Shown here one piece after another: positions 1-37,571 of a stretch of DNA of 37,571 nt (position 1 is its first letter; each line of letters opens with the position of its first letter). Where the stretch lies: positions 1-37,571 of IMG/VR virus record IMGVR_UViG_3300034683_000308, one strand, 5' to 3'. The notes beneath the pieces were generated by a model that had not been told where the DNA came from, made no database searches, and saw only the letters and a list, made by a program, of their open reading frames with translations. This stretch comes from a virus. The position numbers and the translations under genes were made by a program.

Positions 1-1
1 G

Positions 2-979
2 TTTATGGTAAGAGAAACTGAGGATATCTATATCTATAGGTATGATAGGAATTCTACTGCTTCTGAAGATTTAGTATATAATACTATATTAGCTCCTAAT
101 GATAATAAAGGAAGATTTATCAAAATTAATGGTATAAGTACTAATACATTTATAGATGATGCTGATACTTTAGATGGTTATCATGCCTCATATTTTGCAA
201 CTGCTACCGATTTGACTTCCCATACGTCTAACACAAACAACCCCCATAATGTAACTGCTGCTCAACTTGGCGCTACTAATATACTGGAGCAAATCAAAAC
301 TGTGGATGGGTCAAGCAGCGGGCTGGATGCAGACACTGTAGATGGCTTTGATACAAGTCAGACACCTGCTCCAAATGTGATAGTGCCTTTAGATGCAAAT
401 GGGGCTTTGGATTTAAGTGTGACTTATGTGAGAAGTAATGTTTATACATTCAGGCGAGTTGACTTGACTAACACAACGAGTGATTACATGTTGCAGGTGG
501 GGGAGGAAGCTTACATAAGTTTTAGTAATACAACGAGTGTGCCGTTGAGAATAGCGACGCAGAGCGGGACTTATTACGAATGTCATTTGGTTTGTAGTAA
601 TACTGGTGGAACTTCGGGTGGAACTTCGGGTGGAAAGGCAGCACATATTTTTTTAAATCCTAATAATACAACTTATAGCGATTCTTTTGTATATGCTGAA
701 GTTTTTCGGGTGCGTCCAAACATATATTCAAATTATCTCACTTATTCTGCTCTTAGATGTGGAACGGCGTTTGCAAGTTCTGCTTTTTATATAACAAATT
801 TTGTCCAATATAAAAATGTAAAAGGAATTTATGATACATATGGATTGAGTTACAATTATCCAGGTTTGGTCAGTTTTTCCACAGATTGGCGAGATACGAC
901 GACTACTTGGACTTCTCTTGGAACAATAACATTTCCACAATTAACATCAGGTTATGTTTTGGTTAGGAGGTTAGTATAA
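2..979 (+). CDS. Tail fibre protein, C-terminal part (starts at 37311)
   Basis: Continuation of the gene starting at 37311; the Met at base 5 is internal, being residue 68 of the 391-residue protein. Fibre signatures are visible: 'DADTLDGYHASYF', 'HTSNTNNPHNVTAAQLGA' and 'LDADTVDGFDTS', which are collagen-like/trimeric fibre linker motifs common in phage tail fibres. The C-terminal ~200 residues are rich in Ser, Thr, Tyr and Asn, as in a beta-structured receptor-binding tip, and contain a tandem GGTS repeat (bases 604-633). The stop overlaps the next start (TAATG), so the two genes are translationally coupled. Receptor recognition is inferred from position and composition. Confidence 0.85.
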   Translation, partial: FMVRETEDIYIYRYDRNSTASEDLVYNTILAPNDNKGRFIKINGISTNTFIDDADTLDGYHASYFATATDLTSHTSNTNNPHNVTAAQLGATNILEQIKTVDGSSSGLDADTVDGFDTSQTPAPNVIVPLDANGALDLSVTYVRSNVYTFRRVDLTNTTSDYMLQVGEEAYISFSNTTSVPLRIATQSGTYYECHLVCSNTGGTSGGTSGGKAAHIFLNPNNTTYSDSFVYAEVFRVRPNIYSNYLTYSALRCGTAFASSAFYITNFVQYKNVKGIYDTYGLSYNYPGLVSFSTDWRDTTTTWTSLGTITFPQLTSGYVLVRRLV

Positions 980-1566
980 TGAAGATATTTGCATATTTAC
1001 ATCCAGAACTTAATATACTTTGTTGCGCTTTACTTCCTGAAGCTGTCCCACAAGGAGTTAATGCTGTAGAATTGGAAGTAGAGAGTACTGATGATATTAT
1101 CCTTGACAACGGACAAATCAGAGTAAAAACAGAACAAGAAAAGCTTCAAGACAAAAAACAAGAATTATTACAAAAACTATCAAATGAAGCAAAAGCTTAT
1201 ATAGAAAAATACTATCCTGAACTAAAACAAAGGTCAGATGTTAGTGATAAAGATAATGGTGAAAGTTATTTATCACTACAAAATATAGATACAATACAGT
1301 TAAGAAAAGATATAACAGACGAAACAATTAAAAACTATCCTGACTTCACTGCTGCTTTAGATAACATACTCATTAAATACCAATCATCTACAAATCAACT
1401 TATAAATTACTGGCTAACACAAGAATTGAAAAGTGCGTTCAGAAATTATTTTGCCTTTCTTGTTAAACAAGAATACTACAACCTTGAAACTCAAATTAAC
1501 AACGCTACAAGCGAAGCAGAATTGCCAGCTATAACCTTTACAACTATCTTTCCTGAATGGCTATAG
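979..1566 (+). CDS. Putative tail fibre assembly chaperone
   Basis: 195 residues starting inside the TAATG overlap with the fibre stop. The N-terminal ~55 residues look beta-rich (Met-Lys-Ile-Phe-Ala-Tyr start, 'ILDNGQIRVKT'), the middle is a charged helical/coiled-coil segment (about 58-85), and the C-terminal half is helical and ends in 'TTIFPEWL'. An N-terminal beta unit followed by a helical region, directly downstream of a fibre gene, is the usual arrangement of tail fibre assembly proteins. No catalytic motif is visible. The function rests mainly on position; it could instead be a second small tail component. Confidence 0.5.
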   Translation: MKIFAYLHPELNILCCALLPEAVPQGVNAVELEVESTDDIILDNGQIRVKTEQEKLQDKKQELLQKLSNEAKAYIEKYYPELKQRSDVSDKDNGESYLSLQNIDTIQLRKDITDETIKNYPDFTAALDNILIKYQSSTNQLINYWLTQELKSAFRNYFAFLVKQEYYNLETQINNATSEAELPAITFTTIFPEWL

Positions 1567-1592
1567 TAGAAAAATAAAGAGGCTATTAGAAA

Positions 1593-2006
1593 ATGTTTAA
1601 TTTTATACCTGTTATAGGCACAGTATTAGATAAGGTATTTGGAGTAGTTGATAAGGCTATTCCTGATAAAGATTTGGCAACTAAACTAAAATCAGAGCTA
1701 CAAACAAGCTTACTAATAAAAGAGTATGATTTGATTACAAGGGAGCTTGAAAGCAAAAGTAATGTAATAATAGCTGAGGCTAAGTCAGAGAGTTGGCTTG
1801 CTCGCTCTTGGCGACCAATAACAATGCTAACATTCGTTGCTCTCATTACTGCCGATTGGCTTGGATTTACGGCAAGCAACCTTACCCATGAAATGAAACT
1901 AAAACTGTATGACATTATTCAGCTTGGTCTTGGTGGGTATGTCATTGGTAGAAGTGCCGAAAAGGTAGGCAGTGTAGTTGCTGAAACATTAAGGAAGGAT
2001 AAATGA
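1593..2006 (+). CDS. Holin, 3TM gene-transfer-release type
   Basis: 137 residues. A charged N-terminal part (about 1-70, 'VDKAIPDKDLATKLKSELQ') precedes 'SWLARSWRPITMLTFVAL', then a hydrophobic helix about 75-95 and another about 108-125, ending in a basic tail. The 'ARSWRPI' lead-in and this layout match the family described as 'holin of 3TMs, for gene-transfer release'. It opens a lysis cassette: holin, coiled-coil membrane protein, endopeptidase. It would permeabilise the inner membrane and release or activate the endolysin. The ATG follows a weak GAGG at 1580. Confidence 0.75.
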   Translation: MFNFIPVIGTVLDKVFGVVDKAIPDKDLATKLKSELQTSLLIKEYDLITRELESKSNVIIAEAKSESWLARSWRPITMLTFVALITADWLGFTASNLTHEMKLKLYDIIQLGLGGYVIGRSAEKVGSVVAETLRKDK

Positions 2007-2067
2007 GATACCTTACAAATGGTAAATATGAAATGTCAATAAGAAAAAAAGTTAGGTAGGAGGTGAT

Positions 2068-2457
2068 ATGGAGAAAGAGTTTTTAGACTTTAAGAATAAA
2101 ATGCTAATGGAAATGGCAGAAGTAAGGGCAGATATAAAGATAGTAACAGAAACACAAAAAGCACTTGCACAAACTATGGGAGAATTAAAAGAGCTAAATA
2201 AGAATTTTACCTCTGTTCTTACTCATCAAGAAAGACTACAACAAGATGTGCGCGACTTATATTTAAAATATAATACTATCCAAACAGAAACAAATAAACA
2301 GTTCGCACAATGCCCTGTTCATAGTCTTACTATGAAAAACTTGAAAGAAGAGGTGTATGAAATAAAGGATTTGATACGAAACAGAGATAAGACTTTAGCT
2401 GGTATAATTATAAGTATAGTAACATATGTAATTTTACAAGTATTAAAAATAATATAG
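2068..2457 (+). CDS. Tail-anchored coiled-coil protein, XhlA-like lysis accessory
   Basis: 129 residues behind a strong AGGAGGTGAT site. Residues 1-100 are a charged helix with coiled-coil character ('KALAQTMGELKELNKNF', 'KNLKEEVYEIKDLIRNRDK'). A single C-terminal transmembrane helix, about 108-127, ends the protein ('GIIISIVTYVILQVLKII'). This is the architecture of XhlA/BhlA-type holin partners, although it is longer than the usual 70-90 residues. Its place between holin and endolysin supports a lysis role. No lipobox is seen, so it is not an obvious o-spanin. Confidence 0.55.
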   Translation: MEKEFLDFKNKMLMEMAEVRADIKIVTETQKALAQTMGELKELNKNFTSVLTHQERLQQDVRDLYLKYNTIQTETNKQFAQCPVHSLTMKNLKEEVYEIKDLIRNRDKTLAGIIISIVTYVILQVLKII

Positions 2458-2466
2458 GAGAATAGT

Positions 2467-2817
2467 ATGTTTGATTACTTTAAGATAGAAGAATTTGCTT
2501 GCTCTTGTTGTGGTAAAAATGAAATAGACCCACAATTTGTAAAAAAATTAGATGATGCAAGAAGATTAGCAAAAATTCCTTTTATAATTACATCAGGCTA
2601 TAGGTGTGAAAAGCATAATAAAGAAGTTGGCGGAAGCCCTAATAGCTCTCATTTAAAGGGAATTGCTGTTGATATATCTTGTCAAACTTCTACAAGTAGA
2701 TACTTAATAGTAAATGCTTTAATTAGAGCAGGGTTTAATAGGATAGGTATAGCTAAAGATTTTATACATTGTGATATTGACAAAGATAAACCACAAGAGG
2801 TTATTTGGGTATATTAA
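2467..2817 (+). CDS. Endolysin, M15-family peptidase
   Basis: 116 residues, a single catalytic domain. The M15 zinc signature is present: 'SSHLKGIAVDIS' supplies His62 and Asp69, and 'HCDID' supplies His101. 'ITSGYRCEKHNKEVGG' precedes it as in other phage D-Ala-D-Ala/L-Ala-D-Glu peptidases. An N-terminal 'FACSCCGKNEI' carries three Cys near the start, a frequent feature of this phage subgroup. It should cleave peptide cross-links of peptidoglycan. No signal peptide or SAR segment is present, so release depends on the holin at 1593. The product is a minimal enzyme with no cell-wall binding domain. Confidence 0.9.
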   Translation: MFDYFKIEEFACSCCGKNEIDPQFVKKLDDARRLAKIPFIITSGYRCEKHNKEVGGSPNSSHLKGIAVDISCQTSTSRYLIVNALIRAGFNRIGIAKDFIHCDIDKDKPQEVIWVY

Positions 2818-2828
2818 AGGATAGGAGT

Positions 2829-4364
2829 ATGTTAGTAAATAACTGTTTTCAAGGTTTAAATAAAAAGTTAGCTCCTCATTTATTACAACCTAATGAGGCA
2901 CAAATATTAGTTAATACTGAAATAGACAGAGGAGTTATAGAATCTACTAAAGATTTAACTAATACTAATATTTCTGCTAACAAATATATCTATTATTTTG
3001 AAAATACTTGGCTATCAAGTAATAACTATAGAAATTATACTGAATACAATGAAGTTCTATACTATACTGAGGAAGGACAAAAGCCTAAAAAATATTCTAG
3101 TGGACAAGAAAATTTTATTGGTATTGAACCTCCAGACGCTGCACCTACTTTAACAGAGACTACTGGTTCAAATATAAAAAAAGGTTATATATATGATTAT
3201 GTATACACTTATTATAATATTAATGATGGTACTGAGTCTAAACCTTCGCCATCAGCTGAACTAAACTTAGCAGGTTCTGGTACAGCGGCAATTATTATAG
3301 GTAATATAAAGCAACCTATAGACCCACAAATTACACATATAAAAGTATATAGATTAGGTGAGCATTTAACTGATTACTCATTAGTTGAAACGCTTGATAT
3401 TAAATCATTAACTTGGACTAGTGGTGTTACTTCTTGGACTGATGATGTATCAGAAATTAATATAGAAGGAGATATATTAACTTCTTGGGATAACGATACT
3501 CCACCAGCAAATTTAAAGTATATTACTAAATATCTAACTATGCTATTTGGTGCTGAAGGTAATACGTTATATTTTACTAAACCTGCTTATCCTAATTATT
3601 GGCCTAATTATATAATATTTGATGATATAATTACAGGTATAGGCCCAACAGCTAATGGATTACTTATATTTACTAAATATGAAACTTATATATTAGTTGG
3701 AACTACTCCTGATAATATGTATAGATATTTATTAAATGGCGCTTATGGTTGTATTGAGCATAATACCATAAAATATACTAATAATACATTATTATGGATG
3801 TCAGAAGATGGTATTTGTGCTTCTAATGGTGGTGAAATTATTATATTAACTAAAAATAAATTAGGTAAATTAGCTATAACACCTATAAATGCTGAAGTTT
3901 ATGATGAGCAATATTTTTTACAACATTCTAATGGTATAATTGTTATTGATTTTAGACTAAAAGAATTAGGGTTTAATATTAGGGAATATAGTATTAATTC
4001 AGAATATTTACATAAATCAGAGAATAAGCTTTATTCTTATTATAATGGCTATATTTATGAATGGTATACTGGTAATGAGCTTCAATTACAGTATAAATCC
4101 CCGGCTTTAACTGAAGGCTTTATTTCTATGCTAAAACAATATAAAATTGTATATATTAGCTATAAGGGGGATTTTACCATAAATATTTATATCGATGGTA
4201 ATTTAGTTAATTCATATATTATAAGTGCTCAGAATATTAAAACAGACGAGGTTAAAATTCCTACAGATTTACAAGAAGGCTATTATTTTGAAATTGAATG
4301 CATAGGTACTGGTGTTATATATGAAATAGAGTTTAAAGTAGCGGGGAGAGCAAATGGCAGATAA
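2829..4364 (+). CDS. Tail nozzle/hub-like structural protein
   Basis: 511 residues from the ATG at 2829, preceded by AAGGATAGGAG. The frame can extend 8 codons upstream to a TTG inside the endolysin gene, which is less likely. The protein is beta-rich and Tyr/Asn-rich. 'GNTLYFTKPAYPNYWPNYIIF', then 'ITGIGPTANGLLIFTKYETYILVG' and 'GCIEHNTIKYTNNTLLWMSEDGI', are the type of blades seen in podophage tail tubular B/nozzle proteins and P22 gp10-like stabilisation proteins. It would form the distal tail tube closing the DNA channel. The family call rests on pattern; the structural role is firm from context. It overlaps the next gene by 11 bases. Confidence 0.65.
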   Translation: MLVNNCFQGLNKKLAPHLLQPNEAQILVNTEIDRGVIESTKDLTNTNISANKYIYYFENTWLSSNNYRNYTEYNEVLYYTEEGQKPKKYSSGQENFIGIEPPDAAPTLTETTGSNIKKGYIYDYVYTYYNINDGTESKPSPSAELNLAGSGTAAIIIGNIKQPIDPQITHIKVYRLGEHLTDYSLVETLDIKSLTWTSGVTSWTDDVSEINIEGDILTSWDNDTPPANLKYITKYLTMLFGAEGNTLYFTKPAYPNYWPNYIIFDDIITGIGPTANGLLIFTKYETYILVGTTPDNMYRYLLNGAYGCIEHNTIKYTNNTLLWMSEDGICASNGGEIIILTKNKLGKLAITPINAEVYDEQYFLQHSNGIIVIDFRLKELGFNIREYSINSEYLHKSENKLYSYYNGYIYEWYTGNELQLQYKSPALTEGFISMLKQYKIVYISYKGDFTINIYIDGNLVNSYIISAQNIKTDEVKIPTDLQEGYYFEIECIGTGVIYEIEFKVAGRANGR

Positions 4365-5214
4365 AATACAAATACCATTTAACATTAAAAATGAGGCAGA
4401 AATTAAAAGAGTATTAACTAATATTCTTACAAATATGATTACAAATAGTGAGTCTAAAACTTTAAAAGATTTAACAGACGAGAACAAAGCTTTAATATTG
4501 GCTATTATTAAAGGTGCTGGATTAGAAATAGATGGTTCATATAAAACTCCTGAGAATACTTATTATTTAGACTCTGCAACTTCACTAAAAATTGCTGATA
4601 TATTATTAGACTCAGAACTTAAAATAGCTAATGATAATATTACACAAAATGCTGCTGGTATATTAGATTTACAAAATAGAATTATAGATGTATATGAATC
4701 TATGGCTTTTACAGTAAATGATGTAGAATTAAATATTACTCCTGATTCGCCTATTACTAAAAGTGTTGTTTATGATTATGATAGGCATGCTATATCTTTT
4801 ACAAATGATGCGGATTTATCTGATGATTATACTATTTATATGTCAGTACAAATTCCAAGAGGTTACAAATTAGGCACAGATATTATACCAGAATTATATT
4901 GGATTCAAGAAGTTCCTGGCGATGTTGTTTGGAATATAACTTATAGAATATATCATCCTGGAGAGGCTATACCAGGGTGGACTACTATAGCCTCTACTGG
5001 AACTAAATATACTTATAGTTCAGGAACTTTATTACAAACTTCTACTTTTGAGGCTATAAGCGGTTCTGCAATAGTTGATACAGATGTGCAAATAGATATT
5101 AGAATTAGCAGGAATGCAAATAATGCTAATGATACTCTTAATGGTAACGCTTATTTTAAATCCTTATTACTTTGGGTTTGCACTGATAAATTAGGTATAG
5201 ATTCACACGCATAA
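4354..5214 (+). CDS. Beta-sandwich virion protein, possible second fibre/adhesin
   Basis: 286 residues; ATG follows GGGGAGAG within the end of the previous gene. Residues 1-130 are helical and polar ('EAEIKRVLTNILTNMI'). About 155-286 form a beta-rich module with 'IPELYWIQEVPGDVVWNITYRIY', 'YTYSSGTLLQTSTFEAI' and a closing 'LLLWVCTDKLGIDSHA'. I have the impression of similar modules (W-Y-rich strands, 'YSSGTLLQ', terminal 'DKLG') in phage tail or fibre proteins of unknown function. A short helical attachment domain followed by a beta head suits a small fibre or tail appendage. No enzyme motif is seen. The function is inferred. Confidence 0.5.
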   Translation: MADKIQIPFNIKNEAEIKRVLTNILTNMITNSESKTLKDLTDENKALILAIIKGAGLEIDGSYKTPENTYYLDSATSLKIADILLDSELKIANDNITQNAAGILDLQNRIIDVYESMAFTVNDVELNITPDSPITKSVVYDYDRHAISFTNDADLSDDYTIYMSVQIPRGYKLGTDIIPELYWIQEVPGDVVWNITYRIYHPGEAIPGWTTIASTGTKYTYSSGTLLQTSTFEAISGSAIVDTDVQIDIRISRNANNANDTLNGNAYFKSLLLWVCTDKLGIDSHA

Positions 5215-5241
5215 TGTATTAAATTAAAAAGGATATGTAAA

Positions 5242-5658
5242 ATGTCAAAATTTAGCATATATTATATTAAAGAAGAGGACTTAGATAAATTAATAGATTT
5301 ATATAAGAAAATGCATGAAAATATAAACTATGGGCTTTTACCAGCACAAATAGAGAAAGAATGTTTGCAATTTATTAGTAAGGTAGGAAGTATAGTACTT
5401 GGTTTATATAAAGAAAATGAACTAGTAGGTTTTTTTATAGGCCATCCATTAGACTCAGAAGTATTCTTTTGGTCAAGCCTATATATAGAACCTAAATACA
5501 GATTTAAAGCTAAGGATTTAATAGATACTGGAATTGATATAATAAGACAAGCAGGATTTAAAAAGTGGAGGGCTGAAAGTGCCACTAAAGAAGGCCAAAA
5601 TATTATATCTAGATATAAAGGTAAAATAATAGCTATACATTACGAAGCGGAGGTATAG
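5242..5658 (+). CDS. GNAT-fold protein (T7 gp13-like position)
   Basis: 138 residues. The order of elements is GNAT-like: 'YYIKEEDLDKLIDLYKKMHE' (beta1-alpha1), 'GSIVLGLYKENELVGFFIGHPL' (beta2-3), 'VFFWSSLYIEPKYRFKAKDLIDTGIDIIRQAGFKKW' (beta4-alpha3). The usual Q/R-x-x-G-x-G/A acetyl-CoA loop is not recognisable ('RFKAKD' stands in its place), so catalysis is doubtful. Podophages of the T7 type often carry a GNAT-like protein next to the tail tubular and internal virion genes, and it is assembly- or virion-associated there. The same location here supports that role rather than an active transferase. Confidence 0.6.
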   Translation: MSKFSIYYIKEEDLDKLIDLYKKMHENINYGLLPAQIEKECLQFISKVGSIVLGLYKENELVGFFIGHPLDSEVFFWSSLYIEPKYRFKAKDLIDTGIDIIRQAGFKKWRAESATKEGQNIISRYKGKIIAIHYEAEV

Positions 5659-5757
5659 ATGAGAGAAAAGGTAGAACCTAAAGAACATAAAATAAAGAAG
5701 TCTAATTTAACTGAAGCTTTTGAAAATACTAATGCAAAAACTCGTGGAGGTAAATAA
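5659..5757 (+). CDS. Basic 32-residue microprotein
   Basis: A 32-codon frame begins with the ATG directly after the GNAT stop (TAGATG) and ends in a TAATG overlap with the next gene, so it fills the gap exactly. GGAGG at 5647 lies about 7 bases upstream of the ATG. The product is Lys/Glu-rich ('MREKVEPKEHKIKKSNLTEA') and ends in 'RGGK'. No domain is recognised. The tight packing and ribosome binding site support translation. It may be a minor internal protein or serve mainly to couple translation of its neighbours. Confidence 0.55.
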   Translation: MREKVEPKEHKIKKSNLTEAFENTNAKTRGGK

Positions 5758-6380
5758 TGGGTGGAGTTGTTAGAACTGTAACAGACGCTATTGGTCTAAC
5801 AGACTATTCAGGTGCGGCAAAAGCCCAAGAAGCTGCTGCAGATGCTGCTAAAGCAGGCGTAGCTCTATCAGCTGAGCAAGTAGAGTTTATGAAAGAGCAA
5901 TATAATGACTGGAAAGCTATATTTGGTGATTTAACTGAAACATTAGGTGATTATTTTAAATCTCTTGAACCTGATGATGTAATAGCACCTAAAATACAGT
6001 CTATAAATAAAGAATTAGCTAAAGCTAAGGAGAATATAGAAGTTACATTAGCTCAAAAAGGTTTAGACAAGAGCTCTATTGCAGAAAAAGCTTTAACCTC
6101 ACTAGAAGTAGCAGGAGCCCAACAAAGAGCCATAGCTAGAGCTACTGCTGAAGATGAAGTAAGAGCAAAACAAATGGGTTTCTTAGGATTAGGTTTAGGT
6201 CAAGGTACTCAAATGTTAGGTCAAATAAATATGGCCGGACAAACAGCAGTTAATGCCACCGGAGCATTAGCAGGAGTTAATAGCCAATATGCTAATACAC
6301 TATGGCAAGGTAGCCAAGGTGTTATTAATAGTATTCTTCAAGGCGCTGCTACTGGTGGAACTTATGCTATGTTAAAATAA
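5757..6380 (+). CDS. Internal virion protein, DNA-ejection type (T7 gp14-like)
   Basis: 207 residues rich in Ala, Gly and Gln. 'MGGVVRTVTDAIGLTDYSGAAKAQEAAADAAKAG' at the N-terminus and the Gly/Ala-rich C-terminal third ('GFLGLGLGQGTQMLGQIN') are characteristic of small podophage internal virion/DNA-transfer proteins such as T7 gp14 and P22 gp7-type proteins. The middle (70-150) is helical. It would be ejected with the DNA and help make a channel across the envelope. GTGGAGG precedes the start. The family call is from composition and position between tail and portal genes. Confidence 0.65.
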   Translation: MGGVVRTVTDAIGLTDYSGAAKAQEAAADAAKAGVALSAEQVEFMKEQYNDWKAIFGDLTETLGDYFKSLEPDDVIAPKIQSINKELAKAKENIEVTLAQKGLDKSSIAEKALTSLEVAGAQQRAIARATAEDEVRAKQMGFLGLGLGQGTQMLGQINMAGQTAVNATGALAGVNSQYANTLWQGSQGVINSILQGAATGGTYAMLK

Positions 6381-6392
6381 GAGGAGATAGCT

Positions 6393-7859
6393 ATGGGTTT
6401 TGGTGAAGGTGTAGCGCAAGGTATACAATTAGCTTTAACTAAAAAGCAGATTGATATCCAAAGCCAATATTTAGATTTAAAAAGACAAGAGGTTGACGCA
6501 CAAAATAAGAGAATAGAAGCTGAACTATTAGGGGCTGGCTATGTTAAAGATGACTCAGGTAAATGGGTTCCTGGTGAATTACTTAAAAATAAACAGCAGT
6601 TAGAAATTGAAAAGATTAATGCTGATTTAGAAACACTAAAGCTTGAAAATAATAAATATAAAACATTATGGCAGCACGTAGCAGCTCAAACTACAGCAGA
6701 TGCACTAGTTAAATCAGTTGAAGCTGGTGACCCAAGGTATATAAATGCTCTACCTGAATATACTAAAAATTTATTTGAATTCAAAAAGATAAGACCTTTT
6801 AATCCTGTAGACCCTAAGGCTGAGCAATATTTAAGAACTATACATAAAAGATTTTTAGAGAGTCCTTTAGTAGCTGAGTATTTAACACAAGCAGGAATAG
6901 ACAAAGAGCAAATAAAAGATTTTAATAATTTTAAAGATATAGCTATACAAAATGCTAAAACATTAAATAAATTGGTAGGTATTTCTGAATTTTTAGATGG
7001 AAAAGAAGATGTAGTGTTATACCCAGAAATTGCTACTATAATAGGTGCTAAGCGTTTTGTAGCAGATAGTCAATTTAATTATATGGTTGATGCTTTTAAG
7101 TCTTTAACAAATGCTACTTCTAAAACATATCAGCCTTCTGTATATGAGCTTAAAAAAAGAGATATTGAAGCATATCAAAGAGAAATAGAGTCTTGGGGTA
7201 AAAATAAAGGCTTAAATGGGATAGAGCCTAAAGCATTAACACCTGAGCAAAAAGGTAAAGTATTTGACTATATGTGGACTAAAGGTATTAAGCTAGACTC
7301 ACAAGATAAGAAAATAATAGAAAGTGTAAACAAAATGGTAAGCCTTGCTGACTCTGCGTCTAAGCTAACACCAGACCAATTAGGACCTATAGATAAAAAA
7401 GTATTTGATATTAAGAAATATTTAGGTATAGACCCTGATAGTGCTGAATCTGTATTAGCTTATAATTTAATTAAGTCTACTTTAAGACATGCTTTATTTG
7501 GCTCTGCTTTAACAGAAGCAGAAATTAAGTCCTTTGAAGATGCTTTTGCTAATCTAAACCAAAGACCTGAGGTTATATTTAAAGGCTTAGCGAATATGTA
7601 TAAGCAAATACATGGGCAATTACAATCTGTAATTGATACTAATGACCCATATATTACTATTCCTTTATTTGGTGGTATGGTAAGTGATATTAATAGTATT
7701 ATAGATAGACTTAATAATTTAGCTAAAAAATATGGTACTAAAGCAGGCGCGAAACCGGAAACGCCTAGACTTGTATCACCTGATGCTATTAATGTTAATA
7801 CTCCTACTGATACTCCTGCTGAATCAATAAAGAAAAATCCTTTTTATATACAAAACTAG
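6393..7859 (+). CDS. Putative internal virion protein
   Basis: 488 residues behind AGAGGAGATAGCT. The N-terminus 'MGFGEGVAQGIQLALTKKQ' followed by a long Gln/Glu/Lys helix (about 20-80) is a pattern shared by phage internal or ejection proteins. The remainder is helical with no enzymatic motif. The C-terminal ~40 residues are Pro/Thr/Asn-rich and probably disordered. It lies between the gp14-like protein and the portal, in the region where gp15-like proteins are encoded in T7-type phages. The specific role is not recognised. Confidence 0.5.
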   Translation: MGFGEGVAQGIQLALTKKQIDIQSQYLDLKRQEVDAQNKRIEAELLGAGYVKDDSGKWVPGELLKNKQQLEIEKINADLETLKLENNKYKTLWQHVAAQTTADALVKSVEAGDPRYINALPEYTKNLFEFKKIRPFNPVDPKAEQYLRTIHKRFLESPLVAEYLTQAGIDKEQIKDFNNFKDIAIQNAKTLNKLVGISEFLDGKEDVVLYPEIATIIGAKRFVADSQFNYMVDAFKSLTNATSKTYQPSVYELKKRDIEAYQREIESWGKNKGLNGIEPKALTPEQKGKVFDYMWTKGIKLDSQDKKIIESVNKMVSLADSASKLTPDQLGPIDKKVFDIKKYLGIDPDSAESVLAYNLIKSTLRHALFGSALTEAEIKSFEDAFANLNQRPEVIFKGLANMYKQIHGQLQSVIDTNDPYITIPLFGGMVSDINSIIDRLNNLAKKYGTKAGAKPETPRLVSPDAINVNTPTDTPAESIKKNPFYIQN

Positions 7860-7869
7860 GGGCTAAAAT

Positions 7870-9675
7870 ATGAAAGCAACTATAGAAGATTTAAAAGATA
7901 CGTTTAAGATAGGCTATGAGATTTATGAAGATTCCAGAAAGGAAGCAATGGAAGTTTGGGACTTATTTCATAATAGACACTATACACAGGAACAGCTTTC
8001 AGTATTAGCAAATAGAGGTCAGCCTAAAGAAACGTTTAATGTGTTTAAAATGTTTGGTAGAATGCTTATTGGTTACTATTCAACTGTTATAAACACAATT
8101 AAGTTTATACCAATACAACAACAAGATGTAGCAATAACAGAAATACTAAATAATTTAGTTAACTATGTATTGCGCAAGAATAATATGGACAGTGTAGGAG
8201 ATGATATAAAATTAGGTGGGTTGCTTTCAGGGTTATTTTCGGCCTACATAGATGTAGTAGATAGTGGCAGAAGAGATGAGTTTGGCAGGCCTATCTATGA
8301 TATAGAACTAGAATATGTGCCAGATTATGAATTAGTTTTAGACCCTATGAGTCGCAAAGAAGACTACTCTGATGCAAGGTTTATTCATAGATTTAGGTGG
8401 CTAAATAAAGAACAAGTTATAAAACTATTTGGTAAGAGAAAGGTAGATGAGTTAGAAGCTAATTATAACTTCTTAAATGTAGAGGAAGCTGAGTTAAGTT
8501 ATAAATATGACAATGCTTTTGCAGGTTACTATAAGCTACATGATAATTACTTAATAGTCCACTCCATAATAGTTGATGATAAAGACGAAGTATGGTCAAT
8601 TTATTGGAGTGGTGATACTATACTAGAAAAGAAAAAAGTAACGTTTAAAAAAGTAAGGTTTCCTTATAGAATTTTAAAACTTCATAAGAGTGATAAAGAA
8701 GAGTACTATGGCATAATGAGGGAAGTTATTGAGCCACAAAAAGCTATAAATCAAGCTTTATTAAAAATACAACTACTAGTTAATACTCAAAAAGCTCTTG
8801 TTCAGCATGGGGCTGTAGATAATTTAGCCGAGTTCACTGCAGCTTTTAATAGAGTTAGTGGTGTAATACCTGTAAATGACTTAAATGGTATTAAGATAGA
8901 AAATATATCTCCAGATATCCAGCAACAATACCTAATTATTAATAATGCTTTAGATAGGATACAAAAAATATTAGGTATTAATGATAGCTTTCTTGGTATG
9001 GCATATGCTTCTGATAGTGGTAAAAAAGTCCAGCTACAACAAAATGCAACTATATTAGCTTTAAGATTTGCTTCAGTTAAAATAGAAAAATTTTACAAAT
9101 TACTTGGGATGGATATAGCTAATTTAATTCAACAGTATTTTACAGCTCATCAAATAATAAATCTTAACGATGATGATATAGTTAGTAGATGGCTAGAAAT
9201 TAATAAACCATTAATGAAGTATACAGGTAGAATATTGCCAGATGGAACTCCTGAGCAAATCCCTGTATTTGTCGAGGCATTAAATCCTGACACAGGTGAG
9301 CCTTTAATTGATGAGGAAGGTAATTATATAATGGTTCCTGTTACAGAGAAAGGCTCAGATATTTACTTTACTGATTTTGATGTAGAAGTGCAATCTGTTG
9401 CTTATAATGATACTAATGAACAGAATAGGCAAATGCTTGAAACATTATTAGGTGGTCCTGTAGGACAACTATTAATGCAAATAGCACCTGCGCAATATTT
9501 TAAAATTGCTTCACTTACAGTTAAAAATATTAAGCTTAAAAATTCTAGTGAAGTAGCAGAAATTTTAAGCCAAGTTTCAGCTGCGTTAGGCGGAAGTCCA
9601 CAGTTAGAACAGCAAGCTCAAATGATGGCTCAAGATGTTAGTCAATTAGCATCACAGCCAAATAGGGAGGGTTAG
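7870..9675 (+). CDS. Portal protein, P22-like
   Basis: 601 residues, within the size range of podophage portals. Recognisable segments include 'NVFKMFGRMLIGYYSTVINTIKFIP' early on, 'YVPDYELVLDPMSRKEDYSDARFIHRFRWLNKEQ' near 150-185, and 'REVIEPQKAINQALLKIQLLVN' near 285-305, the latter matching the 'D-P-Q--iN----' core of P22-type portals. The C-terminal part is Gln-rich and helical ('QLEQQAQMMAQDVSQLA'), fitting a barrel. It would form the dodecameric DNA gate and terminase docking site. It lies far downstream of scaffold and capsid genes, an unusual position. The stop is 3 bases before the next start. Confidence 0.8.
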   Translation: MKATIEDLKDTFKIGYEIYEDSRKEAMEVWDLFHNRHYTQEQLSVLANRGQPKETFNVFKMFGRMLIGYYSTVINTIKFIPIQQQDVAITEILNNLVNYVLRKNNMDSVGDDIKLGGLLSGLFSAYIDVVDSGRRDEFGRPIYDIELEYVPDYELVLDPMSRKEDYSDARFIHRFRWLNKEQVIKLFGKRKVDELEANYNFLNVEEAELSYKYDNAFAGYYKLHDNYLIVHSIIVDDKDEVWSIYWSGDTILEKKKVTFKKVRFPYRILKLHKSDKEEYYGIMREVIEPQKAINQALLKIQLLVNTQKALVQHGAVDNLAEFTAAFNRVSGVIPVNDLNGIKIENISPDIQQQYLIINNALDRIQKILGINDSFLGMAYASDSGKKVQLQQNATILALRFASVKIEKFYKLLGMDIANLIQQYFTAHQIINLNDDDIVSRWLEINKPLMKYTGRILPDGTPEQIPVFVEALNPDTGEPLIDEEGNYIMVPVTEKGSDIYFTDFDVEVQSVAYNDTNEQNRQMLETLLGGPVGQLLMQIAPAQYFKIASLTVKNIKLKNSSEVAEILSQVSAALGGSPQLEQQAQMMAQDVSQLASQPNREG

Positions 9676-9678
9676 TAA

Positions 9679-12600
9679 ATGGCAGAAGTAAAACTTGTAT
9701 CAAAACTTATTGAGGCTATAGATAACTTTATAGCTAAAAACCCAGAAATTAAAACAATTAAAAAAGAATCATTACTTAATGGTTTAAAAAATAGGGGTGT
9801 TAAAGTAGATGACCCTATTTATAAACCAATGCAAAAATTTATAGGAGATTCACAGCGAGTTGATATTAAAGGGCTTAAAAATTACCTTGAAAATAATTTA
9901 GATATTGAGAGAATAAATTCACCTCATAAAGAATATATGGGCTATGCAAATGTTCCTAAAAAATCTGCTAATTTAGACTTTGATTATAATGAGGATGTTA
10001 TAGTAGATAGTAGATTTCCTATTTATACTCCACATTGGAGTTTATTAAAAACTAATAATGTTGAAAACTTTGGTCCTCATTCTAGATATATTTATAACCT
10101 ACAAACACCACAAGGTAAAATATATTCATTACAAGAAATACAATATGATGCTGCTCAGAGTATAAAAAATGCAGTGCCTATAGAAGACTTACCTGAGCGT
10201 TTTGTAGGAAAACCTACTATTAATTACACAGGTAAAGAAAATAAAAAGTTCCTAGAAATTGCAGATGATTTTTTAACTAAGTCAGATGATGCCAATCAAT
10301 TCTTAAAAAATACTATAGGTAAAACTTATAATGAATTAGCTGATTCTGATAAAACTAAAGTGTTATATTTTTTATCTGTATCTTTTACTAAATATAATCC
10401 TTATACACCTACACAGCAAAAATTTGCGTATTTAAGTTTTGACAATCCATTAGATACTAAATTTACTGTAGATAATCAGAGAGAATTGTTTGGAAAATTT
10501 AAAAATTATTTTATTGAAAATTTTGTTGATAAAAGTGTTAAAGACAAAGATGCTTTTGTGGATGCATTAGGTAGATATACAAGTACCCGCATAAAAGATG
10601 CAGATAAATTTATGAAAAATACTAAGGGTAAAGTACCTCTAATAGATAACTGGTGGAAATATGAATTAAATTATAACTTATCTAATGCAGCTAAAACTGG
10701 GCATAATATATTTGAGGTTATTTTAGACTCAAAAGATGTGCAACCTAGGGCATACCCAAGTATAAATACAGGTAAAGTTGAAAAAGTAGATAAATGGTAC
10801 CAAGATGCAGTATATAAATATCTAAAAGGTATAGCTAAACAAATGGGAACAGATGTAAAGATTGAAACTAATACTTTACTAAATGGAGACCCATTGGTAG
10901 CTAGGCTGTATTTTCCTAAAGATGTAGATATAAAACTATACAAACCATTAGTTGCTATGGCGACTGGTACTGGACTTACAGCAGCATTAGCAGATAATGC
11001 AGAAGCTGCTGATGCTATACCATTACAAGAAGCTGTCAATAAAGTTCCTGAATTATTAGAGCAAGGTTATACTAAGGAAGAGATAGATAAGTTTTTTAAG
11101 GAAGCTTATGGTGTAGATTTAAACGAGGCTAAAACTAAGTTTAAAAAACTTGATTTTAATGTGAATGAGCTTAAGTTTCAAACGCCAGAACAACTAGAAC
11201 AAAACTTTATAGACAATAAGTTTGATACAGTAACAACTTCTAATTATGAAGATATTTTAGCTCAGCAATTATATAAAGCTAAAGAAACATATTCTAAGCT
11301 AAAAAGAAAGAAATTTTCCATACTAGAGGAGTCTTTCTTTGCACCTTTAATTTATGATAAGATTGAATTAGCTAAGGCTAAATTTAAAGCTAATACTGAA
11401 ATAGGTAAAATATTACAAGAACAAGGTTACGAGGTATTTGTTGATTCAGAAAGTGGTGATTTATATATAAATCCAACTGGACAGTCTGTAGAAGATTTAA
11501 AGAAAACTATGGGTGATGACTGGACACAAGCTATGCAACCACTTGATGAATCTATACTAGATAGTATAATTAATTCATTGGGTGAAACTAGTGGAGCTAT
11601 AACTGGTGCTGCAATAGGGGCTAGGGTTGGAGCCCCATTTGGATTTGGAATGCTAGCCGGTTCTGCAATTGGTGCCGGAGTGGGTTATTTAGTAGACTAT
11701 TTAAAAGCTTCAATGGATACAAAAACTAAAATAGACTATATTGAAGCATTAGATAATGCTAAAGACTCAGGTGCTTTAGATGTAGCATTTACTGTATTAG
11801 GTAGTGCAGCATACAAACTAACAGCTAAAACAATTAAAACAGTGTCAGACTTAGTTAAGACTATTAAATATAATACAGGTAATGAAGCTAATAAAGCTTT
11901 AAAAGCCTTAAAAGATATTCTTAACCTAACTGATGACCAATTAGAAGAAGTTGCTTTAACTATAGCACAGCAAACTAAGAATGACCCTGTAGCTAAATTT
12001 GTGCAAAATGGAAAGCTAGACCCTGATAAGGCTATAGAAAGTGTAATAACTACAATGCCAGGCGGTGAGGCTATAGTAAGACCCGCAGCTAGAAAAAACT
12101 TATTTACTATTGAATTAGCTTCTAATATAGACAAAAGAGCTAAGGATTTAAAATTATTAGTTAATAACAGTTTACCAGAACAAATAGGAGATGTAGTAAT
12201 AAAAGACCTTACTAATTATAGAACCTTAGTTAAAGAACTATATAGCTCTGTGAAGCAACAAGGTATTAAATCTGTGCCACCTGAACTTTATCAATTTGAT
12301 ATGAAAAAACTTGCTTTGCCACAAGTTTTGGATAGCATAGAAAAGAATATTAAAGACCCAACTAAACTTGAACAATTTCTCAACTATATTAAAGTTATAA
12401 ATAATAGAACTACAGACAGAAGTTTTGAAGCTTTGTTAGATTTAAGACAAGCAGTTAATGACTTTAAATATAGTAAAATTCTTGAAGATAAAAGAGACTT
12501 TGATGCAATTAATAGTGTCCTTAAAAATATTGATGGTGAAATATCGACAGTAGTTAAAAATATTTTACCTGAAAATGAAGCTAGAGCTTGGTTAAATAAT

Positions 12601-13551
12601 TGGAAAATGGCCAAGCAAAAATACGCCGAAATGAAAATGCTAGAGAATAATGTTTTATTTAAAGCTTTAAATAAACCAGGGATTAGCGAACAAACAGTTA
12701 GAAGACTTGTATCTAAATATGCTAGTAGTTTAGATAATACTTTTAACGATGTAATGGTAAGACTTCCAGCTAATACTAGAACTATAGTTGAAAAATCTAT
12801 TATAGACTATTATCTAGAAAAAAATATGAAAAAAATTGAAGGATTTAGTGCAATTGACTTTGAAAAATTAGCAGAAAATATTAATGCAGTTAAAATAGGC
12901 ACTCCCGAAGGTAAAGAGCTAAAAGCAGTTATTAATGAGATGGCTAAAATATATAAAAATGATGTGGCACTTTCAAGAGCTTCAAGAGGTTTATTCAATA
13001 TGCAAAATAGTACTTATATTACTGATGACTTAGTTGCTAGAAGTAAATTTGAACTTGTCAATAGAGTATTTGATTATATTAAAAGAAAGATGCCTACTAA
13101 GAAAGGTAGTGCTTTATCTCTTATTCATAAAGTTAGTAAAATATTAGAAAATCCTATGGATGCAAAACTTCCTTCTGAAATTAAAAAGTTAGTTGTATCT
13201 GATGATTGGGCTATATTAGAAGATAGCATTTTAAAGCTAAGACAAAATGTTGCAAATACACCTAGTAAAAATGCTATTAATAAAATGCAAGCATATGCAG
13301 AAATAGATGAAAAAACAGGTAAAATACTTAGGTTTACTACTGAAAAACCTGCAGGTAAAGCGAAGCAAATTTTTGTAAATCCTGATAGAATTGCTTCTGA
13401 AGCACAACTAAAAGTAATATTTGAAAATACTAAGCTAAGTCCTAAAGATTTGAATAGCCCTATTATCAAGGCAGAGTTAAGACGTAAAGGCTATATAGGT
13501 TATAAATTAAGAGATAAGTTAGAGTTATTTAAAGAGGATATAGTGGAGTAG
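9679..13551 (+). CDS. Giant internal virion protein with polyvalent-protein-like N-terminal domain
   Basis: 1290 residues, the largest gene and the last of the late operon. Residues ~85-400 resemble domains found in very large phage/mobile-element polyvalent proteins: 'IYSLQEIQYDAAQ' corresponds to their Glu-[IL]-Gln-[SY]-Asp motif, followed by 'VDKWYQDAVYKYLKGIAKQMG'. A hydrophobic segment (~422-436) is followed by 'ADNAEAADA'. Residues ~630-675 form a Gly/Ala-rich hydrophobic stretch with GxxxG spacing that could insert in membrane. The rest is helical. It probably travels inside the capsid and is ejected, like T7 gp16. No lysozyme or transglycosylase motif was found. GGGAGG precedes the ATG. 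Confidence 0.65.
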   Translation: MAEVKLVSKLIEAIDNFIAKNPEIKTIKKESLLNGLKNRGVKVDDPIYKPMQKFIGDSQRVDIKGLKNYLENNLDIERINSPHKEYMGYANVPKKSANLDFDYNEDVIVDSRFPIYTPHWSLLKTNNVENFGPHSRYIYNLQTPQGKIYSLQEIQYDAAQSIKNAVPIEDLPERFVGKPTINYTGKENKKFLEIADDFLTKSDDANQFLKNTIGKTYNELADSDKTKVLYFLSVSFTKYNPYTPTQQKFAYLSFDNPLDTKFTVDNQRELFGKFKNYFIENFVDKSVKDKDAFVDALGRYTSTRIKDADKFMKNTKGKVPLIDNWWKYELNYNLSNAAKTGHNIFEVILDSKDVQPRAYPSINTGKVEKVDKWYQDAVYKYLKGIAKQMGTDVKIETNTLLNGDPLVARLYFPKDVDIKLYKPLVAMATGTGLTAALADNAEAADAIPLQEAVNKVPELLEQGYTKEEIDKFFKEAYGVDLNEAKTKFKKLDFNVNELKFQTPEQLEQNFIDNKFDTVTTSNYEDILAQQLYKAKETYSKLKRKKFSILEESFFAPLIYDKIELAKAKFKANTEIGKILQEQGYEVFVDSESGDLYINPTGQSVEDLKKTMGDDWTQAMQPLDESILDSIINSLGETSGAITGAAIGARVGAPFGFGMLAGSAIGAGVGYLVDYLKASMDTKTKIDYIEALDNAKDSGALDVAFTVLGSAAYKLTAKTIKTVSDLVKTIKYNTGNEANKALKALKDILNLTDDQLEEVALTIAQQTKNDPVAKFVQNGKLDPDKAIESVITTMPGGEAIVRPAARKNLFTIELASNIDKRAKDLKLLVNNSLPEQIGDVVIKDLTNYRTLVKELYSSVKQQGIKSVPPELYQFDMKKLALPQVLDSIEKNIKDPTKLEQFLNYIKVINNRTTDRSFEALLDLRQAVNDFKYSKILEDKRDFDAINSVLKNIDGEISTVVKNILPENEARAWLNNWKMAKQKYAEMKMLENNVLFKALNKPGISEQTVRRLVSKYASSLDNTFNDVMVRLPANTRTIVEKSIIDYYLEKNMKKIEGFSAIDFEKLAENINAVKIGTPEGKELKAVINEMAKIYKNDVALSRASRGLFNMQNSTYITDDLVARSKFELVNRVFDYIKRKMPTKKGSALSLIHKVSKILENPMDAKLPSEIKKLVVSDDWAILEDSILKLRQNVANTPSKNAINKMQAYAEIDEKTGKILRFTTEKPAGKAKQIFVNPDRIASEAQLKVIFENTKLSPKDLNSPIIKAELRRKGYIGYKLRDKLELFKEDIVE

Positions 13552-13572
13552 CAGAGGGCAATTAGCCCTCTG
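13552..13572. terminator. Convergent hairpin between late and replication arms
   Basis: Perfect 8 bp stem CAGAGGGC/GCCCTCTG with loop AATTA, directly after the stop of the giant virion gene (plus) and enclosing the stop of the VRR-NUC gene (minus). It sits exactly where the two transcription units converge, so it probably ends both. The flanks are AT-rich but neither has a long U tract, so efficiency is uncertain. Confidence 0.65.
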
Positions 13573-13858
13573 TTAAATCCTTAATAAAGTCTAATACTTT
13601 TTCTAAACCTTCCTCACCATTAGCTACAAAAGCTATACCATTACTTTCTTTTATCTTATCTAGGTTTATTTTTTGTAACTCTGAAAGCTTACAGTAGTTC
13701 TGAGCTTTAACCTCAATAGCAAAAAATTTACCTTCGGGAGTGCAACCTATTATATCAGGAATTCCTTTCTTATTAGCTGAAATAACTTTAAAATGATATA
13801 TCCCTGCAGTTTTAAGATAGTTTATTATCTTATTTTGATAATACTTTTCTTGTCGCAT
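13562..13858 (-). CDS. VRR-NUC domain nuclease
   Basis: 98 residues from the ATG at 13858, chosen because GGAGG lies 5 bases upstream; the frame is open 13 codons further. The whole protein is a minimal VRR-NUC/PD-(D/E)xK nuclease: 'YYQNKIINYLKTAGIYHFKV', 'GIPDIIGCTPEGKFFAIEVKA' (catalytic Asp in PDI, Glu-Val-Lys as E-x-K), then a Gln/Lys-rich helix. Stand-alone phage VRR-NUC proteins act as structure-specific or Holliday-junction-type nucleases, which suits clearing branched DNA before packaging. It is the last gene of the replication arm and is separated from the ligase gene by an ~90 bp repeated element. Confidence 0.85.
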   Translation of the reverse strand: MRQEKYYQNKIINYLKTAGIYHFKVISANKKGIPDIIGCTPEGKFFAIEVKAQNYCKLSELQKINLDKIKESNGIAFVANGEEGLEKVLDFIKDLTEG

Positions 13859-13873
13859 AATGCCTCCAGTTAA

Positions 13874-13962
13874 TGAATATTTCAATCCGTATCGCAATGT
13901 TTAATAAGGCCTAAGGTATTTATATACATATTTAAAATTAGCCTTTTGCCAATACCTATTTA
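13874..13962 (-). repeat. Inverted element A (partner at 27241-27336)
   Basis: On the minus strand this ~89 bp gap reads, in order, GTATTGGCAAAAGGCTAAT, TATATAAATACC plus TTAGGCCTTAT, and GCGATACGGATTGAAATATTC. The same three blocks occur in the same order on the plus strand at 27241-27336. Together they form a long inverted repeat bracketing the 13.3 kb replication module. It lies between the ligase stop and the VRR-NUC start and contains no ORF. Its function is not recognised; a regulatory or replication/recombination site is possible. Confidence 0.75.
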
Positions 13963-15164
13963 TCAAACCTAACTTCTATAAATCTTGGAGCAAATAAACT
14001 ATATTCTCCTGTCTCATTCATAATTATATGTGTATACCTAACCGTTATAGTTTTATTTAAATAATAGTCAAATGGCAATTGCCTATCTATATCGGTTAAA
14101 CCAGAGCCTACTTTAACTTTAACAAAAGTATCATCAACAAAACCTTCACAAGCTAATGCGCCAACCATACCTTTATATTTTCCTTCACCTTCAATAACAT
14201 CAACACAAGTTAAGTCTGCATCTAATACAGGTTTTAGTTTTAGCCAAGCATTGCTTCTTTTAAAGCTATAAAGACTATCCCATTTCTTTAACATTAAACC
14301 TTCTTGGCCTTGATTAATAGTATTTGTAAATAAGTTATTTAATTCTTTCATATCACTAACTTCCCAAGTTTCTGCTAATTTAAACTTACTTGAGTTTAAA
14401 AATAATAAGAATTCTGTAGCTTTTTTATACCTTTCAGCATAAATTTTTGAGCAAAAAGTAGACTCAAATTCTTCTAAATCTAAGTAATCAAAAACATTAA
14501 TAATAAGGTCTGAATCATCAATAATAGCGCCTTGTATAGCACTATTAATTTTACCTGCTAAAGCAGGTCTATCAATTTGTAACCCATCTTTAAAAGTTAT
14601 TTCTCCATCTAAAACACCATTCATATACATATTATAATTTTTAGAACAAAAAGTAGGTAAATATATAGCTTTACCATTTCTTGAAAATAGTGTTAGCTTA
14701 CCATTTCTAAATACACAAATTACTCTAACGCCATCAAATTTAATTTGAGCAATATAAGGAAATTTAGGTTTAACTTTATGAAAGTCCTTAGCTAATTGCA
14801 CTTTAAATACAGGAATAAAATTAGAATATACAGAATTAAATAATGTTGCGGATACCCCGCATTCTAAATGCTTATTACAAATAAGTTTTATTAAATCACC
14901 ATTTTTAAAAGCAAAGTCTTCAGCAGCTTTTCTAGCTTCGTTACCAGTAATTTTTCTATCTTTTAACTGATTTAATAAGCTAAACATTTCTTTAGTAGGT
15001 TCACCTAAATTATACCAGTCAATCACTGAAAAATTAAGATAGTATGTATAATAAGGGTTGTAAGCATAGTAAAATACTTGCTTATCAATATTTGATAAAT
15101 CACGTAAAATTAATTCTTTGCTTAACTTACTTGCTGTTGCTTTTAAATCTAATAATGCCTTCAT
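13956..15164 (-). CDS. ATP-dependent DNA ligase
   Basis: 402 residues. The nucleotidyltransferase motif I 'IKFDGVR' gives the adenylated lysine at about Lys142. 'GVLDGEI' (motif III), 'GQEGLMLKKWDSLYSFKRSNAWLKLKP' (motifs IV-V) and a C-terminal OB-like part ('VKVKVGSGLTD') follow. The ~130-residue N-terminal extension resembles that of T7/T4-type ligases. It seals nicks in lagging-strand and recombination intermediates. AGGAGG lies just before the ATG, and the helicase stop lies 1 base upstream, so it is co-transcribed with the helicase. Confidence 0.93.
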   Translation of the reverse strand: MKALLDLKATASKLSKELILRDLSNIDKQVFYYAYNPYYTYYLNFSVIDWYNLGEPTKEMFSLLNQLKDRKITGNEARKAAEDFAFKNGDLIKLICNKHLECGVSATLFNSVYSNFIPVFKVQLAKDFHKVKPKFPYIAQIKFDGVRVICVFRNGKLTLFSRNGKAIYLPTFCSKNYNMYMNGVLDGEITFKDGLQIDRPALAGKINSAIQGAIIDDSDLIINVFDYLDLEEFESTFCSKIYAERYKKATEFLLFLNSSKFKLAETWEVSDMKELNNLFTNTINQGQEGLMLKKWDSLYSFKRSNAWLKLKPVLDADLTCVDVIEGEGKYKGMVGALACEGFVDDTFVKVKVGSGLTDIDRQLPFDYYLNKTITVRYTHIIMNETGEYSLFAPRFIEVRFDK

Positions 15165-15165
15165 A

Positions 15166-16365
15166 TTAGCCTCCTAATGTATATCGTTCAAACATAGAAT
15201 CCACAAAGTTTTTCTTATTAATACTAACAGTGTTATAAACTTGTTCACTTATAGCTTTTTTAACTAATAAATAATGCACTACTATATCTTCTTTTCTATG
15301 CATACTAGCTTGTCTTGCCCTACGTTGTGTCCATCGTGCAGTAGAAAAATCTTGGGAATAAATAATTAAATGCTTTTTATGAGCGAGGTCTATACCTTCT
15401 GCATAACTAGTCGACTGAAGTATTAAAGCATGTTTAAAATAATTTCTTAACTTCATTCCTTCTGCGATATAATTATACATTATAACTATATCATCAGAGT
15501 CTCCCCAAGTGTTTAAAATATAGTCAATCTTTTCATTATTAGGTAAAATTAAATAATCGTTATCAATTTTAGCTACACCTCCTTCAAGCATATGTAAAGA
15601 AGTTCTTAATTTCATAGAGGTATCACAAATTAATAATTTGTCATCAATTTCTAACATATTCTTTCTAACTAATTGATTATATTTTTTAGTTGTCTCTTCA
15701 TTTAATTCTATATAATGAACACAATCTGTAGGTTCAAAAGGAAAACCCAGTTGTTGCCTAGTATAAATAATAAAAAAGTTCTCAACATCTTGCAGAACTT
15801 TATTCTCAATTGTATTATTATATTTAACTATTTTTCTACCAGCTATCCACTGCTCTTCAGGAACACCATAGTTTTTAAACCAATGATAAAAATTCTTATA
15901 ACTTTTCCAAGGTGAATATTTAGTTAAAGCAAATTGATGAAATAGCTGGGCATAACTCTGTGCGTGAGGAGTAGCACTTAAATATATTATTGGCTTGTTA
16001 TAAGTAAAAGGCTTTAATTGTTTAAATGTTTTTGAAGGCTTAGGATAACCTGAAACATAATTATGAGCTTCGTCCAAAATAACTAATTCAAATTCATTGT
16101 TATTTAATTTGTGAAGGCTATGATAATTTATCAAAGTATAATTTTTAGCCGTTTTAAAATTTTCAAAATGCCATTGCCAACCATCCAAAGCTTTTTTCTT
16201 AGTTACAACTAGTATATTATTAGCTTTAGACTGCTCAGCTATAAGAATAGCAGACAGGGTTTTACCTGTCCGCTCTTGCATAGCTAAATAACAAATACCA
16301 TAAGTTCTTAGCAATTGCAGTCCTTTTTCAGCAATTTTAAACTGAAAGTCTTTTGGTTCCAGCAT
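15166..16365 (-). CDS. DEAH-box SF2 (SNF2-like) helicase
   Basis: 399 residues from the ATG at 16365, which overlaps the upstream stop as TAATG and has GGGAG upstream; a start 9 codons earlier is less likely. Motif I is 'ERTGKT' (31-36), motif II 'LDEAH' (97-101), motif III 'LSATPHAQS' (129-137). The C-terminal RecA lobe includes 'LILQSTSYAEGIDL' and 'TARWTQRRARQASMHRKEDI', the motif VI Gln/Arg region. It matches small phage Snf2/DEAD-like helicases that lie beside polA and ligase in podophages. It probably remodels replication or recombination intermediates with the Cas4-like nuclease encoded immediately upstream. Confidence 0.88.
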   Translation of the reverse strand: MLEPKDFQFKIAEKGLQLLRTYGICYLAMQERTGKTLSAILIAEQSKANNILVVTKKKALDGWQWHFENFKTAKNYTLINYHSLHKLNNNEFELVILDEAHNYVSGYPKPSKTFKQLKPFTYNKPIIYLSATPHAQSYAQLFHQFALTKYSPWKSYKNFYHWFKNYGVPEEQWIAGRKIVKYNNTIENKVLQDVENFFIIYTRQQLGFPFEPTDCVHYIELNEETTKKYNQLVRKNMLEIDDKLLICDTSMKLRTSLHMLEGGVAKIDNDYLILPNNEKIDYILNTWGDSDDIVIMYNYIAEGMKLRNYFKHALILQSTSYAEGIDLAHKKHLIIYSQDFSTARWTQRRARQASMHRKEDIVVHYLLVKKAISEQVYNTVSINKKNFVDSMFERYTLGG

Positions 16366-17165
16366 TATATTTCTCCCTTTACAAAAGGACAAGTATCATA
16401 TAAAGAGCAATAGTTAGGACTACATAAGTACCATTTAGGATTACCTCTAAATAATACTTCAGCTGGTACTGTATCTTTAAAAAATATACTTAAAGTTTTA
16501 AGCATAGATTCTAATAAATATTTAGCTTGAGTTGTGTCAACTTCAATATCCATTATTTGGCCACCTGCTGTAGTCTTAGATAAAACTATATTCTGAATAT
16601 AAGAATAACTAATCTTTTTATTATTAACTTCAGCTAAATATTTATACACACTTTGCTGAGTTTTATAATGCGCAGTTGTAGCTTTTCTTTGAGTAGTTTT
16701 AATATCGCCTATCTCTTTATCAGTTATATAATCTATAGTTCCTCCAATTTCCGCAACAACAGGATGAGTAATTTGTATAGCATACCTTTTCTCAACTGCT
16801 TCTGGAATATCTAAAAACGGCATAAGGTCTTCTATAAATATTTTAGCTCCTTTAACAATAAAATACTCAGCATTATCTTCTTTAATTGTCTCATCAAATT
16901 GCAAGCCTTTCTGTTTCTCTTCTTTAAAAGCTTCCATAGCTGCATCAAGAGCTACGCTTTCAGTTGTGACTTTTCTTTTTTCTTTCATACTTTCAGTCCA
17001 TAAAACTTCCGCTGCTTTATGGATAGCAGTTCCTACCGCAGCCCTAGCTGACGGAATAGTTATTACCCCTTCTAAAAATACCTTAGCCCATTGATAAGGG
17101 CAGTTCAAAAATGTGTCTATAGCAGAAGGTCTAATAGTTATTTTACGCCCATCCCAATTAATCAT
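16365..17165 (-). CDS. Cas4/RecB-like PD-(D/E)xK exonuclease with Fe-S cysteines
   Basis: 266 residues. The nuclease core has 'VGTAIHKAAEV' (His49), 'GGTIDYITDKEIGDIKTT' (Asp145, Asp154, Lys156) and 'HYKTQQSVYKYL' (Gln/Tyr motif). Four Cys in the Cas4/AddB arrangement, Cys22 plus Cys248, Cys253 and Cys259 at the C-terminus, should hold a 4Fe-4S cluster. Likely a 5'-3' ssDNA exonuclease in replication-linked recombination. It overlaps the deaminase fusion upstream (ATGA) and the helicase downstream (TAATG), making a tightly coupled trio. There is no CRISPR array in the window, so a defence-adaptation role is not indicated. Confidence 0.88.
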   Translation of the reverse strand: MINWDGRKITIRPSAIDTFLNCPYQWAKVFLEGVITIPSARAAVGTAIHKAAEVLWTESMKEKRKVTTESVALDAAMEAFKEEKQKGLQFDETIKEDNAEYFIVKGAKIFIEDLMPFLDIPEAVEKRYAIQITHPVVAEIGGTIDYITDKEIGDIKTTQRKATTAHYKTQQSVYKYLAEVNNKKISYSYIQNIVLSKTTAGGQIMDIEVDTTQAKYLLESMLKTLSIFFKDTVPAEVLFRGNPKWYLCSPNYCSLYDTCPFVKGEI

Positions 17166-17797
17166 CTTTTTCTCCTTTTAGCAAATAATTCAACCAAAAA
17201 TATAGCATTAGTTGCAGCATGTGACAGGTGATGTATACCACTTTCTTTGTCAAATTCCTCTCCTAATCTCCAGGCTTCTATATGACGATATAAAGCTGCA
17301 ATGTATCTGTATGGGTCATCTACTAATTTCCAATTATTTGGCTTATATTTCTTAGCTCCATAAGTAAGAACTCTAGCTAATTCTTTTAATGCAAATGGAG
17401 GTAGTAAATCATACCTAAGCTTATCTGCATCAAACTTCATAAATGCACCAACTATATGTAGCTTGCAACCAAATTTTTTAATTTCAGCTAAGCAATTTTC
17501 ACAAGGTGGATGGGTTACAAACATAGTTAATCGACTAGTATCTATAACATTTTCATGCTCAGCTTGGCTAAAATTTTTAATACAAGCCACTTCAGCATGC
17601 ACTACATTAGGCAGAGTAATACCATCTATCTCACAAGGCTCATCCTCATTTGGGTTATGATTATAGCCTGAAGCCACTATAATATCATTTTCTACGTCAG
17701 CTAATATAGCCCCAACTTTTCTCTTTTTAGAAGGACTTTGTGCAGCAACTTTTAAAGCTTCTGCTTCAAATTTGTCTATATTTCTAATCTTACTCAT
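17162..17797 (-). CDS. Fusion of dCMP-deaminase-like and DUF5664 (dATP/dGTP diphosphohydrolase) domains
   Basis: 211 residues with two domains. Residues 8-118 are a zinc deaminase of the dCMP deaminase type: His67-Ala-Glu69 and Pro-Cys99-Glu-Asn-Cys102 supply zinc and catalytic residues. The last strand-helix elements of a full deaminase are missing. Residues 120-205 match DUF5664, annotated as a MazG-like dATP/dGTP diphosphohydrolase: 'FDADKLRYDLLPPFALKELARVLTYGAKKY', 'NNWK', 'YRYIAALYRHIEAWRLGEEFDKESGIHHLSHAATNAIFL'. There is virtually no linker. It probably feeds dCMP to dUMP and trims purine dNTPs. It overlaps neighbours on both sides. Confidence 0.82.
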   Translation of the reverse strand: MSKIRNIDKFEAEALKVAAQSPSKKRKVGAILADVENDIIVASGYNHNPNEDEPCEIDGITLPNVVHAEVACIKNFSQAEHENVIDTSRLTMFVTHPPCENCLAEIKKFGCKLHIVGAFMKFDADKLRYDLLPPFALKELARVLTYGAKKYKPNNWKLVDDPYRYIAALYRHIEAWRLGEEFDKESGIHHLSHAATNAIFLVELFAKRRKR

Positions 17798-18155
17798 TTG
17801 ACACCTCTTTCCATAATAATGTTAATCTTTCTGTAGGTGGGATATAAGAGTCACCTTTGTTAATGTTAGCTTTTATACTTGAGTCAACTTTCTCAACTTT
17901 TTTAGAATCATTAGAATCACAAACAATTTCAATAGCTCTGTAAATTTGCTCTTCGTTTAATCCAAGCTTCCATAAAGCACCAGTAGCTACATAAATAATA
18001 TCAACTAAAGCATCGATTTTATCTACTGGGTTTCTTGCAACAGTAAGCTCATTAACTTCCTCAAGCAGCAAATTACAAGTTAAATTGTGACTATACTCTT
18101 GCTCGTATCTGTTACTATTCCAATTAATTATCCTTTTGATTATAAGTGTATCCAT
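17790..18155 (-). CDS. MazG-like nucleotide pyrophosphohydrolase
   Basis: 121 residues. 'LLLEEVNELTVA' carries the E-E-x-x-E metal motif (Glu32, Glu33, Glu36) and 'VDKIDALVDIIYVATGALWKLG' supplies the second acidic helix (Asp45, Asp48, Asp52), the all-alpha NTP-PPase signature. The substrate cannot be read from sequence. Its place between a thymidylate-synthase-family gene and a deaminase/DUF5664 fusion suggests dCTP or dUTP hydrolysis, as T4 gp56 does in hydroxymethylcytosine phages. It overlaps upstream and downstream genes by 16 and 8 bases. Confidence 0.78.
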   Translation of the reverse strand: MDTLIIKRIINWNSNRYEQEYSHNLTCNLLLEEVNELTVARNPVDKIDALVDIIYVATGALWKLGLNEEQIYRAIEIVCDSNDSKKVEKVDSSIKANINKGDSYIPPTERLTLLWKEVSNE

Positions 18156-18544
18156 AGTTCAACTCCTCTAATTTTATTTTGTAGCCTATAATTATTTAAT
18201 AACCAATCTTTTTGCCATCTTTTGCCTTCAGTTAAAACTTGCTCACTTCTAACAATATACAACATAAATGGAGGGTATTCTTTAAAAGTTTTAATACCTA
18301 AATTAATGTGGTTTAGCATATAAATATCTTGCTCTTTAGTTAGTCTTGTAGTTATTTTCTTAATACTAGTAGGCAAATCATTATAGGTATTGTCACTACA
18401 AACTATATATTTGTCACACACTAAGTCAATTAAAAATTGTTTATCCCAATTAGGCCTATTTGGTAAATTACCTTCCTCATCAAGATAAAAATTATACGTA
18501 TTATCTAGTAACACGCTACCAATTCCATTATACAAATAGTTCAT
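18140..18544 (-). CDS. Divergent dihydrofolate-reductase-like protein
   Basis: 134 residues from the ATG at 18544, which has AAAGGAG nine bases upstream. A start ten codons earlier lacks such a site. Weak DHFR order is visible: 'YNGIGSVLLDNTYNFYLDEEGNLPNRPNWDKQFLIDLV' (G-x-L-P then W/D-F helix) and 'KYIVCSDNTYNDLP' in the place of the usual 'vvMGRkTyeSLP'. The Gly-Arg of the classic motif is absent, so cofactor binding is uncertain. Location directly after the thymidylate-synthase-family gene supports a folate role, regenerating tetrahydrofolate. It could instead be an unrelated small protein. Confidence 0.42.
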   Translation of the reverse strand: MNYLYNGIGSVLLDNTYNFYLDEEGNLPNRPNWDKQFLIDLVCDKYIVCSDNTYNDLPTSIKKITTRLTKEQDIYMLNHINLGIKTFKEYPPFMLYIVRSEQVLTEGKRWQKDWLLNNYRLQNKIRGVELWIHL

Positions 18545-19331
18545 ATTTGAAATCTCCTTTAGGTTCATAGTCAAATATTACAAGCAAGTCTTTAGTAAAA
18601 AATGTGCTAGATATACCTGGTAGTATATTAAGCATATAAGTAACAGGCTCAAACTTTGAACTATTAATTAGCTCTAATTGTTTAATTAAAGTTTTAACAT
18701 GCTTTTGATAAATATGAGCATCACCTAACATAAAGATTATTTTCCTTGGTAATTTATTAGCAGCATTAGCAATAAGAGCTAATAATAGGCCAGCAGTTAC
18801 AAAGTCTACAGATAAACCTAAAGCAACATCTGCACTTCTTTGATACCATATCATATCAACAAACTTATCTTCACAGTAGAATTGGTATAAAATATGACAG
18901 CAAGGCAGACTAAGCTTATTTAGCCTATCCGGGCGCCAACCAGAAATAATCATTCGTCTGTCTGTAGGATTTTCTTTAAGAGCCTTTTCAACTGCAAGTA
19001 ACTGATTAACACCATTCCAGTCAAGCCAAGCATTACCGTAATCTAATTCTAAATTTCCTTCAGCATCTCCATATTCAGTCCAATATTTGCAGCCTCTTGA
19101 AGTAAAATCCTCAACTTTTTTAGGCTTGTTAAGAAATGCTTCTAATTCACCTGCTGCAGATTTAAATGGTATTCGTCTACTTTGCATTATAGGGAAACCA
19201 TTCATTGACATATCATAAGTGAAGGAATAGCCAAATATGCTAAAAACTTCACCATTTCTAACTTGCCTCTTATTACCAGTAGTTAGTATATGATTAGCTA
19301 AATCTTTAAAAGCATAGTCGATTAAAGTCAT
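18528..19331 (-). CDS. Thymidylate-synthase-family enzyme, predicted dCMP-specific
   Basis: 267 residues aligning along the length of ThyA. 'RRMIISGWRPDRLNKLSLPCCHILYQ' places the nucleophile at Cys145, 'YQRSADVALGLSVDF' holds Arg165 and Asp168, and 'LGDAHIYQKH' holds His206 and Tyr208. In dUMP-specific synthases the equivalent of 'LGLSVDF' is LGLPFNI, whose Asn reads the uracil; here it is Asp176. Asp at this site is the known hallmark of T4-type dCMP hydroxymethylase, and Asn-to-Asp converts ThyA to dCMP preference. The product may be 5-hydroxymethyl- or 5-methyl-dCMP. It starts in an ATGA overlap with the upstream gene. Confidence 0.85.
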   Translation of the reverse strand: MTLIDYAFKDLANHILTTGNKRQVRNGEVFSIFGYSFTYDMSMNGFPIMQSRRIPFKSAAGELEAFLNKPKKVEDFTSRGCKYWTEYGDAEGNLELDYGNAWLDWNGVNQLLAVEKALKENPTDRRMIISGWRPDRLNKLSLPCCHILYQFYCEDKFVDMIWYQRSADVALGLSVDFVTAGLLLALIANAANKLPRKIIFMLGDAHIYQKHVKTLIKQLELINSSKFEPVTYMLNILPGISSTFFTKDLLVIFDYEPKGDFKYELFV

Positions 19332-19585
19332 TGCTCTACCTCGTCATTGTCCTCGTCGTCATCTAATTCATCCAAATCATAACCATAAAATTCTAAATCG
19401 TCATAATCTAATACCTCATCATCAAGTAATGTTTGAATTTCTTTTTTAGTTAGATAACCATTTCTCAAATCCTTAATTGCCTTATCATACTCTTTTTTTC
19501 TACCACATAATGAGTCCGGCTCATTCCAATCACCTGAGCATTCACCAAAATAATTCTCATATTTACATATTCCAGTATAACACAT
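19328..19585 (-). CDS. Small Cys-containing acidic protein
   Basis: 85 residues behind GGAGGTGTTTT. Four Cys in the first 30 residues (Cys2, Cys7, Cys16, Cys27) could bind zinc. The last 30 residues are strongly acidic ('DDLEFYGYDLDELDDDEDNDEVEQ'). Acidic tails of this kind occur in phage single-strand-binding proteins and in DNA-mimic or protein-binding factors. It lies between polymerase and the thymidylate-synthase-family gene and overlaps the latter by 4 bases, so it probably belongs to the replication set. No known family is recognised. Confidence 0.6.
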   Translation of the reverse strand: MCYTGICKYENYFGECSGDWNEPDSLCGRKKEYDKAIKDLRNGYLTKKEIQTLLDDEVLDYDDLEFYGYDLDELDDDEDNDEVEQ

Positions 19586-19595
19586 AAAACACCTC

Positions 19596-21227
19596 CTATA
19601 AATTTATTTCCCAAACAAACTTATCGCTTTCTATATCACCCCAATTATAACCAACTCTAACATTAACAGGCATAGGTATATCTTTAGCTTTGACTCCAGT
19701 TCCATTAACTAATTCTTGCCAAGCTCTTTGCATACATTCACCAACTTTCTTAGCCACTTCTTTATATTCAGCAGGCTTATCAGGGCCAGTTATATAAAAA
19801 CTATCGTGGATATAATTATTTAATTCAAATTCAGAGCCTTGCAAAATCTCATCAATATATATTAAAGCTAATTTACTTATCTCTGCTCCAAAACCTTGAT
19901 TCATAATATTTAATTGGTCCGTTAGTCGGGCACCTAAATATTTTCTACCACAAGGAGTTGACCATAACTGCTGGTGTCTCCAAGCTGATTTACCTTGCTC
20001 CTGCCAAGCTGTTATACCTGAATATAAGTTATGCCACTTTTGTTTCTTATCTCTTATCTCATCTTCAGTTAGCCATATGTTAGCATCCTTAATAAGCCTT
20101 GATTTAGCAACTCCAACACCTGCACCATATAATAAACTAAAATTAAAAGTTTTAGCTATTTGTCTTTCTCGTTTCGTCCAGTCTTTACCAAATAATAGCT
20201 CAGCAGTATAACCGTGTAAATCTATACCTTCTTTAAATAATTGGCACATTATTTTATCTCCAGTTATTGCGGCTATTGTCCTTAACTCTAATTGAGAAAA
20301 GTCAGAATAAATAATAACATGCTCTTCAGGTGCTGAAAATAGTTTTTTCAAATTACGAGGAATTTGCTGTAAATTTTGGTCAAAACTAGCAAATCTACCT
20401 GAACGTGTTTTAGGTGAAAATTTACCATATATTTTATTATCACTATCACAAGAATCTAAAAACTTTTGAATAAATGAGTTCTCTTTTAGCAATTTTCTAA
20501 CTATTCTAACTTGCTCCGCTTTTTCATTACCTTGCAAAGCTAACTTAGCTAAAGCTAAATCATCAGATTCCTCACTTTCTATATAAGGTCTTACTTGGAT
20601 ATAACTATTAGGGTTAATTGGTAAATTGATTTTTTGGACTTTTTCTTTATTTAAAGATAGATATTCAAAACTTTTATTTATATCTAAATATAAACCATTA
20701 TTTTGGAAATTTAATGCTATTTTTAACGTTCTAATATCTTGTTTATAAACAAATGAATCAGTAACAGTTTTACACTTTTCCCAAATTGGTGCTAAATAAT
20801 AAGTATCTTTCTTTGCATACTCTATCTGCTCTTGTGAGTATAAGCCTTTTTTGAAAGATTTTTGCAAGTCTTTTTTATTACTTTCATAAGGATTAAAACC
20901 TAAAGCATATAAACAAACAGATTCTAAGTCAAAGTTTTCTTTTGCAGGCCACCTTAGCTTTGCTGCAATAAATGTGTCATCAAATTTATAAGGTATAAAA
21001 TTAGTTTTAGTCTGCTTTTGCATTGTTGATATGTCATAATGAATATTATGACCTATAATATATTTATCAAGCAAAAAACTAAGTAAATCATAAGAATTAG
21101 GTCTTTCTATAACTATTGCTTCAGGCCAACCTTTCTGATAAAATGAAGCTAATAATATTTCACCATATAAATCTTGAGTTTCTAAGTCAAAAAATAAAGG
21201 CTCTTCTTTATTGACATTTTCAATCAT
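19596..21227 (-). CDS. Family A DNA polymerase with 3'-5' exonuclease
   Basis: 543 residues, like small phage PolA without a 5' nuclease. Exo motifs: 'FFDLETQ' (Asp14, Glu16), 'GHNIHYD' (Asp65), 'YAKKD' (Tyr137, Asp141). Polymerase motifs: A 'IIYSDFSQLELR' (Asp309); B 'RERQIAKTFNFSLLYG' with Arg355, Lys359 and Phe363; C 'YIHDSFYI' (His474, Asp475, Ser476). Phe363 corresponds to E. coli Phe762. Motif C is odd: the usual Glu after His-Asp is Ser. 'TRSGRFASFDQNLQQIPR' is the conserved T-x-x-G-R region. It is the main replicase. AGGAGG precedes the start at 21227. Confidence 0.95.
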   Translation of the reverse strand: MIENVNKEEPLFFDLETQDLYGEILLASFYQKGWPEAIVIERPNSYDLLSFLLDKYIIGHNIHYDISTMQKQTKTNFIPYKFDDTFIAAKLRWPAKENFDLESVCLYALGFNPYESNKKDLQKSFKKGLYSQEQIEYAKKDTYYLAPIWEKCKTVTDSFVYKQDIRTLKIALNFQNNGLYLDINKSFEYLSLNKEKVQKINLPINPNSYIQVRPYIESEESDDLALAKLALQGNEKAEQVRIVRKLLKENSFIQKFLDSCDSDNKIYGKFSPKTRSGRFASFDQNLQQIPRNLKKLFSAPEEHVIIYSDFSQLELRTIAAITGDKIMCQLFKEGIDLHGYTAELLFGKDWTKRERQIAKTFNFSLLYGAGVGVAKSRLIKDANIWLTEDEIRDKKQKWHNLYSGITAWQEQGKSAWRHQQLWSTPCGRKYLGARLTDQLNIMNQGFGAEISKLALIYIDEILQGSEFELNNYIHDSFYITGPDKPAEYKEVAKKVGECMQRAWQELVNGTGVKAKDIPMPVNVRVGYNWGDIESDKFVWEINL

Positions 21228-21249
21228 CGCAACCTCCTAAAGTAGAGAA

Positions 21250-21267
21250 GAGAGGCTTAGGCCTCTC
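21250..21267 (-). terminator. Hairpin after the SSB-like gene
   Basis: Seven base-pair stem GAGAGGC/GCCTCTC with TTAG loop between the SSB-like stop and the polymerase start. On the minus strand it is followed by a pyrimidine-rich run (TTCTCTACTTT). It may partly end transcripts from the SSB promoter, so that SSB is made in excess of polymerase. Confidence 0.55.
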
Positions 21268-21268
21268 A

Positions 21269-21826
21269 TTAAATTTCTGGTAATGTATTTTCGTCAGGTG
21301 TTATAAAATCCTCTTCACCTGATGAGATATCATCAAAATTATCACCGGGGTTATACTCAATAAATGTTTTTAACTGAATACCATTCAAGTACAAAGTAAC
21401 CCCAGCTTGGCCTGCGGCTTCATAGATTCCCATAAAGCCAGATATTCTACCAGTTGAACCATTTCCAATTTTCTTATCACCTAAATTAATTCTGTGCCCT
21501 TTGGCATTATAAATGTTTACTACTTTCTTTTCTCCGTTAGGAAATGTTGTGCTGGTTTTGAAAGTAAACAACGTTCTCCCAGTTTCATTTCCATCTGCGT
21601 CATATTCTGCTTTGAAGCCCAATGACTTAGGCTCTTTTTTACCTTTTTTGGGTTTATACTCTTCCCAAAAGTTGGTAATTTCCATTTTTAGCCCTTCTGC
21701 TTGCTCACCTTCAAGAGCAAGAGTTGCGACATATTGAAGTCGCCCTGATAAATCTTCTTTACCTTCGCCTGAATGTGTTACCCATAAAAGTTCTCCTACC
21801 GGAGTGATTACTTTTTCAAGTGCCAT
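21269..21826 (-). CDS. Single-stranded DNA-binding protein, T7 gp2.5/DUF2815-like
   Basis: 185 residues. The beta-rich core has 'TPVGELLWVTHSGEGKEDLSGRLQYVATLAL', 'LGFKAEYDADGNETGRTLFTFKTSTTFPNGEKKVVNIYNAKG' and 'GSTGRISGFMGIYEAAGQAGVTLYLNGIQL'. This agrees with the DUF2815-type OB-fold SSBs of podophages. The acidic tail (residues ~158-185, 'DNFDDISSGEEDF') is the usual protein-interaction tail. It lies beside PolA and primase-helicase, has its own promoter, and has a hairpin on each side, consistent with high expression. GGAGG precedes the ATG. Confidence 0.8.
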   Translation of the reverse strand: MALEKVITPVGELLWVTHSGEGKEDLSGRLQYVATLALEGEQAEGLKMEITNFWEEYKPKKGKKEPKSLGFKAEYDADGNETGRTLFTFKTSTTFPNGEKKVVNIYNAKGHRINLGDKKIGNGSTGRISGFMGIYEAAGQAGVTLYLNGIQLKTFIEYNPGDNFDDISSGEEDFITPDENTLPEI

Positions 21827-21868
21827 AATATACCTCCTTTGTTTTTAGTCCAAATGGACTTATTTATT

Positions 21869-21897
21869 ATAATATAATAATTTTTAAACTTTGTAAA
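21869..21897 (-). promoter_or_regulatory. Promoter for the SSB-like gene
   Basis: Minus strand: TTTACA (complement 21892-21897), 17 bp spacer, TATTAT (complement 21869-21874). The -35 lies in the extended motif TTTACAAAGTTTAAA shared with three other early promoters. A small inverted repeat, AGTCC-AAAT-GGACT (21847-21860), lies in the leader between promoter and gene. Confidence 0.65.
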
Positions 21898-21906
21898 TAT
21901 AAAATT

Positions 21907-24114
21907 TCATTTTAATTCACCAAACTCTGTTCTGGTTTGTCTGTAATATTGCTCTAACCCATCTATTATATAGTAGAATATATTAACAGACTTATGTGTA
22001 GTATGGTACCTTTTAAAACCTACATCTTTAAGTGCTTTGACTAATACTCTAACAGAGCCTTGACCTTCAGTTAAATGATTATATAACTCAGCTAAAGGGT
22101 CATGCATAAGTCGGCCATTCTGCCAACCTGTATCATAATCAGCTATATTATAATCTTTAAATAATTGGTCTAGCTCTTCAAATTTTTGCTGTGTAATTAG
22201 GTGTACTAACAGTTTATACGCTGGTTGGGAGTCTAAAACTATCTTTTGTTTCTGCGCTGTTTCAGGAGCAATCATATACTCATTCGATGATAAGTTTTCA
22301 ACATTTGTAGCTAACCAATAACAAAAATCAGTTAGCTCTTCTTTTAAACTGCTAACAAATTGAGATATATCACTCACAAACGGTTGCCTATCTAATCTGT
22401 TAGGAGTTAAGAAAAAAGCAATTCGTCTATCCTCAATCTCGAGTGGCAATGGGTTATTATTAGCTGTTAGCACAAATGTGCAACTATGCCAATAATTAAA
22501 ACCATCCTGTCTCATCGCCCTTATTTGTATTTGTGGCGAGCCTGAGTAAGATTTCAATTTTCCAAGAACTATATTACGTTCTGCATTAGAAGTTAGTTTA
22601 TTACCATACTCATCTAATTGCACCAGAAACTTATCCATTAACCAGCCATTATACTGTTCACAAAATACTTTAGTATCAGGCTTAGCAGTATATTCAATGC
22701 CTATTATATCAGTTAATAAGCTAAATAATGTATCTTTACCTGAACCTTGCGCACCTATAAAATATAATATTATAGGGCTATATTTAAATGTTGTGAATTT
22801 AGTCCGTATAAATCGTAAAAGCCATAGCCTATCTTTATCATTAGGCACAAGAGATTTGAGAAATTTAATTGTGTTTACCGGCTCTTTATAGTTATCCTTA
22901 TGTAATGATGGGTTATTCAGTATTTCAAGATAATAAGACCTTCTAAACAAATTAAACTGGGCATTCTCGAGGTGCCCAAATTCTCTTGTTGGCTCTATAA
23001 CAGAATTAATTATTGACTTATACTTATCATATTGCTCTTCTGTTAGTTTCCGCCCAGTTAATGCTTTAATTGTGCTAATACAAACACGTTTTTCTGTAAA
23101 AGCTTTAGTGTAGTTTTTAGTATAATTAATAAGGTAAAATATACCTTTTTGGTCGTCAAAAAATGACTCAATGAAGTCTCCATTAAGTGCAGTAGCCACA
23201 AAGCCAATTTGCTGCCAATATTCATCATAAGTCCAAATAGCTTCACCATTTATTTTAGCTTGCCCAGTTAGCATTGGTTTAATTATAGTAGCCTCTAAAC
23301 GATGAGCAGGCATAGGATTTTCCCAAAGCTGATTAATAAGTTTAATAGCTTTAGTATATAAATCCTCGTCAATGCTTGGGTCTGCACCAAGTATAGCACT
23401 TACCTGTGATAAATAGGCAGAGCCTTGACCCATTGGTATTTCATTAGGATGCAGGTGGCCTATCTTTTTATAAGTAGAATGCTCCCTAAATTGTTTAGGT
23501 GTAATTATCTTAAACAATGCTGGAATATACTCTTTACTTTCCACAAATTCAATAACTAATGGAGCTAACCTATAATTAGTTGTGATTCGCTTATTAAGTG
23601 ACACAGTTTGTCCAGCCATTGTTTTAGTTGTAGCTAACAATTTTAACAAAGCAACTACAGACTCAGGAGCTTCTTTTAATTCTGGGCAATTTTTAATATT
23701 ATAATCCCAAGGATGCTTTGTTTGATTAGCTTTTGTTGGCAAATATATAAATCCACCATCAGAAAAGAAATCTAACCCTTCAGCTCTAAAACTTGGAATT
23801 CCTTCAATATATTTATATATTATAGTGCCACACTCTTCACCTTTTCCTTTTGACCTGAATACAAATTCATAATTAGCATCAAGTGACCTAAACAAGTTCC
23901 AAGTTTTCTCTGTGTCACAATCTATTGCCACAATTCCAGAGACTTTCCCAGTCATAGCTCCGCCAATGGGAGTAATTTTTGTATTGAAATTTTCAGTATA
24001 AATTTTATTCCAATTTTTTGGGAACAGCGGTATTGTCTTTTTACCATCCTCTAATCGGCGGAGCTCTCCTTCAAGCGGAACAGTGTGCCAGCCCAAGTCA
24101 ATAAATAACTTCAT
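21907..24114 (-). CDS. Primase-helicase, D5-like SF3 ATPase
   Basis: 735 residues. The N-terminal part resembles a prim-pol unit: 'GAMTGKVSGIVAIDCDTEKTW' gives Asp65 and Asp67 as metal ligands, followed by 'FVFRSKGKGEECGTIIY'. The C-terminal part is an SF3/DUF5906-like helicase with Walker A 'GAQGSGKDT' (454-462), Walker B 'FLVQLDEYG' (Asp501, Glu502), sensor 'CTFVLTANNNPLPL' (545-558) and Arg finger candidates Arg563/Arg564. It would prime and unwind the fork for PolA. No separate DnaB- or DnaG-like gene is present. AGGAG precedes the start. Confidence 0.87.
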   Translation of the reverse strand: MKLFIDLGWHTVPLEGELRRLEDGKKTIPLFPKNWNKIYTENFNTKITPIGGAMTGKVSGIVAIDCDTEKTWNLFRSLDANYEFVFRSKGKGEECGTIIYKYIEGIPSFRAEGLDFFSDGGFIYLPTKANQTKHPWDYNIKNCPELKEAPESVVALLKLLATTKTMAGQTVSLNKRITTNYRLAPLVIEFVESKEYIPALFKIITPKQFREHSTYKKIGHLHPNEIPMGQGSAYLSQVSAILGADPSIDEDLYTKAIKLINQLWENPMPAHRLEATIIKPMLTGQAKINGEAIWTYDEYWQQIGFVATALNGDFIESFFDDQKGIFYLINYTKNYTKAFTEKRVCISTIKALTGRKLTEEQYDKYKSIINSVIEPTREFGHLENAQFNLFRRSYYLEILNNPSLHKDNYKEPVNTIKFLKSLVPNDKDRLWLLRFIRTKFTTFKYSPIILYFIGAQGSGKDTLFSLLTDIIGIEYTAKPDTKVFCEQYNGWLMDKFLVQLDEYGNKLTSNAERNIVLGKLKSYSGSPQIQIRAMRQDGFNYWHSCTFVLTANNNPLPLEIEDRRIAFFLTPNRLDRQPFVSDISQFVSSLKEELTDFCYWLATNVENLSSNEYMIAPETAQKQKIVLDSQPAYKLLVHLITQQKFEELDQLFKDYNIADYDTGWQNGRLMHDPLAELYNHLTEGQGSVRVLVKALKDVGFKRYHTTHKSVNIFYYIIDGLEQYYRQTRTEFGELK

Positions 24115-24129
24115 TGTTAGCTCCTATTG

Positions 24130-24396
24130 TTATTTTTTTCTCCGCCATTCTCCAAAAGGAAATTTTCCTCTGTAAGACCAATTATCTGGTTGTATTACAG
24201 TATCATAAGTTAACCACTGCGGAAATATACTTTGATGCAATGCCGGCTCTTTATAATATTCCAATAACTGTTTAAGTTTCGGCAAGCTCATATCTGCGCC
24301 ATATTTATTTTTAATTTTAGCTACAGGCACACCCAATTCATATTCCTCACTCATTTGAGCTAATATAGGCTCTGGTATTAATTTAATTCTGTTCAT
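24130..24396 (-). CDS. Small protein with possible HTH, function unknown
   Basis: 88 residues from the ATG at 24396, eight bases after AGGAGG; an in-frame GTG three codons earlier overlaps that site and is less likely. 'EPILAQMSEEYELGVPVAKIKNKYGADMSLPKLKQLLEYY' could fold as a helix-turn-helix ('G-x-x-V-A-K-I-K-x-K-Y'), similar in style to the N-terminus of the small terminase. The C-terminal half is rich in Trp, Pro and Tyr. It lies 15 bases upstream of the primase-helicase and is presumably co-expressed with it. No family is recognised. Confidence 0.6.
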   Translation of the reverse strand: MNRIKLIPEPILAQMSEEYELGVPVAKIKNKYGADMSLPKLKQLLEYYKEPALHQSIFPQWLTYDTVIQPDNWSYRGKFPFGEWRRKK

Positions 24397-24401
24397 TAGT
24401 A

Positions 24402-24479
24402 TCACCTCCTATTTTTCTTTTTATCTAATATGAACAATATTATAATTACTGCAATTATAATGATAATGCCTTTTGCCAT
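24402..24479 (-). CDS. 25-residue single-pass membrane microprotein
   Basis: 25 codons. GAAGAGG lies 8 bases before the ATG, within the end of the upstream gene. The product is Met-Ala-Lys-Gly, then a continuous Ile/Val/Leu/Phe helix of about 15 residues, then a basic tail 'DKKKNRR'. This is the minimal design of a membrane-inserted micropeptide. Its last codons and stop (AGG AGG TGA) are the ribosome binding site of the next gene, so the genes are coupled. No homologue is recognised. It could affect membrane proteins or superinfection, but this is conjecture. Confidence 0.55.
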   Translation of the reverse strand: MAKGIIIIIAVIIILFILDKKKNRR

Positions 24480-24811
24480 ATTTTATACCTCTTCCAAAAA
24501 TCATCTATTTTAGCTTTAGTTACTCCAGAAGCTAACAAACCTCTTTCAGCTAAATAATCCATACAAGGCACATCAAAGCCATCAGCCCTAACTAATAAAC
24601 TCCACGGACATTTGCGGCAGTCTTTATAAACTATGCACAATGGGCAGTCAAGTATTATATCAGCTCTTTCCCTTGCATATTTTTCTTTAAGAGTTTCTAA
24701 GGCTAATATAAGTGCCTCATCTTCCGGCATATTTTCAAGTGCTGTAGCTATATTAGGTTTAAGCTTCATATATACTTTTTTATTATGCATAGCTTTTATC
24801 CAGTATTTCAT
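24455..24811 (-). CDS. Cys-cluster protein of unknown function
   Basis: 118 residues. A central 'CPLCIVYKDCRKCPW' (C-x2-C-x5-C-x2-C) plus a later Cys in 'DVPCMDYLAERG' could bind zinc or an iron-sulphur cluster. The flanks are helical. The ATG follows AGGAGGCTACAAA. It sits in the run of small genes ahead of the primase-helicase, several of which also have Cys pairs. No family is recognised. Confidence 0.65.
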   Translation of the reverse strand: MKYWIKAMHNKKVYMKLKPNIATALENMPEDEALILALETLKEKYARERADIILDCPLCIVYKDCRKCPWSLLVRADGFDVPCMDYLAERGLLASGVTKAKIDDFWKRYKIWQKALSL

Positions 24812-24874
24812 TTTGTAGCCTCCTATATGTTTCTTTTCTATAAATTTTTCTCTAAAACAACTTCAATAGTAATT

Positions 24875-25069
24875 TCATTCTTCACGTGCTTCCTTAAGAG
24901 CTTCCTCACGAGCTTCCTCACGTGCTGCCTCACATGCTACCTTTAAACAATTTTCACACGGTTCTATTCGAATTATAGACCGTAGGTTGTCATAGAAGAT
25001 GTTATTATCCATAGGGCTGCCGCATACATCACAATAGAAATCTAATTGGATATCTACATCCAATCTCAT
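24875..25069 (-). CDS. Zinc-ribbon protein with repeated Arg/Glu/Ala tail
   Basis: 64 residues from the ATG at 25069 (GGGAGG upstream; ATGA overlap with the previous stop). Two Cys pairs, 'CDVCGSPM' and 'CENCLKVAC', form a likely zinc ribbon. The last ~18 residues are an Ala-Arg-Glu-Glu repeat encoded by 12 bp tandem units (about 24884-24945). This repeat gives a charged helix that probably varies in copy number. The function is unknown. It resembles small phage zinc proteins, which often bind nucleic acid or host enzymes. Confidence 0.6.
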   Translation of the reverse strand: MRLDVDIQLDFYCDVCGSPMDNNIFYDNLRSIIRIEPCENCLKVACEAAREEAREEALKEAREE

Positions 25070-25488
25070 TTTAAACCTCCCCGGAAGCAAACATCCCTAT
25101 AATGATGTATCGCATTAATGACAAAATCCTCACCGTTGACAAGCACCTCTTGCAGCACAATATTTTTAAACCGCTCACTGCACTCATTTAGTGTAAATTC
25201 AGTGATTCCATATTCCTTAGTAACCCCCTCTTTTCTGCACTCATCAGAGCAATACTTCTGCGGAGCTTGGGTTGAATGTCTGCGGTAGCTATGATACACT
25301 TCAAACTCCTTACCGCAGGTCTGGCAAGTGCCGTGATAGTAATATATCGGTTTAGTAGTGTCGAGCTTATACCGCTCGGTGTAATAACGGTAGCGTCCCA
25401 TACATGTTTTTGAGCAAAACCTGCCGTTGCCGACACCTCTGCCTTCTATAACTTTGTGGCAGAAGTGACATCTTCTATTTCTTTTCAT
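25066..25488 (-). CDS. Double zinc-finger protein
   Basis: 140 residues with two similar Cys4 modules: 'CHFCHKVIEGRGVGNGRFCSKTCMGRY' (residues 7-33) and 'CQTCGKEFEVYHSYRRHSTQAPQKYCSDECRK' (about 55-86). Each is C-x2-C plus F/Y-C-S-x2-C, as in zinc-finger/HNH-associated ribbons. The C-terminal 50 residues lack an HNH catalytic His-Asn-His, so nuclease activity is not supported. Its base composition is visibly less AT-rich than its neighbours, suggesting separate acquisition. GGGGAGG precedes the ATG. Confidence 0.65.
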   Translation of the reverse strand: MKRNRRCHFCHKVIEGRGVGNGRFCSKTCMGRYRYYTERYKLDTTKPIYYYHGTCQTCGKEFEVYHSYRRHSTQAPQKYCSDECRKEGVTKEYGITEFTLNECSERFKNIVLQEVLVNGEDFVINAIHHYRDVCFRGGLK

Positions 25489-25711
25489 GCTTCCTCCCCA
25501 CTCTTTTGTTTTCTATTTGCTCGGCTATCTCTAAATATTTAGCCTGCATAGTGTTAGCAAGAGCATCTATTTTCTGCTGTGTATTCTGTATATCTCTAAA
25601 TGTCTGCTCGGCTAACCGGTCCAACATAATTGAAGTATAGGCACCGTAAGAAATAACAGCCAGGAATAAAGCCATAGCAACCATTAATAGTAATATTTCA
25701 GACATTTTCAT
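25475..25711 (-). CDS. Membrane-anchored coiled-coil protein
   Basis: 78 residues: an N-terminal transmembrane helix (about 5-24, 'ILLLMVAMALFLAVISYGAY') followed by a charged coiled coil (30-70) and a basic end 'KRVGRKHEKK'. There is no lipobox or clear signal-peptidase site, so it should stay in the membrane with the coil on one face. AGGAG precedes the ATG. It overlaps the double zinc-finger gene by 14 bases. The topology resembles an i-spanin, but it lies in the early arm, far from the lysis genes. The role is unknown. Confidence 0.6.
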   Translation of the reverse strand: MKMSEILLLMVAMALFLAVISYGAYTSIMLDRLAEQTFRDIQNTQQKIDALANTMQAKYLEIAEQIENKRVGRKHEKK

Positions 25712-25753
25712 AACTCACTCCTAATAAAATTCTATTTTCTCTCCCTCTTCTCT

Positions 25754-26152
25754 TCAAAACACAAATCTTATAAAATGACTATGTTCAAACATAGATTTCT
25801 TTATAATAATACCATCTTCGTTTTCCTCTTCTATAATTTTTCTTTCACTGTGAGCATAAAGTATTTTGATTTTTTCTTTATTATATGCGGCAACTCCTAG
25901 TGCAAATTGGAAAGCAGGACTTCCTGCAGGCTGCACTACAATATCATACTGATGTTCTTTTACTTTAAACAAAAATCTTTCTGCCAAATTGCACAGAGAT
26001 GTAGCATCTTTAGGGCTATCAAAAATGTTTGGCATATCCAAATCATTATTTTTGAGAATGTCTATTTGAACATCCTCTCCATAAAGGTTTCTCAATTCTT
26101 CCCTTTGTGCTTCAAGTATTGGGTGGGCAGCTGCCCATAAAATCTTTTTCAT
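25754..26152 (-). CDS. Small Rossmann-like protein of unknown function
   Basis: 132 residues behind AAGGAGG. Alternating strands and helices are visible: 'KKILWAAAHPILEAQREELRNLYGEDVQIDIL', 'YDIVVQPAGSPAFQFALGVAAY', 'KIKILYAHSERKIIEEENEDGIIIKKSMFEHSHFIRF'. Conserved-looking features are the early His-Pro, the 'QPAGSPAFQFALG' loop and 'AHSERK'. The layout suggests a small nucleotide- or ligand-binding fold. I have the impression of similar phage/mobile-element proteins but cannot name the family with certainty. It overlaps the upstream gene by 4 bases. Confidence 0.6.
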   Translation of the reverse strand: MKKILWAAAHPILEAQREELRNLYGEDVQIDILKNNDLDMPNIFDSPKDATSLCNLAERFLFKVKEHQYDIVVQPAGSPAFQFALGVAAYNKEKIKILYAHSERKIIEEENEDGIIIKKSMFEHSHFIRFVF

Positions 26153-26349
26153 TTTGTAACCTCCTTGAATATATTATATGCTTTGTTAACTACGTCTTTG
26201 ATAGTTTTACCTTTTACAATATCTTCATAGAAAAGAGTGCCTTTTCCATATGAGCTTAATTCCCACTCAGAGTAATGAGTAATACTTAAGGTTTCTTTGC
26301 AGTATTTATTAATTAATTCTATTTTCTTATCCAATGATAGTTTACTCAT
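26149..26349 (-). CDS. Small protein of unknown function (66 aa)
   Basis: 66 residues, helical ends ('SLDKKIELINKYCKETL', 'TIKDVVNKAYNIFKEVTK') with a Trp/Tyr-containing middle. The ATG follows AGGGGGATATT. The stop overlaps the start of the Rossmann-like gene, so the two are likely coupled. No motif or family is recognised. Confidence 0.55.
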   Translation of the reverse strand: MSKLSLDKKIELINKYCKETLSITHYSEWELSSYGKGTLFYEDIVKGKTIKDVVNKAYNIFKEVTK

Positions 26350-26358
26350 AATATCCCC

Positions 26359-26829
26359 CTATAAATTTTGTATATCTTTAAGTATTTGCTCTTGAGTAGC
26401 TAAATCCTGAATAAAATAAAATTCTCCATCCTTTGACTTGCCTATAACTATATACCCTTCCCCAAAATAGGGCAGGTCTGCATCATATATAAGCGCAGGC
26501 ATTCCCCAGTCCACAAGAGCTATGTTGTCAAAGGATTGATGATAACTCCATCTTGTATCAAGAAAGTCAAGGATTTTTAAACCTAATATAAAAATATTAG
26601 GTTTGACTTCATCGACTACAACGGCATCTTCAAACAACCTTTCCCAAAACTCTTGTGTTTCAACTCCAGTTTGGAGCTGTGAGTCAAAAAGAAAATCCTT
26701 CCAACTCTGTATTGTAGCTTCAAGAATTTCCTTTTCTTCAAACCCATCGAACCCTTTGAGCAGTCCTTGTTTTAGCGTTGCAGGTAAATCTTTTACCAGC
26801 AAGCCTTGATACATTTTATAGACTTTCAT
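26359..26829 (-). CDS. Protein of unknown function (156 aa)
   Basis: 156 residues behind AAGGAGG. Acidic, with aromatic-rich segments ('FLDTRWSYHQSFDNIALVDWGMPALIYDADLPYFGEGYIVIG'). No transmembrane segment, Cys pair or catalytic motif is recognisable. It belongs to the run of small early genes before the primase-helicase and is probably co-transcribed with them from the promoter at 27136-27163. Confidence 0.55.
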   Translation of the reverse strand: MKVYKMYQGLLVKDLPATLKQGLLKGFDGFEEKEILEATIQSWKDFLFDSQLQTGVETQEFWERLFEDAVVVDEVKPNIFILGLKILDFLDTRWSYHQSFDNIALVDWGMPALIYDADLPYFGEGYIVIGKSKDGEFYFIQDLATQEQILKDIQNL

Positions 26830-26840
26830 AACATCCTCCT

Positions 26841-26927
26841 TTAACAGCTTGTTAGATTATTTCTGGTGGTTTTTGTGAAGACCTTGCCACAATAGGCGCA
26901 AATCTTTTCTTTTTGCACTTTTTTCAT
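26841..26927 (-). CDS. 28-residue Cys-pair microprotein
   Basis: 28 codons with AAAGGAGG seven bases before the ATG. The product 'MKKVQKEKICAYCGKVFTKT' continues to a terminal Cys28. The C-A-Y-C-G-K-V-F part is exactly half of a zinc knuckle (compare 'CQTCGKEF' in the double zinc-finger gene), so two copies or a partner may be needed to bind zinc. It fills the 109-base gap between two genes. Expression is supported by the ribosome binding site, function is not. Confidence 0.55.
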   Translation of the reverse strand: MKKVQKEKICAYCGKVFTKTTRNNLTSC

Positions 26928-26938
26928 AGCAACCTCCT

Positions 26939-27112
26939 TTATCTAATTATAAAAAACTTTTTGCAACTGTTACACTTATAAGTAGCATAATCCTCTGTTA
27001 CAGCCAATAACTCAATATTCTTTGACCGACAATAAGGACACTTATAAGGTGACAGAATTTCATAAATGAACCAAGTGAGACTTAAAACTACAATTATCCC
27101 TACCAAAATCAT
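26939..27112 (-). CDS. Membrane-anchored zinc-ribbon protein
   Basis: 57 residues from the ATG at 27112, five bases after GGAGG; a start five codons earlier is less likely since that ribosome site would lie inside the gene. One N-terminal transmembrane helix (about 1-21, 'MILVGIIVVLSLTWFIYEIL') is followed by a zinc ribbon 'CPYCRSKNIELLAVTEDYATYKCNSCKKFF' with two C-x2-C pairs. The ribbon should face the cytoplasm or periplasm next to the membrane. It is the first gene after the promoter at 27136-27163. The role is unknown. Confidence 0.65.
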   Translation of the reverse strand: MILVGIIVVLSLTWFIYEILSPYKCPYCRSKNIELLAVTEDYATYKCNSCKKFFIIR

Positions 27113-27135
27113 AACAACCTCCATCAATTAAAAAC

Positions 27136-27163
27136 AATATATCAAAAATTTTAAATTTGTAAA
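27136..27163 (-). promoter_or_regulatory. Early promoter of the replication arm
   Basis: Minus strand: TTTACA (complement 27158-27163), 16 bp spacer, TATATT (complement 27136-27141), within the shared extended motif TTTACAAATTTAAAA. It precedes the 27112 gene by about 25 bases, and no strong terminator is seen in the minus direction before 21.26 kb. It could therefore supply the small genes and the primase-helicase. Confidence 0.65.
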
Positions 27164-27240
27164 TATTAAATTTTGATTGTATTTTAAAAATCTAATATTA
27201 TCAATAATTTATAAAATAAAATTCAATTGCCGGCTTTATT

Positions 27241-27336
27241 AAAGTATTGGCAAAAGTCTAATATAAGACAATTTATTTTAATCTATATAAAAACCTTAGG
27301 CCTTATCAGAAGTCGCGATACAGATTGAAATATTCA
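27241..27336 (+). repeat. Inverted element B (partner at 13874-13962)
   Basis: Plus-strand copy of the element: GTATTGGCAAAAGTCTAAT (27244-27262), TATATAAAAA followed by CCTTAGGCCTTAT (about 27286-27306), then CGCGATACAGATTGAAATATTC (27314-27335). It differs from partner A mainly in the length and sequence of the segment between the first and second blocks. It is in a 311-base gap (27113-27423) that also holds one AAATTATTGATA site (27199-27210, inverted) and the terminator of the upstream gene. There is no ORF here. Confidence 0.75.
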
Positions 27337-27354
27337 CTCACTTAATTAATTAAG

Positions 27355-27390
27355 ATAATAAAAAAGCCGTGCTATGGGATTTAGCACGGC
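27355..27390 (-). terminator. Rho-independent terminator of the 27424 gene
   Basis: Nine base-pair perfect stem GCCGTGCTA/TAGCACGGC (27366-27374, 27382-27390) with a 7-base loop. On the minus strand it is followed directly by TTTTTTATTAT. This is a textbook intrinsic terminator 34 bases after the stop codon. Confidence 0.9.
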
Positions 27391-27423
27391 CAAAATGGGG
27401 TTGCAGATGATGGAGGTTGCGTT

Positions 27424-27879
27424 CTATTTTATAGAAGGCTCATCAAACCCGTGTCCATCAGCACGAGGGATAATTTTTTTAGTTGCTGCTTCAATTTTCT
27501 GAAGTTCTGCTGCAAGTTGCTCAGTTTTAAGTGTGCCTGCAGCGACCTTAGCAAGAAGCTCTTCTTTTTTCTTTTTAGCTTCATTGTGCTGCTTAGTCCA
27601 CATTCTGACACCTTCTTTACACATTGTGTTAAGTCCAGTAGCAGTGCCTTTTTTCTCACCATACTCAGCAACTTTAGGGTCTTCCCATTTCTTATGGTAA
27701 TAGCAGAAAATATACTTAATATTACCTTTCTCATCTCTAATTACATTAGTTGCACTAGAACCAGTTCCTTTTCTTGGTGCCATAAGTTCCTCAAGCTGAG
27801 GCAATATTTCCTCAACTCTTCTGTTTTTGTTTTGAGTTAAAAACTTGTGAACTTCTGCGAATACTTTTTTAACTGTCAT
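27424..27879 (-). CDS. Paralogue 1 of a duplicated phage gene, function unknown
   Basis: 151 residues from the ATG at 27879 (AGGAGGATAAAA upstream); the frame is open 14 codons further. It is paralogous to the gene at 29224-29718: both share 'CYYHKKWE/CYYHKRWE', 'TATGLNTMCKEG', 'WTKxxxEAKKxKE' and 'ELLAKVAxGxxxTEQLxAELQKIE'. The core (55-105) is basic with aromatic residues, followed by a coiled coil (105-145). Basic core plus coiled coil suggests an oligomeric nucleic-acid-binding protein, but this is inference. It has its own promoter and terminator. Confidence 0.7.
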   Translation of the reverse strand: MTVKKVFAEVHKFLTQNKNRRVEEILPQLEELMAPRKGTGSSATNVIRDEKGNIKYIFCYYHKKWEDPKVAEYGEKKGTATGLNTMCKEGVRMWTKQHNEAKKKKEELLAKVAAGTLKTEQLAAELQKIEAATKKIIPRADGHGFDEPSIK

Positions 27880-27909
27880 TTTTATCCTCCTTCTGTTTTT
27901 GTTAATTAT

Positions 27910-27937
27910 AATATAACACAAATTTAAAATTTGTAAA
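27910..27937 (-). promoter_or_regulatory. Promoter of paralogue 1
   Basis: Minus strand: TTTACA (complement 27932-27937), 16 bp spacer, TATATT (complement 27910-27915), immediately followed by a TATAAT alternative (complement 27905-27910). The -35 shows the shared extension TTTACAAATTTTAAA. Confidence 0.65.
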
Positions 27938-27980
27938 TACCAAATTTGATAAAATTATCTTTTGTTTTACCAGCAATTGA

Positions 27981-28253
27981 TTAGTTTTCATTTAATTTAA
28001 TTATCATTGATGGTAACAATTCAGGATGTAAGCAAACATTGTAGCAAGCATTTGATATCAAATCAGATAATACCTTAAGTTCTGCAGGCCAATTAGAAGC
28101 TATAAAATCCTTCTTAACACTGCAAGCGCTAAGCTGTTTACTTGGGCTATCAGCACACACAGCTAATAAATACGAAGTTTTTGCTATAATATCGGTTGGC
28201 AACTGGCCAAAAGCCACAGAAGTGGCCAAGAGCAAAATAATTAATGTTTTCAT
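27981..28253 (-). CDS. Exported small Cys protein
   Basis: 90 residues with a typical signal peptide: Lys2, hydrophobic helix 'LIILLLATSVAFG', likely cleavage after Gly17 or nearby. The mature ~73 residues contain four Cys ('AVCADS', 'SACSVKK', 'NACYNVCLH'), enough for two disulphides, so it would fold in the periplasm or outside the cell. It is encoded with early genes, not lysis genes, and overlaps the upstream gene by 4 bases (ATGA type). An early exported protein could block superinfection, but no homologue is recognised. Confidence 0.65.
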   Translation of the reverse strand: MKTLIILLLATSVAFGQLPTDIIAKTSYLLAVCADSPSKQLSACSVKKDFIASNWPAELKVLSDLISNACYNVCLHPELLPSMIIKLNEN

Positions 28254-28855
28254 TTTATCACCTCCATAGTTTTTGCTTCTATTATAGTTTCTAATGTGTC
28301 ATAGAAATCTTGCATCGCTGATTTACCTATATCGCTCATAAAATAACTAAACCAATGATATTCTTTGCCGTTAGTTATTTCTATAACAATATGATGGTCA
28401 TAAAGTAGCTTATCAATATATTCACATATATAATCCCAATCATAGTCGCTTTCCATAATAACAACTTTGACAGAATTGCCCTCTTTGTGTGAGTCATACA
28501 ACATAAAATCTCTTTTAAAACTATACTCAACCCCACTTTCCTTCAGAATTGACCAAATCCTTTCTTTATAAAAATCCGACGCAGGAGCCTCATCAATATA
28601 GAAAATCTCACCCGTAAACTTCCACCAAGCTATATTAATATCTGTCTCATCACTACCTAATTTGGTCTTATACCAAGCTAATGCTTTCTGTTTATTACTA
28701 TAAGTCTCCGGTAAGTCCAGCACTTCTGAATTAGTTGGTAGCTGAATCTCACCTCCATCAGTAAAAAGCAAATAACCATTATCAAGCTCCTTAAAATTAG
28801 TTGCCCTTAGCATCCCAGCAAATTCATTATTTTTTGAGATATTAATTTCAATCAT
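28250..28855 (-). CDS. Early protein of unknown function (201 aa)
   Basis: 201 residues behind AGGAGGTAATATT. Rich in Asp, Glu, Tyr and Trp, with 'YLLFTDGGEIQLPTNSEVLDLPETYSNKQKALAWYKTKLGSDET' near the N-terminus and 'VVIMESDYDWDYICEYIDKLLYDHHIVIEI' later. The net charge is clearly acidic, as in several phage host-takeover or DNA-mimic proteins, but no fold is recognised. It is the first gene after the promoter at 28905-28933 and is coupled to the exported Cys protein. Confidence 0.6.
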   Translation of the reverse strand: MIEINISKNNEFAGMLRATNFKELDNGYLLFTDGGEIQLPTNSEVLDLPETYSNKQKALAWYKTKLGSDETDINIAWWKFTGEIFYIDEAPASDFYKERIWSILKESGVEYSFKRDFMLYDSHKEGNSVKVVIMESDYDWDYICEYIDKLLYDHHIVIEITNGKEYHWFSYFMSDIGKSAMQDFYDTLETIIEAKTMEVIK

Positions 28856-28904
28856 AATATTACCTCCTATTATTATATTAGCCTCCAGGCCTCATCTTTA
28901 TTAT

Positions 28905-28933
28905 ATAATAAGGCTAAAATTTAAATTTGTAAA
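28905..28933 (-). promoter_or_regulatory. Early promoter
   Basis: Minus strand: TTTACA (complement 28928-28933), 17 bp spacer, TATTAT (complement 28905-28910), with the extended motif TTTACAAATTTAAATTT. It drives the 28855 and 28253 genes. The first part of the gene-free stretch 28856-29223. Confidence 0.68.
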
Positions 28934-28993
28934 CATTAAATTTTAAAATGTTTTACTAACATTGCAAAGATGATTTTGTGCTATAATTTCTCT

Positions 28994-29101
28994 GCAGCTA
29001 ATAGTAAAATATAGTTCTTTACACGCTGATTTCGGCGCAGCTAATAGTAAAATTTGGTTCTTTGCACGCTGATTTCGGCGCAGCTAATAGTAAAATTTAT
29101 A
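28994..29101. repeat. 43-bp direct repeat, 2.5 copies
   Basis: Units start at 28994, 29037 and 29080 (43 bp period) and begin GCAGCTAATAGTAAAAT. Copies 1 and 2 differ at a few bases, for example TATAGTTCTTTACACGCTG against TTGGTTCTTTGCACGCTG. The third copy stops after about 20 bases. The repeats are gene-free and lie between the terminator of paralogue 2 and the promoter at 28905. The rest of the gap (29102-29211) holds GAATGAGTGCTCGTTCATT (29178-29197) and no ORF. Confidence 0.85.
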
Positions 29102-29211
29102 TCTTAGGTTATTGACTTCGGTTGAACGGCTATTCATTTGAATTATTAGCTAAATAATTGTTATTCAGAGTATTAGTTGAATGAGTGCTCGTTCATTTTA
29201 AAGCTAATAAA

Positions 29212-29239
29212 AATAAAACCGGCTTAGGCCGGTTTTATT
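29212..29239 (-). terminator. Terminator of paralogue 2
   Basis: Twelve base-pair stem AATAAAACCGGC/GCCGGTTTTATT with TTAG loop. The stop codon of the 29224 gene lies in the loop region, and on the minus strand a T-rich tail follows. It could act in both directions. Confidence 0.85.
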
Positions 29240-29718
29240 ACTTTGTTGGTTAGTTTTGTATACGCTGCCAGTGCTTCCTCCTTTGTCTCAAAGCTATACT
29301 TATCAAGCTCTTTTGGTAGCGGTATAATTTCAGCTCTTTTTTCTTCAATTTTCTGAAGTTCCGCTGTAAGTTGCTCAGTGTTAATTTGTCCAGTCGCGAC
29401 TTTGGCTAATAATATCTCTTTTGCTTTTTTAGCCTCACTTTGCTTCTTAGTCCATTGTCGGGTGCCTTCCTTGCACATCGTATTTAGGCCAGTCGCTGTG
29501 CTGGCCTTTCTTCCGTATTCAACATAATTGACCAATTCCCATCTTTTGTGATAGTAGCAGCGGACGGCAATGATTTTGCCATCCTCGTCAGCTAGCCAGG
29601 AGCGCTCCTGGTTCTTGGAGCTCATAAATTGGACCAACATTGGCAAAATATCTTTTACTGTTTTGTTTTGGTTTTTTACCAGAAATTCGTGGATTTCTGT
29701 GAATTGCTTTTTAATCAT
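29224..29718 (-). CDS. Paralogue 2 of the duplicated gene, function unknown
   Basis: 164 residues from the ATG at 29718 (GGAGGAAGATT upstream). It aligns with the 27424 gene over most of its length: 'KKQFTEIHEFLVKNQNKTVKDILPMLVQFM' against 'KKVFAEVHKFLTQNKNRRVEEILPQLEELM', then the shared 'CYYHKRWE', 'TATGLNTMCKEG' and 'AELQKIE' blocks. It has a unique ~30-residue C-terminal extension. The start lies within the end of the 68-residue gene upstream. Duplicated early genes near the repeat island could be DNA-binding regulators or origin factors; this is inference. Confidence 0.7.
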   Translation of the reverse strand: MIKKQFTEIHEFLVKNQNKTVKDILPMLVQFMSSKNQERSWLADEDGKIIAVRCYYHKRWELVNYVEYGRKASTATGLNTMCKEGTRQWTKKQSEAKKAKEILLAKVATGQINTEQLTAELQKIEEKRAEIIPLPKELDKYSFETKEEALAAYTKLTNKVIKPA

Positions 29719-29917
29719 AATCTTCCTCCTTTTTATTGTTGATATTATATAATACTTCATTTAACTCATTGATTACGCAAATGACAAAATTATCCTTTTG
29801 GTATCTCTTATTTCTTTTGAGATACCTATTTATATCTGCAGACGTAGGGAAATTACATCCAAGAGTCTGCAATTTTCTTAGTTTTTCTTGGATAATCAAA
29901 TATCTGTTTTTTAACAT
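29711..29917 (-). CDS. First early gene, small basic protein
   Basis: 68 residues from the ATG at 29917 (GGAGGCAACG upstream); the frame continues 13 codons further without a better site. Helical and basic: 'MLKNRYLIIQEKLRKLQTL', 'SADINRYLKRNKRYQKDN'. It ends in an acidic tail that overlaps the start of paralogue 2. It is the first gene leftward of the repeat island and follows a promoter-like region with an inverted repeat (29941-29958). No family is recognised. Confidence 0.6.
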   Translation of the reverse strand: MLKNRYLIIQEKLRKLQTLGCNFPTSADINRYLKRNKRYQKDNFVICVINELNEVLYNINNKKEEDYD

Positions 29918-29940
29918 CGTTGCCTCCTTTTTAATTTTTT

Positions 29941-29995
29941 GATTGGTCTCAGCCAATCTTTTAATTATAAGATATTATATTTTTATTAAAAAGTA
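29941..29995 (-). promoter_or_regulatory. Promoter and operator-like repeat ahead of the early arm
   Basis: Minus strand reads TTTACT, about 17 bp, TATCTT, overlapping a better -10, TATAAT, a few bases on. Downstream lies GATTGG-CTGAGA-CCAATC (complement 29941-29958), an inverted repeat that could be an operator or leader hairpin. The -35 is weaker than in the other early promoters. Confidence 0.5.
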
Positions 29996-30007
29996 AACAA
30001 AAAAATG

Positions 30008-30025
30008 CGAATGAACGTTCATTCG
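30008..30025. promoter_or_regulatory. 18-bp perfect palindrome, operator candidate
   Basis: CGAATGAACGTTCATTCG reads the same on both strands. Half-site relatives occur at 29178-29197 (GAATGAGTGCTCGTTCATT) and in the 43-bp repeats at 31260 and 31303 (GAATGAGTGCTCGG). A symmetric dimer-binding site is likely. It sits just upstream of the early promoter at 29941-29995. Confidence 0.6.
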
Positions 30026-30105
30026 TAACTAAAAATATTACTATCAATCGCTATTTGTTTATTAGTTGAATAACTAATTAAATTACTGGAAATTACGGAG
30101 TTTGT

Positions 30106-30653
30106 AAATTATTGATAAATTTAGAAAAGTATTTTTTAAAAAATTGTGTTATATTACTTAGATTATAAATTATTGATATTATTAAATAATTATAATTTAA
30201 TTTTTTAAACTTTGTTTGAGGTAGTCAAAATTTAAAAAATTAAACAAAATTTAAGTAAAATTACAAACTTAAAATTTTAAAATTAAAATTTTGAAATATA
30301 AATTTTAATCTCCTGATACAATTGTTAAAAAAATACAATAATATCAATAATTTAGGAGAAAATTACAAAAAATTACAAGCCGACGGCCGCAAACTACTGA
30401 TATTTTTAATCTTTTTTAAAATTTAAAAAAATCAATTATCGAAATTAACGAAATTAACGAAAATTAATTGTATAAATTATTGATAATTAAAAAACAATTA
30501 CAAAATGTAACGAATTAGCGTTTTTCCTATATTATTTATTTTTATATTTTAATACCTTTAATGGCCGGTTAATTATATTAATTAGTTAATTTTTTTATTA
30601 ATTTAAATAATTAATAATTATAAATATTAAATTATAAATATAAATTATTGATA
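30106..30653. repeat. AT-rich iteron region (AAATTATTGATA), possible origin
   Basis: A 12-base motif AAATTATTGATA occurs at 30106, 30167, 30474 and 30642 (plus) and at 30342-30353 (minus), with a variant AAACTACTGATA at 30391; a further inverted copy is at 27199-27210. The region is almost pure A/T and also holds tandem GAAATTAAC units (about 30441-30465). Iterons within a very AT-rich unwinding segment are the typical look of a replication origin. There is no classic DnaA box. This belongs to the gene-free stretch 29918-31782. Confidence 0.6.
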
Positions 30654-30721
30654 ATATTAGATTTTAATAAAATTTTTATATCAGCAAAATATAATTAACT
30701 TATCAGCTATCAGCAAACCTT

Positions 30722-30871
30722 AGTATTATTTAGCTTTTGTCAACTATTTAGTCAAATCAAAACACTTTCCTAAACCGCAACCCAATATATTAGTTATAGA
30801 GTATTATTTAGCTTTTGGCAACTATTTAGTTAAATCAAAACACTTTCTTAAACCGCAACCCAATATATTAG
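30722..30871. repeat. 72-bp direct repeat, two copies
   Basis: Copies at 30722-30793 and 30800-30871 begin AGTATTATTTAGCTTTTG and end ACCGCAACCCAATATATTAG, with only a few differences (period 78 bp). Read on the minus strand each contains TTG(A/C)CAAAAGCTAA, a relative of the TTGGCAAAAGGCTAA block in inverted elements A and B. No ORF or ribosome binding site accompanies them. Confidence 0.85.
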
Positions 30872-30899
30872 CTGGCGCAGTGCTGAGGCAGTGTTTTGC

Positions 30900-31249
30900 T
30901 TTTACTGAACTTCCAACGCAATACCAACAGAACACTAGTTATAGTTTTACTGAACCTCCAACACAATACCAACAGAACATTAGTTATAGTTTTACTGAAC
31001 CTCCAACACAATACCAACAGAACATTAGTTATAGTTTTACTGAACCTCCAACGCAATACCAACAGAACATTAGTTATAGTTTTACTGGGCAATCTGCTCA
31101 ATACCAACAGAACACTAGTTATAATTTTACTGAACTCCCAACGCAATACTAACAGAACACTAGTTATAGTTTTACTGAACGGCAATTCACAGGCACGGAG
31201 GTAGTGTTTTGTTCTTACTGAACTTCCAACGCAATACTAACAGAATATT
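30900..31249. repeat. 45-bp tandem array, about eight units
   Basis: Units start at 30900, 30945, 30990, 31035, 31080, 31125, 31170 and about 31213. The consensus begins TTTTACTGAACCTCCAACAC, continues AATACCAACAGAAC and ends ATTAGTTATAG. Units 2-4 are almost identical; units 5 and 7 are diverged. Because 45 is a multiple of three, repetitive ORFs appear in several frames, but none has a ribosome binding site. A longer motif with GGCAGTGTTTTG precedes unit 1 and recurs before unit 8. There are no unique spacers, so this is not CRISPR. Confidence 0.9.
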
Positions 31250-31346
31250 AGTTTATAACGAATGAGTGCTCGGCTTTCTTAAAACATTATTTAGTTTATA
31301 ACGAATGAGTGCTCGGCTTTCTTAAAACATTATTTAGTTTATAACG
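31250..31346. repeat. 43-bp direct repeat, two copies plus a partial third
   Basis: Units start at 31250, 31293 and 31336: AGTTTATAACGAATGAGTGC followed by TCGGCTTTCTTAAAACATTA. The third stops after AGTTTATAACGAA. The array abuts the 45-bp array. Each unit holds the GAATGAGTGCTCG half-site also seen at 29178. From 31347 to 31527 no gene or clear motif is visible. Confidence 0.85.
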
Positions 31347-31527
31347 AACTGCAACTCATTTATAACAAGATGCTGTCATAATAGTGATGAGCGTGGTTCA
31401 TTTAAAATAATATATAGTTTTGTTTGTAGTGAGTGGCAGGCTTAGCAGAAGTGAGATAATGTTTTACTAAGGCTATGTTAGAAATTCAGTACTTATGAGA
31501 TAGTAGTATAAAATTTTGCTAAATAGC

Positions 31528-31565
31528 GCCGGCATTCTGGGGGTATATGCCGGCCTAGCCTTTTA
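31528..31565 (+). terminator. GC-rich orphan hairpin in the repeat island
   Basis: Eight base-pair stem GCCGGCAT/ATGCCGGC (31528-31535, 31547-31554) with an 11-base G-rich loop, followed on the plus strand by CTAGCCTTTTAT. No gene ends here on the plus strand, so it may end a non-coding transcript from the repeats, or be a structured site. Confidence 0.5.
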
Positions 31566-31610
31566 TATTTACATATGACACTGGCATGGTTTGTGCGCCG
31601 GGTTTTGGTA

Positions 31611-31747
31611 GTGCAATAAATTTAATAATAATTACCAGAAAATACCCAGTAGAAAAAATTTCATACCGGGTTTGAATAGTGTAATAAATTTAATAATAAT
31701 TACCAGAAAAATACCCAGTAGAAAAAATTTCCTACCGGGTTTTGTAA
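31611..31747 (-). terminator. Tandemly duplicated terminator after the large terminase gene
   Basis: A ~68 bp unit occurs twice (31611-31678, 31679-31747). Each unit contains ACCCAGTA (31644, 31713) and TACCGGGT (31664, 31733), which on the minus-strand RNA pair over 8 bp with one G-U around an A/U-rich loop and are followed by TATTTT(T)CTGG. This is an intrinsic terminator in double dose, insulating the island from terminase transcription. A decayed third half lies at about 31601. Confidence 0.75.
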
Positions 31748-31782
31748 ATATTGTATTAAATTTATTACTGGACTATAACAAC

Positions 31783-33351
31783 CTATAACGCCAAACCGTC
31801 GAATACTTGCTTATATCCTAGTTTGTCTTCTGCCTTTTCTTGGCTCTTATTTATTCCAGATACCATATAACGTATAGCATCAGCCCCATGAGAATAGTAG
31901 TTATGTAAGGGTTTTTGTTTCCAAGTTCCTAATTTTTCATCCCAAGCTTTAGAATAATTAAGAAAGCACGCTCTAAGATACTCACATTTCTTATCAATCC
32001 ACAATTTAGGTAATATAGCTCTTACTGCTTCTATACCATCAGCTAAGTTAGACCTAGGTAGAACAGTTATATTCTTAACTCCAAGTCCTCTTATTAAATC
32101 TAAACGACTTCGGCCACTACTTAACTCCCTAACTTTAACATCGTGTGGTAATATTATATTAGTTATGTTCTCATACATTTCATACATAGTTTTGACATAA
32201 TGCTCGAGGCTTTCGCCTTCTGCATAATATTCGTCAATAATTCTGTACTCATTTTTATAGTATTGAAAAAAGCACATAACCATAATGTCATCTATACCTA
32301 AATCATAGCTGACTTGTACTCCTAGGTTAGGGTCGAACAGTCCGTCAATCTCTCTGTCTTTCTTAATAACATGCTGTCTATACAGGCGAGCCCAGTAAGT
32401 CCCATCCTTGGATACTGTAAAGGCTTCCTCATCTGTGGTAGGGTACTCAGAATAAATATCATCACCAAGCTCTCGGTATTTCTGAACCCAGAAGTTCTTT
32501 TGTTCTTGAGTTAGTTTAATGTTATGCTCTAGAGCTAGTTTCTCGAAATATTCTGCATGTTTAGGTGATATGTACTCCTCAGCAGATGATATACAATCAC
32601 GGTCAAGAGTCCAACCAAGGAATATCGGCTTGAAGTCCATAAGTGAGTATTGTTTTAGGTCACGAGCTTGGAACCACATTTCTTTAAAAGCATTATCTCC
32701 CTCAGCTGTTGACTCGATAACTACGGGGTTGCCTGGAGCAATGGCCTGAAGAGTACCTTTCTTAGTTTCTGTAATTCGCTCAGGATATTTAGAAGCGATT
32801 TTGCCGAGCTCTGAAATGTGTAAGCGGTGTAGAGTAGCTGACCTGAATGATACCCTGATAAATATATTAGAGTTGTTATTGAAAGCAAAAGCTTTAGTAT
32901 TGTTTTTGTCAGTATCAAGCTTGAGAAAATCTTTAATCACAGGATTTAACTCATCCCAAGCAATTTTAACTCTTTCGAGAAGTTTGCTGGCTTCGTCAGT
33001 ACCTTGGGCCATAAGGCCTATATTTAGGTTAGGTATAAAAAGAGCATCATCGAAAAAGTTAATAAGCATTAATGTTGATATACCATGCTGTCTTGATTTG
33101 AGAATAATAAGTCTTGGATGTTTTAAAAGCTCTGCATAAACTAAATGCTGAACTGGATTCATTTTGAATTTAATAAGTCTACCATATTTATCAATAATAG
33201 TGTATAGGTTATTTAGTCTCCATAATTTTGAAGCTAGATAATTTTCGATAAAATCGGAGTCTGATTTGAAAGGTCTTTCGAAAATATCTGGATTGTGAAA
33301 ATTTGGGTGTAATTCACAAAATTGGTCTTTAGATATAGACAGTTGCCACAT
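31783..33351 (-). CDS. terL: Terminase large subunit
   Basis: 522 residues. Walker A-like 'LKSRQHGIST' (84-93), a degenerate Walker B 'LHISELGKI' (Glu181), coupling motif 'VIESTAEGDN' (211-220), and 'EYPTTDEEAF' (302-311), typical of terminases. The nuclease domain has Asp350 ('VSYDLGIDD'), Asp404 ('LPHDVKVRE') and Asp491 ('HGADAIRYM'). It translocates and cuts DNA at the portal. It is encoded opposite to the capsid genes and directly after a 33-residue microprotein. The weak Walker B (E instead of D-E) is usual in this subgroup. Confidence 0.95.
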   Translation of the reverse strand: MWQLSISKDQFCELHPNFHNPDIFERPFKSDSDFIENYLASKLWRLNNLYTIIDKYGRLIKFKMNPVQHLVYAELLKHPRLIILKSRQHGISTLMLINFFDDALFIPNLNIGLMAQGTDEASKLLERVKIAWDELNPVIKDFLKLDTDKNNTKAFAFNNNSNIFIRVSFRSATLHRLHISELGKIASKYPERITETKKGTLQAIAPGNPVVIESTAEGDNAFKEMWFQARDLKQYSLMDFKPIFLGWTLDRDCISSAEEYISPKHAEYFEKLALEHNIKLTQEQKNFWVQKYRELGDDIYSEYPTTDEEAFTVSKDGTYWARLYRQHVIKKDREIDGLFDPNLGVQVSYDLGIDDIMVMCFFQYYKNEYRIIDEYYAEGESLEHYVKTMYEMYENITNIILPHDVKVRELSSGRSRLDLIRGLGVKNITVLPRSNLADGIEAVRAILPKLWIDKKCEYLRACFLNYSKAWDEKLGTWKQKPLHNYYSHGADAIRYMVSGINKSQEKAEDKLGYKQVFDGLAL

Positions 33352-33453
33352 TTAGTCCTCCATATTTAATGCTATGAAAAGCACAATAAGTCCTGTTATA
33401 TAAAAATGGTGATATAATAGATAAATGCTGCAAATAATTAAAATGAAGCTCAT
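33352..33453 (-). CDS. 33-residue membrane microprotein between terminase genes
   Basis: 33 codons fill the gap between small and large terminase exactly: the ATG lies two bases after the small-terminase stop with AAGGA upstream, and the stop lies against the large-terminase ATG. The product is mostly hydrophobic, 'MSFILIICSIYLLYHHFY' then 'ITGLIVLFIALNMED', one long or two short transmembrane helices. Packing and ribosome binding site support translation. No homologue is recognised; a membrane protein inside a packaging operon is unexpected. Confidence 0.6.
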   Translation of the reverse strand: MSFILIICSIYLLYHHFYITGLIVLFIALNMED

Positions 33454-33455
33454 AA

Positions 33456-33860
33456 TTAGTCCTTAAGAAGAGCTCTGAATTTGACAACTTCTTTATCACT
33501 TAATACAGTATTCACTTGGTTTAACACAAGTGGGTTTTGTTTATTAAAAAAAGCATTTTGGATTGATGTGATACAGTCCGCCAAAGCTTTGATTTCTTTG
33601 GGGTCCATATCAAACTCAATCATACGGTTTATTTTGTCAATAATAGCATTAGCTGTTGTTTCCATTTTATCTGATAGTTTATTTTCTACTGTTAATTCTT
33701 GGACTTCAGTCTCAATTTCCTCAACTTTAACAGGTTGAGATAACTTAGACTCAATTTCTTTAACCGCAGAGTATGGCACACGGTATTCTTGAACAATATT
33801 TTGTATAGTTTTGCCATTTTTTAAATCTTCGAGTATTTTATTTGCTGTTTTCAAGTTCAT
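33456..33860 (-). CDS. Putative terminase small subunit
   Basis: 134 residues behind AGAGGTGGAATA. The N-terminal 'ANKILEDLKNGKTIQNIVQEYRVPYSAVKEIESKL' is a clear helix-turn-helix of the type used to bind packaging DNA. A charged linker (45-60) and a helical oligomerisation region ('METTANAIIDKINRMIEFDMDPKEIKALADCITSIQNAF') follow. This plan, and its position upstream of the large terminase, make it the small subunit. It overlaps the RHH gene by 23 bases. Confidence 0.75.
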   Translation of the reverse strand: MNLKTANKILEDLKNGKTIQNIVQEYRVPYSAVKEIESKLSQPVKVEEIETEVQELTVENKLSDKMETTANAIIDKINRMIEFDMDPKEIKALADCITSIQNAFFNKQNPLVLNQVNTVLSDKEVVKFRALLKD

Positions 33861-34044
33861 TATTCCACCTCTTTTCTAAATATTCGTGCAAAGCTTTTAC
33901 TATAATTTGGCTTCGATTAGCACTATAGACTTCACAGTACTTGTCTAGCTTAAATATTACAGCTTTGCCAAAGTAATCTGAATTTTTTACTGAAAAAGAC
34001 CTAATTATTCTCTGCTCTTGATAGATTTTGTTCTCGTTGCTCAT
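33838..34044 (-). CDS. Ribbon-helix-helix DNA-binding protein
   Basis: 68 residues behind AAGGAGG. 'RIIRSFSVKNSDYFGKAVIFKLDKYCEVYSANRSQIIVKALHEYLEKRW' fits an Arc/CopG-type fold: a short beta ribbon, helix A, a turn 'ANRSQ' and helix B. Such proteins bind operators as dimers. It is the first gene leftward of the divergent promoter region, so it could autoregulate and control the capsid operon, or help the small terminase at the packaging site. Confidence 0.65.
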   Translation of the reverse strand: MSNENKIYQEQRIIRSFSVKNSDYFGKAVIFKLDKYCEVYSANRSQIIVKALHEYLEKRWNNELENSK

Positions 34045-34078
34045 TTGTCCTCCTTAAAATATTTATCCTGTATTAAAT

Positions 34079-34128
34079 AATATAACACAAATAAAAAATA
34101 TTTACATAGTTTTTTAACACATTATATT
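34079..34128. promoter_or_regulatory. Divergent promoter region between terminase and capsid operons
   Basis: Plus strand: TTTACA (34101-34106), 16 bp, TATATT (34123-34128), ahead of the scaffold gene. Minus strand: TATATT (complement 34079-34084), preceded by TTTGTGT, ahead of the RHH gene. The two promoters lie within 50 bp, so one bound factor could switch both. The plus-strand -35 shares TTTACA with the early promoters but not the TTTAAA extension. Confidence 0.6.
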
Positions 34129-34170
34129 ATATTATGAATGTTTGTATAAAAATCATTTACCGGAGGCTTT

Positions 34171-34956
34171 ATGGAAAATTTTAAAAACAGTATACCAGAG
34201 GAAGAGTTAGAAATTCCTGCTGCTACTGATGAGACTCAAGAGCAAGTTGAGTCTAAAGAACAACCTATTGATATGGTTGTTAATCAGTATGTCAGTAAAA
34301 TGACTTTTAACAAAGAAAAGAATGTTTGGGAAATGCCAGACAATATTAAAGAGCTACCACAAGAACTGCAGTTTGCGATAGTAGCAGAAAAACGTAGAAG
34401 AGATGCTCAAGCTGCCTTAGCTTCTGCTACTGCTAAGGCTAAAGAGTTTGAGATAAAAACCCAGAAACTGCAGGAGTTATTAACTTCTAAAGTTGAACTA
34501 GAGCTAACTCCAGAACAGAAGCAGGAACTGGACGATTTGAAATTTGAAGACCCAGAAGCTTGGAGAAGGAAGCTCAATCAGCTTGAGACTGAGGCAAGAC
34601 AAAAAGTGCTAGAGCAGCTTAACCAGGTGACTGAGGAAGCAAAGAAAGCAAATATTATAGCTCAACGCCAAATATATTTGCAGCAATTTCAGGAAGCAAA
34701 TCCTGATGTTATTATTAATGACGAAGTTATTCAAAACGATATTCCACCTCGTATTATTAAGAAATTAGAACAAGGTGAAGTATCATTTGAACAATTTCTA
34801 ACTGAAGTAGCTAATTATCTTAGGGCCAATAAGGTTATCAAAACTGAAGAGGCTCCTGGAATTACTAACATAGGTAAGGTTGGTGGCTCTCATAAGCCAT
34901 CTAAAAATGCAATTGATGCTGATATAATTCAATCTTATAGGCAAGAAATATACTAG
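34171..34956 (+). CDS. Capsid scaffolding protein
   Basis: 261 residues behind CCGGAGG. The N-terminus is acidic and disordered ('EEELEIPAATDETQEQVESKEQ'). A long Lys/Glu/Gln helix (about 70-170) forms a coiled coil, and the C-terminus is Gly/Ser/basic ('GKVGGSHKPSKNAID'). This composition, with a helical capsid-binding end, directly before the major capsid gene, is characteristic of phage scaffold proteins. No protease domain is present. It is the first gene of the late operon. Confidence 0.8.
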   Translation: MENFKNSIPEEELEIPAATDETQEQVESKEQPIDMVVNQYVSKMTFNKEKNVWEMPDNIKELPQELQFAIVAEKRRRDAQAALASATAKAKEFEIKTQKLQELLTSKVELELTPEQKQELDDLKFEDPEAWRRKLNQLETEARQKVLEQLNQVTEEAKKANIIAQRQIYLQQFQEANPDVIINDEVIQNDIPPRIIKKLEQGEVSFEQFLTEVANYLRANKVIKTEEAPGITNIGKVGGSHKPSKNAIDADIIQSYRQEIY

Positions 34957-34966
34957 GAGGTAATAA

Positions 34967-36073
34967 ATGTCTACAATTAGTTTAACTAGCGACTTAAGAC
35001 GTAAAAAGTGGATTAGGGAAGGGCTCCTTCAGGCTGCTTCTAAGTCTTTCTGGTCCCCTTTCACTGGTCTTTCAAAAGATTATATAATTTATCAAACAAA
35101 TAATGAAAATGCGGCAGATGGTCATACTGTTGTATTTGATTTTGACGGTAATTTGTCTCAAAAACCTGTAAAAGGAAAAGAAACTGCATTTGGTAAAGGT
35201 GAGCAGAAAAAGAAATTTTCTGACAAGCTTACAGTATCAAGGTATCGTTTAGTTGTTGATAATGGTGATAAGTTCGATGGTAAAGATATTGGTGATTTAT
35301 CTATTAATGAGCATGCTGATTCAAGAAGGAAACTTGGTGACTTATTCGTAAGATTTAAGGACCAGGCTATTTTTGATACTCTTAGTGGTATAACTGATAA
35401 TTCTGCAACTCATGTTATTAGCTTGTCAACATTTACTTATGGTGATTTGCTTGATATTGAAAAGATTCTTAAAACTGGTAGAGGATTTAGCACAGGTGGA
35501 GTAAGAAGACCTATTGAGCCTTTTATGCTTGATGATGGTAGGCCTATTTGGTTGTTTGTAATAGATTCTGCTATGGCGGCTAAACTTAAGCAAGATTCTG
35601 GTTATCAGACACTTGTTATTAATGCTGATGTTAGAGGTAATAACAACAGAGCAATTCAGGGTGTAATCGGTAAATTAGGTAACCTCCTTATTGTTGAAGC
35701 TCCTATGTTCTTTGGAAAAACTTATACCTCAACAACTCCTTTTGATATAGGTGATTCTGATATAGATATTGCTGGACTTAGACAATATGATGTTACTAAT
35801 AGTGCTTGGACAGGGCAAGAAGGTTTTGACTATGGTTCTACCCTTAAGTCTAGAGGACTATTGCTAGGTCAAGCTGCAGGGCTTCTTGCTATGGGTAAAA
35901 TGCCTGATTATAGGTTCCAAGAGTCTACTGACTTCGGTATTAAGTCTGAGTCTGCACTTGAAGTATGGATGGCAACTAAGAAGACTAGACTTCTTGACGA
36001 AAATGGTGACTACGCAGAAGCCAAAGTTACTGGTATTGACTGGGGCGTTGTTGCTGTTGACGTTACTATTTAA
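34967..36073 (+). CDS. Major capsid protein, N4-gp56/DUF4043-like
   Basis: 368 residues behind a strong AGGAGGTAATAA. 'DLRRKKWIREGLLQAASKSFW' at the start, 'GHTVVFDFDGNLSQKPVKGKETAFGKGEQKKKFSDKLTVSRYRLVV' (about 50-100) and 'LGDLFVRFKDQAIFDTLSG' match the N4-gp56/DUF4043 family of HK97-fold capsid proteins. Codons look less extreme in A/T than in neighbouring genes, as expected for the most abundant protein. It lies after the scaffold gene and before a small beta-rich protein. Confidence 0.87.
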   Translation: MSTISLTSDLRRKKWIREGLLQAASKSFWSPFTGLSKDYIIYQTNNENAADGHTVVFDFDGNLSQKPVKGKETAFGKGEQKKKFSDKLTVSRYRLVVDNGDKFDGKDIGDLSINEHADSRRKLGDLFVRFKDQAIFDTLSGITDNSATHVISLSTFTYGDLLDIEKILKTGRGFSTGGVRRPIEPFMLDDGRPIWLFVIDSAMAAKLKQDSGYQTLVINADVRGNNNRAIQGVIGKLGNLLIVEAPMFFGKTYTSTTPFDIGDSDIDIAGLRQYDVTNSAWTGQEGFDYGSTLKSRGLLLGQAAGLLAMGKMPDYRFQESTDFGIKSESALEVWMATKKTRLLDENGDYAEAKVTGIDWGVVAVDVTI

Positions 36074-36087
36074 TAAGGAGGTTATAA

Positions 36088-36495
36088 ATGGCTGATTTAA
36101 GAAGAGAAGGTAAATTTAATCAGAAAAAGTCTGTTTGCGTAGCTGCGGCAACTCTTACTGGTGGAAGCCTTATAACAGCCGCTGAGGCATACAAATTGTT
36201 TGATTTGCCAGAAGATGCTGTTATAATAAATACAAAATTATATGTAAGAGTAGCAGGTGATGCTACTGCTACTATGAATATAGGATTTGATGGTGGTACT
36301 GGTAGTGAGCTTGGAAGTGCTATTGCTTTAGATAGCCTTGGAGTTGCTAATGGAACTGCAGACGTAGTTACAGGTTCTGGTAAAACTGTAATAGTCACTC
36401 CATCTAAAACTATAACTCAAGGTGAATTTACAGTAATTGTCGAGTACATAGAATACAACAAAACTACTGGCGAATACACTGCAATCCCTTATTAA
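36088..36495 (+). CDS. Small beta-rich capsid decoration-like protein
   Basis: 135 residues behind AAGGAGGTTATAA. Largely beta, rich in Gly, Ala, Thr and Val: 'AVIINTKLYVRVAGDATATMNIGFDGGTGSELGSAIALDSLG', ending 'GEFTVIVEYIEYNKTTGEYTAIPY'. Such proteins directly after the major capsid gene are often head decoration or stabilisation proteins. There is no enzyme motif. The hairpin following it suggests it is made in amounts close to the capsid protein. Confidence 0.6.
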   Translation: MADLRREGKFNQKKSVCVAAATLTGGSLITAAEAYKLFDLPEDAVIINTKLYVRVAGDATATMNIGFDGGTGSELGSAIALDSLGVANGTADVVTGSGKTVIVTPSKTITQGEFTVIVEYIEYNKTTGEYTAIPY

Positions 36496-36498
36496 TTT

Positions 36499-36529
36499 AG
36501 GGGTCCTTTAATAGGACCTCTTCTTTATA
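36499..36529 (+). terminator. Terminator/attenuator after the capsid block
   Basis: Nine base-pair stem AGGGGTCCT/AGGACCTCT (36499-36507, 36513-36521; one G-U pair) with TTAAT loop, followed by TCTTTAT. It would let scaffold, capsid and decoration proteins be expressed above the downstream tail genes. Confidence 0.7.
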
Positions 36530-36536
36530 GGAGAGT

Positions 36537-37301
36537 ATGATGATATTAGCCTCTGATTTGCTTTTAGAAATAAGGTCCTCTTTACATGATTTACAAGAAA
36601 AACGCTGGTCTAATGATAGATTAATACTTTTAATAAACGAAGCAGCAAGAGATATTGCTTTAAGAACAAGATACTTAAGAAAATATATTAACATTACATT
36701 AGTTGAAAATAAATTAGTTTATTATTTACCTGATAATTGCTTTATGATACATAGAGCTTTTTTAGATGGAAAGCCTATAGATTTTTATTCTTTTGCAGAA
36801 TATAGTTTAAAAGCAATTCCTGATTCAATTATATATGATAAGCAAAATAATACAGTGTACCTAAATTTTGAAGTTTCTAATTCAACAAAACAATTTGAAA
36901 TTACCCCTGGAGTTGGTATAGAAAGTGTTGGTACTTGTTTTGCAGTGCAAGATAGTACTGGATTATGGACAGTATTTGATGCTTATGGCGATGGAAATGG
37001 ATTAATAGGTTCTATTGAATTAGTTTTACCTAATTTATTAATTTTTTACTATGCTTATCCAGATAAAATAATAACTGCAGCAGATAAATTAGATATTCCA
37101 GAAGCTTATAATAAAGCTATAAGACATTATGTTCTTTCTCAAGCTTGGAAAGATGATATGGATTCAGCTAATCTTAATCTTAGCGAAATAGAGTTTAAAT
37201 ATTATATAAATGAACTTAGCTATATAGCTAAATTATCTAGTTTGGACAATACATTAGGGCAACAATATAGGCCTATTTATAACACAGTATTCGATTTTTA
37301 A
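36537..37301 (+). CDS. Head-tail adaptor protein
   Basis: 254 residues; ATGATG start after ATAGGAGAGT. 'ILASDLLLEIRSSLHDLQEKRWSNDRLILLINEAARDIALRTRYLRK' is the helical start found in phage adaptor proteins (DUF6682-like). A beta middle and a final helical part 'DIPEAYNKAIRHYVLSQAWKDDMDSANLNLSEIEFKYYINEL' follow, which is also the layout of gp11/tail-tubular-A-like adaptors. It would bind under the portal ring and receive the nozzle protein. It lies after the capsid attenuator and before the fibre gene. Confidence 0.72.
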   Translation: MMILASDLLLEIRSSLHDLQEKRWSNDRLILLINEAARDIALRTRYLRKYINITLVENKLVYYLPDNCFMIHRAFLDGKPIDFYSFAEYSLKAIPDSIIYDKQNNTVYLNFEVSNSTKQFEITPGVGIESVGTCFAVQDSTGLWTVFDAYGDGNGLIGSIELVLPNLLIFYYAYPDKIITAADKLDIPEAYNKAIRHYVLSQAWKDDMDSANLNLSEIEFKYYINELSYIAKLSSLDNTLGQQYRPIYNTVFDF

Positions 37302-37310
37302 GGAGTGCTT

Positions 37311-37571
37311 ATGTTTACTAAAATTACTAGAGTTCCAGTAACTAAAGAAGACTTAACTATAGGATTTCAAAAAGAAAAGCAAATAAGAAATGCGGGTCAA
37401 GCAGATTATGCTCAAATAAATGCTGCTAATATTAAAGGAGTTGCTTATATTAATACATTGACAGAGCTAAAAGCTATTGATACTGATACTGTTGATGCTG
37501 ATTCATTGTTTATGGTAAGAGAAACTGAGGATATCTATATCTATAGGTATGATAGGAATTCTACTGCTTCT
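37311..37571 (+). CDS. Tail fibre protein, N-terminal part (continues at base 2)
   Basis: First 87 codons of the tail fibre gene, open to the window end. The last 64 bases repeat the window start, so translation continues in the same frame at base 2 and the whole protein is 391 residues. The ATG follows AGGAG at 37301 and lies 9 bases after the adaptor stop. The N-terminus is short and charged with no signal peptide; in podovirus fibres this end normally attaches to the tail. The segment 'DADSLF' just before the junction resembles the repeated 'DAD-DG' motifs in the downstream half. Last identified gene of the head/adaptor group before the lysis genes. Confidence 0.85.
   Translation, partial: MFTKITRVPVTKEDLTIGFQKEKQIRNAGQADYAQINAANIKGVAYINTLTELKAIDTDTVDADSLFMVRETEDIYIYRYDRNSTAS
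37508..37571. repeat. 64-bp copy of the window start
   Basis: Bases 37508-37571 are identical to 1-64. The tail fibre frame continues correctly when the two are overlaid, so this is the overlap of a circular or circularly permuted genome, not two separate sites. The non-redundant length is 37,507 bp. Confidence 0.95.

Follow-up and report, generated by a model that had tools for sequence, protein, structure and literature searches.

What is the function of a long gene-free stretch that separates the terminase genes of a phage from its early genes? The window (the whole 37,571-nucleotide stretch analysed here) represents a complete genome of about 37.5 kb, whose ends overlap by 64 bp. In it, 1,865 bp form such an island, bounded by the stop codon of the terminase large subunit (TerL) gene at 31783 and the ATG of a 68-amino-acid gene at 29917, both on the minus strand. 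The original prediction described this island as several unrelated repeat families with an orphan GC hairpin, gave replication origin, packaging (pac) signal, repeat RNA and protein titration as candidate roles, and regarded it as a candidate undescribed system. We consider, with a probability of roughly 0.6, that it is the main cis-acting control region of the phage, in which a terminase recognition and chromosome-end site (two elements, termed BoxA and BoxG) is followed by origin-type repeats and an early promoter, probably inside a terminal repeat. The island and its neighbours are:

33456-33860, minus strand: terminase small subunit TerS (phrog_18995, 5.8e-08)
31783-33351, minus strand: TerL (PHROG matches; 47-60% to relatives)
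29918-31782, minus strand as read: the island, a non-coding control region from TerL to the first early gene (ORF list, repeats, syntenic gap of 344-3322 bp in relatives)
29711-29917, minus strand: first early gene, 68 amino acids (ORF list)
29224-29718, minus strand: phrog_10459-family early protein, a family-wide marker of the early side (PHROG and relative matches)

The absence of genes was borne out, as the ORF list and a family scan give no supportable gene at 29918-31782. The only ORFs of at least 60 amino acids are three overlapping frames of 90-105 amino acids over a 45-bp array; they have TTG or GTG starts and no visible ribosome-binding site, a family search of one of them gave no match above cut-off, and they were rejected as genes. 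A family search with the first early gene gave none either. No match to the island was found in Rfam or in a nucleotide search of phages, a literature search on the region found nothing, and the report on phage KF-1 does not mention it (PMC3569283). Every element listed in the original prediction is present, and the island is a previously undescribed cis-acting region; calling it an undescribed system is too strong, as it belongs to an ordinary phage lineage and is not a new kind of system.

Judged from its proteins, the window phage is a Kafunavirus-like (KF-1/PH1/VPMS1) podovirus and a distant member of that group, with TerL at 47-50% to the named phages. Its relatives include Edwardsiella phages KF-1, IW-1, ETP-1 and ZHX, Pseudoalteromonas phage PH1, Vibrio phage VPMS1 and Dickeya phage Amaethon, to which TerL, the phrog_10459 protein and the primase have 37-50% identity (the primase match to TIGR01613 is below cut-off, that to DUF5906 above). 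In the relatives, TerS and TerL are followed by a gap, by small early genes (phrog_10459 among them) and then by primase and polymerase, and the structural genes occupy the opposite strand. The window has the same layout: TerS-TerL, then early genes with a P4-type primase, DNA polymerase and ligase, and divergent structural genes. An island-type gap occurs at the same place in about 50 related phages, and our comparison set comprises 48 distinct loci spanning TerL to phrog_10459 with gaps of 344-3322 bp. From TerL to the early genes these gaps have a common layout of BoxA, BoxG, lineage-specific tandem arrays, and an early promoter with a leader. The parts of the island fit this layout, so they should be described as modules of one conserved control region rather than as unrelated families. 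The window resembles the Kafunavirus genomes KF-1, IW-1, ETP-1 and ZHX and the related PH1, VPMS1 and Amaethon in gene order, BoxA, BoxG and gap position, whereas it is more AT-rich, its BoxG has diverged and its array sequences are its own. Its tandem-repeat share is the largest among the loci compared, equal to that of PH1.

Next to TerL, the island contains the following elements:

31743-31769, minus strand: BoxA copy 1, AT palindrome with asymmetric flank (PWM 21.7 bits)
31713-31740, minus strand: intrinsic terminator copy 1 of the TerS-TerL transcript (-17 kcal/mol, z -5.3)
31671-31697, minus strand: BoxA copy 2 (PWM 21.3 bits)
31644-31671, minus strand: intrinsic terminator copy 2 (-12.9 kcal/mol, z -5.0)
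31603-31629, minus strand: BoxA copy 3, the last copy, at fixed spacing to BoxG (PWM 22.5 bits)
31598-31764: 68-bp repeat, 2.4 copies, with the two terminators
31524-31558, minus strand: BoxG equivalent, the former orphan GC hairpin (arms 31528-31554), starting 71 bp after the start of the last BoxA and predicted at the left chromosome end

The AT palindrome BoxA reads TTAATAAATTTATTAA and is flanked asymmetrically by TACT; each relative has 1-3 scored copies. It was first spotted by eye in the repeat consensus and neighbouring sequence, and a matrix was then built from 11 phages. When this matrix was applied to 61 unseen relatives, the best match of the locus fell within 620 bp after TerL in 43, against 8% expected; among distant TerL controls the count was 5/45. 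The window has three copies above 21 bits after TerL. The duplicated terminator of the original prediction consists of three BoxA copies with terminator hairpins, repeated in a 68-bp unit.

BoxG is a GC-rich element with the consensus CCgGACTGgCCCTAGGgcCC. In a five-fold hold-out, 40 of 60 loci had their best BoxG match no more than 800 bp after TerL, where 5.7 would be expected; 37 of the 40 were on the same strand. The distance from the last BoxA to BoxG is 62-75 bp in 43/44 loci (median 71, interquartile range 69-72), while first BoxA copies in multi-copy loci lie 74-245 bp from BoxG. Re-pairing BoxG with the BoxA of other loci gives a mean of 3.4 of 47 (maximum 9), compared to 44 observed, and alignment of 55 loci on the last BoxA reveals a GC peak of 0.63-0.77 at +65 to +90. 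BoxG has no overall dyad symmetry across the family. BoxA and BoxG are a conserved two-part element with a near-fixed spacing. The GC hairpin of the window begins at +71, exactly at the BoxG position, and is not an orphan. Its sequence has diverged (BoxG PWM only 2.2 bits), so its assignment rests on position and GC content, and its fold z-score is only -1.5.

Genome ends, taken from two independent deposited records, connect this site to packaging. The ETP-1 record opens inside BoxG, at the junction GGTCCGGT/GCCTAGGG. In ZHX, whose record was deposited as a linear sequence, an exact direct repeat of 1,288 bp forms the two ends, beginning 20 bp ahead of BoxG. The chance of two of six arbitrary boundaries falling within 30 bp of BoxG is about 3e-5. 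ETP-1 and ZHX are close relatives (Kafunavirus KF1), so they represent one lineage, with a 28-bp difference between their left ends. Because the ZHX repeat has its right end at a tandem array in the gap after phrog_10459, it could be an overlap produced in assembly. The remaining records, circularised or opened arbitrarily (KF-1 and IW-1 at the TerS start), are uninformative, and the end overlaps of VPMS1 (20 bp) and PH1 (127 bp) look like assembly overlaps and were rejected as real termini. The BoxG site is internal to most near-complete contigs, including the window; 6 of 15 measurable contig ends lie within -30 to +60 bp of BoxG, which we do not count as evidence because arrays break assemblies there. 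The packaging role put forward in the original prediction is supported by this comparison. We infer that BoxA and BoxG form the terminase site because they lie beside the terminase genes, have a geometry like that of lambda cosB-cosN (PMC4856287) and coincide with the genome ends of two relatives. The left chromosome end of the window is predicted near 31,520-31,580. The gap in which the ZHX repeat ends is equivalent to that containing another array of the window:

28994-29099, no strand assigned: second 43-bp array, 2.5 copies, in the next intergenic gap outside the island (repeat search)

The terminal repeat of the window could reach this gap, which predicts a length of about 2.5 kb. Arrays at the equivalent place also occur in KF-1 and in loci L030 and L036.

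Beyond BoxG, the island contains repeats, an AT-rich tract and putative transcription signals:

31248-31348, minus strand: 43-bp tandem repeat, 2.3 copies (repeat search)
30900-31180, minus strand: 45-bp tandem array, 6.2 copies by TRF, with degraded flanking copies out to 31253 and 30885 (repeat search)
30722-30871, minus strand: 78-bp tandem repeat, 1.9 copies (72 bp aligned; 72/78-bp) (repeat search)
29990-30720, no strand assigned: AT-rich tract with five identical 13-mers that fit the IHF consensus, TATCAATAATTTA, at 30105, 30166, 30342 (inverted), 30473 and 30641
30008-30025, minus strand: 18-bp palindrome that, in minus-strand orientation, resembles a terminator hairpin with a T run
29969-29997, minus strand: candidate early promoter TTTACT-17-TATCTT, with TATAAT also 12 bp after TTTACT (from sequence)
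29941-29958, minus strand: leader hairpin of the first early gene (fold; stem kept by a paired substitution in L001)

The eight copies first assigned to the 45-bp array include partial copies; the array itself stands. Relatives with the same gene order and no repeats had been named as evidence against the prediction. Arrays occur in 37 of the 48 loci, where they occupy 12.0% of gaps against 0.67% elsewhere, with units of 9 to 162 bp that differ between phages; TRF detects none in 11 loci. Because KF-1 and ten other loci have no detectable array, arrays are not indispensable. The 45-bp core TATAACTAA[AT] is enriched in the gaps of relatives, and TATA[AG]CTAA[AT], the core of the 45- and 78-bp units, has 33 occurrences in gaps against 2.8 expected, 29 of these outside the window, with 8 occurrences on the opposite strand. 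In the AT tract, the 13-mer TAAATTATTGATA has five copies (any 12-mer reaches five in 6 of 1000 tract shuffles) and the IHF consensus occurs five times against 0.2 expected (0/1000 shuffles); IHF-consensus sites occur in only 10 of 60 gaps of relatives. A sixth copy of the island 12-mer lies at 27199, within another intergenic gap (27140-27213) that has AT-rich similarity to the island. Gene orientation diverges near the island and converges close to the antipode (13.56 kb vs 12.1 kb in the window, 22.2 vs 22.5 kb in VPMS1), and the minima of GC skew fall close to the divergent promoter, not within the island. A replication origin role is plausible, given the AT tract, repeated IHF-consensus sites, fast-evolving arrays and P4-type primase, and is a weaker inference than packaging.

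Exact TTTACT-N16/18-TATAAT promoters are present in relatives and absent from the window. Strong TTTACT-N17-TATAAT early promoters occur in tandem in L136:139-701 (7x), L151:3296-3506 (3x) and L020:39960-40283, with units of 89, 91 and 94 bp, and also in ct1fd. Per-unit promoter consensus is not above chance in the window, and sigma-70 promoters in its arrays were rejected because counts equal those of shuffles. The contig L001 is 99.8% identical to the window up to the leader hairpin and then leads into a different first early gene (L001:7580-7862 against window 29711-29958), which is a cassette swap right at the leader; a paired T-A to C-G substitution keeps the hairpin stem and the loop CTGAGA is unchanged.

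In our preferred reading, the modules from TerL to the early genes would be a terminase site, origin-type repeats, and a promoter with a leader. A protein, most simply TerS, would bind the BoxA palindromes, and TerL would cut the DNA 71 bp away, at the GC-rich BoxG or next to it, and so fix the left chromosome end. DNA past the cut (arrays, AT tract, early promoter and first early genes) would become the direct terminal repeat. The origin, used with the P4-type primase/helicase, would most likely consist of the lineage-specific arrays together with the AT tract and its IHF-type sites, and the promoter and leader hairpin would start the early genes. Such a rigid two-part ruler amid fast-evolving repeats gives a little-studied but widespread podovirus lineage a defined packaging and chromosome-end signal, and with BoxA/BoxG the ends of dozens of phage genomes from metagenomes can be located.

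Known systems share parts of this arrangement. T7-type phages have a chromosome end between late and early genes, a defined cut in the concatemer and a direct terminal repeat, as proposed for the window; in contrast to T7, no phage RNA polymerase gene was found among the proteins scanned, the early promoter is host-type, and a two-part palindrome/GC site takes the place of the T7 end signals. Lambda cos (cosB R sites plus cosN, with the bend protein IHF involved) also has multiple binding-site copies on one side, a fixed critical distance and a short cut site near the terminase genes (PMC4856287). Fixed spacing of repeated sites is seen for BoxA-BoxG, with TerS as the putative binder, but BoxA is an AT palindrome of 16-18 bp, about 71 bp separate it from BoxG, and BoxG lacks an overall dyad. 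Lambda-like cohesive ends are not supported, as the ends of ZHX (a relative, not the window itself) are a long direct repeat. P4-type or PLE-type iteron origins (PLE: PMC7145576) also have repeats in non-coding AT-rich DNA and a phage-coded initiator or primase; the window has iterons, an AT-rich tract and a primase gene, with initiator binding putative, whereas the arrays vary among close relatives and are missing from some phages.

Other explanations account for parts of these observations. Repeats commonly break or distort assemblies, and three ORFs are open through the 45-bp array, so the island could be an assembly artefact or decayed genes. This is extremely improbable: the independent contig L001 has the same repeats and copy numbers with one base change within the arrays, which argues against an assembly accident, and the same site and layout in some 50 relatives refute an artefact of layout. 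It is very unlikely that the island produces a structured or repeat RNA or titrates a DNA-binding protein. About 0.7-1.4 kb from the TerL terminators to the hairpin terminator at 30008-30025 could be transcribed and end there, but Rfam gave no match, the GC hairpin has a fold z-score of only -1.5, array sequence and unit length are wholly different between relatives, about a quarter of which have no arrays, and neither role gained positive evidence. It is rather unlikely that BoxA/BoxG and the arrays are all origin parts, recognised by the P4-family primase/helicase or another initiator, with the packaging site elsewhere. The AT tract, repeated IHF-consensus sites, iteron-like arrays, P4-type primase and gene orientation agree with this, but orientation is equally explained by transcription units, and two records of relatives that begin at BoxG, one with a terminal repeat from there, are left unexplained.

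A role in transcription control only, with BoxA as a phage repressor operator and the arrays as tandem early promoters or early-regulator sites, is unlikely. BoxA-like palindromes also occur upstream of TerS (14 loci) and the capsid gene (11 loci), several directly after a promoter -10 element, which suggests an operator role there; the tandem promoters of L136, L151 and ct1fd and the enriched TATA[AG]CTAA[AT] core point the same way. However, the window island has no more promoter-like sites than shuffled sequence (15 vs 15.7), the late-promoter palindromes have no GC partner, and transcription control explains neither the partner at a fixed 71 bp nor the genome ends at this site. The presence of such palindromes at late promoters counts against our preferred reading, in that the BoxA binder may be a regulator rather than TerS. 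As a tentative suggestion in which we place low confidence, one phage protein could read BoxA twice, as an operator at the terminase and capsid operon promoters and as a multi-copy packaging recognition site, so that late transcription, DNA cutting and a terminally repeated origin/early promoter would be coupled via BoxA and the fixed 71-bp ruler to BoxG. If true, this would be a new design of terminase site.

Several genes merit mention. The 68-amino-acid gene at 33838-34044, which heads the TerS operon, has weak repressor/aCcr1-type matches and is a candidate binder of BoxA palindromes. The window encodes two paralogous phrog_10459 proteins (27424-27921 and 29224-29718), and the named relatives checked each encode two or three, of which the first always immediately follows the island. 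A predicted phrog_10459 model (pLDDT 92.8; conserved C54, H57 and C82) has weak zinc-ribbon-like matches (PhnA, archaeal TFS4) that are leads only, and no significant match to the PDB; the model is confident, but this protein was set aside as a BoxA/BoxG binder for want of a convincing fold match. A 211-amino-acid ORF at 17162-17797 matches a dCMP deaminase family over its first half and a pyrophosphohydrolase (dATP/dGTP) family over its second half, and is a possible fusion.
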